A stretch of 64,000 nucleotides of DNA from Candidatus Thiothrix sulfatifontis (GTDB taxonomy: Bacteria > Pseudomonadota > Gammaproteobacteria > Thiotrichales > Thiotrichaceae): contig CP094685.1 of the NCBI GenBank assembly GCA_022828425.1, positions 1,984,001-2,048,000 of the forward strand, in the 5' to 3' direction. Both the position numbers and the translations under genes were made by a program. Below, piece by piece: positions 1 through 64,000 of the stretch. Position 1 is the first letter of the stretch. The number at the start of each line of letters is the position of its first letter. The notes under the pieces are model-generated. The model was not told where the DNA came from. It ran no database searches and worked only from the letters and a program-made list of their open reading frames with translations.

Positions 1-365
1 CCGATGGCGCGTGCATCGTGATCGGTAAATGGAGATAAGCCGCGTTTTTCTGCAAAGGCATTGTACAGCGGCATAAAGTCTTCCAGCGCGGCATTCAGAT
101 TGAGGCTGAAATACCGTCCTTGCTCGCAGCGCCGGATTTGATTGCGAGCGTCTTTAGAAAAATTCTGGAAAATAGCGGCTTCATCCGCATTCAAATCGGT
201 CAGCAAGGTGTGCCGGTATTCGGTATAAAACAGCGCTGGTTTTGTTGCTGCGTAGCAATCCATATACGCGGTGGGAAGTAACACATCACGCCAAGTGGGT
301 CGAGTGGTGTGGGCAAAATAGTATTTTTGAATAGGAATGCCATAACGGTAATGTTGAACACGCAT
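1..365 (-). CDS. FemAB/GNAT-like acyltransferase family protein (partial, 3' end off window)
   Basis: I translated this by hand from an ATG at 363-365 on the minus strand. The frame stays open for about 121 codons to the window edge. The protein starts MRVQHYRYGIPIQKYYF and contains a segment NFSKDARNQIRRCEQGRYF. That segment resembles the conserved basic helix in FemAB-type and related GNAT-fold proteins, where a run of R/K follows an N or S. The C-terminal half is missing, so the catalytic part cannot be judged. It is divergent from rpsO, with 108 bp between them. The reading frame is well supported by length and composition; the family call is tentative. Confidence 0.6.
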   Translation of the reverse strand, partial: MRVQHYRYGIPIQKYYFAHTTRPTWRDVLLPTAYMDCYAATKPALFYTEYRHTLLTDLNADEAAIFQNFSKDARNQIRRCEQGRYFSLNLNAALEDFMPLYNAFAEKRGLSPFTDHDARAI

Positions 366-425
366 GATAGTAGCCAATAATTATTTTAGTGTTACGTAAA
401 ACTATACTACATTTAGCCTTATGTG

Positions 426-431
426 TATAAT
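426..431 (+). promoter_or_regulatory. Candidate -10 element of rpsO promoter
   Basis: A perfect TATAAT lies 43 bp upstream of the rpsO start in the divergent intergenic region. No good -35 hexamer sits 16-18 bp upstream (that region reads TATACT), so the assignment rests on the -10 and position alone. Confidence 0.4.
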
Positions 432-473
432 CTGCGCCTTTTTAGCAACCTTTAATCTGGAGCCTAGGCGAAT

Positions 474-743
474 ATGTCTCTGAGTGCAGAAATTAAGGCG
501 GGTGTTGTTGCACAATACCGCCAATCAGACACAGATACCGGGTCCCCGGAAGTGCAAGTTGCGCTATTAACAGCGCGGATTCAGCATCTGACGGACCATT
601 TTGCAACCCACAAACATGACCACCATTCCCGTCGCGGGTTGTTGGCAATGGTCAGCCAGCGCCGTAAGCTGCTGGATTACCTGAAGCGTAAGGATCTGAA
701 TCGCTATCAAGCGCTGATTTCCAGCTTGGGTCTGCGCCGCTAA
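474..743 (+). CDS. rpsO: 30S ribosomal protein S15
   Basis: The 89-residue product is the standard length for S15, a primary 16S rRNA-binding protein of the small-subunit platform. The family signature region [15 protein letters not shown] and the basic stretch [23 protein letters not shown] are visible. GGAG at 459-462 lies 11 bp before the ATG. The gene is followed by a hairpin and then pnp, the usual gammaproteobacterial order. In E. coli S15 represses its own translation through a leader pseudoknot; I did not establish such a structure here. Confidence 0.98.
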
Positions 744-760
744 GTCGGGGCAACCACTAC

Positions 761-790
761 AAAACACCGCCATTGTGCGGTGTTTTGTTA
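761..790 (+). terminator. rpsO terminator hairpin
   Basis: A perfect 10-bp stem (AAAACACCGC at 761-770, GCGGTGTTTT at 777-786) with a CATTGT loop lies 17 bp after the rpsO stop. The U-rich tail is short, so read-through into pnp is likely. Confidence 0.7.
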
Positions 791-813
791 TGTACGCACG
801 AATTGTTTACTAT
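785..813 (+). promoter_or_regulatory. Candidate pnp promoter
   Basis: TTGTTA (785-790), a 17-bp spacer and TACTAT (808-813), each matching 4 of 6 consensus positions, lie between the rpsO terminator and the pnp leader stem. The match is weak and overlaps the terminator tail. Confidence 0.25.
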
Positions 814-830
814 TATTTGTCACGCAGGAA

Positions 831-883
831 GGTTGTTGATAAGGGTTTGTACCGTGTTTACTGCCGAACTTTTCTCAACAGCC
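831..883 (+). promoter_or_regulatory. pnp leader stem, possible RNase III/PNPase autoregulatory hairpin
   Basis: GGTTGTTGA at 831-839 pairs with TCAACAGCC at 875-883 (9 bp including one G-U), and the pairing extends imperfectly inward. It sits in the leader of pnp. In E. coli a leader stem cut by RNase III lets PNPase limit its own mRNA. The stem here is seen; the function is inferred from position. Confidence 0.4.
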
Positions 884-934
884 TGCCCGTGAACTTCACT
901 CGCAATAAAACCTATCAAAGGAAATTCCAACGTC

Positions 935-3028
935 ATGGCAAAAATCACCAAGACTTTCCAATACGGCAATAATACCGTCACTATCGAAACCGGCGAAATC
1001 GCCAAACAAGCCACCGCCGCCGTTTTAATTACCATGGACGACACCAGTGTGTTAGTCACTGTCGTTGGCAGTAAAGAAACGGTGCCAGGTCGTGACTTTT
1101 TCCCAATGACCGTGGATTACCAAGAAAAATTCTACGCGGCGGGGCGCATTCCCGGTGGTTTCTTTAAACGTGAAGCGCGTGCTACCGAAGAAGAAACACT
1201 AATTGCACGTTTGATTGACCGTCCGTTGCGCCCGTTGTTCCCGGAAGGCTTTACCCACGAAGTGCAATTGATTGCCACCGTGGTTTCCATGAATCCATCC
1301 GTCAGCGCGGACATTCCGGCATTGTTGGGGGCTTCAGCGGTGATGGCGCTGTCCGGTATGCCATTCCAAGGCCCGATGGGTGCGGCGCGGGTTGGCTACC
1401 GTGATGGCGGCTATTTGCTGAATCCATCTAAGGAAGAACTGGAAACATCCGAGTTGGATTTGGTTATCGCCGGTACTGACTGTGCAGTGCTGATGGTGGA
1501 ATCTGAAGCGAAAGAACTCAGCGAAGACGTGATGCTGGGCGCGGTGATGTTTGGTCATGAACAAATGCAAGTTGCTATCCAAGCCATCAAAGAATTGGCG
1601 GCAGAAGTTGCTACTCCCGCGTGGGATTGGACGGCACCAGTGGCAAACACTGCACTGGCAGATGCCGTGGAAGCAGCTTGTTCGGCTGATCTGGTTGAAG
1701 CTTTCCAAATTGCCGACAAGCAAGCGCGTTATGCGCGTATCCACGACGTGCAAGGCGCATTGGTTGAGAAACTGGCAGCGAAAGAAGGCGAGACAGGTTT
1801 CTCTGCTGACGACATCAAAGGTGAATTCAAAAACGCTGAAAAGAAAGTCGTGCGCGGTAGTATTTTGGATGGCAAACCGCGTATCGACGGTCGTGCGCTG
1901 GATAGCGTGCGTCAAATTACCGTCCGCGTGGGTGTATTGCCGCGTGCTCACGGTTCCGCGCTGTTTACCCGTGGTGAAACGCAGGCGTTGGTTGTGACCA
2001 CGTTGGGGACAGAACGCGATGCACAGGTGATTGATGCGATTACCGGCGAATACAAAGACAACTTCCTGTTTAACTACAACTTCCCGCCGTACAGTGTCGG
2101 TGAAACCGGGCGTTTCGGTTCACCCAAGCGGCGTGAAATTGGTCACGGGCGTTTGGCTAAACGCGGCGTGAAAGCGATGGTGCCTAACCTTGATGATTTC
2201 CCGTACACCATTCGTTGCGTGTCTGAGATCACCGAATCCAACGGTTCTAGCTCCATGGCGAGCGTGTGCGGCAGTTCCTTGGCGATGATGGATGCGGGCG
2301 TACCCTTGAAAGCGCCAGTCGCGGGTATCGCCATGGGCTTGATCAAAGAAGGTGAGCGTTTTGCGGTATTGTCCGACATCCTCGGCGACGAAGATCACCT
2401 CGGTGATATGGACTTTAAAGTAGCGGGTTCTGCTGACGGTATCACCGCGCTGCAAATGGACATCAAGATCACCGGCATTACCAAAGAAATCATGCAGCAA
2501 GCGCTGGTGCAAGCCAAAGCAGGCCGTTTGTACATCTTGGGTGAAATGGCGAAAGGTTTGGAAGCACCGCGTGATGAAGTGTCTGAATACGCACCGCGTT
2601 ATGTCACCATGAAAATCAACCCGGACAAAATCCGCGAAGTCATCGGTAAAGGTGGCGAAACCATCCGTGGTATTACCGCTGCGACCGGCGCAAGCGTTGA
2701 CATTAATGACGAAGGTTTCATCAAGATTGCGGCAATTGATGCGAAAGCGGCTTACGAAGCCCGCAGCATGATCGAAGCGATTACTGCCGAAGTGGAACTG
2801 AACAAGGTTTACACGGGTAAAGTCGTGCGCTTGATGGACTTCGGTGCATTTGTCACCATTCTGCCGGGCAAAGACGGGTTGCTGCACATTTCACAAATCA
2901 GCGATGAGCGCGTCGAGCGCGTGACCGATTTCGTCAACGAAGGCGATGTGGTTAAAGTCAAAGTCATCGAAATCGACCGCCAAGGTCGGATGCGCTTGAG
3001 CATGAAAGCCGTGGGCGAAGGCGAGTAA
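935..3028 (+). CDS. pnp: Polyribonucleotide nucleotidyltransferase (PNPase)
   Basis: This 697-residue protein is the phosphorolytic 3'-5' exoribonuclease of the degradosome. The order is canonical: RNase PH-like domain 1 (about 10-145), a helical domain, RNase PH-like domain 2 with the catalytic [15 protein letters not shown] region, a KH domain with the GXXG loop IGKGGE at 570-575, and an S1 domain from about 620 with DFGAFV. The length fits the family (about 700). AAAGGAAA lies upstream of the ATG. It follows rpsO by 191 bp that hold a terminator and a leader stem, suggesting both read-through and independent expression. Confidence 0.98.
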
Positions 3029-3053
3029 GATTTTTCCTTTCCTCCGATGTTAG

Positions 3054-3082
3054 CAAAAGACCCTACGGGGTCTTTTGTTTTT
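3054..3082 (+). terminator. pnp intrinsic terminator
   Basis: CAAAAGACCC (3054-3063), TACG loop, GGGTCTTTTG (3068-3077), then five T. This is a strong Rho-independent terminator that separates pnp from the sucB regulatory region. Confidence 0.9.
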
Positions 3083-3084
3083 GG

Positions 3085-3098
3085 TGTCGACAATATTG
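3085..3098. promoter_or_regulatory. TGTCGACA operator 1 upstream of sucB
   Basis: TGTCGACAATATTG. It is the first of two copies of a 20-bp identical direct repeat (3084-3103 and 3146-3165) centred on an 8-bp perfect palindrome. See the sucB and pckA operator findings. Confidence 0.6.
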
Positions 3099-3146
3099 TG
3101 TTTATGTTATTATTTAGCGGTGTTTTTAACGCAAACACATGCAATG

Positions 3147-3160
3147 TGTCGACAATATTG
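3147..3160. promoter_or_regulatory. TGTCGACA operator 2, just upstream of the sucB -35
   Basis: TGTCGACAATATTG, identical to operator 1 and 62 bp downstream of it, about six helical turns. It ends 10 bp before the -35 hexamer. Confidence 0.65.
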
Positions 3161-3170
3161 TGTTTTTTGA

Positions 3171-3199
3171 TTGACCTTTCGTACTAAAAGCCCTATAAT
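3171..3199 (+). promoter_or_regulatory. sucB sigma70 promoter
   Basis: TTGACC (3171-3176), 17-bp spacer, perfect TATAAT (3194-3199). This is the best sigma70 promoter in the window. Operator 3 overlaps the last base of the -10, so a protein bound there should block RNA polymerase. Confidence 0.8.
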
Positions 3200-3208
3200 G
3201 TCGACAAT
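3197..3208. promoter_or_regulatory. TGTCGACA operator 3, overlapping the sucB -10
   Basis: AATGTCGACAAT is a perfect 8-bp palindrome with AAT flanks. It begins inside the TATAAT of the sucB promoter, the classic position for a repressor site. Confidence 0.65.
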
Positions 3209-3243
3209 TTCTAAGATTAGTAGAATAGTAAGGATGTGTGCAG

Positions 3244-5924
<2,681 letters not shown>

Positions 5925-5949
5925 GCCACACCGTTAACCCCTACGCTTT

Positions 5950-5985
5950 AACGCCACGGTCTGCTGCACGCAGATGCGTGGCGTT
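5950..5985 (+). terminator. Hairpin between lpdA and sucC
   Basis: AACGCCACG (5950-5958) pairs with CGTGGCGTT (5977-5985), enclosing a second short stem (CTGC/GCAG). The T-run after it is poor, so it may attenuate or protect the mRNA rather than stop transcription fully. Confidence 0.45.
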
Positions 5986-6037
5986 TGTACGATTATAACC
6001 CGCGTTTTCGCGGTGAACTACCAAAGGAAGACTGAGG

Positions 6038-7207
6038 ATGAATTTACACGAATATCAGGCCAAAGCGGTTTTTAGCCAATACGGTATGCCTGTACCCACT
6101 GGCAAAATCGCCTCCACAGCGGCTGAAGCCGAAGCAGCAGCGGCTTCTCTAAGCACTGCGACGGTGGTAGTCAAGGCGCAAGTCCACGCGGGTGGACGTG
6201 GCAAAGCCGGTGGCGTGAAACTGGTTAAGACTCCGGCAGAAGCGGGTACATTTGCTGCCAGCTTGCTGGGTACAAACCTGGTCACATACCAGACCGACAA
6301 ACACGGTCAACCCGTCAACACCATTTTGGTGGAAGAAACCTGCAATATTGCCCGCGAACTGTACCTCGGCGCAGTGTTGGATCGTTCCAGCCGCCGCATC
6401 GTGATCATGGCTTCCACCGAAGGCGGCATGGAAATCGAGAAGGTTGCGCACGAAACCCCGGAAAAAATCCTCAAAGTGCAGGTTGATCCGCTGGTTGGCG
6501 TGATGCCGTACCAAGGCCGTGAACTCGCATTCGGCTTAGGCTTGCAAGGCGCACAGATTGGGCAATTCACCAAGTTGCTGGTCGGCTTGGGCAAAATGTT
6601 CAAGGAAAAAGACCTGTCCCTGGTCGAAATCAACCCACTGGTAGTCACGGCTGAAGGCAACTTGTTGTGTCTTGACGGCAAAGTGAATGTGGACAGCAAC
6701 GCGCTCTACCGCCAGCCTGAACTGGTAGCGATGCGTGACAAATCCCAAGAAGATGCGCGTGAGCTGGAAGCAGACGAATGGGAACTGAACTACGTCGCAC
6801 TCGAAGGCAATATCGGTTGCATGGTCAACGGCGCAGGCTTGGCAATGGCGACGATGGACATTATCAAACTGTCCGGCGGTCAACCGGCCAACTTCCTCGA
6901 CGTAGGCGGTGGTGCAACGGCTGAACGGGTAGCGGCAGCTTTCAAGATCATTCTGTCCGACGCTGCGGTTAAAGGCATTCTGATTAATATCTTCGGTGGC
7001 ATTGTGCGTTGCGATTTGATTGCCGAAGGGATTATCAAAGCGGTGCAAGAAGTGAACGTTTCTGTCCCTGTTGTAGTGCGTTTGGAAGGCAATAATGCCG
7101 AAAAAGGTGCTGAATTGCTGACTAATAGCGGCTTGGCTGTGATTGCTGCAAGCGATCTTGGCGATGCTGCCCTGAAAATCGTTGCTGCCGTAGGAGATGC
7201 CGCATGA
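6038..7207 (+). CDS. sucC: Succinyl-CoA synthetase beta subunit
   Basis: The 389-residue ATP-grasp subunit works with SucD to make ATP or GTP from succinyl-CoA in the TCA cycle. Visible are the N-terminal MNLHEYQAK start, the nucleotide-loop [14 protein letters not shown], and the C-terminal subunit-interface motifs FLDVGGGAT and [10 protein letters not shown]. Length equals the family norm (388-390). The start follows AAAGGAAG by a normal distance. Its stop overlaps the sucD start by 4 bp (ATGA), so translation is coupled. Confidence 0.98.
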
Positions 7208-8079
7208 GCGTATTAATCAACAAAGACACCAAAGTCATCTGCCAAGGTTTCACCGGCAAGCAAGGGACTTTCCACTCTGAGCAAGCGATTGCTTACGGCA
7301 CCAACATGGTCGGCGGGATTACACCGGGTAAAGGCGGCACAACGCATTTAGGTTTGCCGGTGTTCAATACCGTGCGCGAAGCGGTGGAAGCGACAGGCGC
7401 GGATGCCAGCGTGATCTACGTTCCGGCAGCATTCTGCAAAGATTCGATTATTGAAGCGGCCTACGCCGGTATTAAGCTGATCGTGTGTATTACCGAAGGC
7501 ATTCCGGCACTGGATATGCTGGATGCGAAAGTGGTGGTGGATAGCCTTGGCGTGCGTCTGATTGGCCCCAACTGCCCCGGCATTATTACACCGGGCGAAT
7601 GCAAAATCGGCATTATGCCGGGTCACATCCACAAACCTGGCAGTGTCGGTATCGTGTCACGTTCCGGCACGCTGACTTACGAAGCGGTCAAGCAAACCAA
7701 CGAATGGGGTCAAAGCACCTGTATCGGTATTGGTGGCGACCCGATTCCGGGCACAAGCTTCATTGATGCGCTGACCTTGTTCCAGGCTGACCCACAAACC
7801 GAAGTCATTTTGATGTGCGGCGAAATCGGCGGTTCAGCGGAAGAAGAAGCGGCGGAATTCATTAAAGCCAACGTAACCAAGCCAGTGGTTTCCTACATTG
7901 CAGGCGTGACTGCACCCAAGGGTAAGCGCATGGGTCATGCTGGTGCGATTATTGCAGGCGGGAAAGGTACGGCTCAGGAAAAGTATGCTGCACTGCAACA
8001 AGCGGGCGTGTATACTGTTCAGTCTCCGGCTGAACTAGGAAAGGGCGTTGCTGCTGCATTCGCAGCCCTGCAAAGATAA
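7204..8079 (+). CDS. sucD: Succinyl-CoA synthetase alpha subunit
   Basis: This 291-residue subunit binds CoA and carries the phosphohistidine intermediate. The CoA-binding region [18 protein letters not shown] is at the N-terminus, the [11 protein letters not shown] segment is in the middle, and the active histidine H245 is in [10 protein letters not shown]. Length is near the usual 289. It overlaps sucC by 4 bp, and gltA begins 28 bp after it. Confidence 0.98.
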
Positions 8080-8107
8080 GTATTCGTTAATTTTTTGGAG
8101 TGCCTGC

Positions 8108-9412
8108 ATGACCAAACAAACTGTCACCATCATTGATAACGCTACCGGCAAACAGGTTGAGCTGGACGTGCTTCAGCCTAGCATCGGGGTCAAAACCATT
8201 GACATCCGCAAACTGTACAAGGAGCTGGGGTATTTCACCTATGACCCCGGTTTTATGTCAACGGCGAGTTGTTCCAGTGAAATCACCTATTTGGATGGGG
8301 ATGCAGGCACGCTGCTCTACCGTGGTTATCCGATTGAGCAGTTGGCAGAACACAGCAGCTTTTTGGAAGTCTGCTATTTGCTGCTGAATAAAACTTTACC
8401 CACCAAGCAAGCGTTGGCGGATTTTGAGTACATGATCTCGCGCCACACCATGTTGCATGATCAAGTGCAGTATTTCTTCCGGGGTTTCCGCCGTGATGCG
8501 CATCCGATGGCAACCGTGGTGGGGGTCGTGGGGGCGTTGTCGGCGTTTTACCACGATGACATGAACATCCATGACCCAGAACAACGTAAGCGTTCCGCGC
8601 ACCGTTTGATTGCGAAAATGCCGACGATTGCGGCGTGGAGCTACCGTTATTCGGTTGGCTTGCCGTTTGTTTACCCGCGCAATGATTTGTCGTATGCGGC
8701 AGATTTTTTGCACCTAATGTTCTCCGTGCCGACCGAGCCTTACATCCCTGACCCGTTGCACGTGAAAGCGTTGGAAGTCATTATGATTTTGCACGCTGAC
8801 CATGAGCAAAATGCATCCACGTCTACAGTGCGTTTGGCGGGCAGTTCGGAAGCGAATCCGTTTGCAGCGGTGGCGGCGGGGATTGCGTCGTTGTGGGGGC
8901 CTGCGCACGGTGGGGCTAATGAGGCGGTGATTACCATGTTGCGTGACATGGAAAAATCCGGCTTGCCATTGTCGCATTGGGTAGAACGCGCCAAAGACAA
9001 AAATGACCGTTTCCGTTTGATGGGTTTCGGGCATCGCGTGTATAAAAACTATGACCCACGCGCGCGGATTATCCGCGAATTGGCGAATGAGATTCTGGAT
9101 CGTTTGCCCGCCAATGACCCGAACCAACGGTTGTTTGCGATTGCGCGTGAGCTGGAACACGTGGCATTGAACGATGAGTATTTCAAAGCGCGTAACCTGT
9201 ACCCGAACGTCGATTTCTATTCCGGTGTTATATTCCTGAGCATGGGGATTCCGGTCAGCATGTTTACGGTGATGTTTGCGCTGGCACGTACCATCGGCTG
9301 GATTTCGCAGTGGGATGAAATGATGGGTGATGAGGAGTCGCGCATCGGCCGTCCACGCCAGTTGTACATGGGTGCGGAAAGCCGCGATTATGTTCCAGTG
9401 GATGAAAGATAA
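8108..9412 (+). CDS. gltA: Citrate synthase (type II)
   Basis: 434 residues, the length of the hexameric NADH-sensitive bacterial type. It condenses acetyl-CoA with oxaloacetate at the entry of the TCA cycle. The catalytic triad is in place: H267 ([11 protein letters not shown]), H309 ([13 protein letters not shown]) and D369 (PNVDFYSG). The N-terminal small beta-domain ([22 protein letters not shown]) is present. GGAG at 8097-8100 is 7 bp before the ATG at 8108; a longer frame from 8048 runs into sucD and is rejected. It lies between sucD and acnB in one block. Confidence 0.97.
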
Positions 9413-9440
9413 GTTTTGTTGTTTTGAGGAGATTGATTGA

Positions 9441-12044
9441 ATGTTGCAAGAATATCGCCAACACGTTGCCGAACGCGCCGCTCAAGGCATCCCGCCGAAG
9501 CCATTGGATGCGGCACAAACCGCTGCACTGGTTGATTTGCTGAAAAACCCTCCGGCGGGCGAAGAAGCCTTTCTGGTTGATTTGCTGGAAAACCGTGTTC
9601 CGGCGGGTGTAGACGAAGCCGCTTATGTGAAAGCCGGTTTCCTTGCTGCCGTTGTCACGGGTGCAACCACTTGTGCATTGATTAGCCCGGTGCGTGCGGT
9701 CGAAGTTCTCGGCATGATGTTGGGTGGTTACAACGTGCAACCGTTGATTGCTGCGCTGGATGTGCCTGCAACGGCGGACGCAGCAGCTACAGCCTTGTCA
9801 CACACCTTGCTGATGTTTGATGCATTCCATGATGTAGAAGCCAAAGCGAAAGCGGGCAATGCGTCTGCACAAAAAGTCATGGAATCTTGGGCAGCAGGCG
9901 AGTGGTTTACATCTAAGCCTGAAGTGGCTGAGAAAATCACCGTTACCGTTTTCAAAGTTCCCGGCGAAACCAATACTGACGACTTGTCGCCTGCACCGGA
10001 TGCGTGGTCACGCCCTGACATCCCACTCCATGCTAACGCGATGCTGAAAATGGCGCGTGATGGTATCGAGCCAGAAGTCCAAGGCAGCGTCGGCCCTTTG
10101 AAGCAAATCGAAGCGGTGAAAGCGAAAGGCTTCCCAGTGGCTTACGTCGGTGACGTGGTGGGTACGGGTTCTTCGCGCAAGTCTGCCACCAACTCCGTGC
10201 TGTGGTTCTTTGGCGACGATATGCCGGGGATTCCGAACAAGCGCGTGGGCGGTTACTGCTTTGGTAGCAAAATTGCGCCGATCTTCTTCAATACGATGGA
10301 AGATTCTGGGTCGCTGCCGATTGAAATGGATGTTGCCCAAATGAACATGGGTGACGTGGTTGATGTTTATCCGTATGAGGGCGTTGCCAAGCGTCATGGT
10401 ACGGATGAAGTTATTTCCACCTTCAGCCTGAAAACCCAAGTGTTGTTGGATGAAGCGCGTGCGGGTGGTCGTATCAATTTGATCATCGGGCGTGGTTTGA
10501 CGGCTAAGGCGCGTGAGTCACTGGGGCTGCCGCCGGTTGATTTGTTCCGCACGCCTGAGCAGCCTGCTGACACGGGTAAAGGTTTTACACTGGCGCAAAA
10601 AATGGTCGGTAAGGCTTGCGGCATGACGGGTGTACGCCCCGGTATGTATTGCGAACCGAAAATGACGACGGTGGGTTCACAAGATACTACTGGCCCGATG
10701 ACGCGGGACGAGCTGAAAGACTTGGCTTGCTTGGGCTTCTCGGCGGATTTGGTGATGCAGTCTTTCTGCCATACGGCGGCTTACCCTAAGCCGGTTGACG
10801 TGGTAACGCACCACACGTTGCCTGATTTCATCATGACTCGTGGCGGTGTGTCGTTGCGCCCCGGTGACGGTGTTATCCACTCGTGGTTGAACCGGATGTT
10901 GTTGCCGGATACCGTGGGTACGGGCGGTGACTCGCATACCCGTTTCCCGATTGGTATTTCCTTCCCGGCGGGTTCGGGTCTGGTGGCGTTTGCTGCTGCT
11001 ACTGGCGTTATGCCATTGGATATGCCGGAATCGGTGTTGGTACGTTTCACCGGCACAATGCAACCGGGTATCACGTTGCGTGACCTCGTTCATGCCATTC
11101 CACACCAAGCGATCAAAGAAGGCTTGCTGACGGTGGAAAAGAAGGGCAAGAAGAACGTGTTCAACGGCACGGTGCTGGAAATCGAAGGGTTGGATCACCT
11201 GACGGTTGAACAGGCGTTTGAGTTGTCGGATGCGTCGGCGGAACGTTCGGCGGCGGGTTGTACGGTTGCGTTGTCGGAAGCATCGGTTGCGGAATACCTG
11301 CGTTCTAACATCGTGATGTTGAAGTGGATGTTGGTGGAAGGTTATGGCGATCCGCGCACCATCGAGCGTCGCATTAAGGGCATGGAAGCATGGTTGGCGA
11401 ACCCTAGCCTGATGCGTGCGGATGCGGATGCGGAATACTCGGCGGTGATCGAAATCAATATGGATGAGATCAAAGAGCCTATCTTGTGTGCGCCGAATGA
11501 CCCGGATGATGCGCGTTTGTTGTCAGAAGTCGCTGGTCGCAAGATTGATGAAGTCTTCATCGGTTCGTGCATGACCAACATCGGTCACTTCCGTGCGGCG
11601 GGTAAGTTGCTGGATGCGACGACTGCGCAAATCCCGACTCGTATGTGGATTACGCCACCAACCAAGATGGATGCTTCGCAGTTGAGTGACGAAGGTTACT
11701 ACAACATCTTCGGGCGTGCGGGTGCGCGGATGGAAATGCCGGGTTGTTCATTGTGCATGGGGAATCAGGCGCGTATTGCGGAAAATTCCACTGCTGTGTC
11801 TACGTCTACCCGTAACTTCCCGAACCGTTTGGGTACTGGCGCGGATGTGTTCTTGGCTTCGGCGGAACTGGCTTCTGTGGCGGCGATCATGGGCAAATTG
11901 CCTACGGTTGCGGAGTACATGGAGTACGCGAAGAAGATTGATAGCATGGCGGGTGATATTTACCGTTATTTGAACTTCGATAAGATGGAGCATTATCAGA
12001 AGGCGGCGCAGAAGGTTGTGCCGATTCCGGTAGTGGCGGGGTAA
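9441..12044 (+). CDS. acnB: Aconitate hydratase B
   Basis: The 867-residue [4Fe-4S] enzyme isomerises citrate to isocitrate; the family length is about 865. The AcnB domain order is seen: an N-terminal HEAT-like domain, then the swivel domain with [11 protein letters not shown], then the three aconitase core domains. The cluster ligands fall at C710 ([10 protein letters not shown]), C769 and C772 (CSLCMGNQ), the same numbers as in E. coli AcnB. It ends the carbon block and is closed by a strong terminator. AcnB proteins in other species can act as iron-responsive RNA-binding regulators; nothing here tests that. Confidence 0.98.
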
Positions 12045-12060
12045 CACCCACTCTCTGTAA

Positions 12061-12086
12061 AAAAGCCCCGCATTGTCGGGGCTTTT
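12061..12086. terminator. Bidirectional terminator, acnB / MoxR ATPase
   Basis: AAAAGCCCCG (12061-12070), CATTGT loop, CGGGGCTTTT (12077-12086). T-runs follow the stem in both directions, so it serves convergent acnB and the minus-strand ATPase gene. Confidence 0.9.
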
Positions 12087-12100
12087 TTCTACAACATCGT

Positions 12101-13144
12101 TTAATCGTACAACATAATATCGCCAATCGACTGCGCCCACTGCGCAAATGCGGGAATCCCAAAAATCTCATCACCCACAGCGCGGAGCATATCCGACACC
12201 AACATCACGCCCATTTCTTTCAGCGGAAATGCCTTGGCGTAATTGAGAATATGCCCATAAGTTTCCGCCGCTTCTGGCGTACCTTTTGCGCGAATCGCCC
12301 TCCCTACCAGCGATGAAGCCACTGCGTATTGCAAATCCACTTCTTTGGGCGCTTTAACATCTTCACCGCGTAAAATTGCATCCAAATCCGGCATTTGATC
12401 GAGGCTATCCACAAAGGCTTTCAATTCAATCCCCGCCGCTGGCCCGACACAGGCTTGCAAGGTTCCCAACAATAAATTGGGGGAATTGCCAAATTTCTGC
12501 AAGGCGCGGTGCGCAAATTCCCACGAACGCGGGGTAGGGAAGGCGACCGGATTGTGTGCCGGATCAAAGTTAAACAATTGTTCGGGGCGAAAGCGCAAAA
12601 AGCCGATAATGCGTTCGTCGATGTGGTGCTTGTATGCCCAGGCTACCCAGTCATCCAGATTCAAATCGACTTCAAAGTGTGAAAAGCGGTTGGCTAAGGG
12701 GGCGGGCATGGTGTAAGTCACGCCTCGGTCGCCTTGGCGATTGCCTGCGGCAAAGATTGCCCAGCCATCCGGTACGCGGTAATCACCTAGTCGGCGGTCT
12801 AAAATCAACTGATACGCGGCGGCGGATACACTTGGCACGGCGGAGGTGATTTCATCCAGAAACAAAATACCCATTGCCCCGTGGCGTTCTTCATCCGGTA
12901 GCATGGAGGGAATCGCCCATTCCACCAGTTCCTTGTCACGGAAAGGAATGCCGCGCAAATCGCTGGGTTCCATTTGTGACAAGCGCACATCAATCACCGG
13001 CGCACCGTGGCGAACCCCGACTTGTGCCACAATTTGCGACTTGCCTACACCCGGCGGCCCCCACAACATTACGGGGGTATGATGACCTTCTAACGTGCCG
13101 AGAAACTCTTTGTCGAGGATGGAACTGAGTGAAGCTGGGCGCAT
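12101..13144 (-). CDS. MoxR-like AAA+ ATPase
   Basis: A 347-residue AAA+ protein of the MoxR/AAA_5 type. Walker A is GPPGVGKSQ near residue 30, Walker B is ILFLDEIT, and sensor 1 is likely in [11 protein letters not shown]-terminal lid follows ([13 protein letters not shown]). MoxR ATPases usually act with a von Willebrand A-domain protein as a metal-insertion or remodelling chaperone, but no VWA gene is adjacent. I chose the ATG at 13144 because AGGA lies 6 bp upstream; the frame extends to 13189 without support. Divergent from smpB. Confidence 0.85.
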
Positions 13145-13240
13145 GGGGAATCCTGTAGTATTGTCACAAAGCACTTGATGATACGGCAAACCCGCGTATC
13201 ATTTCATGTTTCCTTAACTTGCATGGCGATTATTACCCTC

Positions 13241-13726
13241 ATGGCAAAAGCGACGACCAAGAAGAAAAGTGCCCCCGGCAGCAAAAGCATTGCCGTGAAC
13301 AGGCAGGCACGCCACGACTATTACATCGAGCAAACCTTCGAGGCGGGTTTGGTGCTGCAAGGCTGGGAAGTGAAAAGCCTGCGGGCAGGGCGTATCCAGC
13401 TTAAAGAAAGTTACGTGATTCTCGAAAAAGGCGAAGTATTTTTATTTGGCGCACACATTAGCGCCTTATTATCCGCCTCTACTCATATTATTCCCGACTC
13501 ATTGCGCACCCGCAAACTGTTGCTGCACGATACCGAAATCATCAAGCTCAATAATGCAGTCGACCGCAAAGGTTACACCGTTGTACCCTTGGCAATGTAT
13601 TGGAAAAATAACCGTGTCAAAGTCGAAATCGGCTTGGCAAAAGGCAAACAACAACACGACAAGCGTGACACTGAAAAAGAACGCGATTGGAGCCGTGAAA
13701 AAGAGCGCATTATGAAGCGGCATTGA
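13241..13726 (+). CDS. smpB: SsrA-binding protein SmpB
   Basis: This 161-residue protein is the tmRNA partner in trans-translation, which rescues stalled ribosomes. It aligns over its full length with Smp[29 protein letters not shown] at the start, GAHIS in the middle, KLLLH, and the basic tail [17 protein letters not shown] with terminal KRH. The start at MAKATTKKK matches the family N-terminus. A longer frame exists upstream, and no start has a clear Shine-Dalgarno. The ssrA gene itself is not in the window. Confidence 0.95.
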
Positions 13727-13731
13727 GTGTC

Positions 13732-13761
13732 GTTGGGGGCGAAGAATCTTTCCCCCCCAAC
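13732..13761. terminator. Hairpin between convergent smpB and symporter gene
   Basis: GTTGGGGG (13732-13739) pairs with CCCCCAAC (13754-13761). There is no T-run on the plus strand, so termination strength is uncertain. Confidence 0.35.
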
Positions 13762-13770
13762 GGTTGCGGT

Positions 13771-15291
13771 TTAACGCTGTACTTCGCGATCTAACTCACC
13801 ACTTTTTAACTTCGCGGTGTAATCAGTCAGCGCGACACGCACCTTGCCACTGAGCAAATACAATCCAATCAAATTCGGGAATGCCATCGCTAATACCAGC
13901 AAATCGGTGAAGTCCAGCATATTCGCCGCACTTACCACTGATGCCAACACAATGAACAGCAAAAACATCGCTTTGTAAACGATAGAAAGCTTTTCACCGA
14001 ATAAGTACACCCAGCAACGTTCCCCGTAGTAAGACCAAGAAATCATGGTGCTGTAAGCAAACAGGAACACCGACAACGTAAGAATAATCGGGAACCAATC
14101 CGCCACGGTTCTGAATGCAACGGCGGTCAAGGCCGCGCCTTCTTTCGCTGCCCGAATCGCCTCGGTTTCCGGTGCATTGTAAACACCCGTCAAAATAATC
14201 ACCAAGGCGGTTGCAGTGCAAATCACCACGGTATCAATAAACGGCTCGTACAATGCCACCATCCCTTGACGCACCGGGTATTTCACTGATGCGGTGGAAT
14301 GCACAATCGCGGCTGAACCCAAACCGGCTTCACTCGAAAACGCCGCTCGTTTAAAACCTTGCACGATTGCCCCGACAATGCCGCCAGCTACCGCAATCGG
14401 TGAAAACGCCTCTACCACAATTTTACTCAACGCTTCAGGCACACCGTTGATATTATTTAAAATAATCCAGAAACATGCGCCTAAATAAATGATCACCATC
14501 GTCGGCACGATCGCTTCTGCCGCCAGCGCAATGCGCCGTAAGCCACCAACAATTACCAAGCCGGTTAGAACCGCCATTAAAATACCGTAAGCAATCGGGG
14601 TTTCGGCAAAAAACGGAATCTGGTCTTTAACCGCTCCCAGCGACTGACTGACTTGGAAGGCACTGCCCGCGCCCAATGAGCCGAAAATCGTGAACACCGC
14701 AAACATTGCCGCTAAAAATTTACCCGTGCCAGCCATGCCTTTTTCAGCAAAGCCTTTGGATAAATATTCCATCGCCCCGCCCATTAGACGCCCATCAGGA
14801 CGCACCTCGCGGTACATTTGCGCCAGTGTTGCTTCGGTAAACTTGGTGGTCATCCCCAAGAAACCCGCGACAATCATCCAAAATGTCGCACCAGGGCCAC
14901 CGATGGAAATCGCGATCGCCACCCCCGCGATATTGCCCAAGCCCACTGTGGCGGACAAAGCCGTGGTCAACGCCTGAAACGAGGTCACTTCACCTTTGTC
15001 ATCTTTGGTGCGGTACTTGCCGCGCAAGACGGCGAAGGCATGTCCCATCATGCGCAAATTCACAAAGCTAAAGCGCACGGTTAAAAACACCGCCCCGACA
15101 ATTAGCCAAGCCACGATAAACGGCATTGTCGCTTCACCGGGGAACACGTCGTAGAAAATGACGGTCGATAACCAGCCATTCAGCGTGCCAAACCAAGCAT
15201 CCAGACCGCTATCCGCCGCCAACGCCAAACTGGGCAGCACGGTTAGTAGCAGAGCAAGCGCTATTGTGGGCGGGGAAACAATTTTTCTCAT
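13771..15291 (-). CDS. AGCS family sodium:alanine/glycine symporter
   Basis: A 506-residue inner-membrane protein with about ten hydrophobic segments. The family signature is clear in SFQALTTALSATVGLGNIAGVAIAIS and in FKRAAFSSEAGLGSAAIVHS. Members import alanine or glycine with Na+. The N-terminus (MRKIVSPPTIALALLLTVLPSLALA) reads like a cleaved signal segment, as seen in some long members. GAGGAG lies about 9 bp before the ATG. It stands alone between smpB and trmJ; the exact amino acid transported cannot be read from sequence. Confidence 0.9.
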   Translation of the reverse strand: MRKIVSPPTIALALLLTVLPSLALAADSGLDAWFGTLNGWLSTVIFYDVFPGEATMPFIVAWLIVGAVFLTVRFSFVNLRMMGHAFAVLRGKYRTKDDKGEVTSFQALTTALSATVGLGNIAGVAIAISIGGPGATFWMIVAGFLGMTTKFTEATLAQMYREVRPDGRLMGGAMEYLSKGFAEKGMAGTGKFLAAMFAVFTIFGSLGAGSAFQVSQSLGAVKDQIPFFAETPIAYGILMAVLTGLVIVGGLRRIALAAEAIVPTMVIIYLGACFWIILNNINGVPEALSKIVVEAFSPIAVAGGIVGAIVQGFKRAAFSSEAGLGSAAIVHSTASVKYPVRQGMVALYEPFIDTVVICTATALVIILTGVYNAPETEAIRAAKEGAALTAVAFRTVADWFPIILTLSVFLFAYSTMISWSYYGERCWVYLFGEKLSIVYKAMFLLFIVLASVVSAANMLDFTDLLVLAMAFPNLIGLYLLSGKVRVALTDYTAKLKSGELDREVQR

Positions 15292-15376
15292 GCAGGAACT
15301 CCTCTTCCAAGCGATTCATTTATTGGTCATATTGCCCAAAAGACTATAGCATAATGTCCGCTTAACGAACTATCGG

Positions 15377-16147
15377 ATGGATAACCACCCAGTGCCATAC
15401 ACTACACTTCAACATTTACGCATCGTCATGGTGGAAACCTCGCACCCCGGCAACATTGGCTCGGCAGCGCGTGCCATGAAAGTCATGGGGATTCAAGACT
15501 TACGCCTCGTTGCTCCGCGCAAACCGTATTCGCAAGACACTTGGGCGCTGGCATCCGGCGCAAATGACATTATTGAGCAAGCAAAAATTGTGCCGACCTT
15601 GCCGGATGCGGTGGCGGATTGCCACATCGTGATTGGGGCGAGTGCGCGTTCTGAGCGTACTCTGCAATGGCCGCAGATGGATGCGCGGGAATGCGGCACA
15701 TTTGTAGCGGAACGTTTGCGACAGCAGCAAAAAATCGCGTTAGTGTTTGGGCGCGAGCGCAACGGTTTGACCAATGAAGAACTCGATCACTGCAATACCT
15801 TGGTGCATATTCCGATGGCATTCGACTTTTTGTCGCTGAATATTGCGATGGCGATTCAAGTATTGGCTTACGAGTGCGCGACCGCAATGCGTTTAGCAAT
15901 GCCTAATTCAGCGACTTCCACTGACCCGGATGAAGCTTTGGCCAGTGCTGAGGCAATGGAGAGTTTTTACACGCATTTAGAACAGTCGATGATCGACACG
16001 CGTTTTCTCGACCCCGAAAACCCGCGTTTGCTGATGCGACGGTTGCGGCGGCTGTTCGGGCGGGCAGAAGTGACGGTCAGCGAGATGAGTATTTTGCGCG
16101 GCATGTTGGCGGCGTTTGCGGGGCGCAAATTCCACTCCCGTGACTAA
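15377..16147 (+). CDS. trmJ: tRNA (cytidine/uridine-32-2'-O)-methyltransferase
   Basis: A 256-residue SPOUT-class methyltransferase for position 32 of the anticodon loop. Key regions: MVETSHPGNIGSAARAMKVMG at the N-terminus, LVFGRERNGLTNEEL, and the knot motif IPMAFDFLSLNIAMAIQVLAYE. The C-terminal helical extension typical of TrmJ is present (about 180-256). TrmJ often precedes iscR/isc genes; here it is followed by a convergent oppA-like gene instead. Confidence 0.92.
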   Translation: MDNHPVPYTTLQHLRIVMVETSHPGNIGSAARAMKVMGIQDLRLVAPRKPYSQDTWALASGANDIIEQAKIVPTLPDAVADCHIVIGASARSERTLQWPQMDARECGTFVAERLRQQQKIALVFGRERNGLTNEELDHCNTLVHIPMAFDFLSLNIAMAIQVLAYECATAMRLAMPNSATSTDPDEALASAEAMESFYTHLEQSMIDTRFLDPENPRLLMRRLRRLFGRAEVTVSEMSILRGMLAAFAGRKFHSRD

Positions 16148-16160
16148 GCCATTCGCACGA

Positions 16161-17738
16161 TTACGGCACTAAGCCCAGATACTGGGTTGGATGCACATCC
16201 ATCACATTATTTTCCCACCCGCTGATTTTCGGGCTGACCAAGTGTTGCGTGGTGTTGTAGTAAATCGGGATGATCGGCGTATCGGCGAGCAGAATGCGTT
16301 CGGCTTGCTCCATCGCTTCCTGACGTTTTTGGGCATCGGTTTGGGTTTCGGCTTCTGCCATTAAACGATCGAATTCGGGGTTTTTGTAGCCGGAGGTGTT
16401 CATTTCGCCGACATCCGATTTAAACAAGCTGAGGAAGGTGTGTGCGTCGTTATAATCGCCAACCCAACTGGAACGCACCACTTGGAACTGCTTTTGCTTG
16501 CGCGAGTTGAGGTAGACCTTCCATTCCTCATTGCGCAAGTTGGTTTTCACACCTAAGGTTTGTTTCCACATGGCCGCGACCGCAATCGCGAGTTTTTTGT
16601 TGTTGTCGCTGGTGTTGTAGAGCACTTCCAGTTCCAGCGGTTTGTCCGCGCCGTAGCCGCTTTCGGCATACAGCTCTTGGGCAAGTTTGGTGCGAGCCGC
16701 CTTATCCAGCGCTTTTTCTTCCATGTTTTGCTGGGTGTAATGATCGACGGGTGGAACCCAGCCCCACGCGGGGATTTCACCGGCTTGGGTAATTTTTTCG
16801 GTGAGAATGCCGCGATCCAACGCCAGCGAGAGGGCGCGGCGCACTTTGGGGTTTTCTTTGAACGCTGGATTTTCCAGATTCAATGCGTAGTAATACGTGC
16901 CAATGTACGGCGTGCTGTGGAATTCTGTGGCGTAATCTTGCGCAACCGTTTTAATCTGATCGGACGGCACGTCGTAGGTAATGTCGATTTCCCCGGCACG
17001 GTAGCGCTTGAGTTCACTGTTCTGGTCTTCGGTGGGGATGTAGTACACGCTGTCGATTTTCACCTCGGCGGCGCGGCGGTAATGTGGGTTTTTTACCAGC
17101 TTGACGTGGGCTTGCGGTGTCCACTCATTCAGGCAGTACGCGCCGTTGCAGCGGATATTTTCAGGTTTAATCCAATCCTTGCCCGCTTTTTCAACGGCTT
17201 GTTTGGGAATGGGGAACGCCATCGGGTGCATTAACATGCCGAGGAAATAGGAGGTGGGCGCTTTGAGGTTGATTTCCAAAGTTTGCGGATCGAGGGCTTG
17301 CACGCCAATGCTGGTGGGGTCTTTTTTTTCACCTTTGTTGAAGGCTTCTGCGCCTGCTATCGGCCAGAGGATAAAGGCGTAGTCGGACGCGGTTTCCGGG
17401 GCAAGCGCCCGCTGGTAGGCGTAGACAAAATCATCAGCCGTCAACGCCGTGCCATCTGACCACTGGCTGTCTTTGCGCAAGTGGAAGGTGTAGCGTTTGC
17501 CGTCGGCACTGATCTCCCATTTTTCTGCCACGCCGGGTTGCAGCTTGCCAAACGCATCTTCTGTGACCAACCCTTCAAACATATCGCGCTGAATATTCGC
17601 CTCAGACACGCCGGAGGATTGGTGAATATCCAGCGTTTCCGGTTCAGTGCCATTACCGCGCTTCAACACGGTTTCGGCGAGGGCAAACGGGGCGTAGGTG
17701 AGGCAGAGGGCGAGGAACAAGCGTGGCAGTTTGCGCAT
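16161..17738 (-). CDS. Oligopeptide ABC transporter substrate-binding protein (OppA type)
   Basis: 525 residues of the SBP_bac_5 family, secreted by a signal peptide (MRKLPRLFLALCLTYAPFALA, cut before ETVLKRG). The OppA start (NGTEPETLDIHQSSGVSEANI), the conserved WSDGTALTADDFVYA and the C-terminal ILLADTPIIPIYY are clear. I chose the ATG at 17738 because GGA lies 10 bp upstream and the signal peptide begins there; an in-frame start at 17777 would bury the signal. No permease or ATPase gene is adjacent, so it is an orphan receptor or works with a transporter encoded elsewhere. Confidence 0.9.
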   Translation of the reverse strand: MRKLPRLFLALCLTYAPFALAETVLKRGNGTEPETLDIHQSSGVSEANIQRDMFEGLVTEDAFGKLQPGVAEKWEISADGKRYTFHLRKDSQWSDGTALTADDFVYAYQRALAPETASDYAFILWPIAGAEAFNKGEKKDPTSIGVQALDPQTLEINLKAPTSYFLGMLMHPMAFPIPKQAVEKAGKDWIKPENIRCNGAYCLNEWTPQAHVKLVKNPHYRRAAEVKIDSVYYIPTEDQNSELKRYRAGEIDITYDVPSDQIKTVAQDYATEFHSTPYIGTYYYALNLENPAFKENPKVRRALSLALDRGILTEKITQAGEIPAWGWVPPVDHYTQQNMEEKALDKAARTKLAQELYAESGYGADKPLELEVLYNTSDNNKKLAIAVAAMWKQTLGVKTNLRNEEWKVYLNSRKQKQFQVVRSSWVGDYNDAHTFLSLFKSDVGEMNTSGYKNPEFDRLMAEAETQTDAQKRQEAMEQAERILLADTPIIPIYYNTTQHLVSPKISGWENNVMDVHPTQYLGLVP

Positions 17739-17780
17739 GGTTTTTTCCAATGAAGTGGGTGGGAAGCATGATAACACAGG

Positions 17781-18521
17781 CTATTCGCCTAATGCCCGCG
17801 AGCGCATGAGGGCGCGTATCAACGGAAAGCCCAGCGAGGCGCTCAGGTGTTCAGCCGTGTCTTTCAAGGCGCGTGTCGTTTGAAAATCCGGCGCTTTGCC
17901 TGCAATGATGACCCAGTTTCTGCTGGCGGTCAGCACGGTGCGTATGTCGGTGAAGTGTGCGCGTAAGGCATCGCGTAGCAACGGGTCTTCGCGCTGTTCT
18001 GTCCAGCAATTCATCACGAGCCAGCCGTCTTCCTTGAGATTGGCGGCACAACGGGCGACAAAATCGGCACGCAATTGCACATGGTCTATGCCATCACCGT
18101 GGTAGAGGTCGGCGAATATTACATCCACTTTGCGCAATTCGGCGTTGTTTAGAAAGTCGTCGGCATCTTGTTGGACGATTTGTAAACGCTTGCTGCGCGG
18201 CATTTGGAAAAAACGCTGGGCAACGTCGATGACGGTGGCGCGTAATTCCACTGCGGTAATGTGAATGCCGGGGATGTGGCGGTGCAAAGCGGTGACTAAG
18301 CTGCCGCCGCCTAAGCCTAAAATAAGCACCCGTTTGGGTTGGCAAAACAGCAATACCAGCAACATCGCTTGGGTGTATTCGTATTGCAAGACGTGCGGGG
18401 CGGCTTTTAAACAGCGGCTTTGCTCATCATTGGGTGCAAAGGCTAGAATGCGGCATTCGCCATCATCGAGTACCGTGATTGAGCCGAATTCATCGTCGCT
18501 GTGGTGTAGGGTTTGTATCAT
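17781..18521 (-). CDS. Spermidine synthase-like SAM-fold protein
   Basis: A 246-residue Rossmann-fold protein. The SAM/decarboxy-SAM glycine loop is VLILGLGGGSLVTAL, an acidic residue follows in ITAVELRATVIDVAQRFF, and VDVIFADLYHGDGI carries the aspartate motif of polyamine aminopropyltransferases. Such stand-alone short proteins are often annotated as spermidine synthase family but may methylate other substrates. It starts 43 bp from the divergent nagZ. Function beyond the fold is unproven. Confidence 0.75.
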   Translation of the reverse strand: MIQTLHHSDDEFGSITVLDDGECRILAFAPNDEQSRCLKAAPHVLQYEYTQAMLLVLLFCQPKRVLILGLGGGSLVTALHRHIPGIHITAVELRATVIDVAQRFFQMPRSKRLQIVQQDADDFLNNAELRKVDVIFADLYHGDGIDHVQLRADFVARCAANLKEDGWLVMNCWTEQREDPLLRDALRAHFTDIRTVLTASRNWVIIAGKAPDFQTTRALKDTAEHLSASLGFPLIRALMRSRALGE

Positions 18522-18564
18522 GGCGTAAACGTATCACAACTGTGTGAGCAAAAGGAGTAAGCAA

Positions 18565-19647
18565 ATGTCATTGGGGCCAGTCATGCTGGATTTAGCCGGT
18601 ACGGAGTTGAGTGCCGCAGACCGCGAATTGTTGCAACATCCCGCCGTCGGGGGCGTGATCTTGTTTGCGCGTAATTACCAGAATCCGGCGCAATTGGCGG
18701 CGTTGACGGCAGCGATTCGGGCGGTGCGCGAACCGCATTTGCTGGTGGCGGTGGATCAGGAAGGCGGACGGGTGCAACGGTTTCGCGAAAGTTTTCAGCG
18801 TTTGCCGCCAGCGGGGTATTACGCGGCGTTGTACCAACAGTCACCAGCGGCGGCGCAGCACGCGGCGCAACGCATGGGTTGGTTGATGGCATCTGAGTTG
18901 CAAGCGGTGGGCGTGGATTTCAGCTTTGCGCCCGTGTTGGATATTGATCGCGGGCTGAGTCGGGTGATCGGTGATCGTGCCTTCGGGCAAGACACGCCAA
19001 CGGTAATGGCATTGACGGGGGCGTGGATGCAGGGCGCACGTTTGGCGGGCATGGTGTCAGTCGGCAAGCATTTCCCCGGTCATGGCGGCGTGACGGCGGA
19101 TTCGCACGAAGCCTTGCCGTGTGATGAGCGTAGCTGGGAAACCTTGTGGGCGGAAGACATTGCCCCGTTCGGGCATTTGATTGCACAAGGGCTGGAGGCG
19201 GTGATGCCCTCGCACGTGGTGTATTCGTGCGTGGATTCTGCGCCAGCCGGGTTTTCGCCGCGCTGGTTGCAGGCGATTTTGCGCGGGCAAATGGGTTTTC
19301 AGGGCGCAATCTTCAGCGATGCCTTGGATATGGCAGCAGCGGCAGCCGCAGGCGATTTTGTGGGGCGAGCCAAAGCAGCGTTGGCAGCAGGTTGCGATCA
19401 GTTGTTGATGTGCAATAACCGTGCGGCAGCCGTGTCGGTGGTGGAAGCCTTGGCGGATTATCGCGACACGGCGGCACAAGCACGGTTGTCGCGCTTATAC
19501 AGCCGTCATTTCACATCGCTTGAGCAGGCGAAACAACAGCCGACTTGGGCTGAAGCGGAGGCGGTGTTGGCACAATTTGCGGCGGATACCGTATCCGGCA
19601 TGACCTTGGCGTATGACCCGACCACACGCGGCGGTACGGTGTTGTAA
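18565..19647 (+). CDS. nagZ: Beta-N-acetylhexosaminidase (muropeptide recycling)
   Basis: A 360-residue GH3 enzyme that removes GlcNAc from anhydro-muropeptides in the cytoplasm. The NagZ signature KHFPGHGGVTADSHEALP carries the acid/base His and Asp, and the nucleophile Asp is in FSDALDM. The substrate-binding VAVDQEGGRVQR is near residue 60. GGAG at 18554-18557 is 7 bp before the chosen ATG; an in-frame GTG at 18544 lacks a site. The C-terminus is somewhat longer than E. coli NagZ (341). Confidence 0.93.
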   Translation: MSLGPVMLDLAGTELSAADRELLQHPAVGGVILFARNYQNPAQLAALTAAIRAVREPHLLVAVDQEGGRVQRFRESFQRLPPAGYYAALYQQSPAAAQHAAQRMGWLMASELQAVGVDFSFAPVLDIDRGLSRVIGDRAFGQDTPTVMALTGAWMQGARLAGMVSVGKHFPGHGGVTADSHEALPCDERSWETLWAEDIAPFGHLIAQGLEAVMPSHVVYSCVDSAPAGFSPRWLQAILRGQMGFQGAIFSDALDMAAAAAAGDFVGRAKAALAAGCDQLLMCNNRAAAVSVVEALADYRDTAAQARLSRLYSRHFTSLEQAKQQPTWAEAEAVLAQFAADTVSGMTLAYDPTTRGGTVL

Positions 19648-19650
19648 GCG

Positions 19651-20280
19651 CTATTCCTTGAGTTTGATGAGCAAATGCCCTTCTTCAACGTGGATGTCTT
19701 CGACACCGGCGGCGAAGGATTGCCAGAAACCGGCATTGCCGCCAAATTCGTTGACCAGATCCACGTTTTTCAGATTGCCCAGCCATGCGTTGGGCACGGG
19801 TACGCCCCACACGCTCACGCCTTTGAGTTTGATAATGGGATTGTTGTTGGCGTAGGCCAATTCCATGCCCGCATTCACTTTGAGCGTTTTGCCGCCGATA
19901 AACGGAAATTCGGGGTCAAGTGGCAGCAATATTTTGGCACTGGCGAGGTTGTCAGCAAGATCGATGACCGCTTGTTCTGCCATGTCGGTGTTTTTGGCGA
20001 GCAAGGCGTTCAGCTCTTTTTCGGATAGTGAAATTTCACGGCTTGCGCCGACTTCGGTATACGGTTCGGGGGTGAGATTATCCGCAGGTAAACCGATTTG
20101 TTGGAGTTTTTGCGCCAGTACAGTCGTTTCACGCGCATCGAGGGTGACAGGTTGAAACGGCTTGGGAAATAAGAAGTATTGAATAACCCACAGCGTGACG
20201 CTGACAGAGATAAATACAGTTAATAAAATCACGCCAGCGACGTGTAAGCACCCAATTTTTGTGTCTGAGCTTGTGTCCAT
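19651..20280 (-). CDS. Single-pass membrane protein of unknown function
   Basis: 209 residues with one transmembrane segment near the N-terminus (about 12-36, VAGVILLTVFISVSVTLWVIQYF), followed by a soluble domain rich in beta-strand-like alternation (ISLSEKELNALLAKN, IKLKGVSVWGVPVPNAWLGN). This looks like an N-in protein with a large periplasmic domain. I do not recognise a family. It is convergent with nagZ, 3 bp between stops, and divergent from thiL. Confidence 0.75.
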   Translation of the reverse strand: MDTSSDTKIGCLHVAGVILLTVFISVSVTLWVIQYFLFPKPFQPVTLDARETTVLAQKLQQIGLPADNLTPEPYTEVGASREISLSEKELNALLAKNTDMAEQAVIDLADNLASAKILLPLDPEFPFIGGKTLKVNAGMELAYANNNPIIKLKGVSVWGVPVPNAWLGNLKNVDLVNEFGGNAGFWQSFAAGVEDIHVEEGHLLIKLKE

Positions 20281-20407
20281 TTATGCTCCAGCAAGAAAAC
20301 GTACAGCCCGTCTAGGCTGTTCTATCGTAAGCATTTAGCACAAAACATCTGGCTGAGGTTGCAGAAATCTGCCAGAGTCTATTATTTAACGATCAACGGG
20401 CAATAGT

Positions 20408-21358
20408 ATGTCGGAATTTTCGCTAATCCGCGAACATTTTCTGTGGCAACCTCAGCCTGAGAGTGTGCGTGTCAGTGTCGGGGATGACGCGGCGGTGCTG
20501 GCATTACCGGCGAATAAAGAATTGGTGGTGTCGGTGGATACTTCCAATGCCGGGGTGCATTTCCCGCTGGATACGCCACCACACGCGATTGGTTACAAAG
20601 CATTGGCGGTGAATTTGAGTGATTTGGCGGCAATGGGAGCAGAACCGGCATGGTTTACGTTGGCGCTTTCCTTGCCTGCGGCAGATCAAGAATGGGTGGC
20701 GGAATTCACGCGCGGAATGCGGGAGCTGGCGGAACAGCACGGTATTTTCTTGATTGGGGGCGATACCACGCGCGGTGCACTGAGTATTACGATTCAAGTC
20801 ATGGGGTGGGTTCCGCCGGGTAGGGCGTTACTGCGGAGCGGGGCGCAACACGGTGATTGGATTTGCGTTTCCGGTACTTTAGGTGATGCGGCAGCAGGTT
20901 TGGCGATTGTGCAGCAACGCTTGGTATTGCCAACGGTGGCGGCGGCATTTTGCGTGCAGCGTTTGAATTATCCTACCCCGCGTGTGGCGTTGGGGCAGTG
21001 TTTGCGTGGGTTGGCGAGCGCTTGTATGGATATTTCTGATGGGTTGTTGGCAGATTTGGGGCATATTTTAACGGCTTCTTCGGGGGTGGGGGCGCGTTTG
21101 CAGCACACGGCGATTCCTGTTTCAGCCGCATTGCAACCACTGGCGTTAGCGCAGCGGCTGGATTTTGCTCTGAGGGGCGGCGATGATTACGAATTATTGT
21201 TTACCTTGCCAAAGCAGCATTTAGATGAGGTGCAGCAAGTGGCTAATAAGTATCACATTCAGGTTACAGTTATCGGAGAAGTGGATGATAATCAAACGGG
21301 TTTATCCGTGGATTATACCTTTTCCGATAAACGGCAAGGTTATGAACATTTTTCTTGA
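20408..21358 (+). CDS. thiL: Thiamine-monophosphate kinase
   Basis: 316 residues of the PurM/ThiL fold. It phosphorylates TMP to the active cofactor TPP. The start SEFSLIREHFLW, the metal-binding VGDDAAVL, DTSNAGVHFP, GGDTTRGALSITIQVMG and the C-terminal GGDDYELLFTLP are all family motifs. It stands alone: the usual nusB upstream and pgpA downstream are not here. The Shine-Dalgarno is weak. Confidence 0.95.
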   Translation: MSEFSLIREHFLWQPQPESVRVSVGDDAAVLALPANKELVVSVDTSNAGVHFPLDTPPHAIGYKALAVNLSDLAAMGAEPAWFTLALSLPAADQEWVAEFTRGMRELAEQHGIFLIGGDTTRGALSITIQVMGWVPPGRALLRSGAQHGDWICVSGTLGDAAAGLAIVQQRLVLPTVAAAFCVQRLNYPTPRVALGQCLRGLASACMDISDGLLADLGHILTASSGVGARLQHTAIPVSAALQPLALAQRLDFALRGGDDYELLFTLPKQHLDEVQQVANKYHIQVTVIGEVDDNQTGLSVDYTFSDKRQGYEHFS

Positions 21359-21441
21359 GAATGGCAGTGCGTTTGGGAACCTTCATAAACCTAACACTGT
21401 CTATCAAAACAACAATCACTTAGCACTTGGGGCTTAAACGT

Positions 21442-22017
21442 ATGAACAATCAATTGAAAATGGGCGCAATTGCGCTGACTCTGGCAACCTTGATGGCTGG
21501 CTGCACACCTGTGCCGGGTGCTAACACGCAGGCAGGCGCAACCACGGGTGGCGATTACGCGCCTTACAATAACAATAGCTACGGTACAACGACAGCTTCC
21601 ACCGATTACGGTTACGGCGCCGCTGTCCCTGCTACGACTAATACAGGCACTACAGCCAACACGTCTTATTATGATTACGGCGCTGGCACTGCATCGACAG
21701 GTTCTGCTTACGGCAGTGGTACGACCACGGCTTCTACGGGTAACTATTACGACTACACTGCGTCAGGCAGTTCGTCTGCGGGCAGTTACAGCAACTCGGC
21801 TGGCGGCTCTTATGCTGTACAAGTGGTTGCCAGCCCGAACCGAGGCACGGCCGATGCAATGCGCAGCCAAATGCAATCCGCCGGTTTCAATGCAGTGGTT
21901 GATCAAGTGGGCGGCTATTACAAAGTGCGTATCCCCTTCAGCAGCGAGAGCGAAGCTAAAGCCAATTTGAGCCGCATTCGTTCCAGTGTGCCGGATGCTT
22001 TTTACACCGTTCGCTAA
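21442..22017 (+). CDS. SPOR-domain lipoprotein
   Basis: A 191-residue protein with a type II signal (ALTLATLMAGC, lipid Cys near residue 22), a low-complexity linker of about 90 residues made of T, G, S, Y and N, and a C-terminal SPOR domain (about 128-191, YAVQVVASPNRGTADAMRSQ to SVPDAFYTVR). SPOR domains bind denuded septal peptidoglycan, so a role at the division site or in cell-wall remodelling is likely. An RlpA-like double-psi barrel is absent. The start at 21442 gives a clean signal; an in-frame start at 21427 adds five residues. Confidence 0.85.
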   Translation: MNNQLKMGAIALTLATLMAGCTPVPGANTQAGATTGGDYAPYNNNSYGTTTASTDYGYGAAVPATTNTGTTANTSYYDYGAGTASTGSAYGSGTTTASTGNYYDYTASGSSSAGSYSNSAGGSYAVQVVASPNRGTADAMRSQMQSAGFNAVVDQVGGYYKVRIPFSSESEAKANLSRIRSSVPDAFYTVR

Positions 22018-22030
22018 GGTTTAAGGGTGT

Positions 22031-22060
22031 CGCAATGCTTCTGTTGTAAGGGGCATTGCG
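22031..22060. other. Short inverted repeat after SPOR gene
   Basis: CGCAATGC (22031-22038) pairs with GCATTGCG (22053-22060). There is no T-run; it may be a weak terminator or mRNA end structure. Confidence 0.25.
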
Positions 22061-22165
22061 CACTTCGTAACGCTAATTCTCCCGCTCTTCTGCTCATCAC
22101 ACGATTTATTGCGGTATAGATGCTAAAAATACACGTATACAAATCATTTGAGATTTTTATACGCC

Positions 22166-23922
<1,757 letters not shown>

Positions 23923-23956
23923 GTGGTGAGAATCCTTGAGGGTAAGGGGAGCAAGA

Positions 23957-25357
23957 TTAAAACGGCAATGCCTCCGGGGTCAATTGCAGGCGTTGAATAT
24001 CGGCACGAAACAGGGCGCGGATGGCTTCTAAGCGTTCCGGCGTATCGGCTTCAAAGCGCAAGGTAATAGTGGGGCTGGTATTGGAGGCACGCGCTAAACC
24101 CCAGCCGTCGGCGTATTCGGCACGCATTCCATCGAGCGTAATCAGGCGTTGTGCGTGCAGTTGCTGATCTTGCATCCAGATTTGCATCACTGCTGCTGCC
24201 GCTTCGTAAGAGGCAAAGTAGACCTTGTGTTCTGGCGTGCTGAAACCTTCAGAAATTCGGGCGAATACTTGCGCGGGAGTAGCGGTCTCACAGGACAACA
24301 CTTCTAGCAAACGCGCGGCAATGTACATGCCATCGTCGTATTCCATGCCACGATCGCGTAACACGATATGCCCACTGAATTCCCCGCCTAATACCGCGTT
24401 GTGTTTTCGGATGTATTTTTTCAGCAAGGAATGCCCGCTAATGCACATGCCGGGAATGCCGCCCGCGTCACGGATAGCCTGCTCCAGCCGATAAGTGCAT
24501 TTCACGTCATAGGCGACCATACGCCCCGGTTGCTGTGGCAATACCGCTTGCGCCAGCAGGATGAGGATACGATCCGGCCAGAGAATATGCCCATTACCAT
24601 CGACGGCAATCAAGCGGTCGCCATCGCCATCAAAAGCAATGCCAATATCCAGCCCTTGTTCGCGCACCAAGGTTTGCAGCGCTTGCAAATTCGCAGGTTG
24701 CGTCGGGTCGGGGGAATGGTTGGGGAAATTGCCATCGACTTCACAAAACAGCGGGTAAACTTCGCAACCCAAATCGCGGAAAAAATGTTCCGCCAACAAT
24801 GCAGTTGCGCCATTGCCGCAATCCAGCCCAATCCGCAGGCGGCGTTGCAGGTGGATTTGCTGGCACACGGTGTGTTGATATGTGCTCAGAATGCTGGCGG
24901 TTTGCACGCTGCCTGCATCGGGCTGATGCCAGAGTTCGCCGCGAATAATGCGCTCGTACAGGCGTTGAATGCGCTCGTTGTACTGGCATTCGCCGTTGAT
25001 CACAATTTTAATGCCGTTTTGGTCGGGCGGATTGTGACTGCCTGTAATCATCACCCCGTGCGGCGCAAGCCCCGATTGCACGGCGAAATACAACACCGGC
25101 GTTGGCACTAAACCGACATTGGTGACATGGCAACCCGCCGCCATTAAGCCTTCAATGGCGGCTTGCGCTAAGGCGGGGCTGGAAAGCCGCCCATCGCGCC
25201 CCACCACCACTGCTTGCTCACCCCGATCACGCAATTGCGAGCCAATGGCTTGCCCGATCAGGCGCACACTGTGCTCGGTGAGATTGTCAGCATAAACACC
25301 GCGCACATCGTAAGCACGGAATAAAGAATGGGAGATGAGTGGTTGCGGAATGCTCAT
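23957..25357 (-). CDS. algC: Phosphomannomutase/phosphoglucomutase
   Basis: A 466-residue alpha-D-phosphohexomutase. The phosphoserine loop is MITGSHNPPDQNG with S107, the metal loop is AFDGDGDRL, the sugar-binding loop is GGEFSGHI, and the phosphate-binding region near the C-terminus is RASNTSPTITLRFEA. It interconverts hexose 1- and 6-phosphates for alginate, LPS or glycogen precursors. It lies 3 bp after dut in the coaBC-dut-algC-argB block, the same order as in Pseudomonas. Confidence 0.93.
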   Translation of the reverse strand: MSIPQPLISHSLFRAYDVRGVYADNLTEHSVRLIGQAIGSQLRDRGEQAVVVGRDGRLSSPALAQAAIEGLMAAGCHVTNVGLVPTPVLYFAVQSGLAPHGVMITGSHNPPDQNGIKIVINGECQYNERIQRLYERIIRGELWHQPDAGSVQTASILSTYQHTVCQQIHLQRRLRIGLDCGNGATALLAEHFFRDLGCEVYPLFCEVDGNFPNHSPDPTQPANLQALQTLVREQGLDIGIAFDGDGDRLIAVDGNGHILWPDRILILLAQAVLPQQPGRMVAYDVKCTYRLEQAIRDAGGIPGMCISGHSLLKKYIRKHNAVLGGEFSGHIVLRDRGMEYDDGMYIAARLLEVLSCETATPAQVFARISEGFSTPEHKVYFASYEAAAAVMQIWMQDQQLHAQRLITLDGMRAEYADGWGLARASNTSPTITLRFEADTPERLEAIRALFRADIQRLQLTPEALPF

Positions 25358-25360
25358 GCT

Positions 25361-25816
25361 TTAGTGCCGCCCGGAATGTCCAAAACCGCCTTCACCACGG
25401 TGCGACTGGTCGAAATCGTCAACCTGTTGCAGCGCTACTTGCACCACCGGCACAAAGACCAATTGCGCAATGCGTTCGCCCGGTTGAATCGTGAAGCTGT
25501 CGTTACCCCGATTCCAGCAGGAAATGAATAATTGCCCTTGGTAGTCCGAATCAATCAAACCGACCAGATTCCCTAGCACAATCCCGTGTTTATGCCCCAA
25601 ACCAGAACGCGGCAAAATGACAGCAGCCAGCGTTGGGTCGCCGATGTGAATCGCAATGCCAGTGGGAATGAGTTCTGTGTCCCCCGCATTCAATACCAGC
25701 GGTGCATCCAAACAGGCGCGTAAATCCATGCCCGCCGAGCCGATGGTGGCGTATTCGGGTAAAGGAAATTCAGTGCCAATGCGTGGGTCGAGGATTTTGT
25801 ATTCAATCGTGGTCAT
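25361..25816 (-). CDS. dut: dUTP diphosphatase
   Basis: A 151-residue trimeric dUTPase that keeps uracil out of DNA and supplies dUMP. The five motifs are visible: [47 protein letters not shown] and the C-terminal [12 protein letters not shown] that closes over the active site. It overlaps the end of coaBC by 14 bp, so the pair is translationally linked. Confidence 0.97.
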
Positions 25817-27026
25817 GTGTCGGTTGCTTCCGTTGCAAGTATTGGGCTGCCACTAATTTCATCAAGGCTGTGGCAAGCGCGTGTTTATCCATTTCAGGCA
25901 GGGAAGTATGCCCGTCTTTCCACACCACTTCGAGCGCATTGGTGGGTTGGTCGAAGGCTTTGCCATCTGCTACCGAATTCGCGGCGATCATGTCGAGGTT
26001 TTTGCGTTCCAGTTTGCTGCGGGCGTAGGTCATTAAATCGTGGGTTTCGGCGGCAAAGCCTACGGTGAACAGGTGCGGGTAGGTTTGCTTGATGGTAGCC
26101 AAAATATCGGTGGTGCGCTGCATTTCCAGATGAAGGGTAGCCGCGTTTTTTTTGATTTTGCGGTCTGCCACGCTGACCGGGGTGTAATCAGCAACGGCGG
26201 CGGTGGCAATGAACAAATCCGCTTGTTTGGCGGCTTCACGGGTGGCGTTGAGCATGTCCGCTGCCGATTCGGTGATAACGCGGCTTACTCCAGCGGGGCA
26301 ATCCAACGCCACCTGCCCGGAAACCAACATGACCTTTGCGCCCATGCTGACTGCTGCGGAGGCGACCGCGTAACCCATTTTGCCGGAACTGCGATTGGTG
26401 AGAAAACGCACTGGATCAATCGCTTCGCGGGTGGGACCTGCAGTAATTAAGACGCGCACCCCTTGCAGCAATTGGCTGGTAGCGCAACAGGCTTCTAATT
26501 CGCGCACAATGTCCGCAGGTTCGAGCATTCGCCCCAAGCCGGTATCGCCACAGGCTTGCACCCCTTCTGCCGGGCCGAACACCGTCACGCCGCGTGTTTG
26601 CAGGGTTTGCAGGTTGTGCTGGGTGGCGGCATGTTTCCACATTTGCTGATTCATGGCCGGGGCAACGATCACGCGGGCAGTGGAGGCAAGGCAAACCGTA
26701 CTCAATAAATCATCCGCCACGCCCCAAGTTAAGCGTGCCAAGGTATTGGCGGTGGCAGGCGCAATCAAAATCACATCTGCCCAGCGTGCCAATTCGATAT
26801 GCCCCATGCCCATTTCGGCTTGCGGGTCGAGCAATTCGGTATGCACCGGGTTGCCGGACAACGCTTGCAGCGTCAGCGGGGTAATGAAGGCTTGGGCGGA
26901 GGCGGTCATGCACACCCGCACGTTCGCGCCTTGTTTCACTAACAAACGTGTCAGTTCAGCGGATTTGTAGGCGGCGATACCGCCACTTATCCCTAAAAGG
27001 ATGTTCTTACTAGGAAGGAATGCCAT
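25803..27026 (-). CDS. coaBC: Bifunctional phosphopantothenoylcysteine decarboxylase/synthetase
   Basis: 407 residues with two coenzyme A biosynthetic domains. The N-terminal CoaC flavoprotein (about 1-185) shows [17 protein letters not shown], the active His region NPVHTE and PAMNQQMW. The C-terminal CoaB (about 190-400) shows [21 protein letters not shown] and [16 protein letters not shown]. It starts the coaBC-dut-algC-argB block and is divergent from radC with 52 bp between them. Confidence 0.97.
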
Positions 27027-27078
27027 AAAATTTGTGTTTTAAACCCTTGAATCCTACTCAACAATAAAAGCGAAACCC

Positions 27079-27750
27079 ATGGCAATTACTGACTGGCCTC
27101 TTGATGAACGCCCGCGTGAAAAATTGATGTTACGCGGCGCACCAGCCTTGTCCGATGCCGAATTGCTGGCAATTTTTTTGCGTGTCGGGGTCAAGGGCAA
27201 GACGGCGGTTGACCTCTCCCGCGAACTGCTGCAAACGTTTGGCAGTTTACGTCAATTATTTGATGCAGACGCACAAAATTTTTGTGCAACGCACGGGATG
27301 GGGGAAGCCAAATACGTGCAATTGCAAGCGGTGTTGGAAATGTCCAAACGTTACCTCAGCGAAAAGATGCGGCGTGGGGACGCGCTAAGTGACCCTGAGG
27401 CGGTACGTTTTTACCTGACTTCCAAATTGCGCGATTACCGTTTTGAGGTATTCGCCTGTTTATTCCTCGATAATCGTCACCGGGTGATTCAGTACGAAGA
27501 GCTGTTTCGCGGGACGATTGACGGGGCAAGTGTACACCCGCGTGAAGTGGTGCGCCGTGCGTTACATCACAATGCAGCGGCCATTATTTTCGCGCATAAT
27601 CACCCTTCCGGCGTTGCCGAACCCAGTCAGGCGGATGAGCGCATTACCCAAAAGCTCAAAGATGCTTTGCATTTAATTGATGTTAGGGTGTTGGATCATT
27701 TTGTGATCGGCGATCAAGTAGTCTCGTTTGCCGAACGTGGGTTGTTGTAG
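27079..27750 (+). CDS. radC: RadC family JAMM-domain protein
   Basis: 223 residues, the family length. The N-terminal UPF0758 helix-hairpin region has [25 protein letters not shown]; the C-terminal domain has the metal motif [20 protein letters not shown]. Once called a DNA repair protein, its real role is unclear; JAMM domains are metalloproteases or deubiquitinase-like. It is divergent from coaBC, the standard arrangement. Confidence 0.95.
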
Positions 27751-27787
27751 AATAACCGTTTACCACCATTAAAAAAGGATTTATCCC

Positions 27788-28501
27788 GTGATTACAGCCG
27801 AACAGGAACAACAAGTCAGCGGCGCAATGGAGCTGCTGAGCGCTTATATTGCGAACCCGCCGTGGGAAGAGTGGATGGTTGAAGTCTTCTCCGATGCGAT
27901 TGCTTATGCCGCTGAAATGCTGGAATTATCCGGCGACGAAGTGCTGGATTACCTTGATGAAGAACCCTTAGGGCAAATGGCGCATTCGCATGTGTTTGAG
28001 CATTTTGTAACGACCGAAACCAATGAAGACGGCGAAAGTGTGCTGGAAGCCTTTATTCGCGCCCGCGTGCAACAGGAAGATAAATCGTTCGCCTGTCAGT
28101 ATTTGGATGCGTTTGCACATTCCGAACTCGCGTTGTGGGAAGTGTTGGGCAAAGTCGGTAAAAAAGTGGAAGTGCGCCGCTTGGGTTCAGATGAGCCAAG
28201 CGTGTTGGCGCAATTGGATGCGACCAATATTCCCACCAATATTTGCATTGCGTCGCGTTTATTGAAGCTGCCGAATGAGCAGAATATCTTCAGCTTTGGG
28301 ATGTTGCCGATTGAACGCACTGAAGCGGAAGAGATTTTGGCGTATTTGGCGCAAGTCCGTGCCGAAATGCTGGAAACGGCGCAAACCGAAGTACAGGATC
28401 ACGAAGCGGAAGACATTGAAGCGGCAATTGTTGAAGAATTGACCGATGTGATGTTCCATGAAACGCTGACAGCGTGGATTGGTCAAGGCTTTGAGAGTTA
28501 A
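27788..28501 (+). CDS. Conserved acidic protein of unknown function
   Basis: A 237-residue, strongly acidic soluble protein starting with GTG after AAGGA. It contains many EE/DE pairs (AEEILAYLAQVRAEML, EAEDIEAAIVEELTDVMF) and looks mainly helical. I do not recognise a family. It lies 37 bp after radC on the same strand and ends at a strong terminator. Confidence 0.75.
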   Translation: MITAEQEQQVSGAMELLSAYIANPPWEEWMVEVFSDAIAYAAEMLELSGDEVLDYLDEEPLGQMAHSHVFEHFVTTETNEDGESVLEAFIRARVQQEDKSFACQYLDAFAHSELALWEVLGKVGKKVEVRRLGSDEPSVLAQLDATNIPTNICIASRLLKLPNEQNIFSFGMLPIERTEAEEILAYLAQVRAEMLETAQTEVQDHEAEDIEAAIVEELTDVMFHETLTAWIGQGFES

Positions 28502-28650
28502 ACAAAGAAAAAAGCCACCGATTTGAGTCGGTGGCTTTGGATGTTTTTTTCTAATTTTAATGTTGTGTCATTATAATAACTTGTCACAACATGGTTTAGT
28601 GCTTGTATTCCTCCTAGCTGGCGTCTAATGCGCTCTCCAGTACAAGCACT
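28502..28650 (-). ncRNA. Candidate small RNA, about 150 nt
   Basis: Minus-strand unit with all parts of an sRNA gene. A TATAAT lies just upstream. The predicted start is at the base of hairpin 1 (10-bp perfect stem, AGTGCTTGTA / TACAAGCACT, 28598-28650). Hairpin 2 follows (ATGTTGTG / CACAACAT, 28560-28592), and then a strong terminator with T-run at 28501-28538. The loop of hairpin 1 holds an inner CTGG/CCAG stem and two GGA motifs (CTGGAGAG, CTAGGAGGAA). No ORF of note. It does not match 6S, tmRNA, SRP or RNase P RNA by eye. It could instead be the 3' untranslated region of ssb. Confidence 0.5.
28511..28550. terminator. Bidirectional terminator
   Basis: AAAGCCACCGA (28511-28521), loop, TCGGTGGCTTT (28528-28538). 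A T-run follows at 28544-28550 on plus, and CTTTTTTCTTT follows on minus. It ends the 27788 gene and the candidate minus-strand RNA. Confidence 0.88.
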
Positions 28651-28657
28651 GGGGAAG

Positions 28658-28686
28658 ATTATAGGGGCTGAGTCGCGGCCTGCCTA
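28658..28686 (-). promoter_or_regulatory. Candidate promoter of the small RNA
   Basis: On the minus strand TAGGCA (28686-28681), 17-bp spacer, perfect TATAAT (28663-28658). The predicted start is about 7 bases on, at the foot of hairpin 1. Confidence 0.5.
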
Positions 28687-28731
28687 CTGGCACCAAGACC
28701 AGCTTGTACAAGGGTATCCCCTAGATGCGAT

Positions 28732-29241
28732 TTAGAAGGGAATATCATCGTCGAAGTCTTCAAAGCCACGACTCGGTGCATTGTCTGCTGGCGCAGAGGG
28801 TGCATTGCCACCGTAACCACCGCCATTACTAGCGCCTTGATTACTGCTGCGTTGCGCGGGGGCGGCGGATGAGTCGTCGTAATTGCCCGAACCCATGCCG
28901 CCGCCGGGACGCCCGCCCAGCATTTTCATATCGGTGGCGTTCACTTCGGTGCGGTAGTGTTTTTGCCCATCTTTTTCCCACGAACGGGTTTTCAGGCTGC
29001 CTTCGACGTAAAGCAATTGGCCTTTGCGAACATAATCACCAACGACTTTGGCTAAGCCTCGGTAAAAAGTCACGTTGTGCCATTCAGTGGCTTCCTTCTT
29101 CTCGCCGGTATTTTTGTCTTTCCATGATTCACTGGTGGCGACACTGATATTGGCGATTGCGTCACCGCTGGGCATGTATTTCATCTCAGGGTCTCTGCCC
29201 ACCGTGCCAACCAGAATGACTTTGTTGATACCATTTGCCAT
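28732..29241 (-). CDS. ssb: Single-stranded DNA-binding protein
   Basis: 169 residues: an N-terminal OB fold (about 1-112, [34 protein letters not shown]), a Gly/Ser/Asn-rich linker, and the acidic tip FDDDIPF that recruits partner proteins. It lies 32 bp after the MFS gene on the same strand; ssb and an MFS gene next to uvrA is a common gammaproteobacterial order, though uvrA is not here. Confidence 0.97.
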
Positions 29242-29273
29242 GTTCGTTCCTTATGTCAATATTTCGCGAGATT

Positions 29274-30632
29274 CTACGCTGAAGCGGGTGAGAATGCATC
29301 CAAGCCCGCCTGATCGAGTGCGGTCTTGTCGATTTTCAGATAAGCGATGCATTCTTCGGCGGCGAGTGCAACTTCCTTTACGCCAGCGACAGCCAGCAAT
29401 TCGGTATGCAAGCGTTGCGGGTCAGAAAACAGCAACGGATCCAGCTTCAGTATTTTACTGGTATAAAAAGTCGGCTGAGGCAATTGCAGCGCGACTAATA
29501 ACCAGATGCCCACCACCACCGCACTGAACAGGAATACGCCGGTTGCGCCCCATTCATGATTCACCATGCCGCCGAGAGTACCGCCTGCAAAGATGCCTAA
29601 GAACTGCGAGCTACTGAAAATCCCCATCGCGGTTCCCTTGGTATTAACGTCGGAATATTTAGCCACTAACGACGGTTGTACCGCCTCCAAAAAGTTAAAA
29701 CCAATGAAAAACAGCCAAAAAGCGACCAGCAACCACACGATCTGAGCATGACCGGCTGCCATGAGTAATTCGGCAATAATCAGTAAGACGGTGCAACCCA
29801 GCAAGAGCGGGCGAATCTTGCGCTGTTTTTCCGCCATAATAATCAGCGGGACAGACAGCACGAATGAGCCAATGAATACCGGCAAATACACCTTCCAATG
29901 CTCCGCCGTCGGCAGCCCCAATTCGTGGGTGAACAGGGTGGGCAATACCAAAAAGTTGGCTGTCATCACCAAATGCAGGATAAAAACCCCCACATTCATG
30001 CGCAATAACGCCGCATTACTAAGCGCTGTGCTGAGGTAGCTTTTGATGATACCGGCGTCACGGTGTTGCAAGGTGCGCGCGGGGTTGGGAATCACGAATA
30101 CCACCAACGCAATCCCCGATAGCGCGAGCAGCATGGTTAACCAGAAAATACTGGGAACACCACCCACTTGACTGACAATCGGCCCCAGAATCATTCCCAG
30201 CATGAAGGACACCCCAATGGTTAGCCCAATCACGCCCATGGTGCGAATGCGGTGTTCTTCGCGAATCAAATCCGCCGCCAGTGCCATCGTTGGCGCAGCC
30301 ACCGCGCCCATGCCTTGAATCATGCGCCCCAGCACGATGAGCCACATGGATGACGCCAGTGCTGCAATCACGCTTCCCAGCGCAAATACCAACAAACCAC
30401 CGATAATGACCGGCTTGCGTCCGACTTTATCCGAAAGAATGCCGAGTGGGATTTGGAACACCGCTTGCGATAAACCGTAAATGCCAATGGCTAAGCCCGC
30501 CAACGCGGGGGTGGAATCCGGGAAGGTTTCTGCATACAGCGCGAATACGGGCAGGATCATAAACAGACCCAACATCCGCACCGCATAAATCGCAGCAAGG
30601 GAGGCGGTGACGCGCCATTCCAGACTATTCAT
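29274..30632 (-). CDS. MFS transporter, YajR-like
   Basis: 452 residues: twelve hydrophobic helices (about 1-385) plus a small C-terminal soluble domain. The MFS motif A is GILSDKVGRKPVIIGG, and IPLGILSD precedes it. The tail (about 390-452, DPQRLHTELLAVAGVKEVALAAEECIAYLKIDKTALD) has a ferredoxin-like pattern, as in the YAM domain of E. coli YajR (454 residues). YajR is a proton-driven exporter with unknown substrate. Family call is from length and architecture. Confidence 0.85.
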   Translation of the reverse strand: MNSLEWRVTASLAAIYAVRMLGLFMILPVFALYAETFPDSTPALAGLAIGIYGLSQAVFQIPLGILSDKVGRKPVIIGGLLVFALGSVIAALASSMWLIVLGRMIQGMGAVAAPTMALAADLIREEHRIRTMGVIGLTIGVSFMLGMILGPIVSQVGGVPSIFWLTMLLALSGIALVVFVIPNPARTLQHRDAGIIKSYLSTALSNAALLRMNVGVFILHLVMTANFLVLPTLFTHELGLPTAEHWKVYLPVFIGSFVLSVPLIIMAEKQRKIRPLLLGCTVLLIIAELLMAAGHAQIVWLLVAFWLFFIGFNFLEAVQPSLVAKYSDVNTKGTAMGIFSSSQFLGIFAGGTLGGMVNHEWGATGVFLFSAVVVGIWLLVALQLPQPTFYTSKILKLDPLLFSDPQRLHTELLAVAGVKEVALAAEECIAYLKIDKTALDQAGLDAFSPASA

Positions 30633-30714
30633 AGGTTTGTTACCGCTCTACAAAACAAAGTAGGGACATATAGTAGCGGTTTTCGCCGAGGATGAAACAT
30701 CCCTCACAACGTTA

Positions 30715-32091
30715 TCATAGCGATTTGACTTTGAACTTACGCCCTTTGATCTTGCCATTCAGCAGGCAATTCAACGCTTGTTTGGCAGCGCTACGCTCGA
30801 CCGCAACGTAGGCGGCGTATTCCAATACGTCGATTTTGCCGACCGATTTACCATTAATGCCATCTTCGCCGGTGAGTGCGCCGAGGATGTCGCCGGGGCG
30901 GACTTTTTCCTTGCGCCCCGCCGCAATGCACAGCGTGACATTGCTGGGTTGAGTAGGGCTGAGCGCCGCTTTGGGCAGGGCGGAAATCACTTCGTAGTCC
31001 AGTTCGGTTTTCTGCGCAATGCCAATGTCAGCCAGTTTGTGGCGTTCGGCATCGGTGAGTAGATTGAGTGCCATGCCTTCCTTGCCCGCGCGTCCGGTAC
31101 GCCCGATGCGGTGGATGTAAATGTCGGCATCGTGCGGTAATTCGTAGTTGATGACGCAGGGCAGGTCTTCGATGTCCAACCCGCGTGCGGCAACGTCGGT
31201 GGCGACCAGCAAATTGAAGCTGTTGTGTTTGAATTGCACGAATACTTCGTCGCGGTCACGCTGTTCCATTTCGCCGTGCAAGGCTTTGACGCTGAAACCG
31301 AGTTGGCTCAAATGTTCGGTGATTTCGCGTACGCCGACTTTCATATTGCAGAAAATCACCGCCGAACGCGGTTTGTAATGCGCCAGCAAGGTTTCGAGTG
31401 CGGCCAGCCGTTCAGTTTTATTGCACAGGTACGAATACTGGTTAATGACCCCGGCGGTATGCAAGGCTTCGGCTTTGACTTCGATCGGGTTGCGTTGGAA
31501 TTGCGCACTCAGGCGTTTAATGTCGTCGGGGTAGGTGGCAGAAAACAGCAGGGTCTGGCGGTGTTTCGGGGTAAGGCTAATGATTTTGCCGATGTCTTCC
31601 ATGAAACCCATTTCCAACATGCGGTCGGCTTCGTCGAGCACCAGCGTGTGGATTTGGTTGAGTTCGATGGTGTGTTTGCCGATGTGGTCGTTAATGCGCC
31701 CCGGTGTGCCGACAATGACGTGTGCGCCGTGTTCTAGGGAAGCGGCTTGCGGAGCAAGGGGTTGCCCGCCGGTTAAAGTCACGACTTTGATATTGGGCTG
31801 GTAACGTGCCAAGCGGCGGATTTCGGTGGCGACTTGCGCACTGAGTTCGCGGGTCGGGCAGAGTACCAAGGCTTGCGCGGCGAAATTTTGCGGGTCTAGT
31901 TTTGCCAGCAAGGTAATTGCAAACACGGCGGTTTTGCCGCTGCCGGTTTTGGCTTGCCCGATTAAATCAGCGCCTTGTAAAGCGTGGGGCAGGGCTTTGG
32001 CTTGAATCCCCGTCATCAGTTTGTAACCCAAGTTGCCCAGATTGGCGAGTTGTTGGGGGGGGAGGTTCAAATTCGCGAAAGAAGCGGGCAT
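30715..32091 (-). CDS. dbpA: ATP-dependent RNA helicase DbpA
   Basis: A 458-residue DEAD-box helicase, almost the same length as E. coli DbpA (457). Helicase motifs: AKTGSGKTAVF, PTRELSAQ, DEADRMLEMG, SATYP, VATDVAARGLD, HRIGRTGRAG. The C-terminal RNA-binding domain (about 385-458) has RPGDILGALTGEDGINGKSVGKIDV and KIKGRKFKVKSL, which in E. coli targets hairpin 92 of 23S rRNA during large-subunit assembly. The ATG at 32091 gives the DbpA N-terminus; an upstream GTG at 32124 is less likely. Confidence 0.95.
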   Translation of the reverse strand: MPASFANLNLPPQQLANLGNLGYKLMTGIQAKALPHALQGADLIGQAKTGSGKTAVFAITLLAKLDPQNFAAQALVLCPTRELSAQVATEIRRLARYQPNIKVVTLTGGQPLAPQAASLEHGAHVIVGTPGRINDHIGKHTIELNQIHTLVLDEADRMLEMGFMEDIGKIISLTPKHRQTLLFSATYPDDIKRLSAQFQRNPIEVKAEALHTAGVINQYSYLCNKTERLAALETLLAHYKPRSAVIFCNMKVGVREITEHLSQLGFSVKALHGEMEQRDRDEVFVQFKHNSFNLLVATDVAARGLDIEDLPCVINYELPHDADIYIHRIGRTGRAGKEGMALNLLTDAERHKLADIGIAQKTELDYEVISALPKAALSPTQPSNVTLCIAAGRKEKVRPGDILGALTGEDGINGKSVGKIDVLEYAAYVAVERSAAKQALNCLLNGKIKGRKFKVKSL

Positions 32092-32148
32092 GGGGTGGCT
32101 CTTGGGGTCAGGGGTTAAGGCCACATTATAGCGGATTTTACCGCAAAA

Positions 32149-32177
32149 CGCCCTTCTCCCCGCGCGCGAGAAGGGCG
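32149..32177 (-). terminator. pckA terminator
   Basis: CGCCCTTCTC (32149-32158) and GAGAAGGGCG (32168-32177) form a perfect 10-bp stem. Read on the minus strand it is followed by TTTT, so it ends pckA transcription. Confidence 0.8.
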
Positions 32178-32184
32178 TGAGGCA

Positions 32185-33798
32185 TTATTCCTTGCCTTGC
32201 AATGGCGCAGCCGCGCAAATAGCAGCAGAAACACCCGCACTGTATTGCGCAAAGTTTTTGTGGAACAGTGACGCCAGATAGGTCGCCTTGGCGGTATACG
32301 CCGCTTTATCCGCCCACGTGGATGACGGTTCTAAGACGTCAGACGGCACATCCGGGCACGAAACCGGGATGTTCAAACCGAAAATGGCATCGCGGCGGGT
32401 ATCCACCTGATCCAAATCCCCATTCAGCGCGGCATTCACCATGCTGCGGGTATGGTGAATGTTCATGCGTTTACCGACGCCATAGCCGCCGCCGGTCCAG
32501 CCGGTATTGACCAGCCAGCAAGACACGCCGTGTTCGTTGATTTTCGCACCAAGCAAGTCCGCATACACCGAGGGGTGCAACGCCATGAAGGGCGCACCAA
32601 AGCAGGTGCTGAACGTTGCGGTGGGTTCGGTCACGCCTTTTTCTGTGCCCGCGACTTTGGCGGTGTAACCGGAAATGAAGTGGTACATCGCTTGTTCGGT
32701 GGTGAGCTTGGAAATCGGTGGCAATACGCCAAATGCATCGCAGGTCAGCATAATAATGTGTTTGGGGTGGCCTGCTTTGCCGGGGTATAACGCGCCCGGA
32801 ATTTGCGTAATCGGGTAGCTGGCGCGGGTGTTTTCGGTGAGACTATTGTCATCCAAATTCAGCTTGCGGGTCGCTTGATCCATCACCACATTTTCCAGCA
32901 CCGTGCCGAAGGTTTGGGTGGTTTTGTAGATCATCGGCTCTTGTTCTGCGGACAAATTAATGACTTTGGCGTAACAGCCGCCTTCCAAATTGAATACGCC
33001 GTGATCGCTCCAGCCGTGTTCGTCATCGCCGATCAGGGCGCGATTCGGGTCAGCCGAGAGCGTGGTTTTGCCCGTGCCGGATAAGCCAAACAAAATCGCC
33101 ACATCGCCCTCTTTGCCGACATTGGCAGAAGCGTGCATCGACATAATGCCGCGCTGTGGCAACAAATAGTTGAGCACCGAGAAAATGGATTTCTTGATTT
33201 CGCCCGCGTAGTGCGTGCCACCAATCAGAATCAGCCCGCGTGTCAGGTTCAAGAGCACGAATGCGCCCGAATGCGTGCCGTGCTTTTCCGGGTCGGCTTG
33301 CATATCGGGTACGTGGATGACGGTGAATTTGGGTTCGTCTACGCCTAAGGTGCGGTTCAAGTCGTCGGGGCGAATGAACATATTCCGCGCAAACAGGGCG
33401 TGCCAAGCGTATTGCGAAATAATGCGTACCGGCAATTCGTCGGCTTCGCTTGCACCAGCCAGCAAGTCTTGGACGAATAATTCGCGCCCTTCCAAAAACT
33501 GAAGCGCATCCGCCAATACTTGGTCGAATTGTGCTTCGGTGAGTGCTTTATTGACTTTGCCCCACCACACTTTATCGTGTGAGCCAGCGTCATCCACAAT
33601 GAATTTGTCATTGGGGGCGCGACCCGTAAATGTACCCGTGTAGGCGACAAAGACACCAGCTTCGCTGATTTTGCCTTCGCTGCGGTTGAGGGCTTGTTCG
33701 TAGAGAACCGGGGAGGATTGGTTCCAGTAAAGTTTATTGGTGTTTTTAAGCCCCAACGTACTGGCAAGGTGTTGTGCCAGTGTAGCAGTTGTACTCAT
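32185..33798 (-). CDS. pckA: Phosphoenolpyruvate carboxykinase (ATP)
   Basis: A 537-residue enzyme that turns oxaloacetate plus ATP into PEP, the first step of gluconeogenesis. The ATP-type signature is clear: GLSGTGKTTLSADPNR (kinase loop), HYAGEIKKSIFSVLNYLLP and EGGCYAKVINLS. GGAGG lies 7 bp before the ATG. The gene has its own promoter region with three TGTCGACA palindromes shared with sucB, suggesting that the same regulator balances the TCA cycle and gluconeogenesis. Confidence 0.97.
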   Translation of the reverse strand: MSTTATLAQHLASTLGLKNTNKLYWNQSSPVLYEQALNRSEGKISEAGVFVAYTGTFTGRAPNDKFIVDDAGSHDKVWWGKVNKALTEAQFDQVLADALQFLEGRELFVQDLLAGASEADELPVRIISQYAWHALFARNMFIRPDDLNRTLGVDEPKFTVIHVPDMQADPEKHGTHSGAFVLLNLTRGLILIGGTHYAGEIKKSIFSVLNYLLPQRGIMSMHASANVGKEGDVAILFGLSGTGKTTLSADPNRALIGDDEHGWSDHGVFNLEGGCYAKVINLSAEQEPMIYKTTQTFGTVLENVVMDQATRKLNLDDNSLTENTRASYPITQIPGALYPGKAGHPKHIIMLTCDAFGVLPPISKLTTEQAMYHFISGYTAKVAGTEKGVTEPTATFSTCFGAPFMALHPSVYADLLGAKINEHGVSCWLVNTGWTGGGYGVGKRMNIHHTRSMVNAALNGDLDQVDTRRDAIFGLNIPVSCPDVPSDVLEPSSTWADKAAYTAKATYLASLFHKNFAQYSAGVSAAICAAAPLQGKE

Positions 33799-33817
33799 AT
33801 TACGCCTCCGGTAGCGC

Positions 33818-33846
33818 CGTATAGTGTCGACAATGTGTCATGTTCA
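33818..33846 (-). promoter_or_regulatory. Candidate pckA promoter
   Basis: On the minus strand TGAACA (33846-33841), 17-bp spacer, TATACG (33823-33818); each matches 4 of 6 positions. The TGTCGACA at 33825-33832 fills the spacer, as expected for a repressor site. Confidence 0.4.
33825..33832. promoter_or_regulatory. TGTCGACA operator, pckA site 1
   Basis: Perfect TGTCGACA palindrome with an AAT flank (read as ATTGTCGACA on minus), located within the candidate pckA promoter spacer. Confidence 0.6.
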
Positions 33847-33923
33847 CGGTAAGAAGGCAAAGAATAATAGCGCACGATGTTGACTATTAGAATACATTTG
33901 CGCGTAAATTTACTGATAAATAG

Positions 33924-33937
33924 CAATATTGTCGACA
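33924..33937. promoter_or_regulatory. TGTCGACA operator, pckA site 2
   Basis: CAATATTGTCGACA is the exact reverse complement of the 14-bp form upstream of sucB (TGTCGACAATATTG). Confidence 0.65.
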
Positions 33938-33951
33938 TATTAATGAATGCC

Positions 33952-33959
33952 TGTCGACA
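33952..33959. promoter_or_regulatory. TGTCGACA operator, pckA site 3
   Basis: Third palindrome of the pckA/rhlB intergenic region, followed by AAT; 22 bp from site 2, about two helical turns. Confidence 0.6.
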
Positions 33960-34051
33960 ATGCGGGGTTGTCTAAGGTTTTCTTGAAAAATCCGGCAAAG
34001 TTGGCGTGCTTTTTGTGCTGACTTGCTGATTCATTGTGATATTCTCACGCA

Positions 34052-35347
34052 ATGGAAAATTTTTACTTAAGTCAAACACGTTTCGATACGTTTCCGCTGG
34101 ATGAGCGCTTACTGGCTTCGTTGGCAGAAGCGGGCTTTGAGTTTTGCTCGCGCATTCAGGTGGAAACCTTGCCATTGGCCTTGGCAGGGCAAGATATTGC
34201 CGGGCAAGCCCAAACGGGTACGGGGAAAACGGGCGCATTCTTGGTCGCCATTTTTCAGCATTTGCTGACGAATCCGCTACCGGATGCAGCAGCGGGCAGT
34301 GTGCGTTGTTTGATTCTTGCGCCAACTCGCGAATTAGCGATTCAGATTGCGCGGGATGCGGAAGAACTGGGTAAACACACCGGCTTGCGTTCGGTGCTGG
34401 TCTACGGGGGCGCGGGTTACGACAAACAACGCCGCCAGTTTGAAGCACCCGTCGACGTATTGATCGGCACGCCGGGGCGCATTATCGACTATTACAAGCA
34501 GCATGTGTTTACGCTGAAGCACGCGCAAGCGTTGGTCATGGATGAAGCTGACCGTATGTTTGACATGGGTTTTATTCAGGATGTGCGCTATTTGATGCAC
34601 AAATTGCCGCCACCGGCAAAGCGCTTGAATATGTTGTTTTCCGCGACCTTATCGCAGCGCGTGTTGGAATTGGCTTACGAGCACATGAATAACCCGCAGC
34701 AGGTGAAAATCGAAACCGAATCGGTCGGCGCGGACAATATCGCTGAACACGTGTATTTTCCGGCAAATGACGAAAAAATTCCGTTGTTGATTGGGTTAAT
34801 CCGTAAGCTTCAGCCGTTTCGAGCGATTGTGTTTGTGAATACCAAGCACATTGCTGAAAAGATTGACGATTATTTGCGGGCGAATGGCATTACGTCCGAT
34901 TTGATTTCCGGCGATGTGCGCCAGAATAAGCGCGAAAAGCTGTTGCAAGCATTTGAAGCGGGTGATTTTCAGGTATTGATTGCAACCGACGTGGCGGCAC
35001 GGGGGTTGCACATTCCTGATGTGTCGCACGTATTCAACTTTGATTTGCCGCAAGTGGCAGAAGATTACGTGCATCGCATTGGGCGCACTGCGCGTGCCGG
35101 TGCGTCGGGCGAAGCGCACAGTTTTGCGTGTGAAGATACCGCGTTTTATTTGCCAGATATTGAAGCGTATACCGGCAAGCCGTTGCCAGTTGCGCGGATT
35201 AATGCGGAATTGCTGCCAAGTGACTTGCAGCGTCCGCCGCGCAGTCAGCGTGAACGCGTTGCCCATCACGGGCAAGACAATAATCGCCGTCAGCAAGGTG
35301 GCGGTGGTGAACAGCGGCGCAGAAAACCCCGTCCGCATCCTAACTAA
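34052..35347 (+). CDS. rhlB: DEAD-box RNA helicase, RhlB-like
   Basis: 431 residues. Motifs: AQTGTGKTGAFL, PTRELAIQ, GTPGRIIDYYKQ, DEADRMFDMGF, SATLSQRVLELAYEHMNNP, ATDVAARGLHIPDVSHVFNFDLP and HRIGRTARAG. The DYYKQ, MNNPQ, GLHIP and AFYLPDIEAYTG stretches point to RhlB, the degradosome helicase, rather than RhlE. The tail (about 385-431) is basic and Gln/Gly-rich, a likely RNA- or RNase E-binding arm. No Shine-Dalgarno lies before the only possible ATG, and an in-frame TGA stands five codons upstream. Confidence 0.88.
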   Translation: MENFYLSQTRFDTFPLDERLLASLAEAGFEFCSRIQVETLPLALAGQDIAGQAQTGTGKTGAFLVAIFQHLLTNPLPDAAAGSVRCLILAPTRELAIQIARDAEELGKHTGLRSVLVYGGAGYDKQRRQFEAPVDVLIGTPGRIIDYYKQHVFTLKHAQALVMDEADRMFDMGFIQDVRYLMHKLPPPAKRLNMLFSATLSQRVLELAYEHMNNPQQVKIETESVGADNIAEHVYFPANDEKIPLLIGLIRKLQPFRAIVFVNTKHIAEKIDDYLRANGITSDLISGDVRQNKREKLLQAFEAGDFQVLIATDVAARGLHIPDVSHVFNFDLPQVAEDYVHRIGRTARAGASGEAHSFACEDTAFYLPDIEAYTGKPLPVARINAELLPSDLQRPPRSQRERVAHHGQDNNRRQQGGGGEQRRRKPRPHPN

Positions 35348-35357
35348 CAGGTTATTC

Positions 35358-36224
35358 ATGGATACTTACGCAAAGCGCTTACACAATCCTTTCAATGGCG
35401 TTTTGCAGGTAGTGGCGAATGCGCAGATTCGCGCCTTAAGTTTTAATGGTGTGGACTGGGAGCTTCAGTTTAAATGCACCACCCCGCGTGGTATCGGTTA
35501 TGCGCGAATCGGCCGTTGGGAACGCAGCGCCGGTTTCAAACCTTTTCCACTCGACCCCAGCATTGACCGCTCTGCGGTGGAAGCCGCGCATGGGGTGATG
35601 GTCGCCGCGCTAGAAACGGCGCAAGTCCCCTTGCCACAAGACGATTATTACGAATTTTGGTTGCTGGAAGACAGAACGCGCCAGCCATTGGCCTTATTAG
35701 CCAGTTGCCGCCAGCCGCAGGAAATGCGCCAAGCCACCATTCACCCCGCATGGAAATGCATCAGCGCCAGCCAATTAGAGTTGGACAATACCCCCGAAGA
35801 AGCGCGGCGTGGGCTGCCCCCACTCAGTTACCGGCTGGAGCAGCAGGTGAAATATTGCGCGGGGCAAAATCCGCAAGCGCAATGGTTTGTGCGGGCAGCC
35901 GATGGCACTGGGCTGGCGTTGAATGCCGCTGGTGAGGTGGTGAGCGACGTGCTGGCAGCGAGTCATTTTCCGCCGCTGTTATTGCGTGAAACCTGGGCAA
36001 AAGTGGCAGAACAAGATTTGTGCGCCCGTTACTTACAGCGGCTTGCGCCCCGTTTATTGACCTTGCAGGCATTATCACTGGAAAGTCGCGAGCGGGTGGA
36101 GCAATTGGCGAGTCGTTACGCGCAGGAAGTGGCGGCACATTTTCACCTATATCCCGCCATCGCGGATACCCAGCGCATGACCGCATTGCGGGTGGAAGCC
36201 CGTTTGCGCAGTGCTTGTTTATGA
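35358..36224 (+). CDS. Hypothetical protein
   Basis: 288 residues, soluble, rich in Q, R and W, no signal or membrane segment. Begins MDTYAKRLHNPFNGVLQVV. I do not recognise a family. It begins 10 bp after rhlB on the same strand, so it is probably co-transcribed, and abuts a convergent gene directly. The frame is open further upstream inside rhlB, but the ATG at 35358 is the first start outside that gene. Confidence 0.75.
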   Translation: MDTYAKRLHNPFNGVLQVVANAQIRALSFNGVDWELQFKCTTPRGIGYARIGRWERSAGFKPFPLDPSIDRSAVEAAHGVMVAALETAQVPLPQDDYYEFWLLEDRTRQPLALLASCRQPQEMRQATIHPAWKCISASQLELDNTPEEARRGLPPLSYRLEQQVKYCAGQNPQAQWFVRAADGTGLALNAAGEVVSDVLAASHFPPLLLRETWAKVAEQDLCARYLQRLAPRLLTLQALSLESRERVEQLASRYAQEVAAHFHLYPAIADTQRMTALRVEARLRSACL

Positions 36225-36845
36225 TTAACACCCGGCTGCAAGCATCTCTGCCCGATACGTGCTGTAAATGCTGCTCGACGCGGTATAAGGCCAGGTAGGC
36301 CAATCCACACCACCGCTGTGCACCAGACTCCCGCTCAAACCCGTTTGTGATGGCAAGTTATTGAACTTTACCCACACCCTGAAATTACCCGCGCCGTGTA
36401 TGGCTTCTGCGGTCTTGAGCATCGCAATGAGCGCCAATTTCGCGGTGTTTTTGGTCTTTTGCCGCCCGGCAACGGTTGCGCCATTTAAGGTGTTAAATGC
36501 TGCCATATCCAGTGTGAAGGAATATTCAAACACCCCGCTGCTGGTGTAACGGTCAAAGTTGTAAATGTAGGGAATCGTGGTCGTGCCATTCACCAATAAG
36601 TTGATGTTTTGATAAGTGCTTGTTCCACCTAATACTTGGTGCAGGGTTTTGGTTTCGGAAAAAATCCCTTCCATCAAGCTGGCTAAGGGGATGCCGAATT
36701 CAGCCTCCATGAGCTGCTCGTCTAAACACACGTAGCCGCTTTGCGTGCGTTCGTAAGGGATAAAAAATTCGGTATATTCGGAAACCGTGGCTTGCACGCT
36801 CGCTGTCGCAGTGAGCAGTAACGCACTGGCTAATAATTGTTTCAT
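36225..36845 (-). CDS. Secreted protein of unknown function
   Basis: 206 residues with a cleavable signal peptide (MKQLLASALLLTATASVQA, then TVSEYTEFF). The mature part is mixed, with VFEYSFTLDMAAFNTLNG and a helix AKLALIAMLKTAEAIHGAG. Two cysteines, one near the N-terminus (YVCLDEQ) and one at the very end, could form a disulfide. No family recognised. Confidence 0.75.
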   Translation of the reverse strand: MKQLLASALLLTATASVQATVSEYTEFFIPYERTQSGYVCLDEQLMEAEFGIPLASLMEGIFSETKTLHQVLGGTSTYQNINLLVNGTTTIPYIYNFDRYTSSGVFEYSFTLDMAAFNTLNGATVAGRQKTKNTAKLALIAMLKTAEAIHGAGNFRVWVKFNNLPSQTGLSGSLVHSGGVDWPTWPYTASSSIYSTYRAEMLAAGC

Positions 36846-36937
36846 GGTGTTGCCCTCGCTGATAGAAATGCAGCATAGATGCGTGCATCTCTTTAACTAT
36901 AGTGCAGTTGGGCACTGCATGAATGGAATAACACGGC

Positions 36938-38137
36938 CTATTTTTTGTATAAGGTGTCTTGCCACACCAGCCCAACACTGACCCGATCATCGGTTTCCGC
37001 CAGCGTATTGTCTTGGGTATACGCCAGCCGTGCTCCCACCTTTTTGTTGAACTGCCAATTCACTTGCACGGTTTCGCGCTTGGGGTTGGCATCGGTGATC
37101 AGCTTGGCTTCATCGGCTAACACTTGTGCACCATTGCCGCCAAGGTCGTTTTCCAGTGACAATTTTTCCAGCCGGTAACTGAGCTTTAGCTTGCGCCATT
37201 CCAAACTGGGGGTGACTGCATAGGCCAAGTGATCGCTGTCATAGTTGGCGGTGCGGGTGGTATCCGACAGCGTACCGCTGGATTGCGCTTGTGCGGCTTC
37301 GTAACGCAAGCCTGCCTTGATGCCGTGTTTTTCCGGGGCGGATAGTGCAAACCAAGTGCCAGCCATGCGGGTGTCGCCGCTGAACTGCACATCCGTCAGG
37401 GTAACGCCGCTGGGTGTGTGAGAATGGTCGGTGGAAAAATAGCGGTCATCGCTACGTTTAGCCGCATTTGCCTGCATCGCCCATGCGCCGCCGTTTAAAT
37501 CCCAGCCTGCGCGTTCGTGGTTGAATTTGGCGTAAATATCCTGCGCCCCTTCGCCCTTGCTGGCAGGGAAAAAGTCACCGTTCCACACTTCGACCCCGAC
37601 TTCGGTATTGGCAGTGGGGTTGCCCGCGACGCGCACGCCCGTGTCATGAATACTTCTGCCCCAAAACGCATCTGCCAGCAAGGTGCTTTCGGCAAAGGTG
37701 TCAGTGCTGGGGTGATGGTGAGCTGATGGCGTAAACGCCGGTTCTAGCAAACCTGCGCTCAGGGTAACGGGTTTGGGCGTATTCGGTTGGTAATCCAGCG
37801 TTAGGTTTTCCAGTTCAATACTGGTTGTGCCGTCATTGTGTACCCCGGCTTTGGCGCTGACGGTGGTGCGTTCGCCCAAACGGTGTGAACCCCACAGGAT
37901 AGCATCATCCAGCTTGCCGCCTTTTTCAACGGGCAAGGAATGCCCACCCATCATCACGCCGGGAATGCGCCACAGCCCGTCACTGTCTGCCGCGCCTTGC
38001 GAATGCCACGTCATGCTGGCAGCCGCGCCGACTTCGGTGGTCGTGGTCGGATCAGGCGTGTGCTTGTGTTCGTCGGTGTGAGCGAATACCGCCAATGGTG
38101 AGATCAGTAAGGCGAAACTTGTAACAGTGCGGAGCAT
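36938..38137 (-). CDS. Outer-membrane beta-barrel protein in the mbnPH operon
   Basis: 399 residues with a signal peptide (ending AVFA) and a His-rich mature N-terminus (HTDEHKHTPD). The rest shows alternating polar/hydrophobic strands ending in turns (LSYRLEKLSLE, VGVEVWNGDFF, GARLAYTQDNTL, VSVGLVWQDTLY), typical of a porin-like barrel. Further His clusters (SAHHHPSTD, TDHSHTP) may sit in loops. It starts 3 bp after mbnH, so it is the third gene of that operon and likely works with copper. Exact family unknown. Confidence 0.8.
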   Translation of the reverse strand: MLRTVTSFALLISPLAVFAHTDEHKHTPDPTTTTEVGAAASMTWHSQGAADSDGLWRIPGVMMGGHSLPVEKGGKLDDAILWGSHRLGERTTVSAKAGVHNDGTTSIELENLTLDYQPNTPKPVTLSAGLLEPAFTPSAHHHPSTDTFAESTLLADAFWGRSIHDTGVRVAGNPTANTEVGVEVWNGDFFPASKGEGAQDIYAKFNHERAGWDLNGGAWAMQANAAKRSDDRYFSTDHSHTPSGVTLTDVQFSGDTRMAGTWFALSAPEKHGIKAGLRYEAAQAQSSGTLSDTTRTANYDSDHLAYAVTPSLEWRKLKLSYRLEKLSLENDLGGNGAQVLADEAKLITDANPKRETVQVNWQFNKKVGARLAYTQDNTLAETDDRVSVGLVWQDTLYKK

Positions 38138-38140
38138 GGC

Positions 38141-39334
38141 TTATTCCCAAGGGTTGGCAAAACGTGGGTTGGTCACAAAGTCGCGGTCGGTGAGGCTTTC
38201 CAGAAAGGCGACCATATCCTGTATTTCCTGCTCAGTCATACCGATGGGGCGGATGAAACTGCTCTTGTTGGGGTTCAGCCGCCCATCCCCGGCATTCGCG
38301 CCGCTGGTGATATTGCGCCCGCCATCATTGTAATGGCGCACCACCTCTTCCAGCGTGGCAATGCTGCCATCGTGCATATAAGGCGCGGTCAGGGCGATAT
38401 TGCGCAAAGTGGGTGGACGGAAACGCCCCATGTCTTCTGGCTTAGCGGTGATTTCATAAATGCCTTCGCCGCCTTCGGGGTAGCCACCTTTGCCGTCAAT
38501 ATTGTATAGCCCATTGTTGAAAAACACCGCGCTGGCGAAACTTTGGGTGCGATCAAACGACGATTGGGTGAAATTCATACCATCATGGCAATGGAAACAC
38601 TCGGTTTTCTCATCGAAAAACAGCCGCATCCCCCGTAGGGCGGGAGCAGATAAGGCGGTGGTATCGCCTGCTTCATGCTTGTCAAACGGGCTATTGAAAC
38701 TGTTCAAACCCCGCCCAAAACTCGCTAACGCCTTGACCATATTATCGAAATGGATCGGGCTGGCTTCCCCCGGAAACGCTTTGGCAAACAGGTCGGCGTA
38801 ACGCGGTTCGGCTTTGAAGCGTGCGAGAACGGCGTCTTTATTGGCGTCGTTGATGCCCAGTTCCACCGGAAATTCGCCGAACATCGGCACAGGCGCTTGT
38901 TGTTCCAAGGTGACAGTGGTGGGATTTCCCCAATTGACGGAAGCGTTATAGGCAATATTCACCAAGGCTTGGGAATGACGTGGGTGCATTTCACCCGTTG
39001 ACCCCAACGGGCGGATAGCGCCATCCGAAAATGCTAAGGATTGCACATGACAAGAAGCACAGGCTTGCGTGCCATTGCCAGACAAGCGCCGGTCATAAAA
39101 CAGGTGCTTGCCGAGTTGGAATTTCTCTTCGGTCAGCACGTTGGTGATGGGAACGACCGGCAGTGGATAATCCGCAGGAATGTTCCAGATAAAATCACGG
39201 CTGGCGAAGGTTGTACCATCGCCAGTGTTAATAGTCGTGCGGCTGTCCTTTTCTGGGCAGCCGCTCAACAGCAAGGCGCAGCCCGTGATAAGGGCTACGC
39301 TCGCGGTGGTCTGTAAAAAATTGATTGGTTTCAT
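38141..39334 (-). CDS. mbnH: Diheme cytochrome c peroxidase/MauG family protein, MbnH-like
   Basis: 397 residues with a lipoprotein signal (LLLSGC, C26) and two CXXCH heme sites: CASCH at 92-96 and CFHCH at 246-250. The bCcP/MauG layout is clear (FQLGKHLFYDRRLSGNGTQACASCH, and FRPPTLRNIALTAPYMHDGSIATLEEVVRHY in the C-terminal half). The gene is 3 bp from mbnP. In Methylosinus the MbnH partner oxidises a Trp of MbnP to kynurenine, which creates a Cu(I) site. No methanobactin gene is here, so this is the broader MbnPH pair found in copper contexts. Confidence 0.9.
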   Translation of the reverse strand: MKPINFLQTTASVALITGCALLLSGCPEKDSRTTINTGDGTTFASRDFIWNIPADYPLPVVPITNVLTEEKFQLGKHLFYDRRLSGNGTQACASCHVQSLAFSDGAIRPLGSTGEMHPRHSQALVNIAYNASVNWGNPTTVTLEQQAPVPMFGEFPVELGINDANKDAVLARFKAEPRYADLFAKAFPGEASPIHFDNMVKALASFGRGLNSFNSPFDKHEAGDTTALSAPALRGMRLFFDEKTECFHCHDGMNFTQSSFDRTQSFASAVFFNNGLYNIDGKGGYPEGGEGIYEITAKPEDMGRFRPPTLRNIALTAPYMHDGSIATLEEVVRHYNDGGRNITSGANAGDGRLNPNKSSFIRPIGMTEQEIQDMVAFLESLTDRDFVTNPRFANPWE

Positions 39335-39337
39335 CCG

Positions 39338-40282
39338 TTACTGAATAGAGAATGCCTGTTGTGAGCCGGGGGTGGTACTGCCAAGGCTGTGTGCCAAACC
39401 AAGATTGCCGAAGATAGCGGGGCAATCTTTGTCGTCTTGTCCAGACATACAGCCAATGGCGCTACCCGTGTCAATGTTGATGTTCGTTCCAGCGATGGTT
39501 TTGGCATAATCTAGCACGACCGTGCTTGTAGTTGAACCGGTGACTTTAAAACCATCCAATTTGACGGTGGGGCGGTTGGGGCTGGTGCAAGTAACGACTG
39601 CGCCGATGGTTGGGTCGCCAGAACAGCCGGTAGAACCCAGATGCAGGTTGAAGGTTTTGGTGGTGGTGCTATCCAGTTTTGTCACCAAGGCGGTGGGGTT
39701 AATATCCAAGCGCATAAATTTGTGACCAGACTGCCAAGCCCAGAACATCCCCGCCCGGTTGTAAGGCGCACGCGAAGTGCTGGCGTTGTGGTGGTTGGCA
39801 GTGGAAGGTACACCGACTATAAATTCAATGCCCGTGACAGTGGCGGGGTCAACGGCTGCTTTGAGTTTGACTTCTTTGTTGGTGGTTTTGACAGCGCCGT
39901 TACAGGAATCCGTTTTGTCTTGGAAATCTAACATCGCTACGCCGTATTGTGGGTCTTGGAAAGCGTTGTCATCTAAGGTGGTGCTGACGCTTTTGCCATC
40001 ACTGGTTTTCAGCATAATGTCGTGGATGTAGAAGGCAAAATCACTGACTTTACCACTATCACCGGATGAACCCAGCCCGGTCAGGGTGGCATCGCAACTG
40101 ATGCTGGTTGTTCCGGCTTTTGCTGCGAAGGGGATAGTCAGGCTAGTGGTGGCGGCGGTTGCCGCTACTGCGGTGGAGGCAGTGCTGGTGGTGTCACTGC
40201 TGCTAGAGCCGCCACCGCAGGCAGTCAAGAATAAAGCGCCAGCCACAGCCAGTCCGGTTTTCAATGATGTTGTTTGGTTCAT
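39338..40282 (-). CDS. mbnP: MbnP-like copper-binding lipoprotein
   Basis: 314 residues. Lipobox LFLTACGGG (C22), a Ser/Thr linker, then the domain with repeated Cys pairs (SCDATL, SCNGAV, GCSGD, TCTSP, GCMSG, DCPAI). The WxW motif of the MbnP family is FWAWQSGHKFMRLD: W181 (codon 39740-39742) and W183. The first of these is the residue oxidised to kynurenine in characterised MbnP. HHNAS just before it may supply His ligands. I chose the ATG at 40282 because AGGTGG lies 7 bp upstream. It is the first gene of the mbnP-mbnH-barrel operon. Confidence 0.88.
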   Translation of the reverse strand: MNQTTSLKTGLAVAGALFLTACGGGSSSSDTTSTASTAVAATAATTSLTIPFAAKAGTTSISCDATLTGLGSSGDSGKVSDFAFYIHDIMLKTSDGKSVSTTLDDNAFQDPQYGVAMLDFQDKTDSCNGAVKTTNKEVKLKAAVDPATVTGIEFIVGVPSTANHHNASTSRAPYNRAGMFWAWQSGHKFMRLDINPTALVTKLDSTTTKTFNLHLGSTGCSGDPTIGAVVTCTSPNRPTVKLDGFKVTGSTTSTVVLDYAKTIAGTNINIDTGSAIGCMSGQDDKDCPAIFGNLGLAHSLGSTTPGSQQAFSIQ

Positions 40283-40400
40283 GCGTCCACCTTTTGGTTT
40301 GATAAATGTCAATATTGGTTTGTGTTCCTGGTATAGCAAATGTTGTGCCAGATGATTTTTTGTTTTTTATTAAATACTTGAGTTTTTATCAATGAGATGG

Positions 40401-40440
40401 GTGTGTGAAATAACACGTTTTTCTGTGTTATTTCACACAC
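40401..40440. repeat. Perfect 16-bp inverted repeat upstream of mbnP
   Basis: GTGTGTGAAATAACAC (40401-40416), 8-base loop, GTGTTATTTCACACAC (40425-40440). The stem is perfect. It lies between the CpxP/Spy-like gene and mbnP. No T-run follows on either strand, so it is not a standard terminator; it could be a protein-binding site or an mRNA stem. Confidence 0.6.
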
Positions 40441-40466
40441 TTGATCGGCGGGATGTGAGGGAGATA

Positions 40467-40982
40467 TTATTTGCTGGTCATAGATGCTTTTTGGAGACTA
40501 ACCACTTGCGTCCATTGTTCTGGGGTCAAAACGGTTTGCATGTGGTCGCGGCATTTGGTTTTTTGTTCTGCTAAAGCGCGGCGCATCGCTGCCATTTCAT
40601 CAAACTGTTTCATCAGATCGGCTTCACTTGTGCCACTCATGGACGCCTCTGCGAAGGCTTGTTCGGCGGCGACGATTTTTGTGACCACTTCAGCCGCTTT
40701 GGAATTGTTTTCGTTGAACCAGCCATCGACTTTGGCTTTTTGTTCGTCATTCAATTTAAGGGTATCCGCTTCTTTTCTAATGATGACCATGTAGTTAGGC
40801 ATCGGATTAGCGTGCATCATGTTTTTCATGGTCGCTTGTTTCGCGGCAGCTTCGGCATCAATCGGCACGGCTGCGGTAGCCGCAGGCATGGCATGTGCTT
40901 CAGTTGTTTTGGCGGCATCATCGGCAACAGCTACGCCAACAAGCGCGGCGGACAGCAATAGGTAACTGATCGGTTTCAACAT
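40467..40982 (-). CDS. CpxP/Spy-like periplasmic protein (LTXXQ type)
   Basis: 171 residues with a signal peptide (ending VAVA), a Met/His-rich N-terminal part (MKNMMHANPMPNYM), then a helical body and the C-terminal VLTPEQWTQVVSL, which carries the LTxxQ motif of the Spy/CpxP/CnrX fold. Such proteins are periplasmic chaperones or metal sensors. Its position ahead of mbnP fits a role in copper or envelope stress. AGGAGA lies before the ATG. Confidence 0.8.
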   Translation of the reverse strand: MLKPISYLLLSAALVGVAVADDAAKTTEAHAMPAATAAVPIDAEAAAKQATMKNMMHANPMPNYMVIIRKEADTLKLNDEQKAKVDGWFNENNSKAAEVVTKIVAAEQAFAEASMSGTSEADLMKQFDEMAAMRRALAEQKTKCRDHMQTVLTPEQWTQVVSLQKASMTSK

Positions 40983-41073
40983 GGGGTTTCTCCTGATTTA
41001 AGGTTTGTTAGGTTTATTTTAGGGGGACTTTCAAGAGTATGAATGTGATGAATGCTCATTGCATTGCGTATTG

Positions 41074-42170
41074 TCAAGCCAGTTTAGACACTTCCACGCG
41101 CTGCGTATCAGTCACGATCAGCCAAGCGCTCAAGTTCTTGAGTGCTGAAATGCTGGGCAATTGCAAATAGCCTTGCACTTGCTGAATGCCTTCCTGTTTC
41201 TTGGCCTCCCAACCTTTGTCACCATCGCCTTTTTTGTTGTATTTCAGCTCAATCAAATGCTGGAAGTTGACCTTAAGCACAACTCGCGGATCACTTGGTT
41301 GGGGATGGTGAAAAATTGTCCAGCCAACGAATCACGTTTTAAGGTGATAACCCCCCTGTAAGCCAGCAGGCTGATGAAATCGTTGCGGTCAAGACACTCC
41401 TTGTCAAAGTCGAGCTTACGCCGCTGGGTGGCTTGTACTTCACCTGCATTCAACAATTCATCCAGCACCGCGAAATTGTCATCACGGTTGCCGATGGTGA
41501 ACAGCTTCATGATTTTGCCGTAGTCTGAGGCGATATTCTCATCCAGCATCGGCTTGGGGTATTCACAACGTTTGCGGTCAAAATTTTTGACGAAATACAG
41601 CAGCATATTGGCATTATAAACGCTTTGCTCTGCCTTGAGATTGAAGCGGTAGCCGTTGTACCAAGCACGGGTATCACTCAGCAGTTTTTCCAGCGATAAA
41701 TGGCAGGTATCCGCCAGCGGTTGCAATAGGGTGATAACTTCTGCTTCGGTAAAGCCCACTGCTTCATTAAAATCTTCATGCAGCGACAAATTCACACCAA
41801 TATTAAAGCCACTGGTCATGCTATCGAGCATTACTGGCGTAACACCCGTGACAAACAGCCGGTCAAGTGTGCCGCGCTGAGTGGCAGTTTTCAGCACTTC
41901 GTAAAAACTGCGTACAAACCCGCCTTTGCCCATGATTTTTTGGAACAGTTGCAGGTCATCCGCGAGAATGGTGTTGGCAAAGTGGTCGTATTCGTCGATC
42001 AGCAGCAGGAATTTCTGCTCACCAAGCAGTTCCACAAAGCGTTCCATTTTAGCAGCCGGGGAAGTTTTTGCCGCAATGTCTGCCTGCATGGTTTGAGGGA
42101 AGTGATAACGTTGCAAGAAACCCAACAGGTAGTTATTCCCGTTTCCACGCTGCTTGCAATAAGCGGCGTT
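41074..42170 (-). pseudogene. Remnant of an AAA-ATPase-like / PD-(D/E)XK family gene
   Basis: Two fragments in different frames. The larger (41253 to about 42170) has NYLLGFLQRYHFP, the Walker B-like FLLLIDEYDHFANTI, LFVTGVTPVMLDSMTSGFN and AWYNGYRF, all typical of the AAA-ATPase-like family (PF09820). It lacks the N-terminal P-loop region and meets a stop at 42171. The smaller (41074-41280) has FQHLIELKYNKKGDGDKGWEAKKQEGIQQVQGYL, the C-terminal PD-(D/E)XK part (PF08011). About 100 residues expected between them are missing. So the gene is truncated at the 5' end, internally deleted and frame-shifted. Confidence 0.8.
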
Positions 42171-42227
42171 CTAATATTAACAAGTAAAATGTGCTAGAAA
42201 ATATGGCATATTCAATTACCCCTAATT

Positions 42228-42257
42228 TTGCACCTGATTAAAACATGGGTATATTAT
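42228..42257 (+). promoter_or_regulatory. Candidate promoter of the first FNR-like gene
   Basis: TTGCAC (42228-42233), 18-bp spacer, TATTAT (42252-42257), 28 bp before the start of the regulator gene. Confidence 0.4.
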
Positions 42258-42285
42258 GAATCACTAATAAGATTTCTTAAGGGTA

Positions 42286-42990
42286 ATGCACGTGCCACAC
42301 CACCAAGCCAAAGGTCATTGTTTGACCTGTAGTATTCGACCCATCACTATTTTTGCTACTTTAGATACGGCAGAGGTGGAACAGATTCAGGCGTTTCAGC
42401 CTGCCATTATCCAGTACGCGCCGGATGAAATTATCTACCATCAAGGGATGGAAGCACATCATGCCTTCACTTTACGTCGAGGTTTTGTCAAAATTGTCAA
42501 TACCTTGGCGGATGGACGTTCACACATTGTGCAATTGCTGCGTGATGGGGATTTTTTCGGGTTTGGTGGTTTGTCAGGCGTTGCTTACAAGCATTCGGCA
42601 ATCGCATTGAACAATGTGGAAGTTTGCCGCTTGCCACTGGCGGATTTGTTAAAGCTCAAACACACGCACCCTAAAATTGAAACCGAAATGACCAAACGCT
42701 GGCTGGAACGTTTGCATCGTGCGGAAAGCATGTTAGTGGAGCTTGGCGCGAAAAAAGCGGCCGAACGTTTGGCTTCGTTTTTATTGCGCTGGTGTGCGGG
42801 GAATTCACCGGATACGTGGGCAGTCTTGCCCTTGAATCGCGGTGAAATCGGTGAGTTATTGGGCGTGACAATTGAAACAGTCAGCCGTTTTTTTGCTGAC
42901 TGGAAACGCCAAGGGTTTATTGGTGAAGCTCGCGGCAACATCCAAATGCTGGATGCTGCCGGGCTACGTCAAGCGGTGGGTATTGAGTGA
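42286..42990 (+). CDS. Crp/Fnr-family transcriptional regulator (paralogue 1)
   Basis: 234 residues: an N-terminal CxxC, a cNMP-like sensor domain, a dimerisation helix, and a winged helix-turn-helix (GEIGELLGVTIETVSRFFADWKRQG). The recognition helix ETVSR has the E--SR residues FNR uses on TTGAT-N4-ATCAA sites. Of the four FNR cluster cysteines, C20 and C23 correspond to C12 and C15, C122 to C114 (the same 99-residue spacing), but the C29 position is T21. The start is ATG 42286 with AAGGG close by; GTG 42292 has a better-spaced site, so the exact N-terminus is open. Confidence 0.9.
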   Translation: MHVPHHQAKGHCLTCSIRPITIFATLDTAEVEQIQAFQPAIIQYAPDEIIYHQGMEAHHAFTLRRGFVKIVNTLADGRSHIVQLLRDGDFFGFGGLSGVAYKHSAIALNNVEVCRLPLADLLKLKHTHPKIETEMTKRWLERLHRAESMLVELGAKKAAERLASFLLRWCAGNSPDTWAVLPLNRGEIGELLGVTIETVSRFFADWKRQGFIGEARGNIQMLDAAGLRQAVGIE

Positions 42991-42993
42991 TAA

Positions 42994-44199
42994 TTATGCT
43001 GTTAGCAGCGCTGGCTGTGGCTTATTCAGCAACTTGCCATTCAGGTGCAACATTGTCCATAAGGTTTGGACTTGCAGCACCACCAACGGCACGAGCAGGA
43101 AGAAATATGCCAGTGAATTCTTTTCCAACAAGCCGGTACCGACCAGCCCAACGTGGATAAAGAAAAATCCCATCACATAGCCTGCCACGCCCGGACAAAT
43201 CAGCGCAAATGACCCCGCACTCTTTTCTTTGCCGTGTACGTAAGCGTCAAAATAGCCCAGTTTCCGCATCACTGCATAACCGAGCACTGCAAACAGAATT
43301 TGCACGCTGAGCAATACGGTCAACAGCCCAAGGCTTTCAATCGGTTCAATGTGCAAGCCAAAGTTATGGTGCATCGCCATTGACAAGCGATACAACGCAA
43401 TGCCGCTGACCGTGATGATCGGGATAATGATCCACAACGATACCGACGCTTCGCGATCAATGCCGTGTTCCAACATGGAACGAAAACCTAAAATCAATTT
43501 GGTAACGGCCAATAAGCCTGCGGTGCTAATGAATAGCAATGACAGCACCAAACCAATACCAGACGTCAACGGTACTGTGCTCATGGCAGCAGCGGCTGAA
43601 AAACCCACCCCAACCATGCCGAATGCGAAAATAGCTAACATCTGGCTCAAATTATTATTACGGCTGCAATCAAAATGCCCCGTGACCAACACGCGGCTCA
43701 TGAATTCAATGAAAATACGCGCCGCAAACCAGCCTGCAATACCGAATGCTACAATTGCCAGCGGAAACAGGTATTCCACCACGCTCCACAATCCCGGCAC
43801 AAACAGCGCACCCGCAATGAAACCGACATTAATTGTCATCGCAAACGTGAGCGGGATTGCCATCAATTGCACTTCCGAGTTGCTTTTAAGCAACTTCTGA
43901 AACGTCTCGGTGCGGCGGAAGTAGCGGTATTCGTTCACATTCCATACCAGTAAGCGCACGTGCAGCACCGTAAACACGACGGTTCCCACTAGCGCTACCG
44001 CCACCAATAATTGCAGCATGGGGTTGTTGCCATGCAGCACTGCTTGCAGCGATTCCCATGTCGGTATTGGCGTGCCTGGGTGCGGCGTCATGAACATCAG
44101 GTACATAAAAAAGGTAACAACTGCACCGCCTGCACCCAATGCCGATAAAAAATACAAGGGGGAATACGATTCCCCTAATTTGTGTCGTAAGTTAAACAT
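42994..44199 (-). CDS. Ten-helix integral membrane protein, TsoY/TDT-like
   Basis: 401 residues with about ten transmembrane helices. From memory it resembles the TsoY family of (seleno)proteins, distantly like TehA/SLAC1 (TDT) channels: FNLRHKLGESYSPLYFLSALGAGG at the start, TINVGFIAGALFVPGLWS in the middle, and ALICPGVAGYVMGFFF near the end. C335 (codon 43195-43197, TGT) may be where other members have selenocysteine; I could not check this. It is convergent with the FNR-like gene. Substrate unknown. Confidence 0.6.
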   Translation of the reverse strand: MFNLRHKLGESYSPLYFLSALGAGGAVVTFFMYLMFMTPHPGTPIPTWESLQAVLHGNNPMLQLLVAVALVGTVVFTVLHVRLLVWNVNEYRYFRRTETFQKLLKSNSEVQLMAIPLTFAMTINVGFIAGALFVPGLWSVVEYLFPLAIVAFGIAGWFAARIFIEFMSRVLVTGHFDCSRNNNLSQMLAIFAFGMVGVGFSAAAAMSTVPLTSGIGLVLSLLFISTAGLLAVTKLILGFRSMLEHGIDREASVSLWIIIPIITVSGIALYRLSMAMHHNFGLHIEPIESLGLLTVLLSVQILFAVLGYAVMRKLGYFDAYVHGKEKSAGSFALICPGVAGYVMGFFFIHVGLVGTGLLEKNSLAYFFLLVPLVVLQVQTLWTMLHLNGKLLNKPQPALLTA

Positions 44200-44384
44200 A
44201 AGAATATCTCCTGTTAAAAAGTTAATATGTGATTATATTATTAATTACTAATGCAAATTGTTTTGCGAAACCACAAAGTTCAGCGCCGTTTCTGATTAAA
44301 CTTCCATCAAATTTAGAAATATCAAAGTAAAACACTCGGAAAATACGCATTCTGGTGATCTGATCAACGTTATTGAGAATTCTC

Positions 44385-44660
44385 ATGCTGAGTAAAATTG
44401 CTATCCTCGAAGGCAGTACTTTGTTGCTGCTGTTATTTTTGGCGGTTCCTGCCAAGCGTCTGTTTGGCTACCCCGAAGCGGTCACGTTGATGGGGTCGAT
44501 TCACGGTGCGGCTTTTATTGCTTATGTGGTGACATTGGTTGCTTTTTTTGTGGGTAAACATTTGAATATCAAACAGTTGGGCTTGGGCTTATTTGCGGCT
44601 TTCATCCCGTTTGGCAGTTTCGTGTTTGAACACAAAGTATTAAAACCGCGTCAGCTTTGA
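44385..44660 (+). CDS. DUF3817 small membrane protein
   Basis: 91 residues with three hydrophobic segments (LEGSTLLLLLFLAVPAKRLFGYPEAV, SIHGAAFIAYVVTLVAFFVGK, LGLFAAFIPFGSFVFEHKVL). The EG-P-GS-HG pattern marks the DUF3817 family. The ATG at 44385 is preferred over an upstream TTG at 44373. Divergent from the ten-helix protein gene. Confidence 0.8.
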   Translation: MLSKIAILEGSTLLLLLFLAVPAKRLFGYPEAVTLMGSIHGAAFIAYVVTLVAFFVGKHLNIKQLGLGLFAAFIPFGSFVFEHKVLKPRQL

Positions 44661-44741
44661 TGTGAATTGCGGAATTTCAATCGGCAAGCCCGCTTTCTTA
44701 TGCTATAAGTCGCAACTTAGTTGCAAGTTAAGGATAAGCAA

Positions 44742-46067
44742 ATGAAAGCAAATATCGCATTGGGTGTATTGCTGGCATCCGGTAATGTGCTGGCACTGGA
44801 AGTTGAACCGCTGTTGTATGTCGATTCGGTGATTTACGGCGATTCGGAAGGTGGTAATGCCGGAAGTTATGCCGGAGAAGCACTGGGTATTTACAACGTT
44901 CACAGTGACGGCGCGGGTGGGCATGAAGGCCATTCACACGGCGGATTGGAGCAGGGCGCACACATCCGCAGCATCGAAGCGGGGTTGGATTGGCAAGCCA
45001 ACGATAAACTCGACGGGCGCGTCAAGGGTGTAATTTTACCCGAAGATGGCGAAGTGGAACTGGAAGAAGCATGGGCGCGTTATCGCTTGCCTGCGAACAC
45101 CAGCGTCAAAGCAGGCAAGCTGCTGAGCGCCTTCGGTGCGAACAATATTCACCCGCACGAATCCGAATTCGTGCAGCAAAATTTGCCGGTGCAAATGTTG
45201 CTGGATGGCGGTTTGATTGAAGAAGGCGTGCAACTCGAATGGCAGCCGGAAATTGCCGGAACGCACTTGAGAACCGGCATAGAATTATTGGACGGCGGCA
45301 ATCGTGGCGTTGCGGCGCAAGAAGATAGCGTTACCGGCTATCAAACCAGCAAAGGCGGCACCGCCAACATTGCTTATCCCGAACAGCCTGATTTCCCGCA
45401 AGTCAGCCATGTCTACGTTAAAGCTGAGAAAGAGCTGGGTGAAAAACATGCCATCAGCGGCGGTGGGTCTTACCTGCAATCCCGCCAGCACCAAGAATTG
45501 CATCAATATCACCCCGGCATCAATGATGCGGATCACGGTTTGAGCGGCGAAGCCACTTTGTTGAGCACTAGTGCTGGGTATGCACACAACGCGGGCAAGG
45601 TGAGCAACGTGGGCAATTTCAACGTGGCAGCCGAATATTTATACCAGAATAAGGATTTGACTCTGACTTTCCACGAAGATAAACCCAATCTGGTTGGGCA
45701 GCCACGCGATTTGCACGTTGACGGTTATTCGGTGCAAGGCCGCTACCAAATAGCCCCAAAATGGCAGGTAGGTTTGCGCCACGAACGTGTCGGTGGTAAA
45801 CATGAGGCACGTCGCCCCAGTGCGCCGCCGTTTCCAACGCAAACCAGCTATTTCAATGACATGAAGCGTAATACCGTCGCGGTTACTTGGCAGCCCGCGA
45901 AGCAGCATCAACTGCGTTTGGAAGTAGCTCACAACAATTTTGATATTGGTGAGGACACTAATGGCGACGGACGCAGTGAAGCCGTGAACAAAACGTTTGA
46001 CCAACTCATGCTGCAATACCAGTGGAGTCTGGATAGCGGGCATGACGGCGAACACCATGATCACTAA
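44742..46067 (+). CDS. Histidine-rich outer-membrane porin-like protein
   Basis: 441 residues with a signal peptide (ANIALGVLLASGNVLA, then LEVEPLL). Alternating strands with porin-like features (AGLDWQANDKLDGRVKGV, ELEEAWARYRLP, GYSVQGRYQIAPKWQVGLRHERVG, LMLQYQWSLD). It carries His clusters early (GGHEGHSHGG) and at the very end (SGHDGEHHDH). AAGGA lies 7 bp before the ATG. It may bind divalent metals or copper, as the first barrel in this region also has His-rich parts. It starts a run of four plus-strand genes. Confidence 0.8.
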   Translation: MKANIALGVLLASGNVLALEVEPLLYVDSVIYGDSEGGNAGSYAGEALGIYNVHSDGAGGHEGHSHGGLEQGAHIRSIEAGLDWQANDKLDGRVKGVILPEDGEVELEEAWARYRLPANTSVKAGKLLSAFGANNIHPHESEFVQQNLPVQMLLDGGLIEEGVQLEWQPEIAGTHLRTGIELLDGGNRGVAAQEDSVTGYQTSKGGTANIAYPEQPDFPQVSHVYVKAEKELGEKHAISGGGSYLQSRQHQELHQYHPGINDADHGLSGEATLLSTSAGYAHNAGKVSNVGNFNVAAEYLYQNKDLTLTFHEDKPNLVGQPRDLHVDGYSVQGRYQIAPKWQVGLRHERVGGKHEARRPSAPPFPTQTSYFNDMKRNTVAVTWQPAKQHQLRLEVAHNNFDIGEDTNGDGRSEAVNKTFDQLMLQYQWSLDSGHDGEHHDH

Positions 46068-46092
46068 CCCCCAATAAACCTGAGAGGCTTTT

Positions 46093-46560
46093 ATGTTGAA
46101 AAAATTGTTATTACTCGCATTGTTGTGCTTGGGCTTGAACGCTGCCGTGTTTGCGGCTGAACTGAAAGTCGGCGACAGTTTGCCCGCGATTACGCTGAAA
46201 GATCAGCACGATAAACCCGTCACGGTTGCACCTGATGCACAAACGCTGTTGTTTACGATTGAAAAACCGGCGTCTGATTTGGTCAACGATTATTTGAAAC
46301 AGCAAACCCCCGATTTCCTGACCAGCAAGCAGGCGTATTTTTTGGCGGATATTAGCGGTATGCCCAGCATGATCACTAAAATGTTTGCGATTCCGAAAAT
46401 GCAGGAACGCCCTTACACGATTGTGTTGGGGTATGCGGCGGAAGATTTAGCTTTTATGCCGCGTCAGAAAGATCACGTTACCGTGGTTAAGGTCAAGTCA
46501 GGCAAAGTCGACAATATTCTGTTCGTGAAGGATGAAGCAGGTTTGGCCGACAATTTTTGA
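46093..46560 (+). CDS. Periplasmic thioredoxin-fold protein without CXXC
   Basis: 155 residues: signal peptide MLKKLLLLALLCLGLNAAVFA, then LKVGDSLPAITLKDQHDKPVTV, an AhpC/YtfJ-like start. There is no CXXC, so it is not a normal disulfide enzyme. It lies 25 bp after the His-rich barrel and is probably co-transcribed. Its 3' end contains AGTCGACAATATT (46506-46518), which resembles the sucB/pckA operator. Confidence 0.7.
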   Translation: MLKKLLLLALLCLGLNAAVFAAELKVGDSLPAITLKDQHDKPVTVAPDAQTLLFTIEKPASDLVNDYLKQQTPDFLTSKQAYFLADISGMPSMITKMFAIPKMQERPYTIVLGYAAEDLAFMPRQKDHVTVVKVKSGKVDNILFVKDEAGLADNF

Positions 46561-46645
46561 TTTTTTTCAATGCGTGGATGTAAGGGTTTAGGCAGTTTGT
46601 CCGACGTGTTTTAGGTTATTATTTTATAAGTATGAAGGTGTTGAT

Positions 46646-47305
46646 ATGAATAAGTATCTCGTAATGGTAAGTTTAGCGGCGTTGCTGTCGGCTTGTGGCG
46701 AAAAAGCAGAAAAGGCGGCTGAAGCACCTGCTGCTATGCCTGCTCAGCAAACCGAAACCGCCGCTGCAACCCAGGCTGTTCCCGCAGCGTCTGCTGCACC
46801 GGCTGTTGATAAAGCGGCTTTGGTAGAGTCGGCGAAAGGCGCGGTGCAGTCCCTAGCAGGTACCCTCAAAGGCGAACTCGAAGCAGCGATGAAAGCCGGT
46901 GGTCCGGTAGCATCCATGAGCATCTGCCAAGAACGCGCTCCGGCGATTGCTAAAGCGGTTTCGGCTGAAAAAGGCGTAGAAATTACCCGCGTCAGCTTGA
47001 AAAACCGCAACCCAGTGATGGGTCAAGCAAATGAATGGCAAACAGCGGTGTTGAATGATTTTGAAGCGAAAAAAGCGGCAGGTGAAGACCCCGCAACGCT
47101 TGCTCATGCTGAAATTGTGAACAATGAGTTCCGTTTTATGAAAGCGATTCCGACGGCTGCTAATTGCTTGCAATGCCACGGTACTGAAATCAGCCCAGCG
47201 GTTAGCGCGAAGTTGACTGAACTGTACCCGCAAGACAAAGCGGTTGGGTATAAAGAAGGCGATTTACGTGGTGCTTTTGTTGTTGTGAAAAATCTCGCCC
47301 CATAA
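46646..47305 (+). CDS. Tll0287-like c-type heme lipoprotein
   Basis: 219 residues: lipobox LLSACGEK (C17), an Ala/Pro-rich linker (about 20-55), then a PF11845 (DUF3365/Tll0287-like) domain with a single CLQCH heme site (174-178). These are PAS-fold heme sensors or electron carriers in the periplasm. It lies 85 bp after the thioredoxin-fold gene and before the second FNR-like gene, so a link to redox state is plausible. Confidence 0.85.
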   Translation: MNKYLVMVSLAALLSACGEKAEKAAEAPAAMPAQQTETAAATQAVPAASAAPAVDKAALVESAKGAVQSLAGTLKGELEAAMKAGGPVASMSICQERAPAIAKAVSAEKGVEITRVSLKNRNPVMGQANEWQTAVLNDFEAKKAAGEDPATLAHAEIVNNEFRFMKAIPTAANCLQCHGTEISPAVSAKLTELYPQDKAVGYKEGDLRGAFVVVKNLAP

Positions 47306-47391
47306 TGCGGGCTGCTTGCCATGCCCTCTCCATACACTTAAAGTATAAGGTTAATATGCCGTTGCACCAGCGGTAAAACTAAGGAGAGGGT

Positions 47392-48096
47392 ATGTCAAAT
47401 ATTAAGGGTAGGGGACACTGCCAATCCTGCCAAATTCGGCATTTGAGTATTTTTGCTCAATTGCCGATGGATAAGCTCATTGAAATACAGGCATTTCAGC
47501 CGTCTGTGGTCAACTATGCTGCCGATGAAACCGTTTATTATCAGGGCGATCATTCCCTTACCGCTTTTACGTTGCGCAAAGGCTTGGTGAAACTGATTAA
47601 AACCCTTCCCAACGGGCGCACCCAGATTGTACGTGTGTTGCGCACGGGCGATTTGTTTGGTTTCGACGGTTTTGCCGGAGAAGCTTATAATCATACCGCC
47701 ATTCCCCTTAATGATATTGAAGTGTGCCGTTTGCCGTTAGCGGAATTGTCTGCGTTAAAAAAACAAAATCCTGAAATCGAAAACACCATGATGAAACGTT
47801 GGATTCAGCATTTGCGTGAAGCCGAAGACATGATGTTAGAATTGGGTGCTAAAAAAGCGGCTGAACGTCTGGCTTCTTTCCTGATTCGTTGGTGTGAAAA
47901 TAGCAATGGTGGCTGGGTGGCTTTATCCTTGTCCCGCGCCGAAATAGGCGAACTCTTGGGCTTGACCATTGAGACCGTGAGCCGTTTTCTGTCTGATTGG
48001 AAGCGTCAAGGGTTTCTGAACGAACAACGCGGTAGTATTCAACTTGAAAATGTCGATGGCCTGCGCAAAGCAGTCTGCTCTAATGGGAGTTGTTAG
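47392..48096 (+). CDS. Crp/Fnr-family transcriptional regulator (paralogue 2)
   Basis: 234 residues, a clear paralogue of the protein at 42286 along the whole length (shared IQAFQP, FTLRRG/FTLRKG, ELGAKKAAERLASFL). Cysteines match FNR C20, C23 and C122 at C10, C13 and C112, again with 99 residues between the last two; the C29 position is S19. The helix-turn-helix has TIETVSRFLSDWKRQG. GGAGAGGG precedes the start. The next gene, bpt, begins 4 bp after it. Confidence 0.92.
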   Translation: MSNIKGRGHCQSCQIRHLSIFAQLPMDKLIEIQAFQPSVVNYAADETVYYQGDHSLTAFTLRKGLVKLIKTLPNGRTQIVRVLRTGDLFGFDGFAGEAYNHTAIPLNDIEVCRLPLAELSALKKQNPEIENTMMKRWIQHLREAEDMMLELGAKKAAERLASFLIRWCENSNGGWVALSLSRAEIGELLGLTIETVSRFLSDWKRQGFLNEQRGSIQLENVDGLRKAVCSNGSC

Positions 48097-48099
48097 CAC

Positions 48100-48831
48100 A
48101 TGAATCGGATGTCAGCAGAAGCCAGTCTCAATTTATACATCACTGCTGTGCATCCTTGCCCGTATTTGCCTGATCATCAGGCGGTGAATTTGTTGGTCGA
48201 CCCGTGTTACAACATGACGTCGGAATTGTACGGGCGTTTATTGGACAGCGGTTTTCGGCGCAGCGGCGGTGATGTTTACCGCCCACATTGTCGGCATTGC
48301 AGCGCCTGCACCTCTAGCCGGATTCCAGTAAGCAACTTCAAACCTAACCGTTCCCAGCGTCGCAATTGGAAACGCAACCAAGATTTACGCATAGTGGTGA
48401 ACCGTAACGGTTTTAAGCACGAATACGCTGCTTTGTACCGGGATTATATCCAGCAGCGCCACGCAGGTGGGGGCATGGATACCGATAGCATGGATACGTT
48501 TGCCGGATTTTTGCTGACGCGGTGGTGCAACACCTTGTTGGTTGAGTTCTGGGAACAACAGCAGTTACTGGCGGTAGCGGCTGTTGATGAGTTAAGCAAC
48601 GGTTTGTCATCGGTTTATACCTTTTTCGAGCCGTCTGCGGGTGAAGCACGCGGCTTGGGCACTTTTGCGGTGCTGTGGCAAATTGAGCAAGCGCGTCAAT
48701 GCGGTCTGGCATTTGTATACCCCGGCTATTGGATAGCAGAATCGCCTAAAATGCGCTACAAAATTAATTTTCAACCCATCGAAGGTTTGGTTAATGGCAT
48801 CTGGACGCCGTTAGCGGCTGATCAGGCCTAA
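48100..48831 (+). CDS. bpt: Aspartate/glutamate leucyltransferase
   Basis: 243 residues of the ATE/Bpt family. It adds Leu to N-terminal Asp or Glu for N-end-rule degradation by ClpAP. Motifs: HPCPYLPDHQAVNLLVDP, YRPHCRHCSACTSSRIPV, FKPNRSQRRNWKRN, and the C-terminal FVYPGYWIAESPKMRYKINFQPIE. It follows the second FNR-like gene by 3 bp. In many gammaproteobacteria it lies near aat, clpA or infA; none is here. Confidence 0.95.
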   Translation: MNRMSAEASLNLYITAVHPCPYLPDHQAVNLLVDPCYNMTSELYGRLLDSGFRRSGGDVYRPHCRHCSACTSSRIPVSNFKPNRSQRRNWKRNQDLRIVVNRNGFKHEYAALYRDYIQQRHAGGGMDTDSMDTFAGFLLTRWCNTLLVEFWEQQQLLAVAAVDELSNGLSSVYTFFEPSAGEARGLGTFAVLWQIEQARQCGLAFVYPGYWIAESPKMRYKINFQPIEGLVNGIWTPLAADQA

Positions 48832-48937
48832 CTGATCAATCATTGTTTTCTGTTCATCTTTGGTTCATTGGCTTATGTTTATCATACATAAATTTTATGA
48901 TAACTTACTGTTATTGGTGGGTCACAGGAAACAGACG

Positions 48938-49297
48938 ATGATTAAGACATTTACCCTAAAAGCCATTGATCATGATCAGGCAACCCCGGAAAGTGGTCTA
49001 ATCGCTTGGCACGTTGTCGATGAAAATAATCGCAAACGCATTGTGAAAGCGACAACCGAATTAAGCCGTCAAGGTTTCATTAAAACCGTTCGACCGCATC
49101 ACGACCGCGAAATGCCGTTAGTCGAATTGCTTTCTTATTACGTCGAAGGTGAAAGTTTTCGCATCGACTTTGGCATGTTTAACGAAACGTTTGGTTATAC
49201 GCCGCGTGAAGTCTTTGCTGCTTCGCAATCACAATCAGAAAGTGCCAGCAGTCGCATGAAACAGGGCATTCGCCAACTGTTCCACGTACCGTATTGA
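48938..49297 (+). CDS. Conserved hypothetical protein
   Basis: 119 residues, soluble, starting MIKTFTLKAIDHDQATP. AGGAAA lies 7 bp before the ATG, which is why the longer frame from 48860 is rejected. Contains FRIDFGMFNETFGYTPREVF and a basic tail. No family recognised. Ends at a strong terminator. Confidence 0.7.
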   Translation: MIKTFTLKAIDHDQATPESGLIAWHVVDENNRKRIVKATTELSRQGFIKTVRPHHDREMPLVELLSYYVEGESFRIDFGMFNETFGYTPREVFAASQSQSESASSRMKQGIRQLFHVPY

Positions 49298-49325
49298 AAA
49301 AAGGCGCTTATTGCGCCCTTTTTGT
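49297..49325. terminator. Bidirectional terminator, 48938 gene / purH
   Basis: A-rich arm with GGCGC, loop TTATT, GCGCC and T-run on plus; on the minus strand the same stem is followed by TTTTTT. It closes two convergent genes. Confidence 0.85.
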
Positions 49326-49344
49326 GGTAACTACTCAGTAGCTA

Positions 49345-50931
49345 TTAGTGCCTAAAGTGGCGCATTCCGGTGAACACCATCGCCATGCCGTGTTCATTCG
49401 CGGCGGCAATGACTTCTTCATCACGCACGGAACCACCCGGTTGAATCACCGCTTTGATACCTGCGGCGGCGGCGCTGTCGATACCATCGCGGAATGGGAA
49501 GAATGCATCCGACGCCATTACGGAACCCGGCACAACCAGACCCGCGTGTTCCGCTTTGATGCCTGCAATCCGTGCTGAATTGATACGACTCATTTGACCC
49601 GCGCCCACGCCAATCGTCATATTGCCTTTCGCATACACAATTGCGTTGGATTTGACGAATTTAGCAACCTTCCAAGCAAATTGCAGGTCGAGCAACTCGG
49701 CATCCGTTGGTTGGCGCGTAGACATGACTTTCAGCTCATCCAGCAGCGCAATGTCAGCCGTTTGCACCAGCAAGCCACCATTCACCCGTTTGAAGTCCAA
49801 GCGATTGGGAACGTCTTCACCCCACATGTCCACGGTCAATAAGCGCACATTTTTCTTCGCGGCGACCACCGCAACCGCTTCAGGCGAAACCCCTGGTGCG
49901 ATAATGACTTCCACAAACTGACGCTCGACGATGACTTTTGCGGTTTCACCATCCAGCGGTTGGTTGAATGCAATAATGCCGCCGAACGCGGATTCAGGGT
50001 CAGTGCTGTAAGCGCGGTTGTAAGCTTCCAGCAAATTCGCGCCGATGGCAACGCCGCACGGGTTAGCGTGCTTGACGATAACGCAAGCCGGTGCGCCGTC
50101 GAATTGCTTGACGCATTCGAGCGCGGCATCAGTGTCGGCGATATTGTTGTAAGACAATTCCTTGCCTTGAATCTGGACAGCGGTGGCAATGCTGCCTTGT
50201 GGAGCGTTGTATTCCGCGTAAAACGCGCCCGCTTGATGGCTATTTTCACCGTAACGGCAATCTTGCTTTTTCTCGACTTGCAGGCTGAAAGTGCGCGGGA
50301 ATGTCGCGGGTGCTGCATGACTGGCTTCGCCAACCCGTGCGCCGAAATAGTTGGCAATCATGCCGTCGTAACGTGCGGTGTGTTCAAACGCTTTAATCGC
50401 CAAATCAAAACGGGTAGCAGGGGTGATGCAGCCTGCGCTGGCTTCCATTTCCGCCTGAATACGCGCGTAATCGCCGGGTTCCGTGACGATAGTCACGTGT
50501 GCGTGGTTCTTCGCACTGGCGCGTACCATCGTGGGGCCGCCGATGTCGATGTTTTCAACCGCGTCTGCAAAGCTGCAACCGGGTTTGGAAACGGTGGCTT
50601 CAAATGGGTAGAGATTCACCACAATCAGGTCGATACGCCCGATGTTGTGCTCTGCCATGACCGCATCATCTTGTCCGCGACGTGCCAAAATGCCGCCGTG
50701 AATTTTCGGGTGCAGGGTTTTCACGCGCCCATCCATCATTTCCGGGAAGCCGGTGTAGTCGGACACTTCGGTGACGGGTACGCCATTATCCGCCAGCAGC
50801 TTGGCAGTGCCACCCGTGGAGAGTAAATGTACGCCTTGGCTGTGCAGGAACTGGGCAAATTCCAGCACGCCGGATTTGTCGGAAACGCTCAGCAAAGCGC
50901 GGGTGACAGGCAAGTTAGAGGCAGTCGTCAT
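49345..50931 (-). CDS. purH: Bifunctional AICAR transformylase/IMP cyclohydrolase
   Basis: 528 residues, as in E. coli (529). It carries out the last two steps of IMP synthesis. The N-terminal cyclohydrolase has [27 protein letters not shown] and [14 protein letters not shown]. The transformylase domain has the active [11 protein letters not shown], and [12 protein letters not shown] follows. The ATG at 50931 has AGGA about 10 bp upstream; an upstream frame to 50991 is less likely. Next to it on the same strand lies the large heptad-repeat gene. Confidence 0.97.
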
Positions 50932-51006
50932 CGTGTTTGAATCCTGAGGCGAAAAACACAGTATTCTATGCCGTGGGGTGATTTGCTGCAATGCCGTATG
51001 CGTTGG

Positions 51007-53331
51007 TTAAATAATCGCCATTAAACGCAACCCTAAGACAAATACCAGCGCGGCGGCTAAGCCGGTTATTGCACCTTTAATAAACAGGCTTTGGGAGCTT
51101 GCCGCGTATTTGACCACGCTTTTATCCAGCCTGTCGATCTGGCGGTCACGTTGCGCAATAATCAAATCGCGTTGGTGCAGGGATTCATCGCGGTGTTGTA
51201 GCTGTTGCTGGTTTTCTGTCAGGGTATTTTCCAAATGTTGGATGCGTAAGGTGAGTTCCTGTAAGCGTTCATCGCGGCGGCGGATATGCGCTTCTTTCGC
51301 CACAATGGTTTGGTCACGGTCATGCAAGCTGGTGTCGCGTTTGTTGAGTTGCGCGTCGCGGGCTTGCAGTTGCGCATCGCGTTGTGACACGGTGACATCG
51401 CGTTCGTGCAGGCTGGTATCGCGTTTCGCAATGTCGGTATCGCGCTGGTAAATTTGCTGATCACGGGCTTGCAACGCTTCCTCTTTGTGTTGCAGTTGCA
51501 GGTCACGCTGTTCAATTTGGGCATCGCGTTCGGCAACGGTAGCGTCACGCTCCGCCAGCGTTTCTTCGCGTTCGGAGAGGAATTCATCCCGATCTTGCAC
51601 GATTTGGTCGCGCAGTTGCAATTGCACATCGCGTTCGGCAATGCTTTGGTCACGCAAATGCACTTCCAATTGCAGGTTACGAACTTGCTCATCCCGCGCG
51701 GCAATTTCGGTATCGCGAATTTGCAAGCTGCTGTCGCGTTCAGTGAGAAATTCACCCAAATTTTGAATGTGGCGGTCGCGCTCTTGCAGCGAAGTATCGC
51801 GTTGTTGAACGGTTTGGTCGCGTTCGGTCAGTTGGAAATCGCGTTCGCGCACGCTGTCATCACGTTGCTGAATCGCGGCATTGCGCTCAGTCAGCAGCGA
51901 ATCCCGCGCATGAATGGTTTCATCGCGTTCCTGCATTTGCCCGTTGATTTGGGTAATGTGTAAATCGCGTTCCTTCAGGCTGTGATCGCGCTCGCCGATG
52001 GTGACATCGCGGCTTTGTACTTGCGAATCGCGCAATTGCAATTGCTTGTCGCGTTCGCGCAATTGCAAATCTTGCCCGCTGATACGGGTGTCGCGCTCCC
52101 GCAGGGAAATATCGCGTTCTTTGACGCGGCGGTCGCGTTCGGTAATTTGCACATCGCGCTCTTCGACCGTGCGGTCACGGCTGGAGAGGCGGGTGTCACG
52201 GTCGCGTAAATCTTCATCCGCTTTATTGATGCGCTCGTCACGCATCATCAGTTGGCGGTCGCGCTCATTGAGTTGGCTGTCGCGCTCCTGCAAGTGGTCT
52301 TCGAGTTCGCGAATGGTTTGCAGAAAATCCAGCCCTTGCTGGTCACGGCTGCGGATGGCCTCTTCCCGCAAGCGCAATTCATTGTCCCGTTCGGCAACGG
52401 TGCGGTCGCGTTCGCTGAGTTCGCGGTCACGTTGGCTGAGAGTGGTATCGCGCTTTTCGACTTGCTGTTGCTGAATGCCAATGCGTTGATCGCGTTCTTG
52501 CAGCAGCGTGGCTTTTTCTTTGAGCAAGACTTCGCGGCTTTGGATTTGCTGATCACGGTCAGCAATGGTGCGATCCCGCGCTTGCAAATGCTGGTTCGCA
52601 AGGTCGATGTGCGAATCGCGGGCGGCTAATTGGCGATCCCGCTCTGAAATATGGTTATCGCGTTCGCTGAGGTGCTTGTCGCGTTCCTTGAGCATTTTTT
52701 CCTGCTCCAAGGTTTGGCGCGTGCGCTCTTGTAATAAGGCTTCGCGATCCAGCAATTGCTGGTCTTTTTTGCCGATGCTGTCATCGCGGCTTTGCAGCAG
52801 TTTGTCTTTGCTCTGAATCGCTTGGTCAATGCGCGAGAGTGAGCGGTCTTTGTCTTCCAGACTGCGGTCACGCATTTGGATTTGCAGTTCTTTTTCCTGC
52901 AACAGTTTTTCGTAATGCGCAAGGTTTTGTTCAAGGATACTCAGGCGGCTGTCACGGTCACTCAGGATGGCGTCACGTTGTTGTACGGCACGGTCACGGT
53001 TGACGACACCTTCATCACGGCTACGCAGGGCTTTTTCTTTTTCTTCGAGTAATTGGTTTTGTTGGGTGAGCAGCTTTTCTTTTTCACCCAGCAAGCGTGC
53101 TAGGGTTTCCATGCGCTTATCGCGCTCATCAATCCGTGCGTCACGTACCCGAATATGCCCGTCTTTTTCCAGCAATAATCCCGCTATTTCGCGCAGGCGC
53201 TGATCCCGTTCCTGTAAACGCAAGGCTAATTCATCCACGCTGGTTTTCAAGGCTTGCTTATCATTAAGGGTCAGATAAACGTTTGAATCCAGCTTTTTAA
53301 AGATGTCGAGATCCTTTTCTTCCAATTTCAT
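51007..53331 (-). CDS. Giant RD-heptad-repeat protein with C-terminal membrane anchor
   Basis: 774 residues. Residues 37-743 split into 101 heptads with no phase slip. Most follow x-x-[ILV]-x-x-R-D, for example QLAARDS, TIADRDQ, ELSERDR. Residues 1-36 are a short head (MKLEEKDLDIFKKLDSNVYL). Residues about 749-774 are a single hydrophobic helix (FIKGAITGLAAALVFVLGL) ending five residues later, so it is a tail-anchored protein with the long rod in the cytoplasm. Only one heptad position is hydrophobic; the other core position would hold R or D, so this is an unusual coiled coil. I do not know a named family. Possible roles are scaffold, spacer or cytoskeletal fibre. It lies between purH and comEC. 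Confidence 0.9.
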   Translation of the reverse strand: MKLEEKDLDIFKKLDSNVYLTLNDKQALKTSVDELALRLQERDQRLREIAGLLLEKDGHIRVRDARIDERDKRMETLARLLGEKEKLLTQQNQLLEEKEKALRSRDEGVVNRDRAVQQRDAILSDRDSRLSILEQNLAHYEKLLQEKELQIQMRDRSLEDKDRSLSRIDQAIQSKDKLLQSRDDSIGKKDQQLLDREALLQERTRQTLEQEKMLKERDKHLSERDNHISERDRQLAARDSHIDLANQHLQARDRTIADRDQQIQSREVLLKEKATLLQERDQRIGIQQQQVEKRDTTLSQRDRELSERDRTVAERDNELRLREEAIRSRDQQGLDFLQTIRELEDHLQERDSQLNERDRQLMMRDERINKADEDLRDRDTRLSSRDRTVEERDVQITERDRRVKERDISLRERDTRISGQDLQLRERDKQLQLRDSQVQSRDVTIGERDHSLKERDLHITQINGQMQERDETIHARDSLLTERNAAIQQRDDSVRERDFQLTERDQTVQQRDTSLQERDRHIQNLGEFLTERDSSLQIRDTEIAARDEQVRNLQLEVHLRDQSIAERDVQLQLRDQIVQDRDEFLSEREETLAERDATVAERDAQIEQRDLQLQHKEEALQARDQQIYQRDTDIAKRDTSLHERDVTVSQRDAQLQARDAQLNKRDTSLHDRDQTIVAKEAHIRRRDERLQELTLRIQHLENTLTENQQQLQHRDESLHQRDLIIAQRDRQIDRLDKSVVKYAASSQSLFIKGAITGLAAALVFVLGLRLMAII
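51103..53223 (-). repeat. 21-bp periodic coding repeat (101 heptads)
   Basis: The DNA repeats with a 21-bp period, with GCG(T/C)TC or CGCGTT-like words (reverse of GAACGCGA) at regular places. Sequence differs between units, so it is old and under protein-level selection. The periodicity creates long false frames on the other strands. Confidence 0.9.
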
Positions 53332-53444
53332 GATAATTCCTGAGCACTTCGGGGATACAACGACAGGAAATCCCTATCCTGGTTGCGAGATGAACAATGT
53401 TGAAATTGCTTAGATTCTGGCATAAATAATAATGTTTCGCTACG

Positions 53445-55745
53445 TTACTTTATTAGGTAACGGTGCCAGAGATGCATTTTTGCGGTGCGCCATTCGCGCC
53501 AGTGCAGGGCTGCGGGATTGGCAGGAAAATCGAGCCGCAATTCGCCGGTTTTGGCAGTGTCCAGTAATTTTATGTCATGCGCTTCGTAACGTTGGGTGAC
53601 GCTGGGATGCGGGTGATTGAAGCGGTTACGATAGCCACTGGTAACGATCCCAAGCGCGGGCGCCACCGCTTGTATGAATGCTGGGCTGGACGAGGTTTTA
53701 CTGCCGTGATGCGGTAACAGTAACACTTCTGCCTGTAAAGCAGTGCCCTGCTTGAGTAACCATTTTTCGGCGGGGCGTTCAATATCGGCAGTCAATAACA
53801 CGCTGTGAGCGGCATTTGCTATTTTCAATACACACGAGCGGTTGTTCTCCTTGGTGTCGAGGAAATCCACAGCGGGGTGTAAAACCGTGAAAGTTACGCC
53901 ATCCCACTGCCATGAATGCCCCGCCACGCATAAATTGGGGTGATGATGCGGGAGTATGTCGGTGCTACTGACCAGCAGATTCGTGACGGGTAGGGCGTTC
54001 AGCAATGCGTTAGCGCCACCGCTGTGATCGTTATCCGCATGAGACACGATTAAAGTGTCGACTTGGTGAATGCCTTGCCCGCGCAACCACGGCAACACCA
54101 CCAATTCGCCGGTATCAAAACTGTCCGACACTTTGGGACCTGTATCAAATACCAAGGTATGGTTGGCGGTTTGCACCACGCTTGCCAAGCCTTGCCCCAC
54201 ATCCAGCACGCTGAGGCGAAACGCTCCCGGCGCTATCTTGGGTGGCTGATACAAGATCAGCGGGAGCATTAGCAACCCACCCAGCCAACGCCCCGGTACA
54301 CCACGCGGCAACCACAACAGCATGAATCCTACCAGAGCTAACACTAGCCAAGGCAAGGGAATCAACGGCACGTAGACCGACGACAAGGGCAGGGCGGCGA
54401 GCCATTCCAATACCCACATCAGCCATTCCAGCAATGCGGCGGCAACTGTCCAAATCCACATGGCGGCGGTTTCCCACCAACCGGCAAATACCATGCCCAG
54501 CAATACCAACGGCGTGACCACAAAAGTAACGATGGGAATGGCCAGCAAGTTTGCGATAGGCGAACTGAGTGAAATCATCCCGAAAAAGCCTGCCGCCAGT
54601 GGCAGTGTTCCCAGCGACAACACCAACTGCATCCAGACGACGGATGCTTTCCCCAGTTTACGCTGACGCATTCCCAAAAATGCCAGCAACGCTACCGTCA
54701 AAAACGATAACCAAAAGCCCACTGCCAAACTCGCCAAGGGGTCGAGCAGCAATACCAGCAACAGCGCGATGCTCATGGTGATACTGAACGGCACTTGCCG
54801 CCGCCACACCAAGCCCGCCATCACCACCAGCAACATAATCAGGGTGCGTTGCGTGGGAATATTAAACCCTGCCAGCAATGCATACGCCGTTGCCAATACC
54901 CCACCGGATAATCCAGCCGCCACCCGCAATGGCAACCACAAATACAATGCCGGAAACAAACGCCAAATTCCCCACACCGGCAAAATGCCCAAGCCTGCCA
55001 CCATCGTAATGTGCAAGCCCGAAATCGCCAGTAAATGAATCGTTCCGGTTTGGCGCAACACTTCCCATTGTTGCTGCGGAATGCTGGCGGTATACGCAAT
55101 CGCCAACCCCTGCACCAAGCCAGTCATGCCCGAATCAGGCAGTGCCGCTGCGATTTTTTCCTGCAATTGTTGGCGCAAATAATTCGGTTGCCACCATGCT
55201 GCTGGAGCTAAACGCTGATTATCCGCCGATTCGCGCACGTAGCCGCTGCCACCGATGCGCTGTGAAAACAGCCATTGTTCGTAATCAAAGCCATTCGGAT
55301 TCATGAAACCGTTGGGGCGTTTGCCACGAATCAGCAATTGCCAACGCTCACCCGCTTGCAGTGTGGGTGCATCCTCCGCGTACCAGGCGACGCGCAAACG
55401 TCCTTGATAGGTGGCGCTATCGCTATCAAACAGAAAACTGCTGCCATCTGCCCGCCGTTCGGGTACCTCCGCAATCGCGCCAGTGAGCAGAATATCTTCA
55501 CCCTCCCACGCAGCGGGGAGCCAATCAGCCCTCACGCCAGCGGCTACCCACAATGCATAAACACTGCCTAATAACACGCCAGCCAATAAAATAGCGGTTT
55601 GTCGGTGCCGGTAATGCCATGCCGCAGCAATCAAGCCACTGCCACCAACAACACTTCCCCAAAACAGCGCATCGAACAGCGGTAGGCGCGGCAGTACCCA
55701 TAAGACGAGCGTGCCAATAAAAAAACTCACTGAAAAGGTGCGCAT
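53445..55745 (-). CDS. comEC: DNA internalization protein ComEC/Rec2
   Basis: 766 residues. An N-terminal DUF4131 part, a central Competence domain with many membrane helices (GLAIAYTASIPQQQWEVLRQTGTIHLLAISGLHI), and a C-terminal metallo-beta-lactamase domain (LDVGQGLASVV, SHADNDHSGGANALL, LLPHHGSKTSS). It forms the inner-membrane channel for DNA uptake. The ATG at 55745 is chosen; a TTG lies at 55754. It is divergent from the DUF2062 gene, a conserved order. No pil or other com gene is nearby. Confidence 0.95.
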   Translation of the reverse strand: MRTFSVSFFIGTLVLWVLPRLPLFDALFWGSVVGGSGLIAAAWHYRHRQTAILLAGVLLGSVYALWVAAGVRADWLPAAWEGEDILLTGAIAEVPERRADGSSFLFDSDSATYQGRLRVAWYAEDAPTLQAGERWQLLIRGKRPNGFMNPNGFDYEQWLFSQRIGGSGYVRESADNQRLAPAAWWQPNYLRQQLQEKIAAALPDSGMTGLVQGLAIAYTASIPQQQWEVLRQTGTIHLLAISGLHITMVAGLGILPVWGIWRLFPALYLWLPLRVAAGLSGGVLATAYALLAGFNIPTQRTLIMLLVVMAGLVWRRQVPFSITMSIALLLVLLLDPLASLAVGFWLSFLTVALLAFLGMRQRKLGKASVVWMQLVLSLGTLPLAAGFFGMISLSSPIANLLAIPIVTFVVTPLVLLGMVFAGWWETAAMWIWTVAAALLEWLMWVLEWLAALPLSSVYVPLIPLPWLVLALVGFMLLWLPRGVPGRWLGGLLMLPLILYQPPKIAPGAFRLSVLDVGQGLASVVQTANHTLVFDTGPKVSDSFDTGELVVLPWLRGQGIHQVDTLIVSHADNDHSGGANALLNALPVTNLLVSSTDILPHHHPNLCVAGHSWQWDGVTFTVLHPAVDFLDTKENNRSCVLKIANAAHSVLLTADIERPAEKWLLKQGTALQAEVLLLPHHGSKTSSSPAFIQAVAPALGIVTSGYRNRFNHPHPSVTQRYEAHDIKLLDTAKTGELRLDFPANPAALHWREWRTAKMHLWHRYLIK

Positions 55746-55800
55746 ATTTTGCAAACCATGGATAATGAATGACCTTAATTGTTATTGCTGTTAAAAGTTC

Positions 55801-56358
55801 ATGCCGCGAAAATTTTTGCGTAAGCTATTTCCTAACCCTGACAAACTGAAAGAACACAAGCATCTCCAGTTTTTGGGCGATACCCTGCACCTGCCGTGTC
55901 TATGGCATTTGAATCGCCGCAATGTAGCCTCGGCTTTTGCGATCGGTTTGTTTTGCATGTGGATTCCCGTGCCATTCCAGTCGATTATCGCCGCATTATT
56001 AGCCGTTTTCTTTCGAGCGAATTTACCCTTGGCGGTGGTATTGGTGTTTGTGACCAATCCCGTAACCATGCCACCGATGTTGTACGGTGCTTATTTGGTG
56101 GGCGCTGCGATTGTGGGGCACCCGCCCGGCGGTTTCAACTTTGAGCCTAGCTTGGATTGGCTCATGAATGGGTTGATTCTCATTTGGAAGCCATTTTTGT
56201 TGGGTATTTTTATCACGGCAATATTGTCATCCGTTGCGGGCTACTACGGCGTGCATTTGCTCTGGCGCTTGCATCTGCTCAGGCATTTAAGAGAGCGGCG
56301 CGAACGCAAAAACCGTCCAGTACCGCCGCCAACAGATGACCAAGATTCAACTGATTAG
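55801..56358 (+). CDS. DUF2062 membrane protein
   Basis: 185 residues with about three hydrophobic segments ([57 protein letters not shown]) and a basic tail. The FxxWxPxPFQ and TNPxTMPPMYY pattern marks DUF2062. Its neighbours comEC and lolCDE are the usual ones in this class. Stop overlaps the end of lolD by 4 bp. Function unknown. Confidence 0.9.
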
Positions 56359-57035
56359 GCGCTAGTTAATACGCCATCAGTCAAACGGTAAACGGTATCC
56401 ATTTTTGCCGCCAATTGCAGGTCGTGGGTAACAACCACGAACGCCGTGCCTAACGCTTCGTTCAAGCTTTGCATTAAGTTGAACACATTGTCAGCGGTGT
56501 GTTGGTCGAGATTGCCGGTGGGTTCGTCGGCTAACACGGCTTTGGGGCGCGTCACCAATGCGCGGGCAATCGCGGCACGTTGGCGTTCCCCGCCGGAAAG
56601 CTGGGCAGGTTTGTGGTCAAGACGCTCTTGCAAGCCGACTTTTGCCAATATATCGCTGGCTTGAGCGCTGGCTTCCGCCACTTTCATCCCGCGAATCAGC
56701 AAGGGCATGGCGACGTTTTCCAACGCGGTGAATTCGGGCAGTAAATGGTGAAATTGGTAGATAAAACCCATCGACTCGTTACGCAATACGCCGCGTTCGG
56801 TATCGGACAATTGATCCATGCGTTTGCCGAGGACTTCTACATGCCCGGTGGATGGCAAATCCAAACCGCCCATTAAGTGCAGTAAAGTGCTTTTGCCGCT
56901 GCCTGAACTGCCTAAAATAGCAACTTTTTCCCCTTCATGAATCGCCAAATCCACCCCGCGCAATACCTGCACATCCAGCCGCCCTTCGGTGAAACGTTTG
57001 CCCAATTGTTGGCAAGAAATAATCACTTTACTCAT
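56355..57035 (-). CDS. lolD: Lipoprotein-releasing ABC transporter ATPase LolD
   Basis: 226 residues. Walker [14 protein letters not shown], signature [15 protein letters not shown], Walker [13 protein letters not shown], and the LolD/MacB-type [18 protein letters not shown]. It drives release of outer-membrane lipoproteins to LolA. The ATG at 57035 overlaps the stop of the permease gene before it by 8 bp, so translation is coupled. A longer upstream frame is rejected. Confidence 0.95.
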
Positions 57036-58299
57036 AACGCAATGCCTCCGCAGGCTGGACTTTGGACGCACGCCAAGCTGGGTAAAGCGTCGCGAGAATG
57101 GACATAAACAAAGCACTCAAGGCAATCACCATCACATCGCCGGGGTTGACCCGTGATTCAAGTTCGCTAATGAAATACACATCGGCGTTGATGAAATGGG
57201 TATCAAACAAACGTTCCAGAAACGGTACAATCACATCCAGATTGGTGGAGAGTAACACGCCTAACGCCACGCCAATCAAGGTGCCAAACACGCCAATTAA
57301 AGTGCCTTGTACCATGAAAATTTGCATAACCCGTCCTGACGACAGCCCCAATGTGCGCAAAATAGCAATGTCGCCTTCCTTATCGGTAACGACCATCACC
57401 AAGGTAGACACCAGGTTAAACGCCGCTACCGCAATGATCAGCAGCAAAATAATAAACATCACCGACTTTTGCGCTTGAATGGCTTTAAACTGGTTTTTGT
57501 TCAAATTTGTCCAGTCATTTGCCCACATATCCGGCCATGCTTGCCCCATGCGTTGCAAAATCGTTTCGGCGGTTTTGGGGGCAAGGTACAAATCATCCAG
57601 CGTCATGCGTAAACCCGTCACATCGGCGTTCATCCCGAAGGTTTTTGCGGCGTCTTCAAGGTTCACGTAAGCGGATGTGGTGTCAAATTGCTGCATATCC
57701 ACTCGAAAGATTGCCACAATCGTGAAACGCTGCAATGCGGGCATTTCGCCGGTTTCCAGCGCATTTTCGCTAGGGCTGACGAGGGTTAGGGCATCGCCGA
57801 CATCGACTTTCAGCTCCTTTGCCATGGTTGCGCCGATCGCAATGTTGAAACTGCCCGGTTGCAATTTCATCATGTCGCCTTTGTCTTTGACAACGTGCTG
57901 GAATACGGTGCTCACGTTTTGTTCCAGCTCCGGCACAATGCCTTGCAGGACAGCAGCGCGGGCTTCGTCGCCCTGATTCAACATGGCGGGCTTTTCAATG
58001 AACGGCGAAACCGCTTTGACATGCGGGAAATCGAGCAGTTCTTTCTGCACGTTTTGCCAGTCGGATACGCCCAAATCGTGTTCGGATACCGTGACGTGCG
58101 CCAACATACCCATAATGCGTTCACGCATGGTTTGCTCGAAACCGTTCATCACGGAAAGGACGGTGATCAGCACCAGTACGCCAATCGCGATGCCGATCAT
58201 CGACGCCAAAGAGATAAAGGAGATGAAATGCTTTTGCCGCTGCGAACGGGTGTAACGCAAGCCGACAAACAGCTCCATGGGCTGGAACATTTTACTCAT
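57028..58299 (-). CDS. Lipoprotein-releasing permease (LolC/LolE type), copy 2
   Basis: 423 residues. An N-terminal helix, a large periplasmic MacB-like domain (about 50-270) and three C-terminal FtsX helices ([38 protein letters not shown]). Ends with [15 protein letters not shown], as LolC/LolE do. It starts at [10 protein letters not shown], 8 bp inside the end of the first copy, and the same overlap joins it to lolD. I cannot tell from sequence which copy is LolC and which is LolE. Confidence 0.93.
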
Positions 58300-59539
58300 A
58301 GCGCAGTGACTCCGCCGGTTGGATTTGCGAGGCACGCCAAGCGGGATAAATCGTTGCCAATACCGAGGCAATCAGCGAGGCAACCCCGATCCAAATCACG
58401 TTTTCCCAGCGCATATCGGAGGGGATTTCGCTGATGTAAAACACGTCAGATGAAAAGATTTTGAAGCCGAAGGTGTTTTCCAAAAACGGAATCACGGTAT
58501 CAATATTGAGCGATAGCCACACGCCCAAGCCCACGCCAACCAGTGTGCCGAAGATGCCAATGATACTGCCTTGAATCATGAAGATGCGCATAATGCGCTG
58601 ACCGGACATGCCGAAGGTGCGCAGAATGGCAATGTCCGATTCTTTATCATTCACCGCCATCATCAGCGAAGCGACCAGATTGAAGAGCGCCACGCATACC
58701 ACCAAAAACAGAATCAAGGTCATCGCAATGCGTTCGGTTTTGACGGCACGGAAGAAACTGCCGTGTTCTTCGCTCCAATCCACGACCTCAAATTCTTTGC
58801 CTAACTGGGTTTGCAACTCATGCCCGATGGCGGGCGCGGCGAATAAATCATCCAGCTTTAAGCGTATCCCGCCGATATTGTCACCCAAGCGAAACAGCCG
58901 CGAGGCATCGCTGAGTTCCACAAAGCCGGTCATGCCGTCGTATTCGGGGTGTCCGATTTGGTAGATGCCGGTGACGGTAAAGCGTTTTAAGCGCGGTAAT
59001 ATGCCCGCAGGCGTCACTTGCACTTGCGGCACAATGACCGTGACTTTATCGCCGGGCATGACGCCGAGTGCGGTCGCGACTTCGACACCTAAAACAATGC
59101 CGTAATCACGCGGGGCGAGGCTGTTGAAACTGCCTTCCAGCATTTTGAAATTGACATCGCTGACTTGGCTTTGCAGTTTGGGATCAATGCCTTGCAGCAC
59201 AATGCCACGCATGAGATTACCATTGGTCAGCATGACTTGTTTTTGCACATAAGGAGCCGCGCCAATGACGTGTTGCTGTGCCTTTAGTCCGTCAATTTTT
59301 GCCGTCCAATCCGTGAGTTGCCCATTTGTCCCCGAAACCGTGACATGGGAAACCACACCCAGTATCTTGTCTCTGAGTTCCTTTTCAAACCCGTTCATGA
59401 TCGACAAGACCGTGATCAGCACCATGACTCCCAGCAGGATGCCGAGCATGGAGGCAAACGAGATGAACGAGATGAAACGGTTACGCCGCTGTGAATGCGT
59501 GTAGCGCTGTCCGATAAATAATTCGAGTGGTGTAAACAT
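58292..59539 (-). CDS. Lipoprotein-releasing permease (LolC/LolE type), copy 1
   Basis: 415 residues, paralogue of the following gene: MFTPLELFIGQRYTHSQRRNRFISFISFASMLGI, periplasmic domain about 50-265, three FtsX helices (LILFLVVCVALFNLVASLMMAVNDKESDIAILRTFG), ending [15 protein letters not shown]. It is the first gene of the minus-strand set copy 1, copy 2, lolD. E. coli has lolC-lolD-lolE, so the order here differs. Confidence 0.93.
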   Translation of the reverse strand: MFTPLELFIGQRYTHSQRRNRFISFISFASMLGILLGVMVLITVLSIMNGFEKELRDKILGVVSHVTVSGTNGQLTDWTAKIDGLKAQQHVIGAAPYVQKQVMLTNGNLMRGIVLQGIDPKLQSQVSDVNFKMLEGSFNSLAPRDYGIVLGVEVATALGVMPGDKVTVIVPQVQVTPAGILPRLKRFTVTGIYQIGHPEYDGMTGFVELSDASRLFRLGDNIGGIRLKLDDLFAAPAIGHELQTQLGKEFEVVDWSEEHGSFFRAVKTERIAMTLILFLVVCVALFNLVASLMMAVNDKESDIAILRTFGMSGQRIMRIFMIQGSIIGIFGTLVGVGLGVWLSLNIDTVIPFLENTFGFKIFSSDVFYISEIPSDMRWENVIWIGVASLIASVLATIYPAWRASQIQPAESLRYE

Positions 59540-59598
59540 GGGTGGCGATTGTACAGGTGATGAGTGTCGTTTAATAGTGAAGTATCGGGAGATCAGAC

Positions 59599-59847
59599 AT
59601 GCGTTTGTCGAAATGGTTTAGTGCTGTGTTGCTGGCGATGGCTTTTTTCGCCAATACTGCGTTTGCGGACTATCCCAGCCGTGGCATGAGCATGAACGGT
59701 GTTAAGGCGCAATACGGCGAACCGCAGTCGGTACGTCAATCGGCTGATCCGGTCAAAAAGCGCTGGCCTCGGATTACGGTATGGCAATATGGCACGTTCT
59801 CGGTGTATTTCGAGCGGCATACGGTGTTGCATACAGTCGTGCATTGA
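59599..59847 (+). CDS. Small secreted protein of unknown function
   Basis: 82 residues: a signal peptide MRLSKWFSAVLLAMAFFANTAFA followed by DYPSRGMSMNGVKAQYGEPQSV and ITVWQYGTFSVYFERHTVLHTVVH. The GMSMxxVxxxYGxP start with a W-Y-F-V-YFE strand pattern recurs in gammaproteobacterial small proteins with an SmpA-like look. Divergent from the lol genes. Confidence 0.7.
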   Translation: MRLSKWFSAVLLAMAFFANTAFADYPSRGMSMNGVKAQYGEPQSVRQSADPVKKRWPRITVWQYGTFSVYFERHTVLHTVVH

Positions 59848-59857
59848 GCGTGAAGCC

Positions 59858-60061
59858 TTAGGTGGGTTGAATCAGCAGTAATAACAGCCCTGCCAGTAGG
59901 TAATACGCCGCAAACTGGACGGTGAGCGGCTTTTTGAATTCCTCTGGAATGTATTCATCCACGAAGGGAAAAAAGTAGCGCACGCCACCGATAATCAGTG
60001 CGGTGACTCCCCCTAAGACCAGCATGAAGCCAACGGCTGCCAGTAAACTCATCATAATCAT
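59858..60061 (-). CDS. Small membrane protein
   Basis: 67 residues with two hydrophobic helices (LLAAVGFMLVLGGVTALIIGGVRYFF and VQFAAYYLLAGLLLLLI) and an acidic link (VDEYIPEEFKKPLT). No family recognised. Confidence 0.6.
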   Translation of the reverse strand: MIMMSLLAAVGFMLVLGGVTALIIGGVRYFFPFVDEYIPEEFKKPLTVQFAAYYLLAGLLLLLIQPT

Positions 60062-60143
60062 TTTCCTCGCTGAACGGGCTGAATAGGTGTTTTATCGTGG
60101 ATTAATGGTATCATTTTGCTTAACTCATGACTGGATAGGCACC

Positions 60144-60590
60144 ATGGAAATCATTAAAAATTCTGCTATTCGCCCCGAATTGCTGCAATCCCTAATCGAC
60201 TATGCAGAGCATGGCATTACGATTGCCGAGCGCGAAGGCAATGACACGATTTTGTTGTATGTTAATCGTGCGTTTGAACAAATGACAGGCTATAACGCGG
60301 AAGATTGTTTGTATCAGGATTGCCGGTTTTTGCAAAGTGATGACCGTGACCAAGCCGAACTCAACCGAATTCGCATCGCCATCGAATCTGAACAGCCCGT
60401 CAGAGTGGTTTTACGCAATTACCGCAAAGATGGCACCCTCTTCTGGAATGATTTGAGCATCAGCCCATTCTTCGATGAAGAAGAGGGCGTGATGTATTAT
60501 ATCGGTGTACAAAAAGACGTAACCGAGCTGGTATCTTTGCAGATCGAATTGGCTGAAGTCAAAGCGCGTTTGGCGGCACTGGGTGGCTGA
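60144..60590 (+). CDS. Short LOV-domain blue-light photoreceptor
   Basis: 148 residues holding one PAS/LOV domain and a short C-terminal helix (about 127-148). All flavin residues can be placed: the adduct Cys C60 in DCRFLQ (usual form NCRFLQ; here the residue before Cys is D), Q64, N92 in NYRKDGTLFWND, N102, and Q123 in GVQKDVTE. There is no attached kinase, GGDEF or HTH domain, so it would be a stand-alone LOV protein, as in Pseudomonas putida PpSB1-type proteins. The ATG at 60144 starts the N-cap helix. Confidence 0.88.
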   Translation: MEIIKNSAIRPELLQSLIDYAEHGITIAEREGNDTILLYVNRAFEQMTGYNAEDCLYQDCRFLQSDDRDQAELNRIRIAIESEQPVRVVLRNYRKDGTLFWNDLSISPFFDEEEGVMYYIGVQKDVTELVSLQIELAEVKARLAALGG

Positions 60591-60596
60591 GTGCCT

Positions 60597-61835
60597 TCAT
60601 GCCAGAAAATTCAGGGGTGTGTGGCTATGCCCCGGCAACAAACTGGCGAGTTGAGTGTTACCCAAATGTTTGCTGGCAATTTCTCCAAAAATATCCCGAA
60701 AGTCGACTGAGTGTGCCAGATAACGTCCCTTGTAAAGTTGTGCTTTCTCCAAACCCGGCCATTGTCCGTACACGCCGCTATTTACCCCTCCACCAATAGC
60801 AAACCAGCATCCCGCGTTGCCGTGGTCAGTGCCTTGGCTGCCATTTTCTTCTGCTGTGCGCCCAAATTCGGTCATGGTTAGAATCATGACATCCTGCATG
60901 GCAGTGCCTAAATCGGCATACAACGCCGCAATTCCGTCTGCAAAAATCTTCAGCATAGTGGCTTGATAACCGACTTGGTTGCCTTGGGCATTGTGCGTAT
61001 CCCAGCCGCCCAGATTCACGGTTGCCAACTCCAAGCCGACGCCGGATTTGATTAATTGTGCCGCTTGACGCAATTGCGTGCCAAACGTATTGGCAGGGTA
61101 AATCGCGCCATTGGCGGGTGCATAGCCTTTCACATCCAACTGTTGCACCAGTGCGAGGTCAGCGAATAAAGTGCGCCCAGCATTTTGGATACGCATCCCG
61201 TTATGACCACCCAAGTGCGGGTTTTGCGCGTAAATCTTCTGCAAGCGAGCCGTCATGCGTTGCTCGGCGGTGGCGGCCATATCCAAGTCGAACGTGGCTA
61301 AATCATTGAAGGACGACACCGATACCTTACCGCGCAGCGCTTGATCGATGCCTGTGCCGAAGCTCACGCCGCGCATTCCGCTGCTATTGCTGGAAGCTTC
61401 TAAATGGCGATTCAGCCAGCCGTTGCTGGTTTTGCTGATGACACCGCTTTCGATAAATTGCTCACTGTCGAAATGCGAGAGGCTGGCGTTGGGGTAATGC
61501 GTTGCGGGAAAGACTGCCACATTGCCTTGCTGATACAGCTTGTGTAAGGCACTCATCGCGGGGTGCAAGCCAAAAAAGCCGTTTAAATCCAATGCGCCAC
61601 CGCTTTGCCCAGCGCGAGGAATCGCAATGGTGGGGCGCAAGTTGTAATACACTGCATCCCCATAAGGCACGGCGACATTCAAGCCATCACAGCCGCCGCG
61701 CTGGAAAATCACGATCAGGCTTTTCGGTGCTGCCGCTGCTTGAGCGGTGGCAATGCCCGGCATTCCATTGGCGAACCACGCGCTGCCCGCGACGGTGGAT
61801 GACAGCATGTACTTTAAAAAATCACGACGTTGCAT
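60597..61835 (-). CDS. DUF1501 family protein with Tat signal
   Basis: 412 residues. The N-terminus MQRRDFLKYMLSSTVAGSAWFANG carries a twin-arginine motif, then SLIVIFQRGGCDGLNVAVPYGD, NLGGWDTHNAQG and MTEFGRTAEENGSQGTDHGNAG, the alkaline-phosphatase-like DUF1501 motifs. It probably folds in the cytoplasm with metals and is exported. It follows the DUF1800 gene by 14 bp, the usual pairing. The ATG at 61835 gives the Tat signal; the frame extends to 62009 without a reason. Confidence 0.92.
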   Translation of the reverse strand: MQRRDFLKYMLSSTVAGSAWFANGMPGIATAQAAAAPKSLIVIFQRGGCDGLNVAVPYGDAVYYNLRPTIAIPRAGQSGGALDLNGFFGLHPAMSALHKLYQQGNVAVFPATHYPNASLSHFDSEQFIESGVISKTSNGWLNRHLEASSNSSGMRGVSFGTGIDQALRGKVSVSSFNDLATFDLDMAATAEQRMTARLQKIYAQNPHLGGHNGMRIQNAGRTLFADLALVQQLDVKGYAPANGAIYPANTFGTQLRQAAQLIKSGVGLELATVNLGGWDTHNAQGNQVGYQATMLKIFADGIAALYADLGTAMQDVMILTMTEFGRTAEENGSQGTDHGNAGCWFAIGGGVNSGVYGQWPGLEKAQLYKGRYLAHSVDFRDIFGEIASKHLGNTQLASLLPGHSHTPLNFLA

Positions 61836-61849
61836 AGTGTTTCCCCGCC

Positions 61850-64000
61850 TTATTGGTAGTTGAATTCCGGGTAACTCAAAACAGTGCCCACGGTTTCGCG
61901 AATTCGCGCCTCGGCATTGCTGGCATTCGGGTTGAATACACCTTCTGCATTCAGCACTTCTAGCGCGGTTTGCCATTCCAGTTCGGCGTAATAACCACCG
62001 ATTGTCCAATTCAGCAAATCGCTGGCAATGCTTTCGGCGGTGACAGCCTGCTGCGGATTGAATAGTTTGGCGGTATCCAAATAAGTCGCACCGCTACGCG
62101 CATTCGCTAACAGATTGACGAAGCGTACCCGCTCTTGCAGGGCGGCTGAACTCACCCAGTCATCGCCGGTATCGGAGTAGCCAGTCGGTAAGGAGTATTG
62201 GTATAAATCCATGCCCATGCGTTTCACTGCTGCGGGTAAATCGGCATAAGTGCCTTGGGCGTGGGTCGCACGCACGCTGGCGGTGACAAATTCCAGCGGT
62301 GTTTTGACTTTGCTATTAATGTTTTCTGTCGCGTAAAACTCTGGCGAAGTCAGTATTACCCGCAACACTTGCGCGATTTGATCCGGTGCTGATGCTTGCG
62401 CCAAGAATGTGTCGGCACAACGCGCTTGCAGGCTGTTAACAGGTTGATCGCTGACAAAATACGTGACCAGTTTGGAACACAGGTAGTTAGCTGTGGCAGG
62501 GTGACGCGCTAGAATATCCAGCACCCGTTCGCCTTCATCCACGCCACCCGCTGGTATCGCATTGCCCCAGAAGACTTTGGCAACGCTGTTGTGTTGCACG
62601 GCATTGAAGAAGAAACGGTCATTCTGCACTTGCCAGCCGGTGAACACTTCCGCCAGCGTGTCCACTTCTTTCTGGGTGTAACCACCATCCACGCCCACCG
62701 TATGCAGTTCCAGTATTTCACGGGCATAGTTTTCGTTGGCATTGGCTTTGACGTTTTTCACGCTGTCGAGGTAATACAACATCGCAGGGCTTTTGGCACT
62801 CGCACCGAGTAGGTTGCGGAAGTTGCCGAGTGCATTGGCGCGGAACACGTCGTTTTCTGCCAATTCGTACAGCAGCTTATTGCCGGTTTTGCGGAAATCG
62901 GTGTTGAAATGGTTATCCCAGAACCACGTCATCACTTCCTGTAACTGGCGGCGGCTGCCGATCATGCGTTGCAAGGTCGCGGTTTGGAATTCCGCTAAAG
63001 TGACGGGGTTGGAATTTGCCATGCTTGCCGCAAACACGCTGTCATCCAGTGTGGTCGGGTTGAGTTGTTGCTCTAGGAACGCGGTCGTGCCTAATTGCGT
63101 GACTTCTTGTAACAGGGCATCGGTAATGCCAAACGTGGTGCGACTGAGGAGTTGGCGGTTTTCTTCGTGTGCGCCAGCGACGTTGAGCGCCAGCGTGCTG
63201 GTACTTTGTTTGCCGCTGGTGTCGGTAGCTATCAGGGTGATAGTAATTTTGCTGTCTTGGCTGAGAATGCCGTTGGGCAGGGCATACGCCCAGTGACCGG
63301 CGGGTGTTGGCGTAAGATTTTTAGGCGTTACCAATACGTTGCCGCCCTCTTGCGCAACCGAGAGTTGCACGGTGCTGACGGCGGTATCATCGGTAACACT
63401 GCCTTGCAGCAAGAAGCCCGTTTTCAACACCGTTTCATCGGCGTGGTGGGAACTGATGGTAATGCTGGGAGCATTTTCATCGGCGAGCACTTGGTAGCTG
63501 CGGGTGACGCGGGTGGTATTGCCAGTCACATCAAACGCCGTGGCGGTGACATTAAGGATTTCTCCGATTTGCAGGGCATTGCTGTTAATCGGCAGTTTCC
63601 AGTTACCCGTGACTTTATCCAAGGTCGCGGTTTGCGTGGAGGTGAGGCTGCCACTCACGAGGTTAATGTCAATTTTATCCAGCGCTTTGTCATCGCTGGC
63701 TTTGCCACTGAGTTCAAAGCCGACATTGCCGACGTTGGTTTTGCTGGGGGAGAGGATTTCAAGCACAGGTGGTTTGAGATCCAATTCACCTTTGTCGGCG
63801 CGACCAACCGCAAACGTTACTGCGCCTGCATTAGTGATAATGCGGCTGTAGGGATACTGTTTGTTGGCAAACGGGTTGTAGGCTTTGAATACGTGGCGCG
63901 TGCCTTTGCGCAGGGTTTCTAGGTCAAAAATGGCTTGCCCGTTGGTATCGGTTGTGCCGTTTTTGAGCCATGTGAGCTTGCCGTCGGTGGAAATTTCATA
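61850..64000 (-). CDS. DUF1800 family protein with Ig-like repeats (partial, 5' end off window)
   Basis: The frame stays open to the window edge; at least 716 residues are seen. The N-terminal visible part (about 1-290) has beta-sandwich repeats (PPVLEILSPSKTNVGNVGFELSGKASD, APSITISSHHADETVLKTGFLLQGSVTDD), Ig-like or cadherin-like. The C-terminal DUF1800 domain starts at RQLLSRTTFGITDALLQEV and contains MTWFWDNHFNTD, ENYAREILELHTVGVDGGYTQKEV and ANYLCSKLVTYFVSD. The pair with DUF1501 is common in bacteria, and its role is unknown. Confidence 0.9.
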   Translation of the reverse strand, partial: YEISTDGKLTWLKNGTTDTNGQAIFDLETLRKGTRHVFKAYNPFANKQYPYSRIITNAGAVTFAVGRADKGELDLKPPVLEILSPSKTNVGNVGFELSGKASDDKALDKIDINLVSGSLTSTQTATLDKVTGNWKLPINSNALQIGEILNVTATAFDVTGNTTRVTRSYQVLADENAPSITISSHHADETVLKTGFLLQGSVTDDTAVSTVQLSVAQEGGNVLVTPKNLTPTPAGHWAYALPNGILSQDSKITITLIATDTSGKQSTSTLALNVAGAHEENRQLLSRTTFGITDALLQEVTQLGTTAFLEQQLNPTTLDDSVFAASMANSNPVTLAEFQTATLQRMIGSRRQLQEVMTWFWDNHFNTDFRKTGNKLLYELAENDVFRANALGNFRNLLGASAKSPAMLYYLDSVKNVKANANENYAREILELHTVGVDGGYTQKEVDTLAEVFTGWQVQNDRFFFNAVQHNSVAKVFWGNAIPAGGVDEGERVLDILARHPATANYLCSKLVTYFVSDQPVNSLQARCADTFLAQASAPDQIAQVLRVILTSPEFYATENINSKVKTPLEFVTASVRATHAQGTYADLPAAVKRMGMDLYQYSLPTGYSDTGDDWVSSAALQERVRFVNLLANARSGATYLDTAKLFNPQQAVTAESIASDLLNWTIGGYYAELEWQTALEVLNAEGVFNPNASNAEARIRETVGTVLSYPEFNYQ

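Follow-up and report, generated by a model that had tools for sequence, protein, structure and literature searches.

A 774-residue heptad rod with a predicted membrane tail in Thiothrix and its relatives: near-constant length and a possible spacer function

The rod gene, its product and its neighbours

The window, a 64,000-nucleotide stretch of the 'Candidatus Thiothrix sulfatifontis' KT genome, carries on its minus strand at 51007..53331 a frame that runs from ATG to TAA and encodes a protein of 774 residues; the plus-strand reading of the same interval contains many stops. The product begins with a head (residues 1-36; 53224..53331, minus strand), in which a short helix at 3-17 and a loop with K13, N17 and L20 are predicted, the rod helix starting at 22. 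The rod itself (residues 37-743; 51103..53223, minus strand) consists of exactly 101 heptads in a single phase and would be ~105 nm long if fully helical. It is followed by a predicted tail anchor (residues 744-774; 51010..51102, minus strand), in which G753 and G757 (GxxxG), F764 and G767 are invariant in 11 sequences. A membrane-like stretch occurs only at the C-terminus: the 19-residue Kyte-Doolittle mean is 2.23 at residues 756-774 and at most 0.04 for stretches starting within the first 720 residues. The chain ends directly after the predicted membrane helix. The original prediction of a 774-residue protein with 101 in-phase heptads (residues 37-743) and a C-terminal membrane helix is thus confirmed, with the gene on the minus strand.

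Within the heptads, position 3 is I, L, V or M in 99 of 101 cases, the exceptions being T207 and G333, while position 6 is mostly Arg and position 7 mostly Asp. Sixty-three of the 101 heptads fit xx[ILV]xxRD exactly, against at most five in any of 1000 composition-preserving shuffles read in their best phase, and the hydrophobic period peaks at 3.50 residues across 707 residues. Positions 6-7 are [RK][DE] in 77/101 heptads, so that the earlier description of "unbroken R-D heptads" holds for the phase, and "mostly R-D" is fair, but the R-D pair itself is not unbroken. Pro, Cys and Trp are absent from the whole 774-residue protein. Since all 101 heptads differ from one another and Tandem Repeats Finder reported a single 2.4-copy patch within the gene, with no tandem array covering the rod, the repeat is old and not the product of a recent DNA expansion. 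Recent internal duplication of heptad blocks was considered and rejected (surface identity of 0.168 at the best lag, compared with a mean shuffled maximum of 0.186).

Directly upstream, on the same strand and 113 nt from the rod gene, lies a comEC-like gene (53445..55754, minus strand), and downstream lies purH (49345..50991, minus strand). The comEC gene is found upstream of the rod gene in seven Thiothrix-genus loci (L021-L027, of which L026 is titled just Gammaproteobacteria) and was not found in the flanks examined of L028-L036, some of which are short; none of L021-L036 showed purH next to the rod gene. In all 12 genomes tested with ComEC (11 rod-less ones and G031), comEC and DUF2062 occur together. 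A competence role for the rod was rejected, because among the loci examined the comEC neighbourhood is confined to the Thiothrix genus and is therefore probably not functional. The genes downstream also vary among rod loci, and taking these two observations together, the rod gene probably works alone.

Matches of the protein to the Pfam and NCBIfam profiles GAGA_bind, RNase_Y_N, Cbp1, FlbB, RNase_Y and SMC were rejected as coiled-coil cross-hits, since they cover partial profiles, mostly in several stretches, and the NCBIfam scores fall below cut-off. Both Pfam matches score above cut-off (RNase_Y_N, 62 bits vs 32; GAGA_bind, 70 bits vs 26.6). For GAGA_bind, the best stretch covers profile positions 30-114 of 284, all seven stretches lie inside the repeat, and the match does not span the whole profile with its C-terminal part. 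RNase Y carries KH and HD domains; the NCBIfam RNase_Y profile gave 34 bits against a cut-off of 454, with matches in several stretches of the rod. In the conserved 36-residue head, the Pfam and NCBIfam searches gave no known domain. The sulfur-globule protein SgpD has a Sec signal peptide and proline-rich repeats according to passages of PMC10386293, and this identity was rejected too, as the rod protein lacks both proline and a hydrophobic stretch at its N-terminus. Of separate note, a family 2 glycosyltransferase of the same genome (PF00535, 109 bits; L066 2405-3799, plus strand; G000 C1 about 1093904-1095298) has a C-terminal stalk of its own, made of tryptophan-containing R-D heptads, and is followed by a HAD-like hydrolase gene; look-alikes of this stalk protein occur in G009 (L067) and G081 (L099).

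Core positions, register and predicted fold

The assignment of core positions decides how the chain could associate. Position 6 is Arg or Lys in 80/101 heptads and hydrophobic in 16 (Leu, Ile, Phe or Tyr, and twice Ala), whereas position 7 is Asp or Glu in 86/101, Leu once, and otherwise charged, polar, Ala or Gly. Both rod ends keep the usual a/d pattern in phase with the repeat, by L35 and L39 on the head side and L735, V739 and Y742 on the tail side. Because it is position 6 and not position 7 that turns hydrophobic, and because of this pattern at the rod ends, we assign a to position 3, d to position 6 and e to position 7. Position a is Ile or Val in 45 of the 101 heptads, residues that suit a dimer there. 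A basic residue at d goes with an acidic residue at e in 77/80 heptads, compared with 9/21 for the remaining ones (Fisher p = 8e-8). In a parallel dimer with knobs-into-holes geometry, Arg at d adjoins e' of the partner chain, and this proximity would explain the R-D pair.

The hydrophobic d positions are conserved. All 11 aligned sequences are hydrophobic at eleven of the 16, and 8 to 10 of the 11 at the other five. Two sequences of the Thiolinea clade and one of Thiofilum (L015, L018 and L019; 47-54% identity) keep 15, 14 and 12 of the 16, and 1, 1 and 7 new ones appear among the other 85 heptads. While a uniform heptad repeat could slip by seven residues, these layers are irregularly placed: when they are shifted by 1-39 heptads, at most 5/16 match at any shift, so they can fix the register. 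With hydrophobic residues at mostly fixed d places, we consider a two-stranded coiled coil plausible for the rod on sequence grounds. In this respect our results depart from the original prediction, which had placed R or D in the core and found a normal two-strand coil not obvious: the a at position 3 is hydrophobic, the d at position 6 holds Arg/Lys at 80/101 places and a hydrophobic residue at 16, and together the hydrophobic a and fixed hydrophobic d make such a coil plausible.

AlphaFold2 modelling of the full chain with an 11-sequence alignment gave nearly all helix, with a mean pLDDT of 72 and a pTM of 0.22; four long helices of 154-190 residues each are separated by low-confidence breaks near 176-187, 349-365 and 556-565. 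Two of these three break sites fall in strongly conserved bands, and they are free of proline. For residues 1-120 with 13 sequences, the model has a mean pLDDT of 89, an unbroken helix at 22-119, mostly above 90, and a weak head helix at 3-17, the first 20 residues averaging ~60. The family profile found no PDB chain at E 0.001, and comparison of residues 1-63 with the listed fold families gave nothing meaningful (Z <=3.6). As a prediction, a ~100-nm rod that ends in a membrane tail and belongs to a filamentous organism is supported.

Distribution, length and selection in the rod family

In a survey of 63 genomes of the order, with presence defined as E below 1e-100, the rod family was found in 26: all 16 of g1 (Thiothrix, with Ca. 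Thiocaldithrix), the single genome of g3 (Thiofilum), eight of nine in g5 (the Thiolinea clade) and one of three in g6 (the MAG G031). None was found in the 34 genomes of four sister genera (0 of 6, 12, 7 and 9 in g2, g4, g7 and g8), and the family is lineage-restricted within the genomes searched. The g1 count includes Ca. Thiothrix singaporensis SSD2 (G005; L027, C1 1630042-1632333), in which the rod frame is split into several pieces; since comEC of this genome is split as well, sequencing error is likely. The g5 genome G078 has a paralogue and no rod match, and G020, G028, G063 and G071 gave weak partial matches (E 4e-8 to 2.5e-4). Named homologous loci include those of Thiothrix caldifontis, T. 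fructosivorans, T. lacustris, Thiothrix MAGs, Thiolinea disciformis, T. eikelboomii and Thiofilum flexile. The head profile matched 27 of the 63 genomes of the order; among 369 genomes of the class, which include three of the matching order genomes, it found those three and one marginal 14-residue match. Thiothrix, Thiolinea and Thiofilum are grouped as the Thiothrix morphotype in passages of PMC11355018 and PMC10532065. Judging by the genera listed in passages of the latter (PMC10532065), g2, g4, g6, g7 and g8 should include Leucothrix and Cocleimonas.

The original prediction had called for a search for homologues and their repeat number, and would have been refuted by homologues in which the rod is not conserved; instead, the rod turned out to be conserved and nearly locked in length. 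To allow for start codons that lie one to a few residues apart, we counted lengths from the KLD motif that the homologues share, and grouped near-identical copies; G005 (broken frame), G083 (cut by a contig end), G081 (other C-terminus) and G031 (from g6) were left out. The length is 774 residues in 15 of the 19 distinct complete homologues and 767, 764, 760 and 717 in the others. In the 18 complete rods with a head, all indels fall at residues 39-114 (window 52990-53217), adjoining the head, and in the 717-residue rod (G080) all deletions fall at residues 8-114. Beyond residue 114, not one indel occurs among the 19 complete homologues, down to 47% identity, and the truncated G083 has none within its 323 residues. 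In this region next to the head, the surface of heptads 8-14 is poorly conserved as well.

Some members depart from this pattern. The Thiolinea-clade MAG G080 (L095, C152) has a divergent, shortened N-terminus without the normal head and a normal membrane tail, and a separate short frame on its contig C25 matches the head profile. In another Thiolinea-clade MAG, G081 (L094, C421), a 972-residue open frame has no indel up to residue ~755 and then a different C-terminal sequence that resembles a globular domain, possibly an assembly error or a fusion. G031 (L020, L096) has insertions of 42 and 7 residues inside the rod and the same kind of tail; its rod, ~1018 residues as estimated over two contigs, represents another length setting. 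Given G031 and G080, neither the 100 nm nor the head is universal.

A soluble paralogue family provides a control for the length. Its 18 complete members, from g1 and g5 and, in 17 cases, from rod-bearing genomes (L059, L060 and L102 were dropped as broken, start-less or cut), share a related head and an R-D-rich rod with the membrane family, and differ from it in lacking the membrane tail (best Kyte-Doolittle mean <=0.67) and in their variable length of 373-911 residues; an example is the 571-residue protein at L050 2906-4621 (minus strand). K13, N17 and L20 are invariant when the heads of 15 sequences, drawn from both families, are aligned. The head is mostly missing from the paralogues in L048 and L049 and is not clearly recognisable in L062. 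In the genome that holds the window (G000), the paralogue has 373 residues and no conserved head motif (L048 3290-4411, minus strand; C1 about 1231789-1232910); that of G001 likewise has 373 residues and no head motif, and G009 has the same open-frame length (381). The coefficient of variation of length is 0.23 in the paralogue family, compared with 0.005 in the first 18 membrane rods and ~0.017 when the 717-residue rod is included. Therefore, these genera allow an R-D rod to change its length, a freedom of which the membrane rod makes very little use. Coiled coils in general vary 3.6-fold less in length than other regions, according to passages of PMC5082667, so the length lock alone is no proof of a ruler.

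The rod frame is under purifying selection: nine pairs have a finite dS, and their dN/dS is 0.024-0.109. In three of them dS is >2, which makes the ratios rough, and a tenth pair is saturated. At the surface positions f, g, b and c, dN/dS is 0.025 and 0.035 in two genus-level pairs, the third being saturated, and this constraint exceeds what a bare spacer would need. For the same genome pairs, identity is higher in the rod than in the neighbouring ComEC (for example, 91 vs 80% and 74 vs 67%), whereas LolC and LolD next door are conserved equally or more (lolC 95% and lolD 91% where the rod has 91%). Surface conservation is banded with a period of 19 heptads, or ~20 nm (P = 0.017 against AR(1) surrogates, 11 sequences); the other sets gave P of 0.009 (18 sequences), 0.024 (11 Thiothrix sequences) and 0.067 (10 cross-genus sequences), and the five Thiolinea-clade sequences alone gave no significant period (P 0.64). 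These bands are a lead for docking sites and suggestive only. Net, positive and negative charge show no supra-heptad period when compared with shuffles within heptad positions (P 1.0, 0.85 and 0.57, respectively).

A possible fixed-length spacer and its alternatives

The near-constant length of a rod in which up to about half of the residues have changed suggests a molecular spacer of ~100 nm. The reading we prefer, to which we give about an even chance, is that the protein forms a tail-anchored, parallel, in-register homodimer that reaches ~100 nm into the cytoplasm and works as a fixed-length spacer or tether. In such a scheme, the C-terminal tail would hold the rod in the inner membrane, and the hydrophobic a residues, together with the sparse hydrophobic d residues, would form the seam of the dimer. 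In most heptads, the Arg at d could reach the Asp at e' on the partner chain and form a salt bridge. The irregular, largely fixed hydrophobic d layers and the GxxxG membrane helix may together set the register of an otherwise slippery repeat, and the N-terminal helix-loop-helix head with K13, N17 and L20 would be presented at the far end, where it may bind a putative partner or cargo. Two features of known spacers are found in the rod, namely a coil length kept despite sequence divergence, with the longer g6 form as the exception, and membrane attachment at one end, as judged by hydropathy only. A more specific version seems unlikely to us: a cytoplasmic ruler, in which dimeric 100-nm rods on the inner membrane of Thiothrix-type filaments, with quasi-regular docking sites every ~20 nm (19 heptads) and the head at the tip, would mark out a fixed layer close to the membrane, or hold the nucleoid or a soluble rod partner at a set distance.

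The main rival to the spacer is a membrane-anchored cytoskeletal element, in which rods would associate laterally or through their ends, in the manner of crescentin or FilP, to build filaments or a cortical mesh and stiffen the cells of the filament. The strong conservation of the rod surface and its bands ~19 heptads (~20 nm) apart would suit such assembly, as would the occurrence of the rod mainly in genera of the Thiothrix morphotype, as that group is outlined in passages of PMC11355018. However, the supra-heptad charge period expected for staggered filament packing is absent (P 0.57 to 1.0), a single anchor at the chain end would limit free assembly, and the Thiolinea clade taken by itself gives no significant band period. 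We thus regard this rival as somewhat unlikely, and of the two roles first proposed, "cytoskeletal or spacing", spacing fits better, because the charges lack a supra-heptad period and the length scarcely varies. The proteins could also differ from a dimer in strand number: a salt-bridged fibre or a higher-order bundle with a charged core, which the original prediction had put forward, as a trimer or tetramer would accommodate the basic d residues at 80/101 places, and WbdD, a coiled-coil membrane ruler, is described in passages of PMC5082667 as three-stranded and parallel. The places at which position 6 becomes hydrophobic are mostly fixed, though, position 7 is Leu just once in 101, and the Ile/Val content of a (45/101) suits two strands, so that this arrangement appears quite improbable.

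It is also conceivable, with a still lower probability, that the chain folds back into a shorter, EzrA- or spectrin-like bundle and the rod measures just 25-50 nm. The four long helices of the full-chain model and its low-confidence breaks, two of the three in conserved bands, would agree with a folded rod, but the pTM of that model is just 0.22, Pro is absent from the protein, and the break sites do not interrupt the heptad phase, either in the window protein or in those homologues that lack indels there. Moreover, one hydrophobic position per heptad offers little for an intrachain bundle. Least probable of all, in our view, is a sulfur-inclusion protein, functionally like SgpD, that would organise the Thiothrix sulfur globules. 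Thiothrix, Thiolinea and Thiofilum, all of them rod-bearing, share rosettes and sulfur inclusions in passages of PMC10532065, but sulfur globules generally lie in the periplasm and SgpD carries a Sec signal peptide according to passages of PMC10386293, and the rod protein has no N-terminal hydrophobic stretch. Nor does sulfur oxidation clearly track the rod: dsrA is above cut-off in 21/26 rod-bearing and 22/37 rod-less genomes of the order (p = 0.10).

A fixed-length spacer function, if real, would make the membrane-anchored rod unusually long as a bacterial ruler, and the bacterial setting of cytoplasmic distances of ~100 nm would become open to study by removing heptads. An R(d)-D(e) heptad whose hydrophobic d layers are mostly fixed may represent a natural design for long rods in register, which could be used in protein design. 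The family also marks the lineage of the Thiothrix morphotype, a group linked to sludge bulking in passages of PMC11355018. Among the papers listed in searches on Thiothrix coiled coils or cytoskeleton, none was on the rod protein, nor was any among those listed for ultrastructure, the bacterial cytoskeleton, ruler coils and Arg core positions.

Among known systems, crescentin and FilP resemble the rod as long bacterial coiled-coil rods; proteins of this type form filaments without a C-terminal anchor, and neither is among the Pfam and NCBIfam matches of the rod. To our knowledge, no golgin has a uniform R-D heptad. Giantin and other golgins are nevertheless like the rod in having a very long coil, a C-terminal transmembrane segment and a length kept better than the sequence (passages of PMC5082667), and unlike it in being eukaryotic, located at the Golgi and much longer. 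WbdD, the ruler of the E. coli O9a O-antigen, is a three-stranded parallel coil with a C-terminal membrane segment that provides a spacing of ~20 nm according to the same passages (PMC5082667). Like WbdD, the rod is a bacterial coiled coil with a C-terminal membrane segment, and it may likewise set a distance from the inner membrane; WbdD, in contrast, is a trimer with methyltransferase and kinase domains, and the rod is about five times longer, with no enzyme domain found. ROCK2, a eukaryotic Rho kinase, has a parallel coiled coil of ~107 nm that is conserved in length and divergent in sequence, and it binds the membrane at its C-terminal end (passages of PMC5082667). The rod shares with it a coil of ~100 nm, a length conserved over sequence and a C-terminal membrane attachment, the last of these as predicted. 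ROCK2 has a kinase domain, whereas the rod has just a 36-residue head and a predicted transmembrane helix, and the likeness to ROCK2, WbdD or giantin would be one of function. Should the ruler reading prove true, the rod would be a bacterial counterpart of the ROCK2, tropomyosin or golgin spacers.
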